Shown here one piece after another: positions 1 to 64,000 of a stretch of 64,000 bases of DNA. Under the pieces are notes generated by a model, which worked only from the letters and a program-made list of their open reading frames with translations, searched no databases and was not told the origin of the DNA. The stretch is from Cordylochernes scorpioides (lineage: Eukaryota > Arthropoda > Arachnida > Pseudoscorpiones > Chernetidae), in contig CP092882.1 in the NCBI GenBank assembly GCA_030710605.1, forward strand, positions 744,001 to 808,000. The letters are read 5' to 3'. The translations under genes and the position numbers were made by a program. The first letter of the stretch is position 1; every line of letters begins with the position of its first letter.

Positions 1-1629
1 GGTTGTCTGAATATAATAGCAATAGCGAGGTGTAACCATAGTGATTGCAATAAAAAGGCTTTATTTTATAAGGTAAATGTTTATGTGGATTGTCGTTAAG
101 TAACCACCACAGATGGCGTCTAGTTTTGACGTCTATTTTGACGGGAGAGACAACCTTTGTCTTTTTAGACGAGATACATATATAAAATATTGTTACGACG
201 CTCCTCTAGCTGTCGTTGTATGTGAACAAGGTTTCTAGGAAAACATTACGTTGTGGATACAGCTTAGTTCGATATAATTTATTACAAGAATTTAAAAGTG
301 AGATTAACAATTATTTATACAGTAGATGTTATAAAATAAATAAAGCTTCCAGGGTTAAGTTTCTTGTTCAAATTTTTATTTTCAAGCTTTCGGACTTGTC
401 AGTCCTTCAACAGGAATATCACGTTATTAAATTGATGATAAATACTATTTTTATATACAAATTAATTTTTACATATTTTAAATATTAATGATATTGAAAG
501 GGGGAGAAAATATATTGTCGCGGCTGACTTCTCCGGTTCTTCGCGACGCCGCCGCTTCTTCCGTCGTGGATCACCTACCCGGGCTCTCCCTCTACAGCTG
601 GACCCTGCAGAGCACCCAAGGACGTCCGAAAACCACCGCTCAAGTGGAACTCCCTTCCTCTGGCAGTATCTCTCGGCCTTACCACTGGTGGGGGGACACG
701 AGAGACTTACCAGGAGAGTAGCAGCAGCAATGTGGCGATGGCGAGAGGAACAACAGCAAGCGGCACGGAGACTTAAAACACTTCGCTTTATTGTCATTTA
801 CTACTAAACATTACATTTAAATGGGATAATAAACAACGGGTATTTACATTATGTTACCTCCTAGGGCCAATATAAAGTGTATTTACAAACATTTTGCCCA
901 GGAAACAGGACTACAGCAGTCGGCGATCCCACTCCAGTTTCAGATAGGAAACAGGCGAAAGCGCCATCTATTGGCGGAGGTTGTAATCATTTTGAGGCCT
1001 TATACACGACAACATTCTTTGTGTGTTTACACTAAAATTTTTACAGAAGAACCTGCTGGTTGATAATATGCTTAGTATCCACTTCAGTGTTAAGTGAGCA
1101 ACATTAAGTTGGTTTCTACTCTTTTTTAAAGTGCAATTTAAATGTTTGCAGTGATGTTTTATGGCTTCATTAGGTTGTGCTAACCTAAAGTTAAATTAAC
1201 TAAGCAATAAAGCAAAACTAAGGCTTATATTGTACAACTGCCAACAATCAGCAATGTGGGGAGATAGGTTTTACCACCAAAGCTTTAGTGAAGACATTTT
1301 CAAATCATTTCAAATTTGATTTTAGAATGTGGGAATGAAAGATGGGAGACACGTGTATGCTGTTTAAAAGCTTTCATAATTGCATTCAACAATTACAGTA
1401 GAAGTCTCCATTGTCCACCCCCAGTAGAAGGATTCCTGGTTAATCCACACGGCCAACATCAGTGTCACCATCACTGTCCCCCATACCGTCCTGTTCCCAT
1501 GGAGTCCATCCAACTTTACCCTGGGATCTTGGTTAGCTTGTGTCATATACTGGGGATTATCCTTATTACAATATCATCATTAACTTACTGGTGTGGAACT
1601 AACACCTACTCACATATTCTCATGTCCAG
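1..1629. other. Intergenic, decayed repeats and a GC-rich patch
   Basis: No gene can be supported here. Positions 106-170 match the right end of the hammerhead-bearing repeat best seen at 50505-50850 (the GATGGCGTCTAG, GACGTCTATTTTGACGGGAG and CCTTTGTCT words). A conspicuously GC-rich patch lies at about 515-790 inside AT-rich DNA. It has open frames on both strands, but none resembles a protein I recognise; a retroelement remnant is possible. Positions 1320-1600 are G-poor and C-rich on the plus strand, with no convincing splice structure. Confidence 0.5.
381..416 (-). ncRNA. Hammerhead-like motif, AAGCTT family (decayed)
   Basis: Read on the minus strand: CCTGTTGA, then AGGAC, a short loop, GTCC, GAAAGCTTG. 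The order is that of a type I hammerhead: box I (here CTGTTGA instead of CTGATGA), stem II AGGAC/GTCC, box II GAAA, and a very short palindromic stem III AAGCTT. The changed box I base predicts weak or no cleavage. Confidence 0.5.
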
Positions 1630-1739
1630 CAATGGCCGCAGCGTTGCAGAAAATTGACTTAGACCCAGAGCAGCAGCTTTACATACCCAAGATAGTGGAT
1701 ATTGCTGCTGCTGTGATGGAGATGTATGGAGACATCTGA
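1630..1739 (+). CDS. Possible terminal coding exon, unknown protein
   Basis: An AG acceptor-like site ends at 1629. It is followed by an open stretch whose ATG (1632) opens a 35-codon frame ending in TGA at 1737-1739. The peptide reads MAAALQKIDLDPEQQ..., then a hydrophobic/acidic tail ending MEMYGDI, and it looks compositionally like real protein rather than repeat. The upstream polypyrimidine tract is modest, no upstream exon was found, and no AATAAA follows closely. It could be the last exon of a relative of genes A-C, whose last exons are also short and acidic at the end, but there is no cysteine to support this. Weak call. Confidence 0.3.
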
Positions 1740-2166
1740 GACTCTTCTTTGGACACGACAACAACAACAACAACACCATTAACTTAGCGCTAAAAATTGA
1801 TGAGCCATACCCTTCCCTCTTTCAATTTTTAATCATCGCGGGATTAGGTCTATATATATAGGAATAATTTTAATTCTATATATTTCATATATAAATCATA
1901 TATACTGCTGCAGAGTAGTTTGTAATTCCCCAAAGTTTGATATGATTATACAATCATGAATCTCACCCACGGGAGCTGTTTTGCTTATTATTTATTGCAG
2001 AGGATTTAACTTATTCGGTTTGAAAAGAAAAGTAGTGTTATAAACATATTTGTTTTGATATGTTGTGACAATGTGACAATTACATTATTCACAGTCGCAA
2101 ACATCTATTAAATATTATATATGCCATGTGTATAAATGTAGAAGTGTCTACATCAAATGTCAAGAT
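1740..2166. other. AT-rich spacer
   Basis: A short (CAA)n run at about 1758-1775 and TATATA tracts. I see no gene, RNA or recognisable element here. Confidence 0.5.
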
Positions 2167-2950
2167 TTCAACAACTAATGTTACAAAACGTGAAAACCTT
2201 TAATAACTAATGTTACAAAACGTAAAAACCTTTAATAACTAACGTTAAAAACGTGAAAACTTCAATAACTAATGTTACAAAACGTGAAAACCTTTAATAA
2301 CTAATGTTAAAAACGTGAAAACTTCAATAACTAATGTTACAAAACGTGAAAACCTTTAATAACTAACGTTAAAAACGTGAAAACTTCAATAACTAATGTT
2401 ACAAAACGTGAAAACATCAATAACTAACGTTAAAAACGTGAAAACATCAATAACTAATGTTACAAAACGTGAAAATCTTTAATAACTAACGTTAAAAACG
2501 TGAAAACTTCAATAACTAATGTTACAAAACGTGAAAACCTTTAATAACTAACGTTAAAAACGTGAAAACCTTTAATAACTAACGTTAAAAACGTGAAAAC
2601 TTTAATAACTAACGTTAAAAACGTGAAAACTTCAATAAATAACTTTACAAAACGTGAAAACCTTTAATAACTAATTTTACAAAACGTAAAAACCGTCAAT
2701 AACTAACGTTACAAAACGTGAAACGAACTGACGCGACAAAAAGTGAAAAACTTAACCAACGTTACAAAACATGAAAAACCTACAACAACTAACGTTACAA
2801 AGCGTGAAAACTTTAATAACTAACGTTACAAAACATAAAATCTTCAATAACTAACGTTACAAAACGTGAAACACCTTCAAAAGCTAACTTTACAAAATGT
2901 GACACGAATTGACGCGACAAAACGTGAAACAACTAACGCGACAAACGTGA
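2167..2950 (+). repeat. Minisatellite, 30-32 bp units
   Basis: About 25 head-to-tail units. Two variants alternate: one with AACTAATGTTACAAAACGTG (about 32 bp) and one with AACTAACGTTAAAAACGTG (about 30 bp), each followed by AAAAC and TTCAATA or TTTAATA. Units are regular to about 2640 and then decay toward the right edge, where CGCGACAAAACGTGAAA variants appear. There is no coding potential. Confidence 0.9.
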
Positions 2951-3210
2951 AGGCAATAGCGTGCCGAGAGATCCTTGAAAATTTCCAATTTGCCATTATA
3001 CTCCCTCCTGTGTGACGACCATTACTGTTGGAATTGCCGGAGAATTTTTTACCAACAACATTTTCTGATGCAACTCAAATTTGCTTTTGCATCTTTCCAA
3101 CTTGGAACCTTTTCCTCTAATAGCGATCATTAAGTTTTACAAATATTGTGATCACTTGAAGACACCATATATGAACAGGGAGTCATCTCTTATATGATAT
3201 ACCTAGTTTA

Positions 3211-3487
3211 TTTAATTAAAAAGTCATATATTGGATCAAAATATCATTTATGTTACCAATATTTCAGTTGGTTGAACGCCAACCTTTATCAAGGTATTAT
3301 AACATATTTAATGTGTGTTAACAACAAACTCAGCGACACATGATTCTGTTGACGTTATGTGGCGCTGAGTTTGTTGTTGACACACATCAATATGTTATAA
3401 TACCTTAATAAATGTTGGCGTTCAGCCAACTGAAATATTGGTAAATTAAATGATATTTTGATCCAATATATGCCTTTTTAATTAAAT
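3211..3487. repeat. Long near-perfect palindrome, GTTGGCG hammerhead-like family
   Basis: Two arms of about 125 bp are inverted around a centre near 3349. Each arm carries, reading outward, AACTCAGCG, a CCTT(G/A)AT(A)AA box, AGGTTGGCG, TTCA, GCCAAC and GAAATATTGG. That inner order (a box I-like word, a long GTTGGC/GCCAAC stem, GAAA, a palindromic AATATT) parallels a hammerhead with a tiny stem III, although box I is not canonical. Single-arm copies recur at 35185-35350, 35700-35830, 47575-47650, 47740-47820, 56395-56530 and 62700-62830. Confidence 0.75.
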
Positions 3488-3860
3488 ATTTATTTATGGA
3501 TTGCTCTATTTAAAGAAAAACCTAGTTTATATGTTAATATACATGTATATAGTACCTAAAGTGGCACCCCTCCCTTCAAATATGCAATAAAACATATTTG
3601 TATATCACCCCAGTACAGTCATAGATTGGTTGCCATCAGCATTTCTGTCATCTCGGAGCTTCTAAAATCTAGAGTTATTCTTTCGATAAAATTCTAGTTT
3701 TCTCCGTGAACTGTCGTTTCGTGATTTTTCTTCCAGTTTATACATTCCGAGACAAGATGTCTCCTCCTCTCAATCATCTCCAGTTGACGGCCATATTAAT
3801 TTTCTATTCATATTTAAGACATCTTCATTACTAATACAATAGATGATAAGAATGACAAAC

Positions 3861-4045
3861 TGAAGATCGCCGAATAGACCATGAGGCCATGGGTGCTGTG
3901 ATCTACATTTTCAGAGACTGGCTCCAGGATTCCACCGCCGTGTCAAAGTCAAGACTTCCCTCCAAGATGACGACGTTCCTCTTGACGATACGACGACAAA
4001 GCCGCTCTTCACGCCGTAAGAGAAAAGACACAAAGCTACATTATA
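3861..4045 (+). repeat. Coding-like dispersed repeat, copy 1
   Basis: Shares about 185 bp with 5443-5630. In one frame both copies translate to closely similar peptide (HRRVK...KTSLQD...TTKPLFTP); copy 1 has in-frame stops. The frame conservation suggests descent from a retroelement protein. I do not recognise the domain. Confidence 0.45.
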
Positions 4046-4179
4046 ATGGAATTTTTGATTAGCAATATATCCATTGTGGCAAGAATAGAACGATGCTCTG
4101 TCATTTGTCTAATGACAAGTTGAGTTCTGGAGACGGAAATATCTTTATTCACGGAGCTGTTAACCATAATGAATGATTT

Positions 4180-4380
4180 TTGAGCCCCGACGGACGCATA
4201 AAGCGGAATATAGACAAAGAACTGTTGGAGGGGCCTGGGGATGGGTGGCCAGAGGATCATCGCCGGGTGAGGTCAGGAGAGCCGGGATGTAGAGGAGGAG
4301 GGCAGGGTGGTGATCCCCAGGGGGAGGCAGAGACGGGTCCAATAGTATTGAGCCCAAGACAAATTACTAGGTAAGGGAGA
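4180..4380. other. GC-rich patch, unassigned
   Basis: Purine-rich, GC-rich stretch (GGAGGGGCCTGGGGATGGG, then GGAGGAGGGCAGGG) with short open frames on both strands. There are no splice-supported exons and no family match. Confidence 0.35.
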
Positions 4381-4737
4381 TGGGTCTTTCCATTACGTTC
4401 TTATCTCGGTGACTTATCCGGGGATTGTGAATCAGGCAGTGCTTGTGGAGAGGGAAGCGGATAGGACCATTCCAGATAAGCATCCTGTTGACTTAACTTA
4501 TCTAGGGCCATAAACTCTTAATAACATTCACACTTTTCTTGTTGTTAAGCGATGCTTTCATTGCCTCGTTTTAATTCCACTGTGGTGTGCCGAAGGAACA
4601 TTTTATTAAATTTTGATTTTTTTTCTAAATTACAGAAACTTATTTGAAATATATAATGGTCTAACAACAATTGATTTGTGCAAAAAAATAGTACAAATGT
4701 GGCATTGTAATGGGATAAGGTTCATAAATTATGAAAA

Positions 4738-5112
4738 AGGCATCTCCTTATCATGCAACTGAAAGTTGCTGATGGCTTACGCCATCTATCGGAATAAATA
4801 TCGTAACGCGTACGTGGTTAGCTTTTCTTGATTAATAAAGAATGGGTATTTGGCCAATTCTGGAATAATTAAAAATCAATGAATAGTTGATATTTAAGTA
4901 AAATATTTGAAGCGAACGAGGATACTTTTCTTTTAAACTTTAATAAAGATTCGAGCTTTCGGGCCTATTACCCTTCTACAGGACTACACTCCAACAAATA
5001 AATGTGCATCTTATATATGTATCAGAAAACTAGGAAAAGTTGATATTTATTCCGAAAGATGGCGCAAGCCATCAGCAACTTTCAGTTGCACGATAAGGAG
5101 ATGCCTTTTTCT
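4738..5112. mobile_element. Inverted-arm repeat, GATGGCGCAAGCCATC family
   Basis: Inverted arms: AAGGCATCTCCTTATC, CAACTGAAAGTTGCTGATGG, CATCTATCGGAATAAATATC at the left, and the complement at 5040-5112. Between them, at 4950-4985 (minus), is a hammerhead-like motif: CCTGTAGA, AGGG, a loop, CCC, GAAAGCTCG. Related copies lie at 9520-9590, 17560-17880, 24072-24330, 38190-38270, 57675-57800 and 62155-62378. The last of these is a clean insertion with a 12-bp target duplication. Confidence 0.65.
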
Positions 5113-5442
5113 TAAAGCAATGGATTTCTCACACTTGTATATTTACCCCATTAATATCATAATCAAATGATTTTTTTTGTTTCAAATATGGTAATGATTG
5201 AGTCTATATATATGTAGTAGATATTTCTGTTGTCCAGGATATATCAATAGGCCAATACAAAATACCTTAATGTATTTGTTTAGATACACTCATGGATATA
5301 ATTTAAGGAAGTTGTAAGATTCTATAAATGTGTTAATTTGTTCTTGACATTAATAAATTGCTGTGTCATTTTGAAGTTTGTCTTTCCTAATTTTCTACGT
5401 TACATTTTGGTGGAGATGCTGGGTAGATTAGGGAAGACAAAC

Positions 5443-5630
5443 TGAAGATCGCCGAAAAGACCTAGAGGTCATGGGTTCTGTGATCTACATTTTCAGAGAC
5501 TGATTTCAGGATTTCACCGCCGTGTCAAAGCCAAGACTTCCCTCCAAGATAACGATGCCCCTATAGACGATATGACAACAAAGCCGCTCTTCACGCCGCA
5601 AGAGAAAGGACACAAAGCTACACTTATAAC
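5443..5630 (+). repeat. Coding-like dispersed repeat, copy 2
   Basis: Partner of 3861-4045. Here the shared frame stays open longer, through TTKPLFTPQEKGHKATLIT and beyond to about 5690. It is flanked on the left by the GGGAAGACAAACTGAAG word that also opens the CACGTGG repeat family seen at 15520, 17350, 30045 and 31140. Probably a fragment of a retroelement ORF. Confidence 0.45.
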
Positions 5631-6269
5631 AAAGTTCCAAGACTTCAATGGAATCCTTGGCAGAAACACGTCAGATCCATGTCAGTAACTACAATAATTG
5701 CTAGCTATGGGTCACAGCTTCAATAGGGAAGGAGCTATGTAACAAAGTATTTATTATTTTATTAATCACAGATTATTAATTGTGATATTTTATGATTTTA
5801 ATTTGTTTTTTCCTTAACTAAATTGTTGTATCATCATGAAGTTTATCGTAAAGATGAGGTTGCCTGGCCGACCTTCATATTTGAAGTTTGTTTTTCCTAA
5901 TTTCCACATCACAATGTTTTTTTTTAAATATATAAAAAGCGTTTTGTTTTTCGCGCGCACAATACCAATTATTTCTTAAATAAAATAATTTTATAAATCT
6001 ACAATTTGCTTCTATTTTAGAATAATTATATCAATAATTCTATTAAAATATTTGACAACTTTTTTTTTATACTTATAATTTAAAAAAACGATAGGTATAT
6101 ATATATTTATACACTATATATTTAAAATGAATTATAATTTTATTTGATCACTCCCTATATGTATCGTATAATTTTTATATTCATTTTTGACCATTTAATT
6201 AATTTGTTAATACTGTCGCAATTAATGAATAGAGGTACACAGATCTATTTCAGCAGGTTTTATTATTAA
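5631..6269. other. AT-rich spacer
   Basis: Extremely AT-rich, with homopolymer and TATATA runs. No gene or RNA is visible. Confidence 0.5.
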
Positions 6270-7080
6270 ACTAGCGGATGTACCCGGCTTCGCCCGTGTT
6301 TTACCCGAGTAAAGGTTTGTCTAACGAATCTCTCGATAAAGTTCAGTGTTTTTCCCGGTCCCTTGAAAAATACTCGATAAGTTGAATAAAATCAATATTA
6401 ATCGGTACCCGAGTAAAGGTCTGTCTAACGAACATTTGTTAAAACAATTCTCTATAAACTTATAAAAAGAAATAGATATATTTTAATAATTTGAAACTGA
6501 TAAAATGATCATTTTTTTCCCGGTCCCTGTGTGCCGTGTCATTCTGAATTTTGTCTTTCCTAATTTTCTACATTACAAAATCATCGTTTTATCTAGTGAA
6601 CATTTTTTCCCGGTCCCTTGAAAAATACTCGATAAGGTTGAATAAATTCATGGTCGTTTATGGAAGATGGACGAAGTTCCCGGAGGTCATCTTGGGCAAG
6701 CTCCCGCGAGGCTTTTTTTCTTGTCTACTTGGCATAGCTGTGTCACCAACTCTGCCCTGATTGGTCGGTGGGCGGCCGGCGGTCGGGCGAATCCATTCTC
6801 TCACGGGGTGGGGCAGACCCAAGGTCATCAGGAGCAGCAAACCTAAGCCTATCTCTGTCTCAATGGCGGCGCTGCTTGCGAGTTAAAGCTACAAATCTGC
6901 AAATAACTCTAAGGATATTAAAGATATTCAAGATATTATTTTTCGTAAACCTTTCCGGGGATACACCTAATAATATCCCAAAATTTCACGGCGATTGGAT
7001 GTATGGTTTTTGAATCCATAGAGGACACACACACAGACACACACACAGACATTCAATTTTATATATATATATTAAGGCTC
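6270..7080 (+). mobile_element. Non-autonomous element with TTCGCCCGTG head and (TA)n tail
   Basis: Begins ACTAGCGGATGTACCCGGCT, followed by TCGCCCGTG, and ends in a CACACACAGACA run, ACATTC and (TA)n. The same head and tail occur in a shorter copy at 9013-9371. The layout (GC-rich head, CAGACA/CAAACA repeats, ATTC, TA-rich end) is a common arthropod dispersed-repeat pattern. A second GC-rich segment at 6660-6880 sits inside it. I cannot assign it to a superfamily. Confidence 0.5.
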
Positions 7081-7237
7081 GAAAAGTGAGTGATATCTTT
7101 CTCACCTTCAATCTAAAGAGAGAAATAAAGATAACCCAGGCCTCTGGAGCGCAAGAAACGCCAACTGCCCGGGCTGTCCAGCTAACTAGTAGAAACCCTC
7201 TAAATTATATTTACATAGAGCCAATTGCAGAGCCGAA

Positions 7238-7530
7238 TCAGCTGGTCAGGAAGTTCCATGCCTGCAGAGAATCCGGGAGTCCAGCCAACGAGACTGGGTC
7301 GAAGGAGGTCTTCCCAAGCAGCAGGGCTGTCTGCATTCTGTGTCGCATGAAAGCAGGACATCTGAATAGAAGGTGGTCCACAGTCTGTTGTTCCTCCATA
7401 CAATGTGGGCAAGATGGGTCTTCCCCAGGATGCCAGGGAACCAAGTCTGCCCGAACATGGCCATGTCCTGTAAGTAAGGTGGTGGTGACTTCTCCAGGAC
7501 AGACCTTAGGGAGGAATTGGAGCAGCCGGT
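7238..7530 (-). pseudogene. LINE C-terminal fragment (reverse transcriptase ORF2 end)
   Basis: One open minus-strand frame of about 97 codons ends in a stop near 7238. It reads LLTGHGHVRADL, then DPSCPHC, EEQQTVDHLLFRCP. The CxxC followed by H-x4-C, preceded by a TGHG block, is the classical end of the ORF2 protein of Jockey/I/R1-type non-LTR retrotransposons, next to the RNase H region. The fragment is 5'-truncated; the frame is broken upstream of about 7530 by a stop. No complete LINE is present. The longer plus-strand open frame at 7086-7637 is its antisense shadow. Confidence 0.8.
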
Positions 7531-7668
7531 ATGGAGTATGGGCTATTCAGGTGTCTGTTGGAGTGGTCCCAGCTCACTCTAAAGAAGAACAAAGAAATAT
7601 ATACAGTTACAGAATTTACATAACATCCAACTATTAAAAATTATTTACATATTTGATAATAAACAATT

Positions 7669-7942
7669 ACACCCATACCTCGCTTTGCGTCGGGGTTACG
7701 TTCCAAAAAAAACACGACGCAAATTGAAACGACGCAAAGTGAAAATATGTGAAGGCGCAATCAAAAACAAAGGTGTTGCCATATTTTAGGAAAAAAAAAC
7801 AAAAAAAAAATTTGAGACTCGAATAAAAAATAACGCAACTTCGAAAATCTATTGACGCACAGTGAAAATCAGTAAAAATTAAGCAGCGACGCAACTTAAA
7901 AAAAAACGCAAAACGAAACGACGGAAAGCGAGGTATTGGTGC
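7669..7942. mobile_element. MITE, TIR ACACCCATACCTCGCTTTGC
   Basis: Terminal inverted repeats of about 24 bp (ACACCCATACCTCGCTTTGC ... GCGAGGTATTGGTGC) flank about 225 bp of non-coding sequence rich in GACGCAA words. A complete copy lies at 23688-23955, and a chimeric one with a replaced interior at 22378-22515. TA at both edges fits a Tc1/mariner-type MITE. Confidence 0.8.
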
Positions 7943-8194
7943 ACTTTGATTTCACCCTAAACAAATTTCGCGACAATATTAAAATCCATTCGGTATAATT
8001 ATAAATACAAATCGTTGAGGCAAGAGTTTCTTTTATGTATATCGGCAATACAAGCTTTCGGGCTCAACAGCCCTTTGACAGGCATAACTATGTTACTGAG
8101 TAGTTATATCTGTGGAAATCTATTCCACAGTTGAACCCGAAAAAATATTGTATTACCTTTATATATATAAATAAACTATACCCTCAACGAATTA

Positions 8195-8435
8195 TCTTTT
8201 TTAAAATGACATTTGTAAATTATCCCGCATGTGTTTCTTTTGAACCAAAAATCGAAATTTATTTTAAGGAGAAATAACGATTATTTCTATTCTTAGGGAT
8301 GAAGTATGAAAGGATGAATTGTAGAGAGTAATTATAAACGGGAAAATAATGGTGTCCAGGGATGGGAATCAAACCCACAGTGTTCCGCTTACCGGGCCGA
8401 TGCCATGTCCACTAGGCTACCCTGGACATATTTTT
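8195..8435 (-). mobile_element. tRNA-derived SINE
   Basis: Minus-strand tRNA-like head (8427 to 8354, 74 nt) joined to a body containing CCCGCATGTGTTTCTTTT, ATTTCTATTCTTAGGGATGA and GTATGAAAGGATGAATTG. Other copies: 21575-21720 (body only), 31325-31530, and 57840-58260, where the body is inverted on both sides of the head. Confidence 0.75.
8354..8427 (-). tRNA. tRNA-like head of the SINE (not a functional tRNA)
   Basis: The acceptor strands GTCCAGG and CCTGGAC pair perfectly over 7 bp. The A box reads TAGCCTAGTGG and the B box GGTTTGATTCC. The T stem GTGGG/CCCAT is good. The anticodon stem pairs poorly and position 33 is not T, so this is a SINE promoter head rather than a decoding tRNA. Confidence 0.6.
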
Positions 8436-8781
8436 CCTTTCATAAATATTATATTTTATGATTTTATTTATGATTTAATTAATTGTCCATTGATTCAGAA
8501 AAAGATTTAAGTTTTAGAATAAATAGTTAATATAAATAGTCGAATAATATTTTTATATGAATTATTTTTTATAAATATAATTAAGTATTTTTGCATATTG
8601 GTATTTGCTGGTTATTCAGCATGTTTTAAAAATATATTTTAAATAGTTATGTAAATCTTTAAAAATATATTCTAATAAGAGTTTTTGAAGCTTATCCTTT
8701 CCTAACCTTAAATGATTAAAAAAAATACCTTTTATAACTTTGGGTTGAGAAAGAGATATGTCTCGAAAGCCTACAGTAATA

Positions 8782-8872
8782 AAATTGTAAATACTTAATA
8801 CTTAAAAAATTGTAAATACTTAATACTTAAAAAATTGTAAATACTTAATACTTAAAAAATTGTAAATACTTG
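8782..8872 (+). repeat. Short tandem repeat, 24-bp unit
   Basis: Nearly four copies of AATTGTAAATACTTAATACT plus TAAA. Confidence 0.85.
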
Positions 8873-9012
8873 TGATGAGAGAGTTTTTTTAGTTAAAGGC
8901 ACGCTTACAAATTTAAATGTATTGTTGAAAATTAAGCAAAATCTCTTTCAAATACATTAAAACCAATTCATTATCCTGGGTTAATTGTTTTAATAATATT
9001 GTTTTATATAAT

Positions 9013-9371
9013 ACTAGACGGGTGACCCGGGCTTCGCCCCGGGATTGACCCGTGTGCATATCTACCCGAGTGATATATATTTAGATAATATTTTTTTTAT
9101 AATTTTTTGTTATTAGCATTATCTATTTGTTTGCATTAGCATAAATTAATCTAATCTTTGATAGAGGGCGCTGTTCGTGAGCTAAGTATAATAATTTGAA
9201 TATATAGTTTTAATAATTGCTTTATATATTTTTTAAAATAGCCTATCGTCTTCCCCGTATTTTTTTACCTATGTATGGAAATTTTGGTTTGAATTAGTGA
9301 ACTACTGCGAATTTGTATACCGGACATACAAACAAACAAACATACAAACATTCTTTATATATATATAGATT
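9013..9371 (+). mobile_element. Second TTCGCCCCGGG-headed, (TA)n-tailed element
   Basis: Head ACTAGACGGGTGACCCGGGC, then TTCGCCCCGGG; tail CATACAAACAAACAAACATA, ACATTC, then a TA run. Same layout as 6270-7080. Confidence 0.55.
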
Positions 9372-10440
9372 TGCGTTTGTTTTATTATTGAATATATATA
9401 TGAAAATTAATAATATATATATAGTTGAATATTGTACTTAAATAATGTTGATTAATTAAGAAAAAAAAAACATCTAGAATATTTATTCTAATTATAAATC
9501 AAACGATTAATTTATATTTTTTTCCGATAGATGGCACAATCCATCAGCAATTTCCAATTGCATGAACAGGAGATGTTTGTTTTCTTAATATATTTAAATA
9601 TATTTTTGTAATGTTCCTTCGATTAAATATATAAATATGCTCTACCAAATTAAGAAACAAATGCTATACATACACTTTTGAATATATGCATAACAACAAC
9701 AACAACAATTACAGTTCTGCCAAATTCAAACATTCAAAAATAAATTAATTAAACAGAGTATATTATAATATTATAATAAGTTATATTACAATTATATAAT
9801 ATGGAATTGATTTATATATTGTTGGTGTTTTGTGGGTGTTTAAATGGGAAGATAGAGTCAATTATATAATCATTGAAATATTTATTAACATATAAAATTA
9901 AAAGAAAGGATATCTAAGAGCCACGTAAATTATCTGTTCTTGCCTGTTCTTCTTTGTTTTTCTTTGTTTATCTTCTTTCATAGAATATTATTTATAATTG
10001 TAAATTTTAATCATACTTAAAATTTAAAAACAATAAGGAATATTTTTAAATATCAAATAAAAATGTTACACAAAATTTTAGGCAACATATGTGCAACATA
10101 TATATATATATATAAGAAGCGTTACAAAAGGTTGCACTATTTTTAAAAAGCGATCAAATACTATTTATATGACGAAAATACATTTGAAAAACTTTTAACA
10201 CAATGAATAAATTCAACTTACATTGTTATAAAACAATAGGTATTCATTCAAATGGCCCCCTGTGGAACACTGGATGGAATACATGTCAAACAGACAAATA
10301 ATGTCAAACAAAATAAACAAAAAGGTTTTTGAATAAAAAGAAAAACGACAATAGTATCTTTTGGAATAAATTAAAATGTCGGCATGTCAACAAAAGAGAG
10401 TGGCTGACCTTGAGACAACATCAGGAAAGGTTATCACAGC
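9372..10440. other. AT-rich upstream region of gene A
   Basis: Holds a fragment of the GATGGCGCAAGCCATC family (9520-9590) and TATATA runs. No gene is seen. It forms the 5' flank of gene A. Confidence 0.5.
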
Positions 10441-10446
10441 GGGGCT

Positions 10447-10453
10447 ATATAAA
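10447..10453 (+). promoter_or_regulatory. TATA box of gene A
   Basis: TATATAAA within GGGGCTATATAAACTACC, 30-36 bp upstream of the ATG at 10483. If transcription starts about 30 bp downstream, near the TCACAC at 10473, the 5' leader would be only about 10 nt. Confidence 0.6.
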
Positions 10454-10482
10454 CTACCAGACGGTACTGTGGATCACACAAA

Positions 10483-10588
10483 ATGGCGATGTTGAAGATC
10501 TTCCTGGCGTCTGCTCTCGTTGCTGCAGTCGTCTGCCTCGATTGCGGAGACAACAGCCGAATTGGAAAAGCCCGCGCAAAATTCTGTG
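10483..10588 (+). CDS. Gene A exon 1 (signal peptide)
   Basis: Start ATG at 10483 (context ACAAAATGG); encodes the signal peptide and the first two mature cysteines. Ends TGTG before GTGAGT; 106 nt, phase 1. The other in-frame ATG, two codons on, would trim only two residues. Confidence 0.9.
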
Positions 10589-13500
10589 GTGAGTATTAGC
10601 AATTTTGCCTCAATTTCACGCCGCTAATCTGTACTATTTCTGAGTATATAGGATTTTGGAAGGTCTCTTTTTTATAATATCTTTAGTAGATATGCAAATT
10701 AAGTCAGACAATATAAGTTAAATGACTTTTTTAGATTTTCTATATGGTTAAAGAGAGAGAGAGGAAATGTATCTGACTTGTTTTTTTACTGTTGTGATTA
10801 GATTTTGACTTGTTTGGGCTTTTTGTGACTTATTTTTATCTGGTTTGATAAAATTCTTATTGATATTTATTTTCAAATATAGATGCTAATTGTTGTAGAA
10901 ATTATAGAATTGATTTGGAAGTTTGAATTTCAAATTCATCTTTTAGCAAATTTTGTGTTTTCGGGACAAAAATACTTGTAGTTTTTTATTTTTAAAGGTG
11001 ACTCGAACCTTTTCCCTTTCTTCTACATTTATATTTGCAATTGGGATGTTTCGTATTTATATTTGATCTCTTATATTGTGTAGATGTATTTTCATATATC
11101 TAATTTATCTATTTCTCCTCAACCAGCCAAAGGTTGGTGGCTGGCAGTATTCCTGTCCTCTCAGAGTTTCCTTTCTATGGCTAGTCTTTTGATGGAATCG
11201 TAGAGTATCTATTTCTCCTCAACCAGCCATAGGTTGGTGGCTGGTAGTATTCCTGTCCTCTCAGAGCTTCCTTTCTATGGCTAGTCTTTTGATGGTACCG
11301 TAGGGCCTATCTATTTCTCCTCAACCAGCCATAGGTTGGTGGCTGGCAGTATTCCTGTCCTCTCAGAGCTTCCTTTCTATGGCTAGTCTTTTGATGGTAC
11401 CGTAGGGCCTATCTATTTCTCCTCAACCAGCCATAGGTTGGTGGCTGGCAGTATTCCTGTCCTCTCAGAGCTTCCTTTCTATGGCTGGTCTTTTGATGGT
11501 ATCGTAGGGCCTATCTATTTCTCCTCAACCAGCCATAGGTTGGTGGCTGGCAGTATTCCTGTCCTCTCATAGCTTTCTTTCTATGGCTAGTCTTTTAATG
11601 GTATCGTAGGGGTGATCTTTTTCTCCTCAACCAGCAATAGGTTGGTGGCTGGCAGTATTCCTGTCCTCTCAGAGCTTTCTTTCTATGGCTAGTCTTTTAA
11701 TGGTATTGTAGGGTCTATCTATTTCTCCTCAACCAGCCAAAGGTTGGTGGCTGGCAGTATTCCTGTCCTCTCAGAGCTTCCTTTTTATGGCTAGTCTTTT
11801 GATGGTACCGTAGGGCCTATCTATTTCTCCTCAACCAGCCATAGGTTGGTGGCTGGCAGTATTCCTGTCCTCTCAGAGCTTCCTTTCTATGGCTGGTCTT
11901 TTGATGGTACCGTAGGGCCTATCTATTTCTCCTCAGCCAGCCATAGGTTGGTGGCTGGTAGTATTCCTGTCCTCTCAGAGCTTCCTTTCTATGGCTAGTC
12001 TTTTGATGGTACCGTAGGGCCTATCTATTTCTCCTCAACCAGCCATAGGTTGGTGGCTGGTAGTATTCCTGTCCTCTCAGAGCTTCCTTTCTATGGCTAG
12101 TCTTTTGATGGTACCGTAGGGCCTATCTATTTCTCCTCAACCAGCCATAGGTTGGTGGCTGGCAGTATTCCTGTCCTCTCAGAGCTTTCTTTCTATGGCT
12201 AGTCTTTTAATGGTATTGTAGGGTCTATCTATTTCTCCTCAACCAGCCAAAGGTTGGTGGCTGGCAGTATTCCTGTCCTCTCAGAGCTTCCTTTTTATGG
12301 TTAGTCTTTTGATGGTACCGTAGGGCCTATCTATTTCTCCTCAACCAGCCATAGGTTGGTGGCTGGCAGTATTCCTGTCCTCTCAGAGCTTCCTTTCTAT
12401 GGCTGGTCTTTTGATGGTACCGTAGGGCCTATCTATTTCTCCTCAGCCAGCCATAGGTTGGTGGCTGGTAGTATTCCTGTCCTCTCAGAGCTTCCTTTCT
12501 ATGGCTAGTCTTTTGATGGTACCGTAGGGCCTATCTATTTCTCCTCAACCAGCCATAGGTTGGTGGCTGGTAGTATTCCTGTCCTCTCAGAGCTTCCTTT
12601 TAATGGCCAGTCTTTTGATGGTATCGTAGGGTCTATCTATTTCTCCTCAACCAGCCATAGGTTGGTGGCTGACAGTATTCCTGTCCTCTCAGAGCTTCCT
12701 TTTTATGGCTAGTCTTTTGATGGTATCGTAGGGTCTATCTATTTCTCCTCAACCAGCCATAGGTTGGTGGCTGGCAGTATTCCTGTCCTCTCAGAGCTTC
12801 CTTTCTATGGCTAGTCTTTTGATGGTACCGTAGGGCCTATCTATTTCTCCTCAACCAGCCATAGGTTGGTGGCTGGTAGTATTCCTGTCCTCTCAGAGCT
12901 TCCTTTTAATGGCCAGTCTTTTGATGGTATCGTAGGGTGTATCTATTTCTCCTCAACCAGCCATAGGTTGGTGGCTGGCAGTATTCCTGTCCTCTCAGAG
13001 CTTCCTTTTTATGGCTAGTCTTTTGATGGTATCGTAGGGTCTATCTATTTCTCCTCAACCAGCCATAGGTTGGTGGCTGGCAGTATTCCTGTCCTCTCAG
13101 AGCTTCCTTTTTATGGCTAGTCTTTTGATGGTATCGTAGGGTCTATCTATTTCTCCTCAACCAGCCATAGGTTGGTGGCTGGCAGTATTCCTGTCATCCT
13201 AGAGCTTTCTTTCTATGGCTAGTCTTTTGATGGTATCGTAGGGTCTATCTATTTCTCCTCAACCAGGCATAGGTTGGTGGCTGGCAGTATTCCTGTCCTC
13301 TCAGAGCTTCCTTTCTATGGCTAGCCTTTTGATGGTATCGTAGGGTCTATCTATTTCTCCTCAACCAGCCATAGGTTGGTGGCTGACAGTATTCCTGTCC
13401 TCTCAGAGCTTCCTTTCTATGGCTAGTCTTTTGATGGTATCGTAGTGTCTATCTATTTCTCCTCAACCAGACATAGGTTGGTGACTGGTAGTATTCCTGT

Positions 13501-16500
13501 CCTCTCAGAGCTTCCTTTCTATGGCTAGTCTTTTGATGGTATCGTAGGGTCTATCTATTTCTTTCTGTATATATCTGTCCTTTTAGGCGACAATTGTGAC
13601 AAATGACATGTGCTGTTTCAGCGGCCAATCCTACAGCAGCGATGCTCCAGGAATGTAAAGATCTTCTGCCCGAGGATGTGAGTACATATAATGCCTATTT
13701 GCATATTTACATAGATTTCTTATTTATTTGTTTTCTTGAAGAGATTGAAGTTATAAACATGGTCAGAATTCATAGTTCTTAAGTAAAAGCATATCGAGTA
13801 TAGAGATGTTTTGTTTTCAGTTCGGAAAATAAAAACTTTTTATTATCGAAATATCTCACGTTTTTGGTTTTAATTCATAGTTTAGTGACAGTATTGTGTT
13901 CATTCCTTACATTCTGTACTGGAGTGATAAGCAAAATTCATTGTTTTAATACATTTTAAAGGGAGAGGTGCCTTTTTTGATACATGAATACCATCTTCTC
14001 TCAACATTATGTTCTAGGGATATTGTAAATAGGAGAATATGTTTACTAAATATGTGATCTAAAAAGTCAGCTGTCCTCGAATTTTGACTTCAATAATATA
14101 TTGATGATTATTATCTATCATTATCATTTTTTGTTTCATACTCACGAACGGAGACATAGTATTAAGACAATTTTATAATTGTTCATGTGAAAAAAGAGAA
14201 AAAAGTAAAGAATAAAGTCAAGTAGTAACATGAATAAATTTGCATATCCTATCCGCTCAATGGAATAAACCTAAATCAACGTCTAGTTGATATTTATTCC
14301 GATAGATGGCGCTCTGCCATCTAAAAATGCTCATTTAAGAGATCAGGAAATCTCGATTTATTCATAATATATAGGAGATAAATATGTAAATAATTTGTAT
14401 ATGTAAATAAAAATTCTCCTTTGAGAGGTATCAGGATATTTCTTCATTATAGAATATATAGCAGTAGAATACTCATGTATACACTTATGGACAAAAGTAA
14501 GTGGAAAGTCTTTGATGTTGCTGGCCGTCTGTTTATTTTTTATTTTTTGGAAGAAGAAGAAGGAGACAGAGGCTGTTTACACTTGGATATCTCGTGTGTC
14601 TTCAATAAAGGTCACTGTAATATCTTTCAGAGTTATTGTCTGAATCCCGATATATACATGATAAAAGGTACAACTTCCTTAAGTTTTGTCCATATATGCA
14701 AATAAGTTGTATATAAGAAAAGATAAAAGATAACGGCGACGAGAGTTTATTTATTAACAAGAAATATAATTACACCTCTTCAATAAATAACTCGTCGCTT
14801 TAACCTTTGGTGCTTTCTTAGTTATCCTGCGGTTCCTTCCATTGTAAATATGTTGTATATGTAAACTTCGAAACTATTATAGACGCTTATTATTCTTTTT
14901 GAAAATAAACAATTTCTACTGTCCTTACTGCCATGAAAAAACAATATTGGAGGGCCTGGCTCATCAGTGGTAAACCCTCCCAGCGGTTTCGCCAGTTTAA
15001 TTCCACTGTTATATTGCACTTTTCGATCGTCTTTTTATAGTGATACTGATGCTAGACTCTTGGAATATGGGTATTTTAGATTAACTATGGAAGCTTTGAG
15101 GACAGCAGGATTACATACATTTATAAATGCTGGGAGGGTTCACCACTGAGCCAGGCCCTCCCATTATTTTTTCCATTGCAGTAAGGGCAGTAGAAATTGT
15201 TTATTTTTAAAAAGTATCATAAGCGTCTATAATAGTTTCGAATTTTGATAACAGATGGCGCGTTAATGCATCATAATATGTAAATATGTTGTATATGTAA
15301 ACTTACTAATGACGAGTGCTATATGTAAATGCGATGTACAGGCTAAGACTGAACTGGACAACTGCAAAGCCAGCATCGCCTCCTCCCCAGACGAGGTCAT
15401 AAAGAGCCTCTGTAGCGACTGTGACAGTTTCCTGAAGGTGAGTGTCACCATAGATTCTACAGCGCAGCATGGGAACAGACGCCCCAGAAGTTCAATACAG
15501 ATATAGCAATATTTACATGTGGGAAATTAGGAAAGACAAACTTCATGATGACACAGCAATTTAAGAGAGAGATATTTATAGCTCAGGGAACACAGAACAC
15601 CAACTACCTGGGGAGTCACCAGTATGAACTAGTGTTGAGCGCTTTTACTCGTGTCCTGTTTGATTGCTGAGTTGAACCAGTTGACCAGGAAATTCCATGC
15701 TGAGATTGAGTTTGAGTTAGAGGTTGATTTTGAGAGGAATATATTTAAGACAAGAACAAACTATGAATGATGAAAAAGTTAAGCAATGAGGAAAGTTTAC
15801 AGAGAGTAACAAAATATAAACATTATAAATGATATTCTGTTAATAAAATAATAAACACTTTGCTACAATATATATCTCGAAGATAAATCCATAGTTCTAT
15901 ATTGTTAATATAATCCCATCGGTATATTTATTAATAAAAGACAATTCGCAGAGGGAAAAGTTTCTTTTATGTCCACAAAAGAAACTTATTCCTCAGCGAA
16001 ATGTTTTTTTTTTCTTTATTAATAGTTCTTTATAGATATTTTGTGATGTAGTTGTGATCCTGGGGGAGACATTAATAGATTACCAACAGTTGATACATCA
16101 GTTTGTATCATTGCCGTGTTTTCCCACCGTTAGATGTCCCAGAATGTCATCTCTGGGCAGATGGTGACAGTGACAGGCCGGGGTATGTACCAGCGTTCCA
16201 TCACTGCACATATAGTTCTTTATCTAAAGGAGTTATGATCTGTCATCCCCATTCTAATCAAACAATTTATTTATAATTCTTATTTTTAATTTAAACACAT
16301 TTGAATAGGTTTGCATAGCGTATCTTATAAAATATTATTTCCGTTATAAGTCAATCAGTTTTAGGATAAATATTTAAAGTATTTTAGATGTTTGTGTTTA
16401 ACTTTTTAAATATGTAAATTCCTTCTACACCTTTATTTTCCTGGATCCCCTGTTGAAGAGCATGTTATCCCGAAAGCTCGAGAAATGAAAGAAATGAGAG

Positions 16501-19500
16501 AAGAAACCCTTGATTCCATTAGATATAAAAGATTCTTCTCAGTAAGATATGTAGCGATTTAATAAATTGAAAGAAGACAAGTTTATTTAATCATTTAACG
16601 ACGCAAGCTTTCAACTATGAACGTTCATAGTATCGTATTTATGCTTTAGCTTGCCTGTTGAAGGGTTTTTGCTCGAAAGCTTGTGTCGTTGAATGATTAA
16701 AGAAACTTGTCTTCTTTCGCATTGATTCCATATTGATAGTGTTAAAAGATATATATAACTAGCGGACTCTCTCAGGTCGGTGACAAAGCCACAACATCAG
16801 CTTTGGTAAACTGAGAAGTGTCCACCTAGAGACCATGGATTTGGAATAATGGCCCTCGTCAGTCTAGGACGGACTGTATTACATGAGATCCACACGGGAA
16901 CTAATGGAATCTTCACAATCTACCAAAGAGGTGTTCATCTGTCTAAGTGGATAGGCCAAATCTATGGCTAAAATATAGATGGAAATTATATATATTGTTG
17001 CATCATGGCTAATGAACCTATTTTAATTTAATTTGTAATATTAATTTTCATTTATATTAAATTTAAATTTATATTTTATATTTATTTATTTTTTTAAACA
17101 GAATGTTTATGTATTATAAACAGAATATATATATTATAGAATCATCATTTGTATTTAAGTACACTATGTGACTTCACTGCTCTCTTTGATGTGAGAAATA
17201 AATAAAGGATTCTGGAGGCTACTCAAAGTAGAGTTATCTCCACTTATATAAATTTGTAGGATGGTTGAAACACGCTCTGGTAAGATATAAGACCCAGCAC
17301 AGGAGAGGATCAAGGTTGAAGAGTCTGCCAAGCCGCAACCTGGTGAAACAATATTGTGAGATAGAAAATTAGGAAAGACAAAACTTCAGGATGACACGGC
17401 AATGTATTTAAGGCACAAACTAAAATAAATAAAATACAAGAGAATCAATGAGAGAAGTTAACACAGAGTAATAAAATTTATATTAATCTTAAGTTTATAT
17501 GAAAGAGCGTACCTGGATCTGTGAAGGAAAAAAAAAACATTTTTTTTCAGCAATTCATCAAGCAATTTACGCCTTTTGACTTGTGTCGCGGTCTTACGCA
17601 ATTCTGGTCTTAACTACCCGCTTCATGATTTTTCAGGATGCCTGAAAGGACCAGTTTTTTGGTCGTTGAGGTACAGCTTGCACCACGCTGATGAGGGCCA
17701 ACAGCCCTAAACGCTACCGTGGTTAGCTTTTCTTGATTAATCAAGAATGGGTATTTGGCCAATTCTGGAATAATTAAAAAATCAACGAGAATAATTATTA
17801 TTTATTCCGATAGATGGCGCAAGCCATCAGCAACTTTCAATTGCATGATAAGGAGATGCCTTTTTCATAATATATTAATCTGTTAAATACAATAATAAAA
17901 ACTTTGCTACAATATATATATAATGGACATTCTGGAAAATTTGTTCTCAAATCTACTTTCTCACAGAACTTATTGTGTTTTCCAGTTCGCTGGATGTGTC
18001 AAACAAGCTGAAGGCAAAGTGGTAAGTTCTCTTTTTTTAATAATTTCATCTATATATACCAAAAAAGCTACTTCTCCTTTCAAAAATACATTAAAACAAT
18101 GCATATTTCTTATCGTCTCAGTACAGAACGTAAAGGTTGTGATAAAGTATAAGCTACAACACCAGCTTTGGTAAATTCAGCCAAAAGGCAACCTGTTTAA
18201 CTTATTCCTTATTACCCTCATTCGGAAATCCTCTGCTATACATATAGACTCATAGACAAAACTTATGGAAGTGGAAAGTCTTTGATGTCGCCGGTCGTCT
18301 ATTTTTTTTTTAAGGTGACAGAGGCAATTTTGTTCACACTTGGTTATCTTCTGTGTCTTCAATAAAGGTCACTGTAATATCTTCCGGAGTAATTGTCTGA
18401 ATCCCGATATACATGGTAAAAGGTACAACTTCCTATAGTTTTGTCCATGAGTGTATCTTTCAGAGTTATTGTCTGAATCCCGATATACATGCTAAAAGGT
18501 ACAACTTCCTTAAGTTTTGTCCATGAGTGTACCTTTCAGAGGTATTGTCTGAATCCCGATATACATGCTAAAAGGTACAACTTCCTTAATTTTTGTCCAT
18601 GAGTTTATCTTTCAGAGTTATTGTCTGAATCCCGATATACATGGTAAAAGGTATAACTTCCTTAAGTTTTGTCCATGAGTGTATCTTTCAGAGTTATTGT
18701 CTGAATCCCGATATACATTATAAAAGGTACAACTTCCTTAAGTTTTGTCCATGAGTGTATCTTTCAGAGTTATTGTCCGAATCCCGATATACATGGTAAA
18801 AGGTACAACTTCCTTAAGTTTTGTCCATGAGTGTATCTTCCAGAGTTATTGTCTGAATCCCGATATACATGCTGAAAGGTAAAACTTCCTTAAGTTTTGT
18901 CCATGAGTGTATAAAGCCGACATGGATGAGATACAATAAATTAATAAATTTATTAATAAATAATTTGTGTGTGTGTTTTTTTTACAGGGATCTGTTGACC
19001 CAGCAATCAAGGAACGTATTAAGGTAAGATAAATGATGTCCTAGAATCCTCCTGTATTGATAGTGTCAAATGATGATCTAGAGACAAAAAGACAAATTTT
19101 TATTGATACTCAATCAACAGTTACATTGAAGAAAAATAATGAAAAATATGAGATGTTCATTAGAATAAACCCTTGAATCAATATAAAGATGAAAATATCA
19201 GATTTCCATGGATAAGTTTATATAATAAAAGGGACGTACCCTTGGATCTGTACCATGTACCAATATTTTGAAGAACGCCAAACTTTATCAAGGTGCGAAA
19301 GTAAAATTAATTGAAGAAAGTGAAGGAAATACGGGATGTATCGATAATACCTGATTTATTTAATCTTAAGTAGAACTGCTCTTCACTGAAGGTTAATAAC
19401 GAGTTTACAAGGTGGGAAGAGGAGCTTCTTTTTATTAGCATGCACACAAGCTTTCGGACATATCGTCCTTCATCAGGTAAGAGTAATAAACGCGCTGAGG

Positions 19501-21465
19501 ATTTTGAGCATTCCAGAAACATCTCTAATAAAAACCTAAATTCCCCTATTTACAGTCATTCTATGCAAACCGGTCATACATTCAATCTAACAAAGCCATC
19601 CATTCTATACAACAATATCAATAATAAGTATCAAAGACTTTTACTAGAGGCATTTGTGTCAATAAAAACAAACAGCATCAACAGGCATATAGATATACCG
19701 GAACAATACCATATGTTGTGTGAATAGCCATAGGTTGCATTTACCTGCCCTTGATTAACATCATTCATAGTGCATATGTACTTAGTCCAGATTTATTAGC
19801 ATTTAATTCCTATATTCTTTTTAGCATATTTGATTCTTATTTTTATATCTTTAAATACTTTTATCTTTTGCAATTATGTAAATTTTCTTTTCAGCTTTGT
19901 GTATATATGGATCCTCAGCGCGTTTATTACTCTTACCTGATGAAGGACGATATGTCCGAAAGCTTGTGTGCATGCTAATAAAAAGAAGCTCCTCTTCCCA
20001 CCTTGTAAACTCGTTATTATTTAATCTTGTTCTTCTTTCTTATCTCCACTCAACAATCATATCAGGGTATCAAGCCTGTAGAGCTTGTTGATTGTGTCTG
20101 CTTGGGATGAGTAGAGCTCATTAAAGGAGATTTGACATCCATAATAATTGGGTGAAGTAAAATGCGTCTGCTTTTGTCATCAAGACTGGGAACACTACTC
20201 AGTAGCAGGCCACTGACTTGAGGAGAACAGACACCATATAAAGTCACTCCTAACATGGAGTACAGACATTCTGTATCCCTGGAGTCCTTACAGCTGGTAT
20301 TATATGTGGGAGTATGAAGAAAGGAAAGATACAATAGCCCGGGTCAAAGTCAAAACAATCATTTGGCTACCAGGTATCAAGCTTTCACTTCCACGGGGGT
20401 AATTTATCTTACTCAAAACAGCTTAAAAGCAGCTGGATGTGATGATTAAGGGACAGTTCACACCGAGGTGGTCTCACACCAGTTGTTCCCAGGGTGGTTC
20501 TCAGATTTTCTCTTTCCTCCCCACGATTTTATAGCTCTGGCTATTGTCTCCTGTGTCCTCAACATTCATAGCTACCACGACTGCTTCACCAAACTATCAC
20601 ATATATATATTTTGGGGCTATGTACAAATAAATTTAAAACTTTTGAAATTTCTATGTGTCTATTGATGCTCTTGTGTTTTATGGATACCATTGGCTTCGA
20701 GAAATAATCTTTTGTGTTTTTTGTTTATATATATATATATATTATATATAAAAAAATAAATTAGATTTTCTGCTTGAATTTTATATCATGTTGAGGATTA
20801 TGGTAATGCAGTCGTGGTAACAAAATGATATTAAAGAAAATAGTTTTGATCAGAGATTTCTTTATTTAAGCTGAGGAATATATATGAAAAACATAATTTG
20901 ATTAAAGTAATGCCTGGCTTAAGGCGAATAGAATAAGGAAAACAAAAGATTATTTACATAATGTACAAAGGTTTTGAGCCGGCCATCGGGTAAAAACAAC
21001 AACGAGTTTTTATAGGGGAAGCAAGACCTCTGGCGGTCGATTTAACAGATTATTTGGATCTATGAAATATAACCCTAAATATAATAATATTCCAATATAA
21101 CATATATATAATGACAAGATTTAAAAGCACGAATGTTTCTTTTATACATAATACAAACTTCACAACAAAATAGTTTGTATTATGTATAAAAGAAACATTC
21201 GTGCTTTTATATCTTTTCATTTTATATGTATAGATGGCGCGTTATTGCTTTGTGTTAATTTATTGTTTATATTTGAGTAAAATGTTTCGGTTCTTTAAAT
21301 TCTTTGTCTTTAAGGCTTCTTGATTCAAACATTCCTATAACCAGTTTTGTGTGTTAATATATTTGTGTTATGGGACAATGTAATAGTGTATGAGTTGTAT
21401 ATGTTCTAAGGTGAATGCTGTGTTTCCAGGCATGTATCCGAGATAAGTTCGGTGACGTGGAGTAA
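10483..21465 (+). CDS. Gene A: small secreted eight-cysteine protein, six exons
   Basis: Joining 10483-10588, 13622-13677, 15342-15437, 17986-18021, 18988-19023 and 21430-21465 gives an uninterrupted 121-residue protein. Every junction is GT-AG, the first in phase 1 and the rest in phase 0. Residues 1-18 (MAMLKIFLASALVAAVVC) form a signal peptide. The mature part, about 103 residues, has eight cysteines spread over all regions plus many charged, helix-favouring stretches, which fits a secreted, disulfide-linked helical protein. A TATA box lies upstream and AATAAA at 21505-21510. Introns are loaded with repeats: a 102-bp satellite in intron 1, a MITE array in intron 4 and a PLE fragment in intron 5. 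Genes B and C share exon sizes. The family is not recognised, so no function is claimed; the last three exons are only 36 nt each. Confidence 0.85.
11111..13562 (+). repeat. 102-bp satellite array in intron 1 of gene A
   Basis: About 24 head-to-tail units of 102 bp (first two spaced 100 bp). Each contains ATTTCTCCTCAACCAGCCAT, AGGTTGGTGGCTGGCAGTAT, TCCTGTCCTCTCAGAGCTTC and GGCTAGTCTTTTGATGGT. CCAGCCA and TGGCTGG can form a 7-bp hairpin in every unit. Diagnostic variants recur 510 bp apart (TGGTATTGTAGGG at 11701 and 12211), so five-unit blocks were duplicated, a higher-order repeat. Confidence 0.95.
13622..13677 (+). CDS. Gene A exon 2
   Basis: 56 nt between TTTCAG and GTGAGT; encodes A-ANPTAAMLQECKDLLPED. 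Same length as exon 2 of genes B and C. Confidence 0.9.
13678..14479. other. Intron 2 of gene A, left part
   Basis: AT-rich intronic sequence. A fragment of the GATGGCG repeat family lies at 14290-14330 and nothing else is recognisable. Confidence 0.5.
14480..14697. mobile_element. Tc1-type MITE (ACACTCATGGACAAAACTT ends)
   Basis: Left end ACACTTATGGACAAAAGTAA; right end ACTTCCTTAAGTTTTGTCCA. The ends are mutually inverted and bounded by TA. The interior has GTCTTTGATGTTGCTGGCCG and AGTTATTGTCTGAATCCCGA. Other copies: 18243-18913, 26385-26596, 37491-37701 (minus), 49469-49832, 54648-54857 (minus), 56935-57290, 60720-60936 (minus), 63240-63815. Confidence 0.8.
14863..15262. mobile_element. 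Fold-back element (CTACTGTCCTTACTGC family), full copy
   Basis: Inverted arms: CGAAACTATTATAGACGC, then AACAATTTCTACTGTCCTTA on the left, complemented on the right up to GATAACAGATGGCGCG. Inside each arm is the pair GGGAGGG/CCCTCCC enclosing CTCATCAGTGG. It lies in intron 2 of gene A. Confidence 0.8.
15342..15437 (+). CDS. Gene A exon 3
   Basis: 96 nt, phase 0 at both ends, between TGTACAG and GTGAGT; contributes three cysteines (DNCKAS and SLCSDC). Confidence 0.9.
15520..15870. repeat. CACGTGG-family dispersed repeat
   Basis: Contains the words GGAAATTAGGAAAGACAAAC, ATGACACAGCAATTT and ACAAGAACAAACTATGAATG. Related copies at 5330-5445, 17345-17500, 30045-30200 and 31140-31300. No coding frame is visible. 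Confidence 0.55.
16447..16482 (+). ncRNA. Hammerhead-like motif, AAGCTT family (decayed)
   Basis: CCCTGTTGAAGAGC, loop, then ATCCCGAAAGCTCG. Box I is non-canonical and stem II is weak. Confidence 0.4.
16563..16725. mobile_element. Fold-back pair with hammerhead-like motif
   Basis: Inverted arms GAAAGAAGACAAGTTTATTT ... AGAAACTTGTCTTCTTTC. The right arm carries CCTGTTGAAGGG, a T-rich loop, CTCGAAAGCTTG (16652-16687, plus). The left arm keeps only GCAAGCTTTC. Confidence 0.6.
16755..16985 (-). mobile_element. Hammerhead-bearing repeat, retrozyme-like (decayed copy)
   Basis: Minus-strand copy of the element at 50505-50850. The hammerhead region (16825-16868) keeps CTGACGA, GGGCC and a perfect stem I (CCTAGA/TCTAGG), but box II GAAA has become CAAA. 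Cleavage is therefore not expected. Confidence 0.65.
16990..17355 (+). repeat. Paralogous repeat of 38280-39362, lacking the pogo/Tigger insert
   Basis: Shares the words GTTGCATCATGGCTAATGAA, TTCTGGAGGCTACT and AAGTAGAGTTATCTCCACTT, GGATGGTTGAAACACGCTCT with 38280-38396 and 39121-39362. At 17117-17119 the sequence is ATGTATTATAAAC, uninterrupted where the other copy carries a 721-bp element. Confidence 0.85.
17681..17724 (+). ncRNA. Hammerhead-like motif, ACGCGT family (one copy, decayed)
   Basis: CCACG, CTGATGAG, GGGC CAACA GCCC, then TAAAC, then CCGTGG. Stem I CCACG/CGTGG and stem II GGGC/GCCC pair perfectly and box I is intact. Box II GAAA is TAAA and the cleavage-site region differs from the consensus. 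It lies inside a GATGGCGCAAGCCATC-family element (about 17560-17880). Confidence 0.6.
17986..18021 (+). CDS. Gene A exon 4
   Basis: 36 nt between TTTTCCAG and GTAAGT; encodes FAGCVKQAEGKV. Its FxxC start matches gene C exon 4 (FYKC). Confidence 0.85.
18243..18913 (+). mobile_element. Tc1-type MITE with 76-bp right-end array
   Basis: A normal left half (18243-18370) is followed by about seven direct copies, period 76 bp, of the right-end segment. The units contain CTTTCAGAGTTATTGTCTGA, ATCCCGATATACATG, AAAGGTACAACTTCCTTAAG and TTTTGTCCATGAGTGTA. Each unit ends in the element's own terminal sequence. Confidence 0.85.
18988..19023 (+). CDS. Gene A exon 5
   Basis: 36 nt between TTTACAG and GTAAGA; encodes GSVDPAIKERIK. 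Confidence 0.85.
19443..19482 (-). ncRNA. Hammerhead motif of PLE terminal repeat (minus copy)
   Basis: Canonical box I CTGATGA, stem II GGAC/GTCC with loop GATAT, box II GAAA, palindromic stem III AAGCTT. Stem I is imperfect (about four of five pairs). Confidence 0.65.
19515..19724 (+). pseudogene. PLE GIY-YIG endonuclease C-terminal fragment
   Basis: Open frame of about 70 codons with RNISNKN, SPIYSHSMQTGHTFNL, LLLEAFVSI, then NRHIDIPEQYH. The H-x4-TGH block, the downstream R-x4-EA helix and the final asparagine-arginine segment are the hallmarks of the C-terminal half of the GIY-YIG nuclease of Penelope-like elements. The reverse transcriptase is absent, so this is a 5'-truncated remnant. 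A second such fragment lies at 30198-30413. Confidence 0.75.
19932..19970 (+). ncRNA. Hammerhead motif of PLE terminal repeat (plus copy)
   Basis: Same as 19443-19482 in the opposite orientation: CTTAC, CTGATGA, AGGAC, GATAT, GTCC, GAAAGCTT, GTGTG. All box I and box II bases are canonical, and the residue before the predicted cut is T. Stem I pairs C-G, A-T and T.G before a mismatch. Confidence 0.65.
20040..20340 (-). mobile_element. LINE 3'-end-like repeat
   Basis: Minus strand ends GATTGTTGAGTGGAGATAAG then AAAGAAGAA. Same sequence family at 45210-45600, 52431-52560 and 58350-58640 (ATGACAAAGGCAGACGCA, CTACTTCACCCA). The AAGAAGAAG tail and repeated 5' truncation suggest LINE 3' ends; no reverse transcriptase is attached. 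Confidence 0.5.
20341..21110. other. Intron 5 of gene A, remainder
   Basis: Unique-looking moderately GC sequence to about 20600 with open frames but no splice support, then AT-rich DNA. No gene is called. Confidence 0.4.
21115..21235. repeat. Inverted repeat, CACGAATGTTTCTTTTATAC arms
   Basis: Arms AAAAGCACGAATGTTTCTTT ... AAAGAAACATTCGTGCTTTT flank a short centre. It ends TATAGATGGCGCGTTATTG, an end shared with the fold-back family. Confidence 0.75.
21430..21465 (+). CDS. Gene A exon 6 and stop
   Basis: After GTTTCCAG, 36 nt encode ACIRDKFGDVE and TAA (21463-21465). Contains the eighth mature cysteine. Confidence 0.88.
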   Translation, partial: ACIRDKFGDVE

Positions 21466-21504
21466 TATCCTCATTGTGGATTAATGATGTATTGGTAGAA
21501 AGAA

Positions 21505-21510
21505 AATAAA
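21505..21510 (+). terminator. Polyadenylation signal of gene A
   Basis: AATAAA 40 bp after the stop codon, followed by a GTG/T-rich stretch. Confidence 0.75.
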
Positions 21511-21779
21511 CAATGTGCAGTCTATGAACTCTTTTTTTATTTATAATACAATATATAATGCGGCTTATGATTGTAGAACGACATTTGAAAATTATCCCGC
21601 ATGTGTTTCTTTTGTACGAAAAATCGAAATTTATTTTAAGAAGAAATAACGATTATTTCTAACCTTAGGTATGAAGTATGAAAGGATGAATTGTGAAGAG
21701 TAATGATAAACGGAATAATTATTTATTTATAATATTACTTTTGACCACTGACACTTCAATTTAGATTTATACTATTGTA

Positions 21780-21910
21780 TACTATTTCTTGAAAATAAAG
21801 ATACTTCAGTCAGTAAATCTTTTTATTACCTCGATGTTTTGAAACGTTGAGATAATAAAAAGATTTATACTGGCCGAAGTATCTTTATTTTCAAGAAATA
21901 TGAATGCCGG
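21780..21910. repeat. Palindrome of the AAACGTC hammerhead-like family
   Basis: Arms TTTCTTGAAAATAAAGATAC and TCAGTAAATCTTTTTATTAC inverted around GAAACGTTGAG. Other copies at 32420-32690, 47850-47950, 53900-54070 and 60000-60175 keep GACGAGGACAAAAGA, TTTTGTC, GAAACGTCGAG. Confidence 0.65.
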
Positions 21911-22119
21911 CCAGGCAGCCTCTATTTTTACGACATTGTATACTAGTTGAATGAGACCTGGCTTTTCATGGATTCTACCTGGGTGAATGTTTACCTAACT
22001 AATATGGGTTTAAATACAAATGTTAATTATCATTATTATATATAATTAATATACTTAATTAGATAGTATAATCAACGCCATCTACATGCAAAATTATCAA
22101 ATATTGTTAGAGAGTATGA

Positions 22120-22292
22120 TACATTTTGAAACTAAACAATTTCTAACTATCCTTATTGCAATAAAAAAAAATATTGGGTGGGCCTGGCTCATCAGTGGTA
22201 AATCCTTCCAGCGGTTTCGCCAGTTTAATCTACCATACCGCTCTAATATTGTATTGGACTATTCTACTTATATATACGGTAATAAAGAATAA
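22120..22292. mobile_element. Fold-back element, left half
   Basis: AACAATTTCTAACTATCCTT, GGGTGGGCCTGGCTCATCAG, TGG, then GCGGTTTCGCCAGTTTAAT. The right arm is missing. Confidence 0.65.
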
Positions 22293-22377
22293 TTCTTGTG
22301 GTGTTTAGGAAAATATGAATATAGGGTTTTATTTTATGATTGAAATAAGGGAAATAGAGAATTTTTTAATTTAATAT

Positions 22378-22515
22378 ACACCAATACCTCGCTTTGCATA
22401 TCATCTCAGTACAGAACATAAAGGTTGTGATAAAGTATAAGCTAAAACACCAGTTTTGGTGAATTCAGTTTCGTTTTTGGAACGTAACCCCGACGCAAAG
22501 TGAGGTATGAGTGTA
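22378..22515. mobile_element. Chimeric MITE with replaced interior
   Basis: Ends match the 7669-7942 family (ACCAATACCTCGCTTTGC ... CGACGCAAAGTGAGGTATGA). The interior, however, is 22403-22469: CATCTCAGTACAGAAC, TAAAGGTTGTGATAAAGTAT, AACACCAGTTTTGGT. This closely matches 18113-18178, just downstream of exon 4 of gene A. Confidence 0.7.
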
Positions 22516-23280
22516 TAAGCATACGTGATATATATATAAAAGTTGATAATTGAAAAAAACAACACACAACTAAACAAGATACAGGTGTCTTCATTACATT
22601 GTATAATGATACAAGTAATAATAATAATAATTTTTAAAAAAGTTGATAGATTTCTGAGTTTTTTTTGTCGACATATTAGATGTTGAAGATAACTCGATAA
22701 TACATTTTTCTACTACTTCGTTTTAAAAATTATTAATTTAATAGAATTATACTAAATACAAGTGGTTCATGCCATGATAATCATGGTGGGTAGTTACCAA
22801 CTGATTTTATTGTAAGTACACCTCATGTCAACACATATAGAAAGCAGTTTGAATCTTGTATTTATAAGTGTGCCAGAGTCCTGTTTGGTTAGATGTACTT
22901 ACTTTAAGCAATTTATTGTCTTTGTGGCTATTAAAAATTGACAGTTTATATCACTCCTTCACCAACTTCTTTTTCGAAAAGCTGGTTCAAAATAACATTA
23001 ATAGGTACCGCTCAGCAAGAGCAACCTATTTCATGATAATTGAAACAGTGAATAATATATGAAGGTTATTCTCATATTAAAAAAAATTTTAACGCGGGAT
23101 TCAATCCCGGTTCATGACTGTCGGGAATCGAGCGTGTTACCCTCTCATCCACCGACTTTTATATTTTCGAAAAGCTGAAAATAAGAACTGACCTACCTCA
23201 ATTTTACATATTCAGCTAGACTTGACCTCAAAATGGAACTTCCTGGTCAACCTGTCCTGCATAGAAATCCACTCTTATAA
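22516..23280. other. AT-rich intergenic
   Basis: No gene. An imperfect tRNA-like segment lies near 23090-23158. Confidence 0.4.
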
Positions 23281-23372
23281 TTTTGTATGTAGATGGCTTT
23301 GATTATACTATCTAATTAAGTATATTAATTATATATAATAATGATAATTAACATTTGTGTTAAACCCATATT

Positions 23373-23610
23373 ATGATACATTAACACGCCATCTGTTATC
23401 AAAATTAGAAACTATTATAGACTCATATAATTCTTTTTAAAAATAAACAATTTCTACTTCCCTTACTGTAATGGAAAAAATAATGGGAGGGACTGGATCA
23501 TCAGTGGTGAACCCTCCCATTAATTTTTCCATGGCAGTAAAGGCAGTAGAAATTGTTTTATTTTTAAAAATAATTATATGCATCTATAATAGTTTCGAAT
23601 TTTGAAACCA
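23373..23610. mobile_element. Fold-back element, 238-bp copy with 5-bp target duplication
   Basis: ATATT (23368-23372) and ATATT (23611-23615) flank the element. The inverted paralogue of the surrounding DNA at 21945-22090 has a single AATAT (22001-22005) and no insert. The element is almost entirely palindromic: AACAATTTCTACTTCCCTTA and its complement, with GGGAGGG/CCCTCCC at the centre. Confidence 0.85.
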
Positions 23611-23687
23611 ATATTAGTTAGGTAAGCATTTACCCAGGTAGAATCCATGCAAAGCCAAGTCATTCAACTAGTATATATTACACCAAT

Positions 23688-23955
23688 ACCTCGCTTTGCG
23701 TCGTTTCGTTTTGCGTTTTTTTCGAAGTTGCGTCGCTGCTTAATTTTTACTGATTTTCACTGTGCGTCGTTAGATTTTCGAAGTTGCGTTGTTTTGGATT
23801 CGAGTCGTTAATTAATTTTTTTTTTATTTTTCCTAAAATATGGCAACACCTTTGTTTTTGATTGCGCCTTCACATATTTTCACTTTTCGTCGTTTCAATT
23901 TGCGTCGTGTTTTTTTGGAACGTAACCCCGATGCAAAGCGAGGTATGGGTGTAGT
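23688..23955. mobile_element. MITE, TIR ACACCAATACCTCGCTTTGC
   Basis: Complete second copy of the 7669-7942 family in the opposite orientation, TA at both ends. Confidence 0.8.
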
Positions 23956-24220
23956 TTAAATCCAAGTATTCTGATCAGAAATCCACTCAGGAACCGCTAG
24001 GTTCTAGTGTGTATTCTAGTCAGCTAGACAGTCCGGGTAGTTGATGTTCTGTGCTTCTGTAACACATGTTATCTATGATGAAAAAGGCATCTCCTTATTG
24101 TGCAACTGAAAGTTGCTGATGGCTTGCGCCTTCTATCGGAATAAATAACAACTATTCTCGTTGATTTTTAATTATTCTAGAATTGGCCAAATACCCATTC
24201 TTGATTAATTGAGAAAAGCT

Positions 24221-24266
24221 AACTACGGACGCGTTTCGGGCTGTTGGCCCTCATAAGCGTGGTACA
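24221..24266 (-). ncRNA. Hammerhead-like motif, ACGCGT family (one base off)
   Basis: Minus strand: CCACG, CTTATGAG, GGGC CAACA GCCC, GAAAC, GC, GTC, CGTAG. Box II, stem II, the GTC cleavage triplet and stem III ACGCGT are all intact. The only core change is G to T in box I, with one stem I mismatch. It complements the copy at 17681-17724, which keeps box I. Confidence 0.65.
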
Positions 24267-24799
24267 AGCTGTATCTCAACGACCAAAAAACTGGTCATTC
24301 AGGCATCCTGAAAAATCATGAAACGGGTCCTCTACCTACCTATTGTTCCAAGTTCAACACGGGAAAATGTTCTGTTCTTGTTGAGAGATATCCAGTTTCA
24401 TAATGTCAATATTTTCCATCGAATTGTTACAAAGTTACACCCTAGAAGCAGATGTCCTCCCAGACCTTTCGGTCCATAAGCTGGCTGTTCCCAAGTTGGA
24501 GTACAACATGAGAGTTTGTAACGTTTATAAAAAGATTTTAAAAAACTTTCTCAATACTATAGCGGATGTATGTAAGTTTTTCTTTTATAGCTATTTTTAA
24601 TGTAAAGGAAATAAATAATCAAGAATGTATGTCTCGTTAGTTTTTATTTTTTAACCAACGTCTGATTTTTACAAAGTCGTCATGTAAACAATGCTAAGTG
24701 ATGATGATTATTGGAATAAAGTTCTATGAAAAATTAAATATGAGAATAATAATTTTGAGATGTTTACAGCACGTATCAATACGTTTCATTATTATACAG

Positions 24800-24940
24800 A
24801 AAAAAAAAAACCACGAGCTTTCGAGCTCTTGATCTTTTCAACAGACAAAAAATTAATTAATAATCGAGACCCCGTGCTCACTCTCAGATATAATGTTGCC
24901 TGTTAAAGAGCAAGAAGGCGAAAGCTCGCAGATATTTTGT
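24800..24940. repeat. Inverted pair of hammerhead-like AGCTC motifs
   Basis: 24800-24840 (minus) and 24898-24935 (plus) carry CTGTTGAAAAGATC...GATC-type stems before CGAAAGCTCG. Decayed. Confidence 0.45.
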
Positions 24941-25012
24941 ATAATAAATAAACTTATCGCTAAAGTTTTTTTTATTTGATCCTCTCATAGAAGTATATCG
25001 TCATTTTCTTAT

Positions 25013-25300
25013 ATACACCTATCCCCCGATTTACACGGTAGATACGTTCCTGAGAAAAACGTGTAAATCGGGCGATAGGTGTCCACAGAAATAAAAAATA
25101 AAATGCATTGACAGGTTAAAATATGTAGTCAGCACATAAACTCGGGATTCCTCGTGAGATGTGTACACAGCGCATGTGTTCAATCACAGTAGCATTTAGC
25201 ATAGTGCGATAAAAACAAAAACAAAAAAACTTATTTGGAAAACCGTGTAAAAGATAAAACGTGTAAAAAAAGTACAGTGTAAATCGGGGGATAGGTGTAT
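25013..25300. mobile_element. MITE, TIR ACACCTATCCCCCGATTTAC
   Basis: Terminal inverted repeats ACACCTATCCCCCGATTTAC and GTAAATCGGGGGATAGGTGT, TA-bounded, about 285 bp. An internal GTGTAAATCGGGCGATAGGT near the left end makes a third copy of the terminus. Confidence 0.85.
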
Positions 25301-25324
25301 TTAACATCGTAACGATGTTGTGTC

Positions 25325-25480
25325 AATGAAATTCCGAGAAAAACTTCTATTAGAGACTGGGTAGAAATACCAGGAAAATATCTCTGTAGGAAATGTCACT
25401 ATGTGTTGGCGACATTGTGTATCAATACAACAGGGCTTCTAACATTGTTCCTTTTTTATCCAACTTCCCTTTACTGAGAT
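25325..25480 (+). repeat. Duplicated segment, partner of 27460-27600
   Basis: Shared words: GAGACTGGGTAGAA, TACCAGGAAA, CTATGTGTTG, ACATTGTTC, TATCCAAC and TACTGAG. Possibly an old gene fragment; no splice structure is visible. Confidence 0.45.
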
Positions 25481-25929
25481 GAAATTTGCATAAAGAAGTG
25501 ACGCGAGTTGATAAAATGCTATAAACATGTTTAGCTCTATGACAGAAAGAAGAGATGGAGGGTTCCATGAGATCTGCATCATTCCCCTCTATTTGCTTTC
25601 TATGTTTGAAAGTATATTTAAATTAATTAAACGATTCTCTATATAAAACTTTAAAACTCATATCATTGCAGTAAGGTCTGTAGAGATAATATTTGATGAT
25701 ATTTAAAAGAAACGCCAGTAAATTTATTTGTGTAAAAATCTTAACGATAGATGTCAATTAAATTAAATTTACTAATATATATTGGTTAGGAAAACATATT
25801 TTTTGGAAGAGCTCTGCTAGATGCAATACCTTGAAATTATATGTATGTACCTCTACAGACCTATAATCTTATGTCCATAGTTCACTAAACACCCCTAAGC
25901 TGCCTTCCATTGTAAATACAGGATATATT

Positions 25930-26020
25930 CCAAACCAATCCAATACAATAGTAGAGCGGTCTAGAGATTAATTTGGCGAAACCGCTGAGAGGGTTCACTA
26001 CTGATGAGCCAAGCCCTCTC
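25930..26020 (-). mobile_element. Fold-back element fragment
   Basis: TTTGGCGAAACCGCTGAGAG, GGTTCACTACTGATGAGCCA, AGCCCTCTC: the family core with no arms. Confidence 0.6.
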
Positions 26021-26384
26021 ATTCAAAAACTCATATCATTGCAATAAGGTCTGTAGAGATAATATTTGATGATATTTATGGCGTTTCGCCAGTAAATTTA
26101 TTTGTGTAAAAATATACAAATATGTATATATAAGTTTATTTATTATATTCACAATGATAGCTTTCGAGGTAAGGCTCTTTCACAGACCAAAAACAATATT
26201 GAATGCTATAAAGACTGACTTGACCGTAAATTAAATATAGTAAAAAACTTACAGCAAGTTTTAAAAATATATATTTATTTGAAGCTTTCGGGTCATGCCC
26301 TTTTTAAACCTTTCCACCCATCCAAATTAATTTTACTTAAAGGTTGAGAAAGGGCAAGACCCGAAAGCTCCCAATAAATACACT

Positions 26385-26596
26385 CATGGATAAAACTTAA
26401 GAAAGTGAAAAGTCTTTGAAGTCGCCGGTCGTTATTATTTTTTTGAAGAAGTAGACAGAGGGCAATTTTGTTGACATTTGGTCATCTCGTATGTCTTCAA
26501 TAAAGGTCACTGTGTATCAAAATCATTCAGAGTTATTGTCTGAATCCTAATATACATGTTAAAGGGTACAACTTCCTTATGTTATGTACATGAATG
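26385..26596 (+). mobile_element. Tc1-type MITE
   Basis: ACACTCATGGATAAAACTTA to TTATGTACATGAATGTA, TA-bounded. Preceded by an inverted pair of GAAAGCTT/GCTTTC hammerhead-like motifs at 26280-26372. Confidence 0.75.
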
Positions 26597-26740
26597 TATG
26601 TAAGTTTACCAAAAAGACACCTCATTGTGCATCAGAACGGTACACTGTACATCACCCTAATAAAAAAAAGCTTTACTAATGATGATAAAGAATTTGCCAC
26701 AACACCAGTTTAAGCAAATTCAGACAACAAAAGCCAACAA

Positions 26741-26783
26741 CCAGTATACCATGGTTTCGGATTATGGCCCTCATCAGTACAGG
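26741..26783 (-). ncRNA. Hammerhead motif, near intact
   Basis: Minus strand: CCTGTA, CTGATGA, GGGCCATAATCC, GAAA, CCATGGTA, TACTGG. Boxes I and II are canonical, stem III is ACC/GGT, and the residue before the cut is A. Stem I pairs at five of six positions. Stem II is short (two to three pairs), the weakest point. Confidence 0.65.
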
Positions 26784-26892
26784 GACAGCTTTAATTTCAT
26801 AACATCCTACCAGAAGTGTTATGGAATAGGTCAAATTTACCAAACAGATGTTTAAGCTGTTGAAGTGGCAAGGGCTGATTTTCCCTTTCGTA

Positions 26893-26930
26893 GGACTGAT
26901 GAGAGCTAAAGCCCTAAACCATGGTGTTTC
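26893..26930 (+). ncRNA. Hammerhead-like motif, opposite strand partner (decayed)
   Basis: CTGATGA, GAGC TAAA GCCC, TAAA, CCATGGTG. Box II has lost its G. It lies 110 bp from the minus-strand motif, in inverted orientation within the same repeat (26690-26990). Confidence 0.5.
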
Positions 26931-27702
26931 GGATACGATCACTGCCTCACTTACAAAGCTCGGAAAGCTTGCCGCATCCTGGATATGTCTGGTCTTATCG
27001 AAATAGTTGTGGCAGAGCTTGACTGTATCTTCTTGCCAGACTTCTTCTGGTCTCCAACCGAAGCCTATTTGCTTCTATAAAAGTGCCCACAACACACTGA
27101 TGACACTAATAATTCACCAACACCCGATTGTTACTGACACACTTTTATTAAACATCCTTATATACAGAATTATATTTACAAGTATGTAAATCTGGCTGAA
27201 TAAGCAAAAAAAGAGAAATTTACATAACCGGCGTCTCAACATGGTATACAGGTTATTGGCTTTTTTTGCTAAATTTTCCAAAATTAATTTTGTGGCTCAT
27301 TCTTTATTATCCAGGCCAGGTCGGAAAACCCAGTAGTCCTGAATGTCAAGGGGCGGCTGGATGATGGTGAAGGCTTCTCAGATGAGAGGACAGCTGCAGG
27401 ACCAGTACCAGTGGGCTAGTGTCAGGTCGCTGGACCCACAGGCGATGCAGGACTGTTGGGCCGAGACTGGGTAGAATTACCAGGAAATTCCGTAGGAAAA
27501 GTCAGCTATGTGTTGACACATCAATCTATACAATATGTGTCACATTGTTCTACTTCTATCCAACCATCCCTCTACTGAGCCCCAACACCAGTTCATCAAG
27601 TTCTCCCTGTACTGACGAGGGCTATTGTGGAATGGCTCTTAGTTTTATATTCTATTTTGACTGGAGAGGTGACCTTTATTTTTTATATAACTGACAGTTA
27701 GA

Positions 27703-28400
27703 TCTTGGAGAAGGAAAACTATGGTTTAAAACCAAGGACAGATGGAAAGTCCTTAGTCAGAATTGATAGTTCATCTAGTTAAAGGAAAACTATGGTTTAA
27801 AACCAAGGACAGATGGAAAGTCCTTAGTCAGAATTGATAGTTCATCTAGTTAAAGGAAAATTATGGTTTAAAACCAAGGACAGTTGGAAAGTCCTTAGTC
27901 AGAATTGATAGTTCATCTAGTTAAAGGAAAACTATGGTTTAAAACCAAGGACAGATGGAAAGTCCTTAGTCAGAATTGATAGTTCATCTAGTTAAAGGAA
28001 AATTATGGTTTAAAACCAAGGACAGTTGGAAAGTCCTTAGTCAGAATTGATAGTTCATCTAGTTAAAGGAAAACTATGGTTTAAAACCAAGGACAGATGG
28101 AAAGTCCTTAGTCAGAATTGATAGTTCATCTAGTTAAAGGAAAACTATATTTTAAAACCAAGGACAGATGGAAAGTCCTTAGTCAGAATTGATAGTTCAT
28201 CTAGTTAAAGGAAAACTATGGTTTAAAACCAAGGACAGATGGAAAGTCCTTAGTCAGAATTGATAGTTCATCTAGTTAAAGGGAAACTATGGTTTAAAAC
28301 CAAGGACAGATAGAGAGTCCTTAGTCAGAATTGACAATTCATCTAGTTAAAGGAATATGGCTTAAAACCAAGGACAGTTCATCTAAGAAAGGTAAAACTC
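27703..28400 (+). repeat. 71-bp tandem array
   Basis: About ten units of 71 bp: AAAGGAAAACTATGGTTTAA, AACCAAGGACAGATGGAAAG, TCCTTAGTCAGAATTGATAG, TTCATCTAGTT. Last two units shortened and diverged. Confidence 0.95.
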
Positions 28401-28630
28401 GTTTAAAACCAAGGACAGATCCCCAAAGTCTTGATCCGCATCTAGAAGAGATCACTTATGTTCCAAACCTGTATTCCTTTCTCGAGGCTTTTTTCGAGTA
28501 ACAACCTTAACGTTACATCATTGTGTTACTTGGAAAACGTTTGCAATGGCGTTCTTTGATGTTCAACGTCGGAGATGATACCGAGTGATAATAATTAATC
28601 AATATGATAATAATTATATATATTTATCTC

Positions 28631-28848
28631 AGCTAACCGAATATGTCCATTATGTAATTAAAAACCCCGACTCGGAACTGGAGCACCACATGTTTTTCTG
28701 TTTAAAGTTAATAAGTGAAAAGGAACTTCTTTTGAAGATAATTGAATCAAACCATCTTGTTCTGGAGACTCTGTTGTCTAGGACGACAAAGAATAAATCA
28801 TTGCTTCTGTACAAGTTTTACACGGCTGAGCAAGGGAATAAACATTGA
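28631..28848 (+). CDS. Probable terminal exon of an unidentified gene
   Basis: An acceptor-like tract TATATATTTATCTCAG ends at 28630. It is followed by 72 open codons beginning LTEYVHYVIKNPDSELEHH and ending YTAEQGNKH, with TGA at 28846-28848 and AATAAA at 28881-28886. The peptide is charged, leucine-rich and helix-prone. The frame remains open upstream of the acceptor to 28585. No upstream exon was found across the 71-bp array. The family is not recognised; it may be a gene fragment. Confidence 0.4.
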
Positions 28849-28880
28849 GAAAAGAGAGACGTTATGTAAATGGTTATGCA

Positions 28881-28886
28881 AATAAA
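28881..28886 (+). terminator. Polyadenylation signal for the 28.6-kb exon
   Basis: AATAAA 32 bp after the stop codon. Confidence 0.4.
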
Positions 28887-29800
28887 CGATCACCTGTAAA
28901 TAAATATATATTTTTCTGGGCAGTTATCACCAGGTCGAATCCTATGAAGTTGTCCCAAAAGTTCCCGTTTTTCTTATTACTTGGAGAATAATATTATTAC
29001 GGTGAATACATAATAATACATAATAATACAATTACTTTATACATAATACAAAGACATTATACATAGCGGCGAATAATATTGGTATTTCAATTTTTTTGAA
29101 AGTTTTTACGAACTTTTGGGACAACCTTGTATGTAGGGCATAGGTCCTCAATAAAAGGCTTGTTGTTGTTATTGATAATAATTATATCAAATCTACGTAC
29201 CGCTGATATGATATTGAATACTTGTCAAATTGGTAATCCTTTCCAACACGACCTAAAATGATTATTATATTTCTCCTTTCACACATTTCCTATCTTTTTG
29301 TTTGTTCTTTTTCTTTCGCTTTCTATGAATACAAATACTATATACAATTCCTCTTTCAAACTTTTAAAATGGATTTACTCTGATACACACTGAATTCCTT
29401 TCCCTCAACTCAGAAAAACCGCAATGCTGTTTGTCAACCAACCTGTATATATATGTCATAATATATGCTCTTCAAGGAATAATAAAGCAAGCCTACAGTA
29501 AACCCAGAGAGAGACGGGCGGGTAAGGACCGGTCACTTTAGACATCAGCGACATTCGAAGGGGCGACTACTGGGGTCCGTTACTTGGAACCTCGGGACTT
29601 TTAAGACAGTTGGGGATTGTGTGCGACACGAACAGCCGCCCGGCTGTTGCCGGGCCCGTCTCCCTCCCTCTCTCTCTCTGGTTGTCTGGGTTCCTCTTCC
29701 AAACTTGTGGTGTCCTAATTTTTCTCTCCCCACCTTATTATATTATCACATATATATACATAAGGGATGAAAATATTTAAACACGAATGTTTCTTTTTTC
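28887..29800. other. Intergenic with GC-rich patch
   Basis: AT-rich to 29490, then a GC-rich stretch (29505-29720: GAGAGACGGGCGGGTAAGGA, CCGCCCGGCTGTTGCCGGGC, (CT)n). It may be a solo terminal repeat or leader of a retroelement; no partner is seen in the window. Confidence 0.35.
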
Positions 29801-29804
29801 ACAC

Positions 29805-29965
29805 AAATCAAACTTCTACTGTCCTTACTGCGATGAAATAATAATTGGGAGGGCTTGGTTCATCAGTGGTGAACCCTCACAGCGGGTTCGACAATTTAAT
29901 CTACCAGACCGCTTCTTAGAGCTCTAATACTGTATTGGATGATTCTGCTTATATATGTTATACTG
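29805..29965. mobile_element. Fold-back element, left part
   Basis: CTTCTACTGTCCTTACTGCG, GGGAGGGCTTGGTTCATCAG, TGGTGAACCCTCACAGCGGG, GACCGCTTCTTAGAGC, ATACTGTATTGGATGATTCT. Confidence 0.65.
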
Positions 29966-30197
29966 AAGGGTGGAATCTTAGAAATGGTATTCAAGCAAAC
30001 TCTGTACATAAGATGATAAGACAGTAAAATTATATATAAATATTGCCACGTGGAAAATTAGGGAAGACCAACTTCGGGATGAGACAACAATTTTTTTCAG
30101 GCAAGAACAAACCCTGAGTGATAAACAAAAGATAAGCAAAAGAGGGAAGTGTACAGAGTATAGCAAAATATATAAACATAAAAAATAATACTCTGCT

Positions 30198-30413
30198 AAT
30201 ATTTCCAGGCAAGATACCAAATCCCTCATTTATCAACATATGCAGAGTACAGGCCACACTTTCAACATCAATAACCCCACCATACATTACAGGCACATAC
30301 ATATCTTACACCAAAGACTTATCCTAGAATCCATAGTATCCCACAAACTGAACAGCATCACCAGAAAAATAGAACTTCCAGAAGCTTATCATCCTCTCTT
30401 GTCCTTTATTTAA
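30198..30413 (+). pseudogene. PLE GIY-YIG endonuclease C-terminal fragment, second copy
   Basis: Open frame NISRQDTKSLIYQHMQSTGH, then TFNINNPT, LHQRLILESIV, and a final I-x-LPEAYHPLL, stop TAA at 30411-30413. It aligns residue by residue with 19515-19724 (NIS, IY, HMQSTGHTFN, RLILES, I-x-LPE-x-YH). This confirms one PLE family, 5'-truncated in both places. Confidence 0.75.
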
Positions 30414-30609
30414 ACCTTCCACATGTTTATTTCAATAGTCCTAATCATGCGCCGTCTCGTGGTTTCAGACTGCAGATTTAATATTTACTTTCTCAAAAAT
30501 CGGTCTTCTATTAATATTAACATATATAAATAGTTTAAAAACTTTATTTTATATATATTTATTCCGTCCTACCATTTGTACCATAGTCCTTATAAGTCAC
30601 GCTACATTT

Positions 30610-30645
30610 CTCGCCTGTTGAAGGGTTTTTACCCGAAAGCTTGCA
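30610..30645 (+). ncRNA. Hammerhead-like motif downstream of PLE fragment
   Basis: CCTGTTGAAGGG, T-rich loop, ACCCGAAAGCTTGC. Stem II GGGT/ACCC is good and box II and AAGCTT are intact, but box I is CTGTTGA. Confidence 0.5.
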
Positions 30646-31324
30646 CCTATGCATCAATAAAAGAAACTCGTCTTCCTTCACCATGTTTTTTCGTTTAATT
30701 TCAAATCAGGAAGAATTCTTCATCTATAAATAAATACTTTGTTACATATTAACCTCGAGCAACGCTCTTCCGCAAACAAAAATGAACTGTATATTTAATA
30801 TAGGTACTGTACATTTTTCGATATATATCATCCTTTCATCTTTCATCCCATTCTTCAGTTGAGGAATTTCTTCATAAGACAAAAGTTCTTAATAAAGGCT
30901 TAGGTATGTATGTATCAAATGTAAATACATCTTTATTTTATTCATTATTTTTTTATTTACACATATATTTATGTTTTTCTTGAATTTATCCCACAAATCT
31001 GTGCATGAGATTAATTGTCTTCAATTAAGAAATAGGTTTATATAAAATCGGTAAATAAAAGAAGATATCTTTCTCTCCACCAGATCCCAGTACAATTTCA
31101 CTTTTGTACTATACCCTATTTACATATATAAATTAATATTGCCACGTGGATAATTAGGGAAGACCAACTTCGGGATGAGACAACAATTTATTTCAGGCAA
31201 GAACAAACTATGAGTGATAAACAAAATATAAGAAAAAAAGGGAAGTGTACAGAGTATAGCAAAATATAAACATAAAAAATAATACTCTGCTAATATAATA
31301 ATGAATACTTTCCTACAATATTAT

Positions 31325-31530
31325 AATATGTAAAACGAAATTTGAAATCTATCCCGCATGTGTTTCTTTTCAACGAAAAATCAAAATTTATTCCAAGGGG
31401 AGAAATAACGATTATTTCAAACCTTTGGGATGAGGTATGAAAGGGTGAATTGTGAAGAGTAATGATAAACGGAAAAATAAAAGTGTCCAGGAATGAGAAT
31501 CGAACCAACATTGTTCCGCTTATTATAATA
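31325..31530 (-). mobile_element. tRNA-derived SINE, truncated copy
   Basis: Body plus half of the tRNA-like head (GTCCAGGAATGAGAATCGAA ... TTCCGCTTA); the head is cut at the anticodon region. Confidence 0.65.
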
Positions 31531-31730
31531 TGTAAATATATAGATTATACATTTTTTAAAACTTTTTTCTTTTGCACACACCCATGGTAAAATTCATTTA
31601 TAAATCTATAGGTCTTAGTCAATAGTGTGGCTTTTGGTCATTTCCTATTTAACATATTGATATTATTCTTGAAATAAATATTCTTTAATGTCTTTATTTC
31701 AAGCGGAACAGGGAAATATCAATGATTTAT

Positions 31731-32000
31731 CTATTGTCCATCCATCCATTCATCTCTCCAACATAACATTCTATCAAGACAGCGCGACAATACATCCGCG
31801 AACCATTCTAATGTTGTTTTTTCTGTTGTTAAAAGTGGACAGTCGCCAAGTAAGGATGTAGCGTGCCAATTATCTGTCATCCCAATATTGTCCAACGACA
31901 ACAGAAAAAGGACAATGTCACAATACACAGCGCCCATATGCACAAAGGGTGATGCAACTTGTCCTTCCCATTGTACAGTTCCACAAACAGGACAGTCAAG
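31731..32000 (-). other. Possible retroelement coding remnant
   Basis: A minus-strand frame (about 90 codons: CPVCGTVQWEG, later LLGDCPLLTTEKTTLEW) is open from about 32005 to 31731. The CPVCG start is reminiscent of LINE C termini, but the following H-x-C pattern is absent. It overlaps the 5' flank of gene B. Confidence 0.3.
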
Positions 32001-32007
32001 ATCTGAG

Positions 32008-32107
32008 ATGGTGACACTGCGGCTTGTCGTTCTTGGAGTCCTTATTGGAGCGGTTTGTGGTCAGAATTGTCACAAAGAGGTTTGGACGTTCATGAGAGTG
32101 CTATGTG
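32008..32107 (+). CDS. Gene B exon 1
   Basis: Signal-peptide exon, 100 nt, ending CTATGTG before GTAAGT, phase 1. Confidence 0.8.
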
Positions 32108-35081
32108 GTAAGTACAATTTTGGTTTATTCTGTTATAATCTGGATAGTATTGGAATCTTATAGAAGTGTTTTGTGGTGAGTACAAATTTGGTTCTTTTTC
32201 TTCTGTCTATATCGTTGTTTCCTTTGCCTCACTGCTTTGTTCTTATGCATACCTCTGGTGAATCCTGTATAGGGTCAGTGACCCTAAATAAAGGCTTTTT
32301 GTTGTTGTTGTTGAGTACAAATTTGGAATGGTAGAGTCTTTCTGTTGTAACCTGAAGAATATTGAAATCTTATAGAAGTTCTATGTGGTATGTACAGCTT
32401 TGGTTTATTCTTCTTCTTTAAATAAAAGATACTTCGGCCAGTAAATCTTATTATCTCGACGTTTCGACAAAAATCTTTTGTCCTCGTCAAAACCAAAATA
32501 TCAGGTGAAAACGCCCTTGCATCCTTAGAATAATATTTAGCGCTTTGCCAAATGTTTTAATTTTTGTTCGCTCCTTACGAGGACAATAGAATTTTGTCGA
32601 AACGTCGAGACAATAAAAAAGATTTACTGGCCGAAGTGTCTTTAATTTGAATAACTATGAATGCCGGCTAGGCAGCCTCTTTCTTTACGATTTGATTTAC
32701 TCTGTTATAACATGGATAGTGTAATCGCGTTAACTACCTAGATCAAATGCTATGAGCTACGGTATAGCGATGATCCACTTAAATGAGTTCTGTAAACTTG
32801 AATAAGGGAACTCTACGTAATTGAACAAGGAACTTCTGATTTAATGGTTCTAGAATAATTTTACAGAAAAAAAAGCTACATGAATTAATTTGATTAGCCT
32901 AACATGACTTGATGGCTCGATTTAACTAGACTAGCGAGTAAATTAGACAAAACATAAAATATAAACAACACACTGTTGCCGAATCAATACAAAAAAAACA
33001 AACAAACAAATTAATCAATGAAAATATATACAGATTAAAATAAAACAATAAAGAATTAATTATGTAAAACAATGAATTATATAAATTAACAATAAAGAAT
33101 ATAATAACATCAATGAATAATATTCAACAACAATTTCTACAATAATTAACAATTAATAACAAATAAGAATAAAACATACATTTCTAACCAAACAGATAGT
33201 ATTGAAAGCTTATAGAAGTGGTTTGTGGTAAGTACAACTTTGGAATGTTAGGTCTTTCTGTTATACCCCTTGTATAATAGCATATACATACAAGATGCAA
33301 GTATCTTATAGACATTTTCCCTGGATAAATATTTTCTATCAAATGAGATAATGCACTTTGGTTTTAACTCTGTAAAATATTGGAATAAGATGAGTATGGG
33401 CTCGGCTCATCAATAATTTGTTTTACAGATATTGAAGATGGCGAAAGTCGGATGAGAATTTGCTACGATATGGTCCCTAAAGTAGTAAGTATTATAGTTA
33501 CCTGTATTTTTATATCATAAATCATTTATGTTTTGGTTATAGATATTTGTATCATAATTTCATGGACATTTTTATACTTTATCCCTCTATATCCAACATA
33601 GTTTTTGCTTATAGATGGAAATTTTGCCGTGAGAATATTGATCTATAAAGATAAAGGTTACCTCTTTCGTCAAAATAGACGTCAAACCTAAACGCCATCT
33701 ATTGATCGTCACTACAAACTATCGGCCTCGGGTCGGTAACAAAGCTACAACACCATATTTGACAAACTGAAGCCGCTAGTTTGCGAAAACGGTTAATAGA
33801 TGGCGTCTAGCTTTGACGTCTATTTTGACGGGAGAGGGGACCTTTATCTTTAAAGATAGTATTCTTATGTTGGATATTAAAATGGTATATCTCCTCCTTT
33901 AGCTAGCGTAGCACATTCTATTGGTGACTGTTGGCCAGGGATAACTTCTTAGAATGTTCATAGCTAGCTATATCTGATGGCTGCTCCCATATCATGGGAA
34001 CATGCCTGGATGGACTCAGTTCTCAGGGAGAAAACTGTAATAAGACAGAGCATTTTTCTTAAAAATTCTTTGAGTTAAAGTATTTGTCATATATAAACAC
34101 AGTAGAACTACCTCCCTGTAAAGGACAACACCTAATTGCAGAGCCAAAGTGTCCTCTTACCGGAGAGTTGCTAAATAGTAATAATGGTAATTTTGCAAAT
34201 GAAAACTGTCCTTTGTAGAGAGGTGACCGCTAGCGGGGTGTCCACTAAAGGGAGGTTATACTGTTTATATATATATGGCAAATAATTTAATATTATATAT
34301 ATATTAAAAAACGAAAGTAAAAATAAAAGATAAAAAGATCAGGTGTTGAAATCAATATTAAAAATGGCATATCCTGACCAGGAGTACATGTGCTTTACAG
34401 AAGGCAGAGCGCCATCTGGTGGAACAGAAATCAACTAAACATTGATTTAGCCTGTTCCCTGATATTTGGCCAACCCAATTTCTTGATAAATCAAGAAAAG
34501 TCATCCACGAACGCGTTTCGCGCTTTTGGCGCTCGTCAGCGTGGAGTAGACTGAACCACTGCGACCAAAAAATATTTTTTGGTCCCAGTGGCTTCCTGAA
34601 AATCCAAGAAATAGGTATTTAAGGCCAAACTTGCGTAAATACGCTTTCTGTTTCACCAGATGGCGCTCTGCCTTCTGTAAAGCACATGTGCTCCTGGTCA
34701 AGATATGCCAATTTCAATATTATATATATATATATATACAAGTATATATAACAGAAAGTTAAAGATATGAATTATAAAAAAAATTAAATGCTTATATTTG
34801 GAAACCTTATGTATTTACCCCCTTTAATATTTTTCTAATTTTCTATAAATAGAATGTATATCAAGAAGACTGTGTTACAGTATTTGACATACATTTTGTG
34901 TTCAATTTATCCTTCCATCCCCATAGGTTGTATTTATATAAAGACTTCCATTAGTTGACAATCTCTCCATTGACGTGTGTTTCAGCAAAGGAAGAGGTTC
35001 GAGCTCTGTTTCGACCGCACTGTCCCACCAGGAGATGACCTCTGGCAGTTCCTCTGTCGTGATTGTCAATCTGTCACCGCT
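32008..35081 (+). CDS. Gene B: secreted protein, exons 1-3 visible (partial)
   Basis: Joining 32008-32107, 33429-33484 and 34986-35081 gives 84 codons in frame with GT-AG introns. Residues 1-18 (MVTLRLVVLGVLIGAVCG) are a signal peptide; mature cysteines follow in QNCHK, VLCD, RICYD, ELCFD, FLCRDC. Exon 2 is 56 nt and exon 3 is 96 nt, exactly as in gene A, and junction phases agree. After exon 3 a good donor (GTAAGT) is present, but no acceptable exons 4-6 were found before the gap at 37013. They may lie in the gap, be too short to see, or be lost. A longer reading from 31888 would bury the signal peptide, so 32008 is preferred. Function is unknown. Confidence 0.75.
32420..32690. repeat. Inverted pair of AAACGTC hammerhead-like repeats in gene B intron 1
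   Basis: Left arm AAGATACTTCGGCCAGTAAA, TCTCGACGTTTCGACAAAAA; right arm complementary (32570-32660). Minus-strand reading of the left arm: TGACGAGGACAAAAGA, TTTTTGTCGAAACGTCGAG. Confidence 0.65.
33429..33484 (+). CDS. Gene B exon 2
   Basis: 56 nt between TTTTACAG and GTAAGT; encodes D-IEDGESRMRICYDMVPKV. Confidence 0.8.
33640..33860. mobile_element. Retrozyme-like repeat, terminal pieces in inverted orientation
   Basis: Left: TTTCGTCAAAATAGACGTCA, ACGCCATCTATTGATCG. Right: GCTAGTTTGCGAAAACGG, TAGATGGCGTCTAGCTTTGA, CGTCTATTTTGACGGGAG. The hammerhead region itself is missing. Confidence 0.55.
34098..34272. mobile_element. MITE, CAGTAGAACTACCTCCCT ends
   Basis: Imperfect terminal inverted repeats CAGTAGAACTACCTCCCTGT and AAAGGGAGGTTATACTG, about 175 bp, with an internal inverted pair AGGACA...TGTCC. 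Lies in intron 2 of gene B. Confidence 0.65.
34355..34720 (-). mobile_element. Hammerhead-bearing element with inverted ends
   Basis: Ends TGGCATATCCTGACCAGGAG, CACATGTGCTTTACAGAAGG, CAGAGCGCCATCTGGTGGAA and the complement at 34655-34715. Central segment CAATTTCTTGATAAATCAAG, then the ribozyme. A hammerhead-less relative lies at 47335-47580. Intron 2 of gene B. Confidence 0.75.
34505..34544 (-). ncRNA. Intact type I hammerhead ribozyme
   Basis: Read from 34544 down: stem I CCACG, box I CTGACGA, stem II GCGC, loop CAAAA, GCGC, box II GAAA, then CGCGTT, stem I CGTGG. Every core base fits the hammerhead consensus. Stem III is the tiny palindrome ACGCGT, and cleavage is predicted after the GTT triplet (34510/34509). 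Such minimal stem III ribozymes are known from Penelope-like elements and retrozymes and often act as dimers. Confidence 0.85.
34986..35081 (+). CDS. Gene B exon 3
   Basis: 96 nt between GTTTCAG and GTAAGT; encodes QRKRFELCFDRTVPPGDD and then LWQFLCRDCQSVTA. The LCRDC matches LCSDC of gene A exon 3. Confidence 0.85.
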
Positions 35082-36149
35082 GTAAGTTCACACACAATCA
35101 CAATACACATATATACTTTATAAATATTGAATAAATATATTTGTAGATGTTTAGATAATAAAAAATACATATATTGGATTAAATAAAAAAGTTGTATATG
35201 CCAATATTTCGATTGGCTAAATACCTACCTATGTCAACACATTACGCTATGCGGCGCTGGTTTTTTTTTTATACAAAATGTAATGCCTTGACAAAGGTTG
35301 GCGTTCAGCCAACCGAAATATTGGCATATAAATACTTTTTTTTTTCAATTAAATATATGCTTTTTTATTATCTGAAGATTTGAATATGGATTGCTCTATT
35401 TTCAGAACGATTTGTACATTGTAGATGTTTGTTTGTATTATTGGTTTGTTGGGTATTGAGTTTCCCAGAATATTTAACTCGAATAAACTCTCTCATACCA
35501 TAAAGACTTAAGTCTAAGTGAATCCCTGCCGTTAATTTACATCCCAGAATATGCAAATTAAATCGAAAAAGGGACTTATTCACATATTCTGATTGTTCAG
35601 TATACGTTCCCATAATATTCGACCTAGAAAGATGAAAAATAGTTAATGTAATATATAGTTAAAAATAGGGTAGGGGTATGTAAAAAAGGTTCAACGAAAT
35701 AGTTTATTTAATTAAAAAGGCATATATTGGATCAAAATATAATTTATTTTACCAATATTTCAGTTGGCTGTACGCCAACCTTTATCAAGGTGTTATAACA
35801 TTTTAAAGTGTGTCAACAACAAACTCAGCGCTACATAACGTCAACAGCATTAAGTTTTAAAAATATTTTGTTATATTCAATTGGGAGAAAAAAGTTGATA
35901 TATATTTATATTTTGGACAAAATAATTTTGTTTTGAAATAGTTTATACTCTTAGCTATACAAATTGGCTCTTTTATTTGCATATACCGATAGTTCAGTAA
36001 ACGCTTCCACAATATTTGAGGTCTACCCAGAAGAAACTTGTATACTTTAAACATAGAGAAATAACGCATCATATATTATAGTAAAGACAAAGAAAACTTT
36101 TTTAAAGAGCACAATTTTTCTTTCAAATAAATCTCACTTCCTTATAATT

Positions 36150-36330
36150 TTAACTGAATCAAAAATATTAGGAAGGCCTGGCTCATCAGTGGTGAACCCT
36201 CCCAGCGGTTTCGCCAGTTTAATCTACCATATCGCTTTTAAAAATAATTTTACTATTGTTTTCAAGATTCTGATTATATTATATCAGATACTGTAGGGTG
36301 GAATCTTTGTTATGGTGTTTAATTGGACTG
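36150..36330. mobile_element. Fold-back element fragment
   Basis: GGAAGGCCTGGCTCATCAGT, GGTGAACCCTCCCAGCGGTT, TCGCCAGTTTAATCTACC, degenerate beyond. Confidence 0.6.
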
Positions 36331-36689
36331 TAGGCTTCAAGGACAGTGGAATTATATGTAAATATTTAAAATGTTATTCTGATTTTTATATTATATTGTG
36401 GCGCGAAGAAATAATTTAATATTATTCAATTAAAATATTCAACAGATTATAAAAATATATATTACTCTGTATTTGTAAAGTCATCTTTAAAATATTTCTT
36501 TGCTTGTTTGTTCAAGATTACCTAGCTGTAGATAGTGTTGTTAATTTGTTAATAATTGTCGACTAGTCACCATGACGTCATCAATAAATACTTTCACATC
36601 TTCAGATATACAAAGTCTTAAAATTTCTACGCTCATATATATAAATATATATAATATAAAACTGAATCATACTGAAATATATAAAAAGG

Positions 36690-37012
36690 GAACTTCTCTC
36701 GTTTAAATAGACGTTCCTTTTCTTCATAGATCAATATCCTCTCGACCAAATTTCCATCTATATTTTGACCAGAGATTTGGTATAGCTACTTTACCAGGTA
36801 AACGCATTTTTGGAAAATTCTGAAGATTTCACGAATACCTGGTGAATCTTATAAAATCGAAGCTCATTCTAAACTGACGATGGCTTTTCATCCAAAACTG
36901 GTCTCCAGGTGGACGCTTCTCAATTTGCCAAAGCTAGTGTTGTGGTTTTGTTACCGCCCCGAGTCCGCTTGTTTACTGAGACGGTTAATAGATTGCGTTT
37001 GTTTAAGCGTTT
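36690..37012 (+). mobile_element. Retrozyme-like repeat, decayed copy running into the gap
   Basis: Follows 50505-50850 over its length (GATCAATATCCTCTCGACC, TTCCATCTATATTTTGACCA, GTCTCCAGGTGGACGCTTCT). The hammerhead region 36868-36909 keeps CTGACGA and TGGTC, but box II is AAAA and stem II is broken. Confidence 0.6.
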
Positions 37013-37112
37013 NNNNNNNNNNNNNNNNNNNNNNNNNNNNNNNNNNNNNNNNNNNNNNNNNNNNNNNNNNNNNNNNNNNNNNNNNNNNNNNNNNNNNNNN
37101 NNNNNNNNNNNN
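37013..37112. other. Assembly gap (100 N)
   Basis: Exactly 100 N; true length unknown. The 3' ends of genes B and C converge on it. Confidence 0.99.
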
Positions 37113-37490
37113 AATATCATGAAAACAAAACCTGCTCTAGATCAGTAGGTCGGTAACCTTTTGAGTCAGTAGAGTTGAAAATGACAATTGACAGAATTTA
37201 AAAGTTTTTAAAATATTCACAATGTTTTTTTCTTGTCAACAATAAATAGTGCTCGTATAAGTAAAAACTCTATTTATGTAAGTACTACACGTAGCTTCAC
37301 ATACAAAGAGCCACATATGGCTCACGAGCCGCAGGTTACCGACCCATGACCTATACTGACAAGGATATAGACTGGAAACACAGTCTCTAAGTGGACGTTC
37401 AGAATTTTACAAAACTCGTGTTGTGGCTTTGACACTGATCTAAGTATTCTTGTTTTCATAGTTGATAAATGAGGCATAGTTAGGTATCTA

Positions 37491-37701
37491 CACTCATGGA
37501 CAAAACCTGAGGAAGTTATATCTTTTAACATGTATATCGTGATTAAGACAATAACTCTGAAAGATATTACAGTTAACTTTATTGAAGGACACACAAGATA
37601 ACACCAAATGTAAACGATATTGACTCTGTCTCCTAAAAAAAAAAAGGACGACCGGCCACATCAAAGACCTTTCACTTCCATAAGTTTTGTCCATGAGTAT
37701 A
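37491..37701 (-). mobile_element. Tc1-type MITE
   Basis: ACACTCATGGACAAAACCTG ... ATAAGTTTTGTCCATGAGTA; single right end, no array. Confidence 0.8.
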
Positions 37702-37759
37702 TTTAAACAAGAGTATAATGATACTTTTTTTCTCTTTTTCATACAATCTGCTCACTTAC

Positions 37760-37822
37760 CCCAGCCTCCTTCAATTCTTTAAAAGTTGCCCGTTCTTGTT
37801 CTGTAAGTTCGGCATCCTTTAT
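37760..37822 (-). CDS. Gene C exon 5
   Basis: 63 nt (21 codons) between GTTGCAG and GTAAGT on the minus strand. Confidence 0.75.
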
Positions 37823-39494
37823 CTGCAACACAATCATCAAATAATATATTTACATATAAGTTTGTTACATAACTAACAAGACAACAACCATAATAATCTT
37901 TTACCGGAGTTAAGATTCAAATATCTATTGGTGAGAGAGGACAGTACTGATCGGCAGAAGTGAGCGCTCCAAGTTACAATTTATGCAAATAGTTTTACCT
38001 TTGTTTTTATCGTCTGTATTATATTTGCACTATTATATTAATAATGGTCACTGATGCATGTATTAATAACTAGAAAAACTATTCAATTATAACAATGGAG
38101 CACACACATAGCTACAGAAAATTAAACTTAGGCTATTTTTATATAAATACAAAAGGTATATTTTTTGGCTAATTCTAAAATAATTAAAAATCAACGATAA
38201 GTTGATATTTATTCCGATAGATGGTGCAAAGCATCATCAACAGTTAGTAGCACGGTTAGGAGATGTCTTTCTCTATATAATGTTGCATCATGGCTAATGA
38301 AACTATTTTATTTTAAAATTTGTAATATTATTTTTCATATCTTTTAAATTCAAATTTATATTTTATATTTATTTATTTTATTAAACAGAATATATGTACA
38401 GTGGTACCTCGACATACGAGTTTAATTCGTTCCGCAACCTTGCTCGTATCTTGAATTACTCGTATCTCGAAGCAAATTTCCCCATACAAAACAATTGAAC
38501 TACCATTAATCCGTTCCAACCTCCAAAATGTCACCCCAGTTATTTTTGTTACGTGGTTTTAAATAATAAAAACGTATTTATAAATATCAAATATTTATTG
38601 CACAAAAACAAAAAAGAGAATGTAAAGAAATAAATTAGATATCCTCACTGGTCTTTGCCTTTTTCGCTACATTTTTCTCGCTTTCACCTATAGGCCGTTT
38701 AGAAAAAAACATGTCCAAGGAGGTTTGTTTCTTCCTCCCTCTCAGAATGTTCGGAAGCACGCTGCTAACTGATCGTGATGGCGCGACTGCGTGTTACTAC
38801 CTGTTGTGTTTTAACTTTAAAAGCGCACAAAAATATAATAAACTTGAATTTGTTTATTCAAGTCTCAAAAGACAAAGCTTGGCATATAGAACAAATAATA
38901 ATGAAGAAGAAGAAAGAAACATTTTAGGAAAAGCTAAAACAGAACAAAAGTACTGGTCAAAAAGAAACATTTAAAATCACAGATTAATATCTTCAACACT
39001 ACCGAACCGAACTCGTATCTCGAATTTCGCTCGTAACTAAAAGCAAAAAATCACTTGCTCGTCGGCTCGTATCTCGAAAAACTCGTATGTTGGGGCGCTC
39101 GTATGTCGAGGTACCACTGTATTATAAACAGAATATATGTATTATAGAATCATCATTTGTATTTAAGTACACTATGTGACTTCACTGCTCTCTTTGAAGT
39201 GAGAAATAAATAAATTATTCTGGAGGCTACTTAAAGTAGAGTTATCTCCACTTATATAAATTGGTAGGATGGTTGAAACACGCTCTGGTAAGATACAAGA
39301 CCCAGCACAGGAGAGAATCAAGGTTGAAGAGTCTGCCAAGCCGCAACCTGGTACAACAATATCATGGTTTTATAGCATCTCTCTTTGGAAGATTTGACCG
39401 TTCTTAAAACCCCTCTAGAAGGATGTTATGAAATCGAAGCTATCACTGTACTGATGAGAGCCAAAACCCTAAACTACCGGGTACTTATAAAATA

Positions 39495-39561
<67 letters not shown>

Positions 39562-42500
39562 TAATTTAAAACAACAACCTCATATGGTGTAGATAACTTA
39601 TAACAAGATTGCCATGTTGTATATAGAAACATCTATAAATAATTATGCGCATGATTAATCTGTGTCTTTACATCACCCTATGTAATGTAATTTGTACAAA
39701 GTGGATAAATAAATAAAATCTGTAATAGATTTAAGAGTTGAGCTAAAGCAGAGATCGAGCATAGTATTACCAAAACAACAGTCTAAAGATGGAACTCATA
39801 AATCAGGTAGATTCACAATTCCCACGACAGGCCACCCACACTGTCACATGTGGTGGAATGCAGAGACCCCTCTCACACCTGGACAGGTAAAGGCGCCCTT
39901 TCTCAAACGCCCCTGTCACATAAGGTCACCCCGTCTTTAACCTATAAATCATCACCTTACAGGGACTTGACAGTTCAGACAGTTCAGTCAGTTGAGTTTA
40001 GTTCACCCTTAGCGTCAGCTCACGTCGGTCGTACCTTATGTCGATCTCAACTATCATGTAGACGAGTAAGAAACTTCTATGTCTCCATCTTTTCGCTCCT
40101 GGCTCAACTTTTATCTGTTTACGGAACTTTCTTAGTGCAACTGTGTCTTCGTTTTTTGTGTGGATATCCCCAGCTTTCCACTCTGCCTCGACCACGACTG
40201 CCTGTATTTTGTGAGAACTTTTAAAGGTCTTCCAAGGTGCAGAGAGGTACTGGAAAACTCTACATCCTGACTGTTCCTCTCGGTCAACACAGTACAACAA
40301 GAGCTACCAGGACTTCAACAATCATTTCAGTAGTCGACAGGATTCTCTCTACAAAAGCTACTGGAATTCTCATCTCATTACATGAGTCGACAGGATCTCA
40401 TCACAGATAAGTCGACAGCAACTCATCATCACATTTAAGCCGACAGGATGACCAAAACGAAGGATGACACAACGAAGAGGTAAGAAGACTGTTCAGATAG
40501 GAAGCGAGAAAGAGCGAAGATGGAGGAACAAGCCCGACCATTCCAACGAAACGTCCAAGCAATCTCTCCCCAAGATATTTACGGAAGAAACGCCGCCCCA
40601 ACGGACTTCCGCATACCCGCTAACCGATCGCCAACTCCAGGAGCAAGCTGACCACCCCAACGACACAGCCGAAAATCCCACAAGACATGGAAACCGAGCA
40701 GCGATGTGGCCCAAACCCTGTGACAAGTTCCACACCTTCGACTTGACATCGTCGAGACAATGCTCAAGGCAACAAGCCACAATCAACTTCACAGAAGCTA
40801 CAAGCGTCTACAAGCTCTACATGGAGCGTCTTCAACGTCAGCAGGAATACAAGCCAAGACCAAGTTTCCTGACTGAACTTTCACACAACTGTAAGTTTTT
40901 AAAAAAACCTACCTTAACTTTATCCTCAAGTTCAAAACTTGATTCCCTATAAATTTTGTATTTATATTTTCACTTTAAGCATTTTAAAATCAATTTTTAC
41001 CTTTTCTATACCATTTTTTATTCAATTGTTAAAACTTTCACACTCAACTTATCAAATTTACTTTAATTTTTAATCAGATTATAAATTTCAAGTTATTACT
41101 ATCAATTTTACTTAAAAAAAAAAAAATTCGCCCATCACGCATTTTTACTAATTTACTAATCTTACATGCCTTTCCTAAATTTACCTAAAATGGCATTATC
41201 CAAACTACGACTTGAAAAAAAAAATTCATTATTATTATTTTTAAAAAAAATCTCAATTATCATAATTCTCAACTTATTTTTGTTTTACTTATTAGTTATC
41301 TTTATATCAAAAGACCAATATCTTTATCAATTCTTAAAATTTGGTAATGTTCACCATTTTAAGTAAGCGTCCAATTCCAATTATGTGTAACTCTCACGAC
41401 ATTGCCCTTTTATAAGAATCATTTTAACTAACATTTAAACGATTTAAAAAGTATATTCAAATTTTAAATATAAATTAACATAGGTGAAACGCATTTTTTT
41501 TTAATTGCAAAAATCGGAAGATACAATATCTTCAAAAACACCACTAGGGAAAACAACTATCTTTCCCAAAACAAGTTAAGAATAAAGATTCACTCCACTT
41601 CACCGCCAGTAGCTAATTTAAGTCACAGTCTTCCAAAACGATTACAATCGTTAATATTCGAGGATAAATACACTCCCTCGTCTTTTCCTTTTTACATGCA
41701 TGATTGGTCATCAACACATTTCTTTCAAAAAACCTTACAACACCCTCGCATCACTATCTCAAATTGGCATTAATTTTTAGTGCGCGACTTAGCACACAAA
41801 TCCAAATCTTGAGCCACACAAGCCTCCACTTAGCTCTATATCGTCGCCACAATAAAATAATTTCACATTAAGCGTGCCACATCCACAAACAGTCAAATAT
41901 TCTCTCGATGTGTTTCATACAACAACCACCCATGACTTTATTAAATTTGTTATTCATGGTGAAACAGGTTAGATTTGTACCAAACTAAGACTTCACGTGA
42001 CACCTTTTTATTCACATTTCTCACTTCGTGTCACAGTGCCACACCACAAAACTTTTTCACTTTTCAGGCCAAAGACGCCTTCACCACGCCTGTGACACCA
42101 CAATTCATCCCAAAGCGTGTACACGTCGAAAGTCATATCCTTCACTCCCTTCTAGCCTGAAATCATCGTATAACATTTTTTACTAAGTCTTAACACTTAC
42201 GAACACCGAGAAGATCATATCTTTCAATTATAACAGTAAATTGCCAACTCAACAAAAGAGAGAAAGTCAGTTTCGAGTAAATCTCAAACATAGCAAGCCA
42301 TCCCACACGTGTGACCACCCCACAAATAGAATTTCCGTGAAAAAAAGGAAGTGGACGCCCTTTTTGACGCCACTCCCCTGGTCACTGTTATCTTTTGAGA
42401 ATATCTTCTCTCCCCCCTCAAGCAGTCATCTTGACCGCTAGCTTCATGATCGCCATTTTAAACAAATGTTTCAAACCAACCATTTAGATTTCCTCGAGAA

Positions 42501-45500
42501 TCTCACAAATCTCACCAACGAGATATCACAACACAACATACATTAAACATTTTACATGTTAATTGATAACACCAATTAAAACAATTTGGTTAAGTCTTAT
42601 ATAGACTTTTTAACGCGAAAGAGAAATCATTCTCTACATACCAGCATTGAGGACAAACGAAAAGATCATTTCACATATTCCCAGTTTCAGAGTCATAGAA
42701 ACACCGATGTTACCAAAGGGATATAATCTAGTCACACACCACAACTGTAACTTTTCGTCAAAAGAGACAATTTTTGTTCAATTTTACACTACTTAAAATT
42801 TATCCAATCATTAATAACCTTCAATTATATTATAAATTTTGTATAAAATCTTGAATAATTATTCTTATTCTTACCTTTCAATTATATAAACAATTTTTTT
42901 AATCCAACATTTAAAAAAAAAAAAACCTTTAATCAAATTTACTTTTATTTTTCATGATATTATTCTAGTATTGTAAAACATCTAATTGTTTCAAAAATTA
43001 TTTTTATTTTATTATTTATTATATATTTTTTATATTACAGGTTTAATTTTGTCCACTTTACCCGCAATCATATTTCTATATTTCTATTCACTATATTTTA
43101 TTTGTTTAAATACCTTTATTACCTGACAAAGTTTATCATCCACTATCGGGCATCTACAACAATCGTTTTCAACAATCATATTCTTTAACCAATCCCCTAT
43201 ATTTTTCATCACTATCTTTTCAGTCATTGCGTCACATCAAAGTAGAAAAACGACAGCACTGCTTGACAATTTATTTTTTGATTTCGTAACTCAACAAACT
43301 CCTTGAACACCGTTCCCCAGACTTACCAATCCAAACTTCTGGTCTGAACAAGCTTCAAGAGTTTATTTCATTTCATCCGCAGAGCAAATCACCAACGCAT
43401 TCACAAAGCGTTCACTTTTTTCAACTTTCAACTTTTTTTTCAGCTCTAGCGGACCACATTCAACCTTTGATTTCGAGTCAAGTCAGATCACCTACTGTCG
43501 CTACAATTCTACTTATCGCATGGCTCTATTTCACTCCTTTCTCAATCATATTAATAAGCAACTTTTCTTCAACAACTTTTAACCCAATAATCCTAAAATT
43601 GTGACAAAACACTGTAACCCTTATATAGGATCGCAAGTGAAACATTGCCAAGGAAGACAGCTCAAGTCTATATCCTCGCTTTGCACCTGGATCTGAGTAT
43701 TTGGTTTACATGAGCACTTCTAACAATTACATATTCTTCAACAACTTTTCAACCCAATAACACTACAATTGTGACAAAGCACTGTTACCCTATGCAGGAT
43801 CACAGGTGAAACATTGCCTAGGAAGACGCTCAAGTCAATATCCTCGCTTTGCACCTGGACCTAAGTATTTGATTGCATGTGTAAATCTCACAATTGCTTA
43901 TTCTTTAACTACTAACCCTGTCCAACGCCCACCAATATTCTCTTAGAATGTGAATTTTTATGTCATCATTTTATTTTAATCATCTTTTTTGTTAATCAAA
44001 CACAATGTCATTTTTATTTCACTTTTATATATCCAACAAATATCATCTTGTTATAGCCCTTTTTAACCCTCACAGTTTAAATTAATTAAAAGAAATTTTA
44101 ATTACTTACCTGTGTTAGAGAGGCTTTACCCGCCTAAACCCGGATAAACCCTTTCACTCCCGGGGCCCATCTATGGTAATTTAAAACAACAACCTCATAT
44201 GGTGTAGATAACTTATAACAAGATTGCCATGTTGTATATAGAAACATCTATAAATAATTATGCGCATGATTAATCTGTGTCTTTACATCACCCTATGTAA
44301 TGTAATTTGTACAAAGTGGATAAATAAATAAAATCTGTAATAGATTTAAGAGTTGAGCTAAAGCAGAGATCGAGCATAGTATTACCAAAACAACAGTCTA
44401 AAGATGGAACTCATAAATCAGGTAGATTCACAATTCCCACGACAGGCCACCCACACTGTCACATGTGGTGGAATGCAGAGACCCCTCTCACACCTGGACA
44501 GGTAAAGGCGCCCTTTCTCAAACGCCCCTGTCACATAAGGTCACCCCGTCTTTAACCTATAAATCATCACCTTACAGGGACTTGACAGTTCAGACAGTTC
44601 AGTCAGTTGAGTTTAGTTCACCCTTAGCGTCAGCTCACGTCGGTCGTACCTTATGTCGATCTCAACTATCATGTAGACGAGTAAGAAACTTCTATGTCTC
44701 CATCTTTTCGCTCCTGGCTCAACTTTTATCTGTTTACGGAACTTTCTTAGTGCAACTGTGTCTTCGTTTTTTGTGTGGATATCCCCAGCTTTCCACTCTG
44801 CCTCGACCACGACTGCCTGTATTTTGTGAGAACTTTTAAAGGTCTTCCAAGGTGCAGAGAGGTACTGGAAAACTCTACATCCTGACTGTTCCTCTCGGTC
44901 AACACAGTACAACAAGAGCTACCAGGACTTCAACAATCATTTCAGTAGTCGACAGGATTCTCTCTACAAAAGCTACTGGAATTCTCATCTCATTACATGA
45001 GTCGACAGGATCTCATCATCACAGATAAGTCGACAGCAACTCATCATCACATATATATAATACTAATATTATTTGAAACTATTATAGACGCGTATGATTC
45101 TTAAACAATTTCTACTGCCCTTACTGCAATGGAAAAATCACAGTAAGGACAGTAGAAATTGTTTCATTTTCAAAAGAGAATCATACGCGTTTATAATAGT
45201 TTCAAATATTCATAACAGATGAACTCCGCCTTTGCCGGTCCCAAGCCCGGATGAAAAAGAAGGAGGGGGAGCAGTAACAAGCTCACTAAAAAACCTGGGC
45301 TCAGCTGGCCCAGCTGATAGCACCCTGTAAGGGCTCCTAATCCAGGGATACAGGATGAGTAGCATTTGTACTCCATGTTAGGAGTGGCTGCACATGGCGT
45401 CTGTTCCTCATGTCAGAGGCGGCCATTTCTTTTGGAGCTAAGTCGGCCTGCCACTGAGTAGTGCTCCCAGTCTTAATGACAAAGGCAGACGCAATCTACT

Positions 45501-48500
45501 TCACCCAATCATGATGGTTGTCAATTTCAAGCTTTACAAGCTTGACACCCTAATATGATTGAGTGGAGATAAGATAGAAGAAGAAGATAACAGATGGCGC
45601 GCTGATGCATCATAAATACTACTAATAATATAATATTAAAATAAAAACATAAAGCCTCCAGGGAAAAGATACTTTTAAAAATATTTCTTTTTTAAATATC
45701 TCGAGCTTTCGGGCAAGTAAGCCCTTTTACGGGAGAAAATGCTCCCTGGAGGCTTTATTGTTTTATTTTAATATCAATTCAAGGGTTTATTTTATCTAGT
45801 AATATAATATTAATAAATAATATTTGTATATAGGTGGGTGTGTTGTTGTTGGCTTATTTTCCCTTCTCAGTAGAATAATAATTGAGTAATACTTTGAGCA
45901 ACTTCACATTCATCAAATGGAAAGAGAGAGTCGTTGAAAGATAGATTAAAATGGTAGATTAAACTGGCGAAACCGCTGGGAGGGTTCACCACTGATGAGC
46001 CAGGCCCTCCCTTTAATTTTTTCCATTGCAGTAAGGGCAGTAGAAATTATTTAATTTCAAAAAGAATCTTACGCCTTCGAAATAGTTTCGAATGTTGAAA
46101 GATTTGTTAACTAAAATATCTTTGCATAGGTGTAAGCAAAATTGTACATGATGATGAGAGAAAATTAACAATAACTTACCATGAATTCCACCACCGCCTT
46201 TTCAATACATTTGTAGAACTGAAAACATCACCACTTTCTATTTAGTAGGAAAAACATATGTGTTGATAAGGCACAATTTGGATTATATATTATAAACACA
46301 AGGTAATAAGAACAAATCTAAATAAATAAATAGTGTGTGACGTTTTGGTAACAGCGTTGTTACCGAAACGTCTCACACTATTCATTTGATCTAATTACTT
46401 TGTGTTTATAAATTTGCTATAAATTTTTTATAAATTTTGATTATTTTTATTAAGAAAAAAAAAAAAACAGGAAGAAAGTCAACAAATTTAAAAATTTGAA
46501 GTGAAAAAAAAAAGATTACATATACGATTACATATATAATAAATTTACATAAAATAGGGACGTATCTGGCTGGATCTGTGGAAGAAGAAAAAAAAGTATT
46601 TCGAGGGGTTGTTCTTTTTTAATCAATTTTTTTACACAATAAACTTGAAGGCAATTTACATATTATTGTAGATTACATGTAATCAATTTTTTTCATATAT
46701 TAGTCAAAAATATATTTAAAAAAAGATAATAATACAATTTAAATTTAAAGATTTGAAAAATTAGAAGAATAGTTATCATTTTATCCTTTTTTTTAACAAT
46801 TCTCTTTTGTTATTTTTCGAATTGTAAACTAAAATTTTATTATTTTTTTATATTATATGCATATTTAGTGCATATGTAAACATATAAGATGGAATACTAT
46901 ATTGCAAATAAAATATAAAAAAGTTGTTATATAATGATCATTGCTTGTTTCACACTACCAATACAGAAAGTGTTTTGCCAACTACCTAATCTGTACTCCA
47001 CGTTAGGAGCGGTGCTCCCAAAGTCACACCAAGTTTACTTCCAGGTCTCCAGACCAACAAAACTCTCCTTCCAGTATCCATGAAGGTTTCTTCTATCACG
47101 GAATCTGGAAGGTACAACAGTACTGTAAACACTCACCGTCCAGAAGTTTTCTCCACAGATGTACTGGAAGAATTCCTCCCAGGCCATTTCATGATCCAGA
47201 CATGATTTCACTACAGTAGCAGCCTAGGGACACATTGTCAATTTGCAATGTTATGTTTATCTTACATAGTTATATTTGATAGTATAGTTTGATAATATAT
47301 ACATATTATATACATATATATGTATCAAAAATAAAAAAGGCATATCCTGACCAGGAGCACATGTGCTTTACAGAAAGCAGAGCGCCATCTGGTGGAACAG
47401 AAATCAACTATTCATTGATTTAACCTGTTCCCTGATATTTGGCCAACACAATTTCTTGATAAATCAAGAAAAGCCAATCACGAATCAATGTTTGTTCAAC
47501 TAAATCAATGTTTAGTTGATTTCTGTTCCACCAGATGGCGTTCTGCTTTCTGTAAAGCACATGTGCTCCTGTATTTCGGCTGGCTGAACGCCAACCTTTA
47601 TCGAGGCATTACATTTTTGCATACACAAACTCAGCGCCGCATAGTGTTATTTATATATGTAAAAACATATATTTGATAGTATGTACATAGTTATATTTGA
47701 TAATAGATAGGCATATATTGTGGATATTGAATAAAAATATTTATTTGTCAATATTTCGGTTTGCTAAACGCCAACCTTTGTCAATGCATTACATTTTGTA
47801 TAAACGAGAGATACAATATATAGAATAATTTTTAACGCTTTGCAAAATTTTTTAATTTTCATTTGCTCGTGAGGAGGACAAAATATTTTTGTTGAAACAT
47901 CGAGATAATAAAAAGATTTACTGACCGAAGTATCTTTAATTTTAAGAGCTAAAAGATATAGAGAGACGGTTGGATTTGGATTAGTTCAAGTTGTAGACTT
48001 CATAAATCTTTTAATCATTACCGAGTTATCGTGATACTCCTGTGAAAAGACTGACAGCTCCGAAAGTTAGAGAATAAAATTTTGAGCAAGAAACTTAGCC
48101 CTGGAGACTTTATTTTCTTCATAATAAACCTTTTTGTGAAGATTTATTGTATAGGAAATGAAAACAATAAGCACGAATATTTATTTTATACATAAAACAA
48201 GCTTCTACTGTCCTTACTGCGATGTAAAAAATATATTGGGAGGGCTTGGTTCATCAGTGGTGAACCCTCACAGCGGTTTCGCCAATTTAATCTAACAGAC
48301 CGCTTTTTAGAGTTCTAATACTGTATTGGATCATTCTGCTTATATATGTTACACTGAAGGATGGAATCTCAGAAATATATAAGCAGAATGGACCAATACA
48401 GTATTAGAACTCTAAAAAGCGGTCTGGTATATTGAATTGGTGAAACTGTTGGGAGGGTTCACCACTGATGAGCCAAGCCCTCCAAATATATTTTTAATGG

Positions 48501-50985
48501 CAGTAAGGACAGTAGATGTTTGTTTTATATGTAAAATAAACATTCGTGCTTTGATGATATAATTTCTTATATAAACATGGTGTGTTATTGATTTATAATT
48601 AATATTTGTTCAACTGTGATTTATTCTTATTATTTGCGGAAGAGTATTGCTCGATGCAAATATTATATGTAATTCTACTGTCCTAAAACCTTTTATCCAT
48701 GGTTTGCTTAAAACCCATTTCTGATATTCCATTCATCAGTGCTGCGTATATAAAAAGAAACGTCCAATACAGTATTAGAACTCTAAAAAGCGGTCTGGTA
48801 GATTAAATTGGTGAAACTGTTGGGAGAGTTCACCACTGATGAGCCAAGTTCTCCCAATATTTTCCATCGCAGTAAGGACAGTAGAAGTTTGTTTAATGTG
48901 TAAAAGAAACATTCATGCTTAATGCTTTCATTTCTTATTTATAGATGGTGCGGTGTGTAATGTCTTATAATTAAAGTTCATTTTAAAAATGAATATAAAC
49001 AAAGAAATAAATAACCAGTAGGGAAATAGTTCTTGAAACATTAAACACTTTGGGATTTTTTTTTCAGACAAAATAAAACCTTGTCTGGCTGAAGTGTCTC
49101 ATATTTCAGGAACAAGTAATGCCTTTATCTTCAAAACAATGATAAAATATGTTGACTTTTCTTAGAATATTTAATGAAACTGATTCCAATAATTATTAAT
49201 TAAACATTATATTTATTGATTGACAAGAGAGAGAACAAAATATAAAAGGGAAACTAATATTAAACAAAGGAACTTTTTTCTGTTTCGGTTAGCGCCTATT
49301 TACCTGTGAGCTTACACACACTCTGTGGTAACAATTAATTAATAAATATACAACAATATATCTACCAAAGAATTAAATTTTAAAAATGGTTTTAAATGCC
49401 ATTGTTTAAAATTTTCATGCTTTTTTTAAACGTCAGAAATAAGAGTATTTTTTTTTTAAAGGTTGAAGTACACTCATGGACAAAACTTGAGGAAATGAAA
49501 AGTCTTTGATGTCGCTGGTCGTCTGTTTTTTTTTTTTAAAGAGATAGTGACAATTTGGTTCACACTTTTTATTTCGTGTGTCTTCAATAAAGGTCACTTT
49601 AATATCTTTCAGAGTTATTGTCTGAATCCCGATATACATGTTAAAAGGTACAATTCCCTTAAGTTTTGTCCATGAGTGTATCTTTCAGAGTTATTGTCTG
49701 AATCCCGATATACAATGCTAAAAGGTACAACTTCCTTAAGTTTTGTCCATGAGTTATCTTTCAGAGTTATTATCTGAATCCCGATATACATGCTAAAAGG
49801 TACAACTTCCTTAAGTTTTGTCAATGAATGTAAATCATATTTAGTTTAATTATAAAGCCAATATGCAAAATGGGATTTAACATAAAGGTTGGTAACTTAC
49901 GTCAGAACGTAGCCCCTCGTACATATTCTGGAATATCGGGGTGTCACACTTGTTTCCTGCAACAGCCATTTCCAACTGGAGATCAACAAAGAAGTAAGTT
50001 GAAGAAGAGACAAACCTCGAAAGTTCCGATTATAATATGATATAAAAAAGAGAAGAAATAAATAGATGCACTAGCGCGCCATCTGTTATCAAATTACAAA
50101 ACAATTTTATAGGCGTAATTTTCTTTTTAAAATAAAATAATTTCTACTGTCCTTACTGCAATGGTAGATTAAACTGGCGAAACCGCTGGGAGGGTTCACC
50201 ACTGATGAGCCAGGCCCTCCCTTTAGTTTTTCCATTGCAGTAAGGACAGTAGAATTTTTTTTTATTTAAAAAAGAAAATTACGCCTCTAAAATAGTTTTG
50301 TAATTAAATAAATAGATGTCTTTTTAAATTTATGAATGTTCATTTGCACAATCAGGAGACGCCTTGAAGAACGGCGTGTTTAGTACATTCCAACATCACG
50401 GTCTGGATATAGTACTCAATCCTGGACAGTGTTGTTATGTCCATCTTCCTCTCCCTACAGGCAGAAGTTCCAGAGAAAATAGGAATGTTTGTAATAGTAT
50501 TTAGAAGAGGCGACCTTTGTCTCTTTAGATCAATATCCTCCCGTCAAAATTTCCATCTATATTTTAGCCATAGATTTGGCCCAGCCACATTGCCAGCTAA
50601 ACACCTCTTTGGCAGATTGTCAAGATTCCATTAGATCCCGTGTGGATCTCATGGAATAAAGTCCGTCCTAGACTGACGAGGGCCATTAGCCCGAAACCAT
50701 GGTCTTTAGGTTGACGCTTTTCAGTTTGCCAAAGCTGGTGTTGTGGCTTTGTCACCGACCCGAGACCGCTAGTTTGCGGCGACGGTCAATAGATGGCGTC
50801 TAGTTTTGACGTCTATTTTGACGGGAGAGGCGACCTTTGTCTCTTTAGTATTTAGTACGTTACAACTTACCACACACGGCCTGGGTATAGTACTCGATCC
50901 TGGACAGTGCAGCCATACCCATCTTCTTGTCCCCACGGGCCAGAAGCCCCAGGGACAGGACCAATACCACCTGCAGACGAGACAT
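37760..50985 (-). CDS. Gene C: secreted protein, exons 1-5 visible (3' end not found)
   Basis: On the minus strand 50985-50871, 49956-49901, 47223-47137, 46218-46180 and 37822-37760 join to 120 codons in frame, all introns GT-AG, first junction phase 1, the others phase 0. The protein opens with MSRLQVVLVLSLGLLARG, a probable signal peptide. Mature cysteines lie in AVCG, KCDT, KSCLD, YICGE and FYKCIE. Exon 2 is 56 nt as in genes A and B, and exon 4 begins FYKC like FAGC in A. Exon 5 (IKDAELTEQERATFKELKEA) is acidic and helical and its donor GTAAGT is good, so at least one more exon should follow; none was found above the 37013-37112 gap. Intron 4 (8.4 kb) contains the LTR element and the pogo/Tigger-type element. 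Function is unknown. Confidence 0.75.
38280..39362. repeat. Paralogue of 16990-17355, interrupted by a DNA transposon
   Basis: 38280-38396 and 39121-39362 are contiguous in the 17-kb copy. It ends with the same AAGCCGCAACCTGGT word. Confidence 0.85.
38399..39119. mobile_element. Pogo/Tigger-type non-autonomous transposon, 721 bp
   Basis: Terminal inverted repeats CAGTGGTACCTCGACATACG and its complement at 39100-39119, TA target duplication at 38397-38398 and 39120-39121. Subterminal ACTCGTATCTCGAA repeats on both sides. The CAGTGG-type end and TA duplication fit the pogo/Tigger group. The interior (38700-38970) has a short frame resembling no transposase. Confidence 0.85.
39443..39490 (+). 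ncRNA. Hammerhead-like motif (decayed)
   Basis: GTA, CTGATGA, GAGCCAAAACCC, TAAAC, TACCGGGTAC. Box I is intact; box II has lost its G. It belongs to the 26.7-kb repeat type (39363-39490). Confidence 0.45.
39499..39558. repeat. (TA)n microsatellite
   Basis: About 30 TA repeats; integration site of the adjoining LTR element. Confidence 0.95.
39559..40433. repeat. LTR, left copy (875 bp)
   Basis: TATAAAT at 39943-39949 is followed by GACAGTTCAGACAGTTCAGT, a plausible plus-strand promoter and start. AATAAA occurs at about 39705. Differs from the right copy by a 3-bp (ATC) length change near 40400; no other difference was noticed by eye. Confidence 0.9.
40434..44173. other. LTR element interior, no recognisable retroviral domains
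   Basis: Strongly G-poor on the plus strand. An ATG at 40448 opens a short frame that runs into a perfect donor-like AAGAGGTAAGA at about 40475. A 162-codon frame (40464-40952), basic and glutamine-rich, matches no family I know. 43565-43735 and 43737-43905 are an imperfect tandem duplication of about 172 bp (AACATTGCC, GGAAGAC, TATCCTCGCTTTGCACCTGG). Confidence 0.7.
44174..45051. repeat. LTR, right copy (878 bp)
   Basis: Same sequence as 39559-40433 apart from CATCATCACAG versus CATCACAG. Such similarity points to a recent insertion. Confidence 0.9.
45065..45215. mobile_element. Fold-back element, arms only
   Basis: GAAACTATTATAGACGCGTA, AACAATTTCTACTGCCCTTA and complement; the hammerhead-like core has been lost at the centre. 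Confidence 0.8.
45216..45600 (+). mobile_element. LINE 3'-end-like repeat
   Basis: Ends ATGATTGAGTGGAGATAAGA, then TAGAAGAAGAAG; longest copy of the family listed at 20040. Confidence 0.5.
45650..45775. repeat. Fold-back with AAAGCCTCCAGGGA ends
   Basis: AAAGCCTCCAGGGAAAA ... CTCCCTGGAGGCTTTATTG. Contains a hammerhead-like motif on the minus strand (45690-45725: GTAAAAGGGCTTACTTGCCC, GAAAGCTCG). Confidence 0.6.
45940..46100 (-). mobile_element. Fold-back element, core plus one arm
   Basis: ATTAAACTGGCGAAACCGCT, GGGAGGGTTCACCACTGATG, AGCCAGGCCCTCCC, then CATTGCAGTAAGGGCAGTAG. Confidence 0.7.
46180..46218 (-). CDS. Gene C exon 4
   Basis: 39 nt between GTTTTCAG and GTAAGT; encodes FYKCIEKAVVEFM. 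Confidence 0.78.
46322..46440. repeat. Palindrome, GTTACCGAAACGTC motif
   Basis: AATAGTGTGTGACGTTTTGG, TAACAGCGTTGTTACC, GAAACGTCTCACACTATT. Resembles the AAACGTC hammerhead-like family, with GAAACGTC at the same place. Confidence 0.6.
46560..47130. other. Intron 3 of gene C
   Basis: AT-rich. No coding signal outside exon 3. Confidence 0.5.
47137..47223 (-). CDS. Gene C exon 3
   Basis: 87 nt (29 codons) between CCCTAG and GTGAGT; encodes AATVVKSCLDHEMAWEEFFQ and then YICGENFWT. Nine nt shorter than exon 3 of genes A and B. Confidence 0.8.
48175..48545. mobile_element. Fold-back element, full copy
   Basis: Both arms present (CACGAATATTTATTTTATAC ... AAAATAAACATTCGTGCTTT), each with the GGGAGGG...CTGATGAG core and the CCAATACAGTATTAGAAC, AAAAAGCGGTCTGGTA inner word, inverted about 48370. 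Confidence 0.8.
48750..48935 (-). mobile_element. Fold-back element, half copy
   Basis: CCAATACAGTATTAGAACTC to AAGAAACATTCATGCTT, with core TTGGTGAAACTGTTGGGAGA, GTTCACCACTGATGAGCCAA. Confidence 0.7.
49469..49832 (+). mobile_element. Tc1-type MITE with 3-copy 76-bp array
   Basis: Left end ACACTCATGGACAAAACTTG, then three right-end units (each TCTTTCAGAGTTATTGTCTG, ..., TTTTGTCCATGAGT). Intron 2 of gene C. Confidence 0.85.
49901..49956 (-). CDS. Gene C exon 2
   Basis: 56 nt between GTTGCAG and GTAAGT; with the phase-1 G encodes GNKCDTPIFQNMYEGLRSD. Confidence 0.8.
50075..50315 (-). mobile_element. Fold-back element, well-preserved copy
   Basis: Arms AGGCGTAATTTTC, AATTTCTACTGTCCTTACTG and complement. 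Core on plus: CTGGC-GAAACC, GGGAGGGTTCACCA, CTGATGA-GCCAG, CCCTCCC. Intron 1 of gene C. Confidence 0.8.
50381..50475 (-). pseudogene. Decayed duplicate of gene C exon 1
   Basis: Minus strand: CTTCTGCCTGTAGGGAGAGG, AAGATGGACATAAC, ACACTGTCCAGGATTGAGTA, CTATATCCAGACCGTG. It parallels 50871-50960 (ACTGTCCAGGATCGAGTACT, ATACCCAGGCCGTG). The donor GTGTGGTAAGT has become GTGATGTTGGAATG, so it cannot splice; the signal-peptide start is missing. Confidence 0.75.
50505..50850 (+). mobile_element. Hammerhead-bearing retrozyme-like element
   Basis: About 345 bp between two direct copies of GAGGCGACCTTTGTCTCTTTAG (split: GAGGCGACCTTTG, TCTCTTTAG; 50506-50530 and 50828-50850). It holds an intact hammerhead at 50667-50710, has no open reading frame of note and has many decayed relatives in the window. 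It sits between the exon 1 duplicate and the true exon 1 of gene C, in intron 1. Short, non-coding, ribozyme-carrying, with direct terminal words: this fits a retrozyme; that name is inference. Confidence 0.65.
50667..50710 (+). ncRNA. Intact type I hammerhead ribozyme
   Basis: In order: stem I CCTAGA (50667-50672), box I CTGACGA (50673-50679), stem II GGGC, loop CATTA, GCCC (to 50692), box II GAAA (50693-50696), stem III ACC/GGT with a two-base loop, GTC cleavage triplet (50702-50704), stem I TTTAGG (50705-50710). Stem I pairs at all six positions (one G.T). Cleavage is predicted between 50704 and 50705. Confidence 0.88.
50871..50985 (-). CDS. Gene C exon 1 (signal peptide)
   Basis: ATG at 50985-50983 (GGGGATGTC context); 115 nt ending GTGTGTG before GTAAGT, phase 1. 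Encodes MSRLQVVLVLSLGLLARG, then DKKMGMAALSRIEYYTQAVC. Confidence 0.82.
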
Positions 50986-51197
50986 CCCCACAGCTATCTG
51001 ACAAAGTTGGCAATAGGACACTTTGATTTCCTCACATTGTCGACTGACCTTGCCTGAATCCTCACACGTCCATTTTCCTGTTCCTCTGTTCTACTCATTT
51101 CGACGAATTTTCCTGTTTCTCTTCCCTTTTGTTTAGAATTTTCATTTAAAATAATGGTTTGCTGAATGTTCCTCGTTTTAAACAATGTAAAACAATG

Positions 51198-52330
51198 TAC
51201 ACTCTATAACAAAAAGAAAAATTGACGCACTAAGAAGGAGTTATTCAATTTGGAAAAAAATTGGTGTATGCGGAGTACATGTAATGGGGAAACCCCTTTA
51301 AAATTTCATAACAATCAATTGTTTTATTCCAGAGTTTGATCGTCACAAATTTAGAATGTCAATATGTCGTTGGATCCCCACTGGCCTGGATGCAGGCTGC
51401 CACCCGGCGTGTCATGGACTGATAAAGATTCCGGATGGTGTGCTGCGGGATTTCTTGCCAAATTGTCTCCAACTTTCGGGCTAAATAGTCAACATTCCGG
51501 GATGGTTGCAATCGCCTTCCCATCACGTCCCAGATGTGCTCTATGGGCGAGAGATCAGGCGACCTTGCTGGCCACGGAAGAGCTCGGCAAGATTGAAGAC
51601 AATCCATAATAACACGTACCGTGTGTGGCCGGGTATTATCTTGTTGAAAAGTAAGCCCGGGGTGATGTGAGAGGAACGGTAACAAAACAGGCCGTAGAAT
51701 GTCATCTACGTACCGTTGTGCTGTCAGGATGACAGGAATGACTACCAATGGGGTCCTGATATTAAATTAAATGTCACCCCAGACCATAACGCCCTGTTGT
51801 GGATCTGTGTAATGTTCGAAAGTAAGGACAGGATCCACACGCTGCCCAGGACGTCTCCAGACACGTTTGTGACGGTCGTCAGGACACAGTACGAAATGGG
51901 ACTCATCACTAAAGACTATACGTTCCAGTAAGTGTAGTTCCAATTTGATCGCTCCCAACACCACCGTAGTCGGACTTGTCGGTGCACGGGTGTGAGGGGT
52001 AGGCATCGTAACGGTCGGAGCAAGTTCTTCTTTCTAAATTTTGTTTAAATTAGATAAATATTTTACTGAAACATTAACATAGCCAAAATAGTAGCGTATT
52101 GAGAACAAACAATTTCAAAACACCGAGCAGACTTCTGGTGTAATAGATTTAAAGATAGCTGTCAGAGAGGATCGAGGATGATCCAAGTTCAGGACGTCCT
52201 TCAATTTGGACGACGGAGCACAACATCCAGCAGGTTCGTGATTTAACCTCTATGCTGATAGAAAAATAACTATTGAAACTATAGCGATTATTGTTGGAAT
52301 TTCATATGGTGGCTGCCAAAGCATTGTCCA
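51198..52330 (-). mobile_element. Tc1-like transposon, degraded
   Basis: Right terminus (minus-strand end) ACACTCTATAACAAAAAGAA lies at about 51199. The other end is lost in the gap. Contains the transposase pseudogene below and a degenerate helix-turn-helix-like remnant at about 52140-52260. Confidence 0.7.
51359..52006 (-). pseudogene. Tc1-like DDE transposase pseudogene
   Basis: Minus-strand fragments RIVFSDESHFVLCPDD and VWRRPGQRVDPV (to 51767), then, after a frameshift and stop, LLPFLSHHPGLTFQQDN, LPWPARSPDLSPIEHIWD and a normal C terminus ending GDPTTY. The catalytic residues are all visible: D in FSDES, D in QQDN, and E in PIEH, with 32 residues between the last two. The N-terminal DNA-binding part is not in frame. 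Closest in wording to arthropod Tc1-like elements. Confidence 0.85.
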
Positions 52331-52430
52331 NNNNNNNNNNNNNNNNNNNNNNNNNNNNNNNNNNNNNNNNNNNNNNNNNNNNNNNNNNNNNNNNNNNNNN
52401 NNNNNNNNNNNNNNNNNNNNNNNNNNNNNN
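52331..52430. other. Assembly gap (100 N)
   Basis: Exactly 100 N, immediately before the left copy of the tandem duplication. Confidence 0.99.
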
Positions 52431-52684
52431 CAGAGGCCTGCTACTAAGAGTAATGCTACCAGTCTTATTGACAAAGGCAGACGCATTCTACTTCACCCAG
52501 TCATGATGGTGTCGTGATAGTCTGATATGATTGAGTGGAGATAAGAAAGAAGAAGACGTATAATTGTAGACATCCAGTTTATGATGTACTGTACTTGTTC
52601 TGTAGGTCTTCTAGGTCTTCAGGGTAAATATACTTAATAATTATTAAAATTACAAATATATTCTCACAATGAGTATCTTTTTTA

Positions 52685-52820
52685 TTTAAAAAACGCTAGC
52701 TTTCAAGCGTTAATCGCTCTTCAACGGGTTTACTATAATATCGACTTTATCCACCAAAATATTTACAATTATAGTAAGCCCGTTGAAGAGCGATTAACGC
52801 TTGAAAGCTAGCGTTTTTTT
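52685..52820. repeat. Palindrome with hammerhead-like GAAAGCTAGC motifs (left copy)
   Basis: AACGCTAGCTTTCAAGCGTT, AATCGCTCTTCAACGGGTTT and complement. Plus reading CCGTTGAAGAGCG, ATTAA, CGCTTGAAAGCTAGCG. The right-duplicate equivalent is 58770-58905. Confidence 0.65.
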
Positions 52821-52985
52821 TAATAAAAAAGATACTCATTGTGAGAATATATTTGTATTTTAATACTTTTTTCACATTTTATCATGAATAGAGAATGCTT
52901 AAATAATGGTTACTTATTTGTGATTTCTATGTTTAACAATTGAAAATACGAAAACCAAATATTTTTAAGTTTCCGCTTGAAAAGC

Positions 52986-53690
52986 ATGGCATTTATCGAG
53001 GACGATGCAACCTTTGGGGAATTGCAAGAAAAGATGGCGGAGACCTTCCAAGTCGAGGAACTGAGGGAACCTATCAGTCAAGCTGCGCTTCAGAGACTGC
53101 TTCTGCAGCTCCACAAGTCCTGGATGGATCACAGCATGGACTCGATGCTTAGTCAACAAAATCTTCAGGAAGTTCTTAGCTATCTGGAGCTATACAATCC
53201 TCATTTGAACTACTATGCAATCTTCAATCTTCTTGGAATATTGCTGATCACGGTCAACATAGTGATTCAGTGGCACTTGCAGCTATTCCACATTTCCTCA
53301 AATTTCTAGAGTTCCTGAGGCAATGGTAGTTGAGTTATCAGTAGCCTCTGTACGCCTGTTCTCTTCTCTCCAGAATTGTCGCAGATGTATCAGTCGTGGT
53401 GTCTCATTCTCCTATCTGTGTCACCTCAACACCAGTGGGTTGATCTCTTTAGTTGACCGTCCTCATCAACCTATCCTGATTCTATACTGGGATGAAATCA
53501 ACCATCTCTATTCTCCCATCAACACAGATCTTGATGAGACTGAAGATGATCTTTCTGTCGAAAGAAGTTTCAGTGAAGATGATGAGATGGGAATGCTTAC
53601 ATACCAATGTGTCGACTAAGGCTATTGAAAATCTCAGTTTGTGTGAAATTATTTAAAATAATTTATATTCCAGAAGTTGTAGCAGGAATC
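52986..53690 (+). pseudogene. Unidentified helical protein, left duplicate (frameshifted)
   Basis: ATG at 52986 (AGCATGGCATT) opens an intron-free frame: MAFIEDDATFGELQEKMAET ... LQKSW-type helices, then a hydrophobic leucine-rich stretch. It is shifted near 53251 (one base missing versus the right copy), again near 53305 (two bases) and near 53465 and 53590. The equivalent of the right copy's stop codon is also lost. Downstream parts (VVELSVASV, VSFSYLCHLNTSGLISLVDR, acidic DETEDDLSVERSFSEDDEMG) remain readable in pieces. No family is recognised; the regular leucine-rich helices could be armadillo/HEAT-like, which is only a guess. Confidence 0.6.
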
Positions 53691-53879
53691 TTTCAATATA
53701 GCGAAAAGCTTCTCATCTTACACAAAAAAACTTCGTGCTTAAAGCTTTTAATGCTTTCAAATCATATATAGATGACGCGTTATTGCCGTATAATTTATTT
53801 TATGTCTAACTAGATTTGTCCTTATTGTTTGCGGAAGAGCATTGCTCGATGCAAATATTTATATGTAATTCTACTGTCC

Positions 53880-54075
53880 TAAAATCTTAGCGTAAAGATA
53901 GAGGCTGCCTGACCGGCGTTCATATTTCTTGTAAATTAAAAATACTTCGGCCAGTAAATCTTTTTATTACCTCGACGTTTCGACAAAAATCTTTTGTCCT
54001 CGTCAAGAGCAAATGAAAGAAACGTCGAGGTAATAAAATATTTACCGACCAAAGTATCTTTATCTAAAATTTTAT
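53880..54075. repeat. Palindrome of the AAACGTC family (left duplicate)
   Basis: AATACTTCGGCCAGTAAATC, TACCTCGACGTTTCGACAAA, AATCTTTTGTCCTCGTCAAG and complement. Confidence 0.6.
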
Positions 54076-54485
54076 GTCTATAGTTTATTTAATACTGTTT
54101 CTGATATTCCACCCTTCAGTGTAGCATATATAAGTAGAATGAATCCAATACAGTATTAGAGCTCTAAGAAGCGGTCTGGTAGATTAAATTGACGAAACCG
54201 CTGGGTTCACCACTGATTAGCCAAACCCTCCCAATATTTTCTTTATCGGAGTAAGGACAGTAGAAATTTTATGTGTAAAAGAAACATGAATACTTTAATG
54301 AATCATTACTTATTATAGATTGCATGTTATTGCCTTGTATTATTTTAATTTATACCTAATTATATCAAAACTCACCCGATTGCATCAAAACATATTGTTG
54401 ATAGTTGTTACGTAGAAAACACCAATTCTATCATTAAGTGAGTTCACAACACCAATTTTATCAAATTCAGACAATAAGTCAAAAC

Positions 54486-54526
54486 CTGTATACCTTAGTA
54501 TCTAACCATGACTCTCATCAGTACAG
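54486..54526 (-). ncRNA. Hammerhead-like motif (one core base off)
   Basis: Minus: CTGTA, CTGATGA, GAGTCATGGTTA, GATAC, TAAGGTA, TACAG. Stem I is perfect, box I canonical, box II GAAA changed to GATA. Equivalent at 60566-60607 in the right duplicate. Confidence 0.5.
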
Positions 54527-55305
54527 TCGTGGCTTCGATTTTACAACATCCAACTAGAGGAGTTAAATTCTGCCCAATTTACTAACGAAGTAAGAAATAC
54601 GCTTTTTTGCTAAAGAATATCATAAAAAATTATTAAATTAATATACACTCATAGACAAATCTTAAGGAAGTTGTACCTTTCAGCATGTATAATCGGGATT
54701 AAGATAATAACTCTGAAAGATATTACAGTGACCTTTACTGAAGACACACGAGATAAAAATGTGTGAACAAAATGCTTCTATCTCAAAAAAAAAAAAAAAA
54801 AAGCAGACGACCGGCGACATCAAAGAATTTGTACTTAAGTTTTGTCCATGAGTGTATGTCATATTATTAATGTTTTATAAGAATTTATATTTATACCTGT
54901 GTATGAGTGTATTTTATATACACTTGACATTGTGATACCTTGCATAAAAAGGAATATAATTGTTGATTTTTAAAATTAATTTTAATCATTTTTACACATA
55001 TTATTTTATTCTAAAAATTCTAGAATTTTAATAAAACAATAAAATTCGAGATAGGGTGTGTGTCTTCCACAAACTAAATAATTTCTAAAGTCAAAATGAA
55101 CTTCAAAGCTTTCAAAAAAGAGTTAAGAAAAGGTATCATACACCCCCATGATTTTAAAACACAATATTAAACAGTTCCCACAAAACAAACGCATCAGAAA
55201 TATCCAAATAAGTAATGTTGTATGTAATTATAATATTTTTAACCTTTTTATATATTTTTCATACTTAGCTCTGGTCAAATATTTTAATAACTTAGAGTAT
55301 TTTAT

Positions 55306-56080
55306 TCATAGAATTCTATCATCACTTGAATCATGACTTTCCAGAATTGATATTTCGCTTTCCATTTCTTCTGATCCTTGTTTGGAATTTTTATCCATTT
55401 GTTTTCTTTTGATTTTATTATTTCTATTAATTGTTCCACCAATATGTTCTTTGTTGATGTTTTTTATTGATTGTTTACAATATTCCTTTTGATCTCTCTC
55501 CATTGGTCCATGGATTACTGAGTTTATGATTGGATGATGAGGCTTCCACGTCATATTTCTTAGCTACTGAAGCATTCACACAATCTGCCGAACTTGCTAA
55601 GTTATCTTCTGTTAATGATTTTGCTTTATTTCTATTTTTTGTATGTTTTAATGTATTGATGTATGTTTATAACATTCTTTGTGGTATCTCTCCATAGGCC
55701 CGTGAATTACTGATTTATGATTGGTTGATGAGGTTTCCACGTCATATTTCTTAGCTACTGAAGCGTTCTTACAATCTGCTGAAACTTGCTAAGTCATCTT
55801 CTATTGATGATTTTGCTTTATTTTCTATTTTTTGTATGTTTTAATGTATTGATGCATGTTTACAACATTCTTTGTGGTATCTCTCCATAGGCCCGTGAAT
55901 TACTGATTTATGATTGGTTGATGAGGTTTCCACGTCATATTTCTTAGCTACTGAGGCGTTCACACAATCTACCGATCTTGCTGAGACATATTTTGTTGAT
56001 GATTTTGCTTTATTTTCTATTTTATCAGACGCTAGGTGATCTATGCTACCTACAGAATTAGATGAGACCTTTTCTAGGCC
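55306..56080 (-). pseudogene. Repeat protein, left duplicate
   Basis: Minus-strand frame made of about 63-residue repeats (189-bp DNA period), with words LASSADC, SVIHGPMERYHKEC and KIENKAK. Ends ESEISILESHDSSDD. Several frameshifts separate the repeats. The upstream edge is at AGGCCTTGTCTTTA, the same edge as in the right copy. Confidence 0.5.
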
Positions 56081-56154
56081 TTGTCTTTATTGTTTGCGGA
56101 AGAGCATTACTCGATGCAAATATTGAATGTAATTCTACTGTCCTATAAGCTTAT

Positions 56155-56375
56155 GTCCATAGTTTTCTTGAAAACAATTTCTGAGATTCCACTCTTCAGT
56201 GCTGCGTATATAAGCAGAATCGTCCAATACAGTATTAGAGCTCTGAGAAGTGGTCTGGTGGATTAAATTGGCGAAACCGCTGGAGGGTTCACCACTGATG
56301 AGCCAAGCCCTCCCAATATATTTTTCATCGCGGTAAGATCAGTAGAAGTTTGTATTATGTATAAAAGAAACATTC
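56155..56375 (-). mobile_element. Fold-back element (left duplicate)
   Basis: CCAATACAGTATTAGAGCTC, TTGGCGAAACCGCTGGAGGG, TTCACCACTGATGAGCCAAG, AAAGAAACATTCGTGCTTTT. Confidence 0.7.
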
Positions 56376-57378
56376 GTGCTTTTAAATACTTTCATTTTAT
56401 AAATATATGCCTTTATTCAATATTCCATATATTTTTGTATACAAAAAATGTAATGCCTCGAAAAGGTTGGCGTTCAGCCAGCCGAAATATTGGCAAATAA
56501 ATCTTTAATTAAATCCAATATATGCCTTTTTACTATCTAATATTATTAATTGTAGATTGTAGAACCCTTCCTGTACATGAACTCCTACCTCCCCGAATTA
56601 CTGTCGTTCGATATGATGACTTTTAACACGGCGTCCAATAATGTCATTTTGAACTGTGAACAGCTCAGTGTCTCTACAACTGACATGTCACAGTGTTGTC
56701 ACCAGACCTCTCCTCGGCTGCGCTCCTTTTCTTAATCCACCGGTTCCATCGATGTATCTTCCTTGTCCATTCCAATCTTACCATCCACGCCATCTCGGTT
56801 CTTGGGACCCGATCTTCATGCTTCAATCAATTTTATATGAACTATGAAATGGAATATTGGTGAAAATTTGGAAGTTTTCACTCTTTCCACATGATTAAAA
56901 TTACATTATAATTTTTCATGATAGTATGAAACACACTCATTGACAAAACTTGAAGAAGTTTTATATTTTTATGTCGACGGTCATTTATTTTTAAGGAGAC
57001 AGAGATTGTTCACACTTGTGTTTCAGAGTTGTTGTCTGAATCCCGATATACATGTTAAATGATACAACTTCCTTAAGTTCTGTCTATGAGTGTATACCCA
57101 CTTGGTTATCTCGTGTGTCTTCAATAAAGGTCACTGTAAATATCTTTCAGAGTTATTGTCTCAATCCCGATATACATGGTAAAAGGTAAAACTTCCTTAA
57201 GTTTTGTCCATGAGTGTATATTTCAGAGTTTTTGTCTGAATCCCGATATACATGCTAAAAAAAATGTACAACTTCCTTAAGTTCATGAATGTCTATTTTA
57301 TCAAGCGAGCGAAGATTAAAAAATCGACTATATTTTTAATATTATCTAAAGCGCGTTTATTTCTTTATTAAATTTTAC

Positions 57379-57416
57379 GTCGATAGCTTTCGGACTTAAT
57401 GGCCTTCATCAGTTGC
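57379..57416 (-). ncRNA. Hammerhead motif, AAGCTA variant
   Basis: Minus: GGCAA, CTGATGA, AGGCCATTAAGTCC, GAAAGCTA, TCGACG. Boxes I and II are canonical, stem II AGG.C/G.CC-type, but stem I pairs poorly. The right-duplicate equivalent is 63912-63950. Confidence 0.55.
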
Positions 57417-57460
57417 CTTAAAGAGAATCCAAACGTTGTTTCAAGACCTGTTGAAGGTGA

Positions 57461-57840
57461 CTTATAGAAAGCTATAGTCACTTATAAATCAACAAAGAAA
57501 ATATTTAGCGCTAATTAATAGTTAAAGAATTAGAGGAAGCTTTCGAGTAATCCCTTCTACAGCTAGCTGAAAACGTATAAACAAGGTAATAAAGATAGAT
57601 GAAAAAGGACTTGTCCGAAAGCTTCCTTCAATCAAATAAATAATTATATATTAAATTTTTGTTAATTAAGAAAAAAAGGGCATTTTCTGATCGTACACTG
57701 AAAGTTGCTGATGGCTTGCGCCATCTATCGGAATAAATATCAACTAATCGTTGATTTTTAATTATTCCAGAATTGGCCAGATACCGTTTCTTGATTTATC
57801 TACCTGATCCAAGTACAAATTTAGAATACAATATAATACA
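57461..57840. other. Spacer between duplicates, left part
   Basis: More CGAAAGCTT-type motifs (57535-57570 minus, 57600-57630 plus) and a truncated GATGGCGCAAGCCATC element (57675-57800). No gene. Confidence 0.5.
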
Positions 57841-58262
57841 CTGCGGCCTGTGATTGTAAACAACACTTGAAGTCTACACCCGCATGAGTTTCTTTTCAAC
57901 GAAAAATCAAAACCCATTTCAAGGTGAAATATTGACTATTTCTAACCTCTTTTCGGATGAGGTATGTAAGGGTGAATTATGAAGAGTGATGATGAACGGG
58001 AAAAATAAAAAGTGTCCAGGGATGGGAATCGAACCCACAATGTATCGCTAACCGGGCAGATGCCATGTCCACTAGGCTACCCTGGACGTATTTTTCCGTT
58101 CATAAATAATACATAAAGTAACTTCCCGTCATCATCACTCTTCATAATTCACCCTTTCATACCTCATCCAAAAAGGTTAGAAATAGTCAATATTTCACCT
58201 TGAAATGGGTTTTGGATTTTTCTTTGAAAAGAAACTCATGCGGTGTAACTTCAAGTGTTGTT
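57840..58262. mobile_element. SINE fold-back: tRNA-like head between inverted bodies
   Basis: 57845-57990 and 58110-58262 are inverted copies of the SINE body (CACTTGAAGTCTACACCCGC, ATGAGTTTCTTTTCAACGAA). The tRNA-like head at 58014-58087 sits between them. Confidence 0.75.
58014..58087 (-). tRNA. tRNA-like head of the SINE
   Basis: Perfect B box GGTTCGATTCC, A box TAGCCTAGTGG, 7-bp acceptor stem GTCCAGG/CCTGGAC. The anticodon arm is imperfect (loop CCGGTTA lacks T33). Likely a pol III promoter rather than a working tRNA. Confidence 0.6.
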
Positions 58263-59070
58263 TTACAAGTACAAATTTACTTTTGTACTATTTTTCATAT
58301 TTTCTGTAATAGTTAATCGTTATGTTTTTAATGTTTACTTTATTCTCTTGATGAACCCGGATGCCTGTAGCCACGTACTAAATCAGGGCCAACTATCCCA
58401 GTTGGTCTTTGGACTTCACAGAGCAGCGTTTGTACTCCATGTTAGAGAAGCGGATGCACATGGCGTCTATTCCTCATGTCAGTGGCGGCAATATTTTTGG
58501 AGCTAAGTCAGTGGCCTGCTACTAAGAGTAGTGCTCCCAGTCTTAATGACAAAGGCAGACGCATTCTACTTCATCCAGTCATGATGGTTGGCGATTGATA
58601 CCCTGATATGATTGAGTGAATATAAGAAAGAAGAAGAAGTCGTATAATTGTAGACACCCAGTTTATTAGATGTACTGTACTTGCTTCTGTAGGTCTTCAG
58701 GGGTAAATATGCTTATATAATTATTAAAATTACAAATATATTCTCACAATAAGTATATTTTTTATTTATAAAACGCTAGCTTTCAAGCGCTAATCGCTCT
58801 TCAACGGGTTTACTATATAATATCGACTTTATCCCACCAGAATATTTACAATTATAGTAAGCCCGTTGAAGAGCGATTAACGCTTGAAAGCTAGCGTTTT
58901 TTGAATAAAAAAGATACTCATTGTGAAAATATATTTGTAATTTTAATACTTTTTTTCACCATTTTATCATGAATAGAGAATGCTTAAATAATGTTTACTT
59001 ATTTGTGATTTCTATGTTTAACAATTGAAAATACGAAAACCAAATATTTTTAAGTTTCCGCTTGAAAAGC

Positions 59071-59782
59071 ATGGCATTTATCGAGGACGATGCAACCTTT
59101 GGGGAATTGCAAGAAAAGATGGCGGAGACCTTCCAAGTCGAGGAACTGAGAGAACCTATCAGTCAAGCTGCGCTTCAGAGACTGCTTCTGCAGCTCCACA
59201 AAGTCCTGGATGGATCACAGCATGGACTCAATGCTTAGTCAACAAAATCTTCAGGAAGTTCTTAGCTATCTGGAGCTATACAATCCTCATTTGAACTACT
59301 ATGCAATCTTCAATCTTCTTGGAATATTGCTGATCACCGGTCAACATAGTGATTCAGTGGCACTTGCAGCTATTCCACATTTCCTCAAATTTCTGAGAGT
59401 TCCTGAGGCAATGGTAGTTGAACTCTCAGTAGCCTCACTATACGCCTGTTCTCTTCTATCCAGGAACTGTCGCAGATGTATCAGTCGTGGAGTCTCATTC
59501 TCCTATCTCTGTCACCTCAACACCAGTGGGCTGATTTCTCTAGTTGACCGTCCTCTCATCAACCTCATCCTGATTCTATACTGGGACGAGATCAACCATC
59601 TCTATTCTCCCATCAACACAGATCTTGATGAGACTGAAGATGATCTTTCTGTTGAAAGAAGTTTCAGTGAAGATGATGAGATGGGGAATGCTTACATATC
59701 AATGTGTCGACTAAGGCTATTGGAAATCTCAGCTTGTGTGAAATTATTTAAAATAATCTATATTCCAGAAGTTGTAGCATGA
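59071..59782 (+). pseudogene. Unidentified helical protein, right duplicate (one frameshift)
   Basis: Same start as the left copy (ATG at 59071). One extra A in CCACAAAGTCC near 59201 shifts the frame about 44 codons in. From about 59210 a 190-codon frame runs uninterrupted to TGA at 59780-59782. This part includes LLGILLITGQHSDSVALAAI, the cysteine-containing SRNCRRCISRG, SFSYLCHLNTSGLISL, an acidic linker with DETEDDLSVER and a hydrophobic C terminus IIYIPEVVA. Apart from the single inserted base it is nearly whole, at about 235 residues. Intron-free, it may be a retrocopy or a mobile-element gene; I do not recognise it. Confidence 0.6.
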
Positions 59783-60719
59783 TTCCCTCAATATAGCGAA
59801 AAGCTTCTCATCTTACACAAAGAAACATTCGTGCTCAAAGCTTTAATGTTTTCTAAGCATATATATATAGATAGATGACGCGTTATTGCCGTATAATTAA
59901 TTTATTCCTAACTAGATTTGTACTTATTGTTTGCGGAAGAGCATTGCTCTATGCAAATATTTATATGTAATTCTACTGTCCTAAAATCTTATTGTAAAGA
60001 TAAAGGCTGCCTGGCCGGCGTTCATAGTTCTTAAAATTAAAGATACTTCGGCCAGTAAATCTTTTTATTACCTCGACGTTTCGACAAAAATATTTTGTCC
60101 TCGTTAAGAGCAAACAAAAGAAACGTCGAGGTAATAAAAAGATATACTGGCCGAAGTATCTTTATCTAAAAGTTTATGTCCATAGTTTATAGTTTATTTA
60201 AATACCGTTTCTGAGATTCCACCCTTCAGTGTAACATATATAAGTAGAATGATCCAATACAGTATTAGAATTCTAAGAAGCGGTTTGGTAGATTAAATTG
60301 ACGAAACCGCAGTGTTCACCACTGATAAGCCGAGCCCTCCCAATATTTTTTTTTATTGCAGTGAGAACAGTAGAAGTTTGTTTTATATGTAAATATTGGG
60401 CTTTAATGAAATCATTTATTATATATAGATTGCACGTTATTGCCTTGTATTTAATTTATACCTAATTGCATCATAGCAGTATGTTGATAGTCGTTATTCA
60501 GAAAACACCAATTTCATCATTAATTTACAACACCAATTTTATCAAATTCAGACAATAAGTCAAAGCCTGTATACCTTAGTATCTAGCTATGACTCTCATC
60601 AGTACAGTCGCGGCTTCGATTTTACAACATCCAACGAGATGAGTTATAATCTGCCCAATTTACTAACGATATCATGAAGACGCTTTTTGCTGATGAATAT
60701 CATAAAATTATAAAATTAA

Positions 60720-60936
60720 TATACACTCATAGATAAAAGTAACTTAAGGAAGTTGTACCTTTTAACATATATATCGGGATTGAGACAATAACTCTGAAAG
60801 ATATTACAGTGATCTTTACTGAAGACACACGAGATAAAAATGTGTGAACAAAATTGCTTCTATCTCCAAAAAAAAAAAAGCAGAAGACCGGCGACATCAA
60901 AGAATTTCCACTTAAGTTTTGTCCATGAGTGTATGT
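60720..60936 (-). mobile_element. Tc1-type MITE (right duplicate)
   Basis: ACACTCATAGATAAAAGTAA ... ACTTAAGTTTTGTCCATGAG; equivalent of 54648-54857. Confidence 0.75.
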
Positions 60937-61379
60937 GATATTATTAATGTTTTATAAGAGTTTATATGTATACCTGTATTTTATATACACCCGACATTAT
61001 GATACCTTGCATATAAAGGAATATAATTGTTGATTTAAAAATAATAATTTTAATCATTTTTACACACATTATTTTATTCAAAATTCTAGAATTTTGATAA
61101 AACAATTAAATTCTAGATAGAGACTTCCAAACTAAATAATTTCTAAAGTAAAAAAATAAACTTGAGAGCTTTTTAGAAAAGGAGTTAAGAAAGGTATCAT
61201 ACACCCCCATGATATCAAAACACAATATTAAACAGTTTCACAAAAACAACGCATCAGAAATATCCAAACAAATGTAATGTTGTATGTAATTATAATATCT
61301 TTTACCTTTTTATATATTTTTCATACTTAGCTCTGGTTAAATATTTTAATAAATTAAAGAGTATTTTATTCATAGAATT

Positions 61380-62153
61380 CTATCATCATTGAATCATGAC
61401 TTTCCAGAATTGATATTTCGCTTTTCATCTCTTCTAATCCTTGTTTGGAATTTTTATCCATTTGTTTTCTTCTGATTTTTATTATTTCTATTAATTGTCC
61501 ACCAATATGTTCTTTGTTGATGTTTTTATTGATGATTGTTTACAATATTCCTTTTGATATATCTCCATAGGTCCGTGAATTACTGATTTTAATCTGGATG
61601 ATGAGGCTTACATTTCATATATCTTAGCTACTGTAGCATTCTCACAATCTGCTGAACTTGCTAAGTCATCTTCTATTGATAATTTTGCTTTATTTTCTAT
61701 TTTTGTATGTTTTAATGTATTGATGTATGTTTACAACATTATTTGTGGTATCTCTCCATAGGTCCGTGGATCACTGATTTATGATTGGATGATGAGGCTT
61801 CCTCCTTAAATTTCTTAGATACTGAAGCGTTCTCACAATCTGCCGAACTTGCTAAGTCATCTTTTGTTAATGAATTTGCTTTATTTTCTATTTTTTGTAT
61901 GTTTTGATGTATTGATGTATGTTTACAACATTCTTTGTGGTATTTCTTCATAGGTCCGTCGATTACTGATTTATATTTGGATGATGAGGCTTCCTCCTTA
62001 AATTTCTTAGCTAGTGAAACGTTCACACAATCTGCCGAACTTGCTAAGTCATCTTCTGTTGATGATTTTGCTTTATTTTCTATTTTATCAGGCAATAGGT
62101 CATCTATGCTATCTACAGAATTAGATGAGACATTTTCTAGGCCTTGTCTTTAA
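61380..62153 (-). pseudogene. Repeat protein, right duplicate
   Basis: Minus strand, open from about 62150 for about 137 codons to 61739, then broken. Reads GLENVSSNSVDSIDDLLPDK followed by at least two full 63-residue repeats: KIENKAKSSTEDDLASSADC, KKFKEEASSS, GPMKKYHKECCKH. Two further degraded repeats and the SEISILESHDS end follow. DNA period about 190 bp. Highly charged, serine-rich, with a conserved cysteine in DLASSADC and a cysteine pair in KECCK. No ATG is found before the first repeat because of a stop at the 62.15-kb boundary, so the 5' end is missing or spliced. The family is unknown. Confidence 0.55.
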
Positions 62154-62154
62154 T

Positions 62155-62378
62155 TAAGAAAAGGGCTTCTCCTTATCGTGCAACTGAAAGTTGCTAATGG
62201 CTTGCGCCATCTATCGGAATAAATATCAACTATTCTCGTTGATTTCTAATTATTCCAGAATTGGGCAAATACGCATTCTTGATTAAACAAGAAAAGGAGA
62301 AAAGGATAGGGAGAAGCCCTTTTCTTAATTTATGCACCTTATCCCAGTACAATATTACATTTGTACTATTTTTTCACA
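62155..62378. mobile_element. 224-bp insertion with 12-bp target duplication
   Basis: CTTGTCTTTAAT occurs at 62143-62154 and 62379-62390. The left duplicate has a single CTTGTCTTTAT at 56080-56090. The insert is a GATGGCGCAAGCCATC-family element with inverted AAGAAAAGGGCTTCTCC / AAGCCCTTTTCTTAA words. Confidence 0.88.
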
Positions 62379-62469
62379 CTTGTCTTTAATGTTTGCGGAA
62401 GAGCATTACTCGATGCAAATATTTGAATGTAATTCTACTGTCCTATAAGCTTATGTCCATAGATTTCTT

Positions 62470-62665
62470 GAAAACCATTTCTGAGATTCCATCCTTCAGT
62501 GCTGCGTATATAAGCAGAACCGTCCAATACAGTATTAGAGCTCTGAGAAGTGGTCTGATGGATTAAATTGGCGAAACCGCTGGGAGGGTTCACCACTGAT
62601 GAGTCAAACCCTCCCAATATATTTTTCATCGCGATAAGAGCAGTAGACGTTTGTATTTTGTATAA
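62470..62665 (-). mobile_element. Fold-back element (right duplicate)
   Basis: Equivalent of 56155-56375; core TTGGCGAAACCGCTGGGAGG, GTTCACCACTGATGAGTC. Confidence 0.7.
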
Positions 62666-63239
62666 AAGAAACATTCGTGCTTTTAAATCCTTTCATTTTA
62701 TAAATATATGCCTTTATTCAATATTCCATATATTTTTGTATACAAAAATGTAATGCCTCGATAAAGGTTGGCGTTCAGCCAGCCGAAATATTGGCAAATA
62801 AATCTTTAATTAAATTCAATATATGCCTTTTTATTATCTAATAATATAATTGTAGATTGTAGAACCCCTGTACATAAAGTCCTACCTTCCGAATTACTGT
62901 CGTTCGATAGGATGACTTGGGCTATTGACCACGGCGTCCAATAAGGTCGTTTTGAACTGTGAACAGCTCAGTGTCCTCTACAACTGACATTTCACATTGC
63001 TGTCACCAGACCTCTCCTTGGCTGCGCTCTTTCTTAATCCCCGGGTTCATCGATGTATTTTCCTTGTCCGTCTCTCCAATCTCACCATCCACGCAGTTTT
63101 GGGACCCGTTCTTCATGCTTCATCAAATGCCTCAATCGATTTATATGGACTATGAAAAGGTTTATTGGTGAAAATTTGGAAGTTTTTCACTCATTCCACA
63201 TGATTAAAATTACATCATAACTTTCCATGATAGTATGAA

Positions 63240-63815
63240 AGACACTCATTGACAAAACTTGAAGAAGTTTTATATTTTTATGTCGCCGGTCATTTATTTT
63301 TAAGAAGACAGAGATTGTTCACACTTGTGTTTCAGAGTTATTGTATGAATCCCGATATACATGTTAAATGATACAACTTCCTTAAATTTTGTCTATGAGT
63401 GTATATACATTTGGTTATCTCGTGCCTCTTCAATAAAGGTTACTGTATTATCTCTCAGAGTTATTGTCTGAATCCCGATATACATGGTAAAAGGTACAAC
63501 TTCTTTAAGTTTTGTCCATGAGTGTATCTTTCAGAGTTATTGTCAGAATCCCGATATACATGGTAAAAGGTACAACTTCCTTAAGTTTTGTCCATGAGTG
63601 TATCTTTCAGAGTTATTGTATGAATCCCGATATACATGGTAAAGGTACAACTTCCTTAAGTTTTGTCCATGAGTGTATCTTTCAGAGTTATTGTCAGAAT
63701 CCCGATATACATGCTAAAAAGTACAACTTCCTTAAGTTTTGTCCATGAGTGTATCTTTCAGAGTTATTGTCTGAATCCCGATATACATGTTGAAAAGTAC
63801 GACTTCCTTAAGTCT
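63240..63815 (+). mobile_element. Tc1-type MITE with about six 75-76-bp right-end units
   Basis: Left end CACTCATTGACAAAACTTGA, then repeated AGAGTTATTGTCTGAATCCC, GATATACATG, ACAACTTCCTTAAGTTTTGT, CCATGAGTGTAT. The left duplicate (56935-57290) has only about three units, so the array changed size after duplication. Confidence 0.85.
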
Positions 63816-64000
63816 ATGAATGTCTATTTTATCAAGCAAGCGAATATAAAAAAAATCGACTATATTTTTTAATATTATTTAAAGCGCGTTATTTTCTTTA
63901 TTAAATTTTACGTCGTAAGCTTTCGGACTTAATGGCCTTCATCAGTTGCCTAAAGAGAATCCTACGTTGTTTCAAGACCTGTTGAAGGCCACTTGTCGAA

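Follow-up and report, generated by a model that had tools for sequence, protein, structure and literature searches.

A hammerhead ribozyme motif in a predicted intron of Cordylochernes scorpioides probably belongs to a high-copy retrozyme with a Penelope-type insertion anatomy

The window analyzed in this work is a stretch of 64,000 nucleotides from the pseudoscorpion Cordylochernes scorpioides (contig CP092882.1, positions 744,001 to 808,000), and the region of interest lies beside the first exon of a gene that is predicted from the sequence only. This exon is encoded in the minus strand (50871..50985), it resembles a signal peptide and is followed by GTAAGT. Just inside intron 1, and antisense to the gene, there is a copy of a repeat in a single orientation (50506..50848, plus strand); its 343 bp comprise one complete non-coding unit of 320 bp (family B) and an overlap of 23 nt, i.e. 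1.07 units, and unit position u1 corresponds to 50506. The window holds further pieces of this 320-bp repeat. Within the copy, sequence inspection and a motif search revealed a type I hammerhead ribozyme motif formed by stems I and II and the core (50667..50710, plus strand). The initial annotation had placed this motif in a short non-coding repeat, within intron 1 and antisense to the host gene; the first statement is borne out by the 343-bp copy, and the second agrees with the predicted exon. No sign of a host function was found for the window copy.

The core sequences CTGACGA (50673..50679) and GAAA (50693..50696), as well as the GTC triplet (50702..50704), all in the plus strand, are present as had been claimed. 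Stem I is formed by CCTAGA and TTTAGG (50667-50672/50705-50710), with 6 of 6 positions paired including one G.U, and stem II by GGGC and GCCC (50680-50683/50689-50692, 4 of 4 paired), also as initially described. Cleavage is predicted after 50704, and the cut between 50704 and 50705 corresponds to u199/u200 of the 320-nt unit. These elements are those that define the type I class, namely a CUGANGA...GAAA...UH core, stems I to III, and an open stem I. A type I search of the window, requiring at least 4, 3 and 3 pairs in stems I, II and III respectively, returned two sites, this one being the best and the other one located at 34510-34539 in the minus strand; the same search gave no sites in 60 randomised windows with matching first-order base statistics. 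We consider the hammerhead core confirmed as a real motif, and self-cleavage is predicted for it. The hammerhead models of Rfam, which had been proposed as a check, give no match above threshold to the motif, an outcome that counts against it: a scan of the whole window at gathering score returned two tRNAs only, and in a scan of 50600-50780 at E<=10 there was no hammerhead among the matches, which were two weak ones of unrelated kinds. All 8 further loci of the same 320-bp family that were tested are likewise missed by these models, and for a second hammerhead family of this genome they yield a sub-threshold match to Hammerhead_HH9 (27.1 bits, gathering 52) at 2 of 2 loci. Given that both families are missed or under-scored, this test says little about small hammerheads like that at 50667-50710.

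The term "textbook" hammerhead does not suit stem III. The three pairs attributed to it exist on paper only, since ACC-AT-GGT would leave a 2-nt loop, and at most 2 bp are feasible in cis, with a CAUG tetraloop, so the stem is too weak in that form. The palindrome ACCATGGT (50696..50703, plus strand), detected by the motif search and by dimer folding, lacks a workable loop in cis and forms an 8-bp helix between two copies. The minimum free energy fold of two copies is exactly a double hammerhead; the best fold of the monomer stretch 50660-50720 (61 nt) is not a hammerhead, and this stretch folds no better than its shuffled versions (z -0.45; 61 of 200 as good). Because the 8-nt palindromic stem III closes well only between copies, the hammerheads would act in pairs, and these models predict a dimer of two copies as the active form of the ribozyme. 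Dimeric hammerheads of Penelope-type elements (PLEs) are reportedly the subject of work by Lunse in 2017.

The motif is not singular. Its exact 32-nt core is one of 8,774 copies present in the 2.62-Gb genome (4,362 + 4,412), and the reversed core, used as a control in the same genome, has none (0 + 0). A protein search aimed at the affinity of the host gave no match, and neither TTAGG nor TTAGGG is present in the first 300 bp of 3 contigs. The 320-bp unit has a GC content of 47.5%, and in circularised form it contains no stop-free stretch longer than 68 aa. These properties place it among retrozymes, i.e. non-coding units of approximately 150-450 bp with a type I hammerhead and a GC content below 50%; an autonomous PLE would instead include an ORF with reverse transcriptase (RT) and GIY-YIG, which the unit lacks. 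The unit looks inserted in the manner of a PLE, yet it is not an autonomous PLE. Using one exact-core piece per locus for the conservation bins and for the stem and core counts, we observed that every core base is kept in 24 of 35 non-anchor copies, that 14 of 35 also keep all the pairs of stems I and II, and that the 8-mer ACCATGGT is intact in 30 of 35. The commonest stem I among the sampled copies is CCTAGA/TCTAGG. Among 117 copies, the stem I pair u165-u202 is A-T in 106 and has changed to G-C in 5. Conservation does not clearly single out the ribozyme within the unit: the bins that cover it reach 0.948 and 0.957, the neighbouring ones match these values (u121-160, 0.943-0.945; u221-260, 0.944-0.956), and the lower average outside the ribozyme (0.911) stems mainly from u1-u100.

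The 3' end of the window copy is at u23, the "short" reverse-transcription start site. Its 23-bp direct repeats (50506..50528 and 50826..50848, plus strand) were rejected as a target duplication, since they represent the overlap of a piece longer than one unit and are seen in other copies too. In the circularised unit, ATTTTGACGGGAG (50815..50827) and CTCCCGTCAAAAT (50538..50550), both in the plus strand, are arms 1 and 2 of a hairpin where reverse transcription would start; other copies have their long (tail) end approximately 12 nt past arm 2, mostly at u55-59 (50560-50564). The target duplication of the window copy is likely the 10-bp sequence TAGTATTTAG, found at 50495..50504 and 50846..50855 in the plus strand, the first 3 nt of the right copy being the end of the element.

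The insertion anatomy was characterized in 96 clusters from 96 loci (not one each) of one contig, picked by the ribozyme. Pieces shorter than 30 nt were dropped, as were clusters whose best piece had less than 80% identity and clusters that touched a fetched edge; piece ends were set by BLAST and may be several bases off. Simple head-to-head pairs ("-+") account for 65 of the clusters, the remaining ones being 25 single pieces, 3 "--+", 2 "--" and 1 "-+-+"; simple tail-to-tail pairs ("+-") amount to 0 of 96, so the orientation is that of a PLE-type insertion. Long tandem arrays were absent among the sampled clusters, where inverted pairs predominate; of the 172 pieces, 46 are longer than one unit, and the longest reaches 849 nt, or 2.65 units. 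Among the first 100 exact cores listed there are 9 opposite-strand neighbours within 1 kb, each in the (-,+) order, which do not represent an independent test because they were drawn from the same loci.

The outer ends of the pairs fall on two sites of a single hairpin that are separated by about 33 nt: S, at ~u22-25 (or u14 in the alignment of one variant), and T, at ~u57 (range u55-59). Classified by their ends, the 65 simple pairs are 30 TS, 25 ST, 1 TT and 0 SS, with 9 that have an end outside both classes; one S and one T end are therefore combined in 55 of the 56 classifiable pairs (p 8e-16 under equal chances of S and T). Of the 171 3' ends, 80 map to u8-34 (S), 73 map to u48-66 (T) and 18 lie elsewhere, a pattern of two adjacent start sites with an optional tail of 30-40 bp. 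The 5' ends are not enriched at the ribozyme cut (3 of 172 in u195-205; 7 of 171 in u190-209 versus 10.7 expected), and for this reason we rejected the idea that cDNA ends are ribozyme cleavage ends.

The two flanks share a match of 9 nt or longer in 45% of the 96 clusters versus 9% with re-paired flanks, a control used because AT-rich flanks inflate duplication matches; the other 55% have no such match. Many insertions keep 9-14-bp target duplications, and the flanking 20 bp are 77% AT versus 65% further out (95 loci), consistent with an AT-rich target and a target-site duplication (TSD) of ~8-14 bp. The S-class flanks are AT-rich and share no poly(A) or simple-repeat tail. About a third of the head-to-head junctions show short homologies, an excess that is overstated because BLAST overlaps, which tolerate mismatches, were set against exact matches in the simulation. 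Rod-like pairing as the factor that fixes these junctions was rejected, given that the two 5' positions do not add up to a constant value (by eye). The sequence variants of 63 pairs were also compared at 24 variable columns, dropping clusters with any piece below 80% as well as pairs that had fewer than 3 variable columns in common. Within a pair, the halves agree in 770 of 867 comparisons, in contrast with a mean of 49% between insertions (maximum 59% of 300 re-pairings), and turns 1 and 2 within one piece agree in 424 of 484; over all columns the agreement is 92.6% within an insertion and 88.0% between insertions.

PLEs are characterized by two adjacent RT start sites that give rise to a "tail", by cutting and extension of both strands, and by AT-rich targets (PMC11167929), and those of bdelloids show head-to-head inverted pLTRs, a 31-bp tail and a TSD of 9-10 bp (PMC3846280). 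The 320-bp family resembles them in its head-to-head terminal repeats, a 30-40-nt tail from two adjacent RT starts, AT-rich targets, a TSD of ~10 bp and a type I hammerhead motif (PMC11167929, PMC3846280), and differs from them in its 320-nt unit with no ORF. The ORF of the anole PLE starts at stem II of its ribozyme (PMC11167929); in contrast, there is no ATG in the ribozyme core of the 320-nt unit because it reads CTGACGA. The family is also similar to the metazoan non-LTR retrozymes (PMC7229834), which have a type I hammerhead, a non-coding unit of ~170-400 nt, a GC content below 50%, copies longer than the unit, longer target duplications and thousands of copies. The main text of that study (Cervera and de la Pena 2020) uses neither "inverted" nor "head-to-head", whereas in the 320-bp family 65 of 96 clusters are simple head-to-head pairs whose outer ends favor two positions. 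As in the dimeric hammerheads of axolotl and newt repeats, helix III is short and palindromic and predicted to work in pairs (PMC7229834), whereas the palindrome itself (8 nt) and a stem I that is mostly CCTAGA/TCTAGG distinguish it from these and from the PLE dimeric hammerheads. Animal retrozymes have been described as highly transcribed circular RNAs in several phyla, their inserting enzyme being left open, and PLEs were considered strong candidate partners on account of common ribozymes, tandem copies and co-occurrence (PMC7229834); a review states that retrozyme repeats bear no conserved motif revealing the autonomous partner (PMC7761336). A PLE-type insertion anatomy of retrozymes is not reported in the available portions of PMC7229834, PMC7761336, PMC11722881 and PMC8490949, nor in the titles and abstract openings of the literature that was searched, and part of it may be contained in Cervera 2014 and Lunse 2017.

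PLEs that could supply the enzyme are present in the same genome, where 146 of 150 scored, out of 17,015 candidates, gave GIY-YIG matches. One of them (L127) has ORFs with RVT_1 and GIY-YIG and forms a 2.4-kb head-to-head inverted pair, with 3' ends that differ by a 32-nt tail and a 10-bp TSD, GATTCAGGTA; its short end lies inside the loop of a CTGGCCG/CGGCCAG hairpin (one locus, read by eye). L125 and L126, whose GIY-YIG domain comes early in the open frame, were not taken as a PLE standard. Comparison of the 320-bp family with 23 GIY-YIG loci (L105-L127) gave a single 24-nt match within the ribozyme, hence a sequence kinship with these loci was rejected. None of the examined loci is a PLE whose RT-start hairpin is related in sequence to that of the 320-bp family, so the link is anatomical and points to no particular PLE family. 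The second hammerhead family (L128-L131), with the core CTGATGAGGGCCAACAGCCCGAAACGCGTC, shows in L131 a head-to-head arrangement with a short and a long end and inverted-repeat sequence around the short end, although its tail is ~48 nt instead of the ~33 nt that separate the ends in the 320-bp family. Both families carry ATAGATGGCG outside the ribozyme, and downstream of it their similarity is significant under softer scoring only (p 0.001), a strict alignment giving a non-significant p 0.13. An ORF adjoining the second family was rejected, the longest stop-free stretches beside it being of only 127 aa (L001) and 114 aa (L007).

From these analyses we conclude that the motif at 50667-50710 is probably the ribozyme of a high-copy non-coding retrozyme with a 320-nt unit that was inserted by PLE-type machinery; the build of the copies suggests a Penelope-type reverse transcriptase as the inserter. 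The initial annotation had set the motif apart from a PLE ORF context, and indeed there is no PLE ORF here, but the copies of the repeat carry the PLE insertion signature. In the proposed mechanism, transcripts with at least two units would cut themselves by means of paired hammerheads, as folding suggests, and the unit-length RNA would be joined into a circle, as published for other animal retrozymes. A PLE RT/GIY-YIG protein would cut both strands of an AT-rich target, and both DNA ends would prime cDNA on the same RNA species in one hairpin, at S (~u22-25) and T (~u57); for this step the end positions and the shared variants are observed, and we infer the priming and the enzyme. The copies further show that the cDNAs run up to 2.65 units with no preferred stop at the ribozyme cut, and that their far ends are joined head-to-head. 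We tentatively propose, as a possibility rather than an expectation, that one ribozyme-made RNA circle is the template for two simultaneous cDNAs, with the subunits of a PLE dimer starting at S and T; each subunit would extend one target strand and both would copy the same circle, sometimes for more than one round.

An alternative that we regard as rather unlikely derives all the copies from a single PLE family, as its deletion derivatives or solo pseudo-LTRs; they would have moved in the form of PLE RNA, with the ribozyme as inherited baggage and no circle. It is favored by the end anatomy, which is that of PLEs, by the similar lay-out of the second family in L131 (read by eye), by a ribozyme region no better kept than the neighbouring bins, and by the anole PLE, whose ribozyme mutants retain insertion in vitro and which uses mainly unprocessed RNA as its template (PMC11167929). 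Against it, the unit is self-contained, with a longest stop-free stretch of 68 aa, and 46 of 172 pieces exceed one 320-nt turn, a stem I pair is preserved by a double change in 5 of 117 copies, and comparison with 23 GIY-YIG loci, a small part of the 17,015 candidates, revealed no PLE with such a pLTR. The pseudo-LTR explanation and the PLE-inserted retrozyme have the PLE insertion step in common and are not fully exclusive.

Insertion by a LINE through L1-like twin priming, instead of a PLE, is improbable. Our copies have in common with LINEs the target duplications of ~10-14 bp, the 5' inversions and the short homology at junctions; nevertheless, in twin priming one end lies at the 3' end of the RNA and the other at any internal site, whereas here the two outer ends occupy two sites separated by ~33 nt, with one of each in 55 of 56 pairs, and the S-class flanks lack a shared poly(A) or simple-repeat tail. 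Very improbable, and largely refuted, is a DNA transposon or MITE carrying the hammerhead by chance: the perfect 13-bp inverted repeat (50538-50550/50815-50827) and the flanking direct repeats evoke such termini, but the former sits internally as a hairpin in other copies and the 23-bp repeat is unit overlap, and the copies have two alternative 3' ends and variable 5' ends, and form inverted pairs or pieces of several turns. That the motif is a lone ribozyme under selection which regulates the host gene is scarcely credible, given that, although it lies just within intron 1 of the predicted gene, it is antisense to it, is one of 8,774 exact cores, and the entire 343-bp copy bears insertion marks.

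Under the preferred reading of a PLE-inserted retrozyme, the copying of one circle into two cDNAs, if true, would explain why S and T alternate almost strictly, why both halves carry common variants, and why ends are lacking at the ribozyme cut; circularisation by the ribozyme and insertion by the PLE would then be the two halves of one transposition pathway. A high-copy family with a PLE-like signature of two start sites and head-to-head pairs makes the partner of retrozymes testable in other genomes and in vitro.

The 44-nt motif described in the initial annotation is present at 50667-50710 (+), with CTGACGA, stem II (4/4), GAAA, GTC and stem I (6/6). Of the three helices claimed for it, stems I and II are as stated, but stem III is the palindrome ACCATGGT, which leaves no room for a loop. 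A structural search for the hammerhead returned two sites in the window versus none in 60 windows generated from its first-order base statistics. According to folding predictions for the 44-nt motif, the monomer folds best (-11.6 kcal/mol) into a structure other than a hammerhead, and the cis hammerhead would have an energy of -6.7 with a 2-bp stem III and of -8.0 without stem III; the best predicted fold of two copies (-30.4) is exactly the double hammerhead, in which stems I and III are intermolecular. Because the hammerhead is the best fold of two copies and not of the monomer, the ribozyme of this repeat family (family B) would be expected to cleave in pairs, a predicted mode of action like that published for the axolotl repeats (PMC7229834). 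The 61-nt stretch around the motif folds no better than its shuffles (z = -0.45). The Rfam search proposed as a check gave no hammerhead match for the window motif, and Rfam was likewise blind to 8 of 8 other family B loci; the score of a second hammerhead family of this genome was also too low to reach the threshold.

The genome comprises 2.62 Gb in 24 contigs, of which the window represents 64 kb. Genome-wide, a loose hammerhead pattern gave 29,509 + 30,477 matches versus 11,133 + 9,696 in the reversed control, and the exact 32-nt core of family B gave 4,362 + 4,412 versus 0 + 0. The description of the host repeat as non-coding held up, given that the longest ORF of the 320-bp unit (GC content, 47.5%) has 68 aa at most. 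The window copy (50506-50848), which includes the ribozyme, exceeds one unit by 23 nt; therefore, its 23-bp direct repeat corresponds to the overlap of the unit. The sequence TAGTATTTAG flanks this copy on both sides and is likely a target duplication. The segments 50397-50462 and 50875-50940 form a 66-bp duplication (80% identical), so that the insertion is flanked by a degenerate additional copy of the host gene's first exon. A putative Tc1/mariner-like transposase fragment, judged from its reading frame, adjoins the host gene at 51359-51766 (-).

The arrangement of family B was surveyed in 96 loci, all from a single contig, that were mapped on the 320-bp unit (position u1 is 50506). Twenty of these loci cover 23 of the approximately 35 family-B-like places among the first ~100 loose-pattern matches listed, and 76 surround the remaining sites of 100 exact cores listed out of 8,774. 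The 96 clusters retained from these loci comprised 65 simple head-to-head pairs, 25 single copies, three '--+', two '--' and one '-+-+'; no simple tail-to-tail pair was found in this sample. The 3' ends (n = 171) fall mainly in two sites, 80 in u8-34 (S) and 73 in u48-66 (T), with 18 elsewhere. One S and one T end are combined in 55 of the 65 simple pairs, two T ends in one and two S ends in none, and the other nine have an end that falls outside both classes. Most of the ends aligned at u14 result from a sequence variant in copies that run on for several bases, and those at u31 continue into AT repeats; therefore, the true S site is around u22-25. The 5' ends are scattered, with numbers above expectation at u281-320 (42/172) and u151-170 (22/172), which possibly represent stops of the reverse transcriptase before the hairpin where it starts and before the ribozyme, respectively. 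No excess of 5' ends was detected at the ribozyme cut site (3/172 in u195-205), and 46 of the 172 pieces exceed one unit. A further family B copy in the window, at 33610-33857, is a head-to-head pair with a tail end at u56 and a short end at u25.

In 45% of the 96 clusters the flanks share a direct match of 9 nt or more, versus 9% when the flanks were re-paired; several of these matches are non-repetitive 11-14-mers, and the remaining 55% of the clusters have no such match. The 20 bp adjoining the insertions have an AT content of 77%. At the head-to-head junctions, BLAST overlaps of at least 3 nt occurred in 30% of 69 pairs, versus 5% in a simulation based on exact matches; set side by side in this way, the two values exaggerate the excess.

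Sequence variants are shared between both halves of the same insertion. Using 24 variable columns (second state in at least 20%), the halves agreed at 770 of 867 comparisons in 63 pairs, whereas 300 re-pairings agreed at 49% on average and at no more than 59%; successive turns within one piece agreed at 424 of 484. A single circle, or RNAs from one source locus, would explain the variants common to both halves, and gene conversion between the halves could have contributed to this agreement.

These features can be compared with those of Penelope-like elements (PLEs). For a purified PLE enzyme (PMC11167929), it is reported that both strands of AT-rich DNA are cut and extended, and that cDNA synthesis is initiated internally at a pair of neighbouring sites, the distance between which corresponds to the genomic 'tail'. 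For bdelloid PLEs, head-to-head inverted terminal repeats, one of them bearing a 31-bp tail, and 9-10-bp duplications are described (PMC3846280). GIY-YIG frames are abundant in the genome of C. scorpioides, and at one PLE locus encoding RT and GIY-YIG (L127) the inverted halves, both flanked by GATTCAGGTA, share an end beyond which one of them extends 32 nt further. At this locus, as in family B, the short end lies in a hairpin loop and the long end past the second arm. A lay-out resembling that of L127 and family B is also seen at a locus of the second hammerhead family (L131). The sequence of family B shows no clear likeness to the 23 GIY-YIG loci compared or to the second hammerhead family. 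Two other PLE-like loci, L125 and L126, have the GIY-YIG domain close to the start of the open frame, and L126 carries a 2.5-kb inverted pair (98% identical).

Regarding the upkeep of the ribozyme, all core bases are kept in 24 of the 35 non-anchor copies, with the pairs of stems I and II also intact in 14, and both sides of one stem I pair were changed in 5 of 117 copies; the copies compared are not independent of one another. Conservation reaches 0.964 in the core columns and 0.970 in loop II versus 0.911 outside the ribozyme, which is weak evidence of upkeep because the neighbouring bins u121-160 and u221-260 are about as conserved as those of the ribozyme.

Other hammerhead-like sequences occur in the window. 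A second type I core, CTGACGAGCGCCAAAAGCGCGAAACGCG, with stem I CCACG/CGTGG, is located at 34510-34539 (-) and is related to the second hammerhead family, pieces of which are found at 17592-17871, 24074-24328, 57664-57783 and 62152-62271, among others. Hammerhead-like cores that belong to a different type (CTGATGAAGGACGATATGTCCGAAAGCTT and CTGATGAAGGCCATTAAGTCCGAAAGCT) are located at 19476 (-), 19937 (+), 57412 (-) and 63945 (-), the first two lying head-to-head at a distance of ~460 bp, an arrangement like that of PLE terminal repeats. A long-armed inverted-repeat element occupies 50058-50265. Its loop contains CTGGCGAAAC...CTGATGAGCCAG, in which both strands of the hammerhead core are present but permuted, stem II has 5 bp and stem I is lacking; translated stretches similar to this element recur near 48.4 and 48.9 kb.

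The sequence, copy number, end positions, orientation, duplications and shared variants of family B are observed in the genome, and we infer its cleavage, RNA circle and inserting enzyme. The sequence at 50667-50710 is a real hammerhead motif within a retrozyme, an element of a kind already known from animals, and the insertion anatomy that links such a retrozyme to Penelope-type reverse transcription is, as far as our literature searches go, new.
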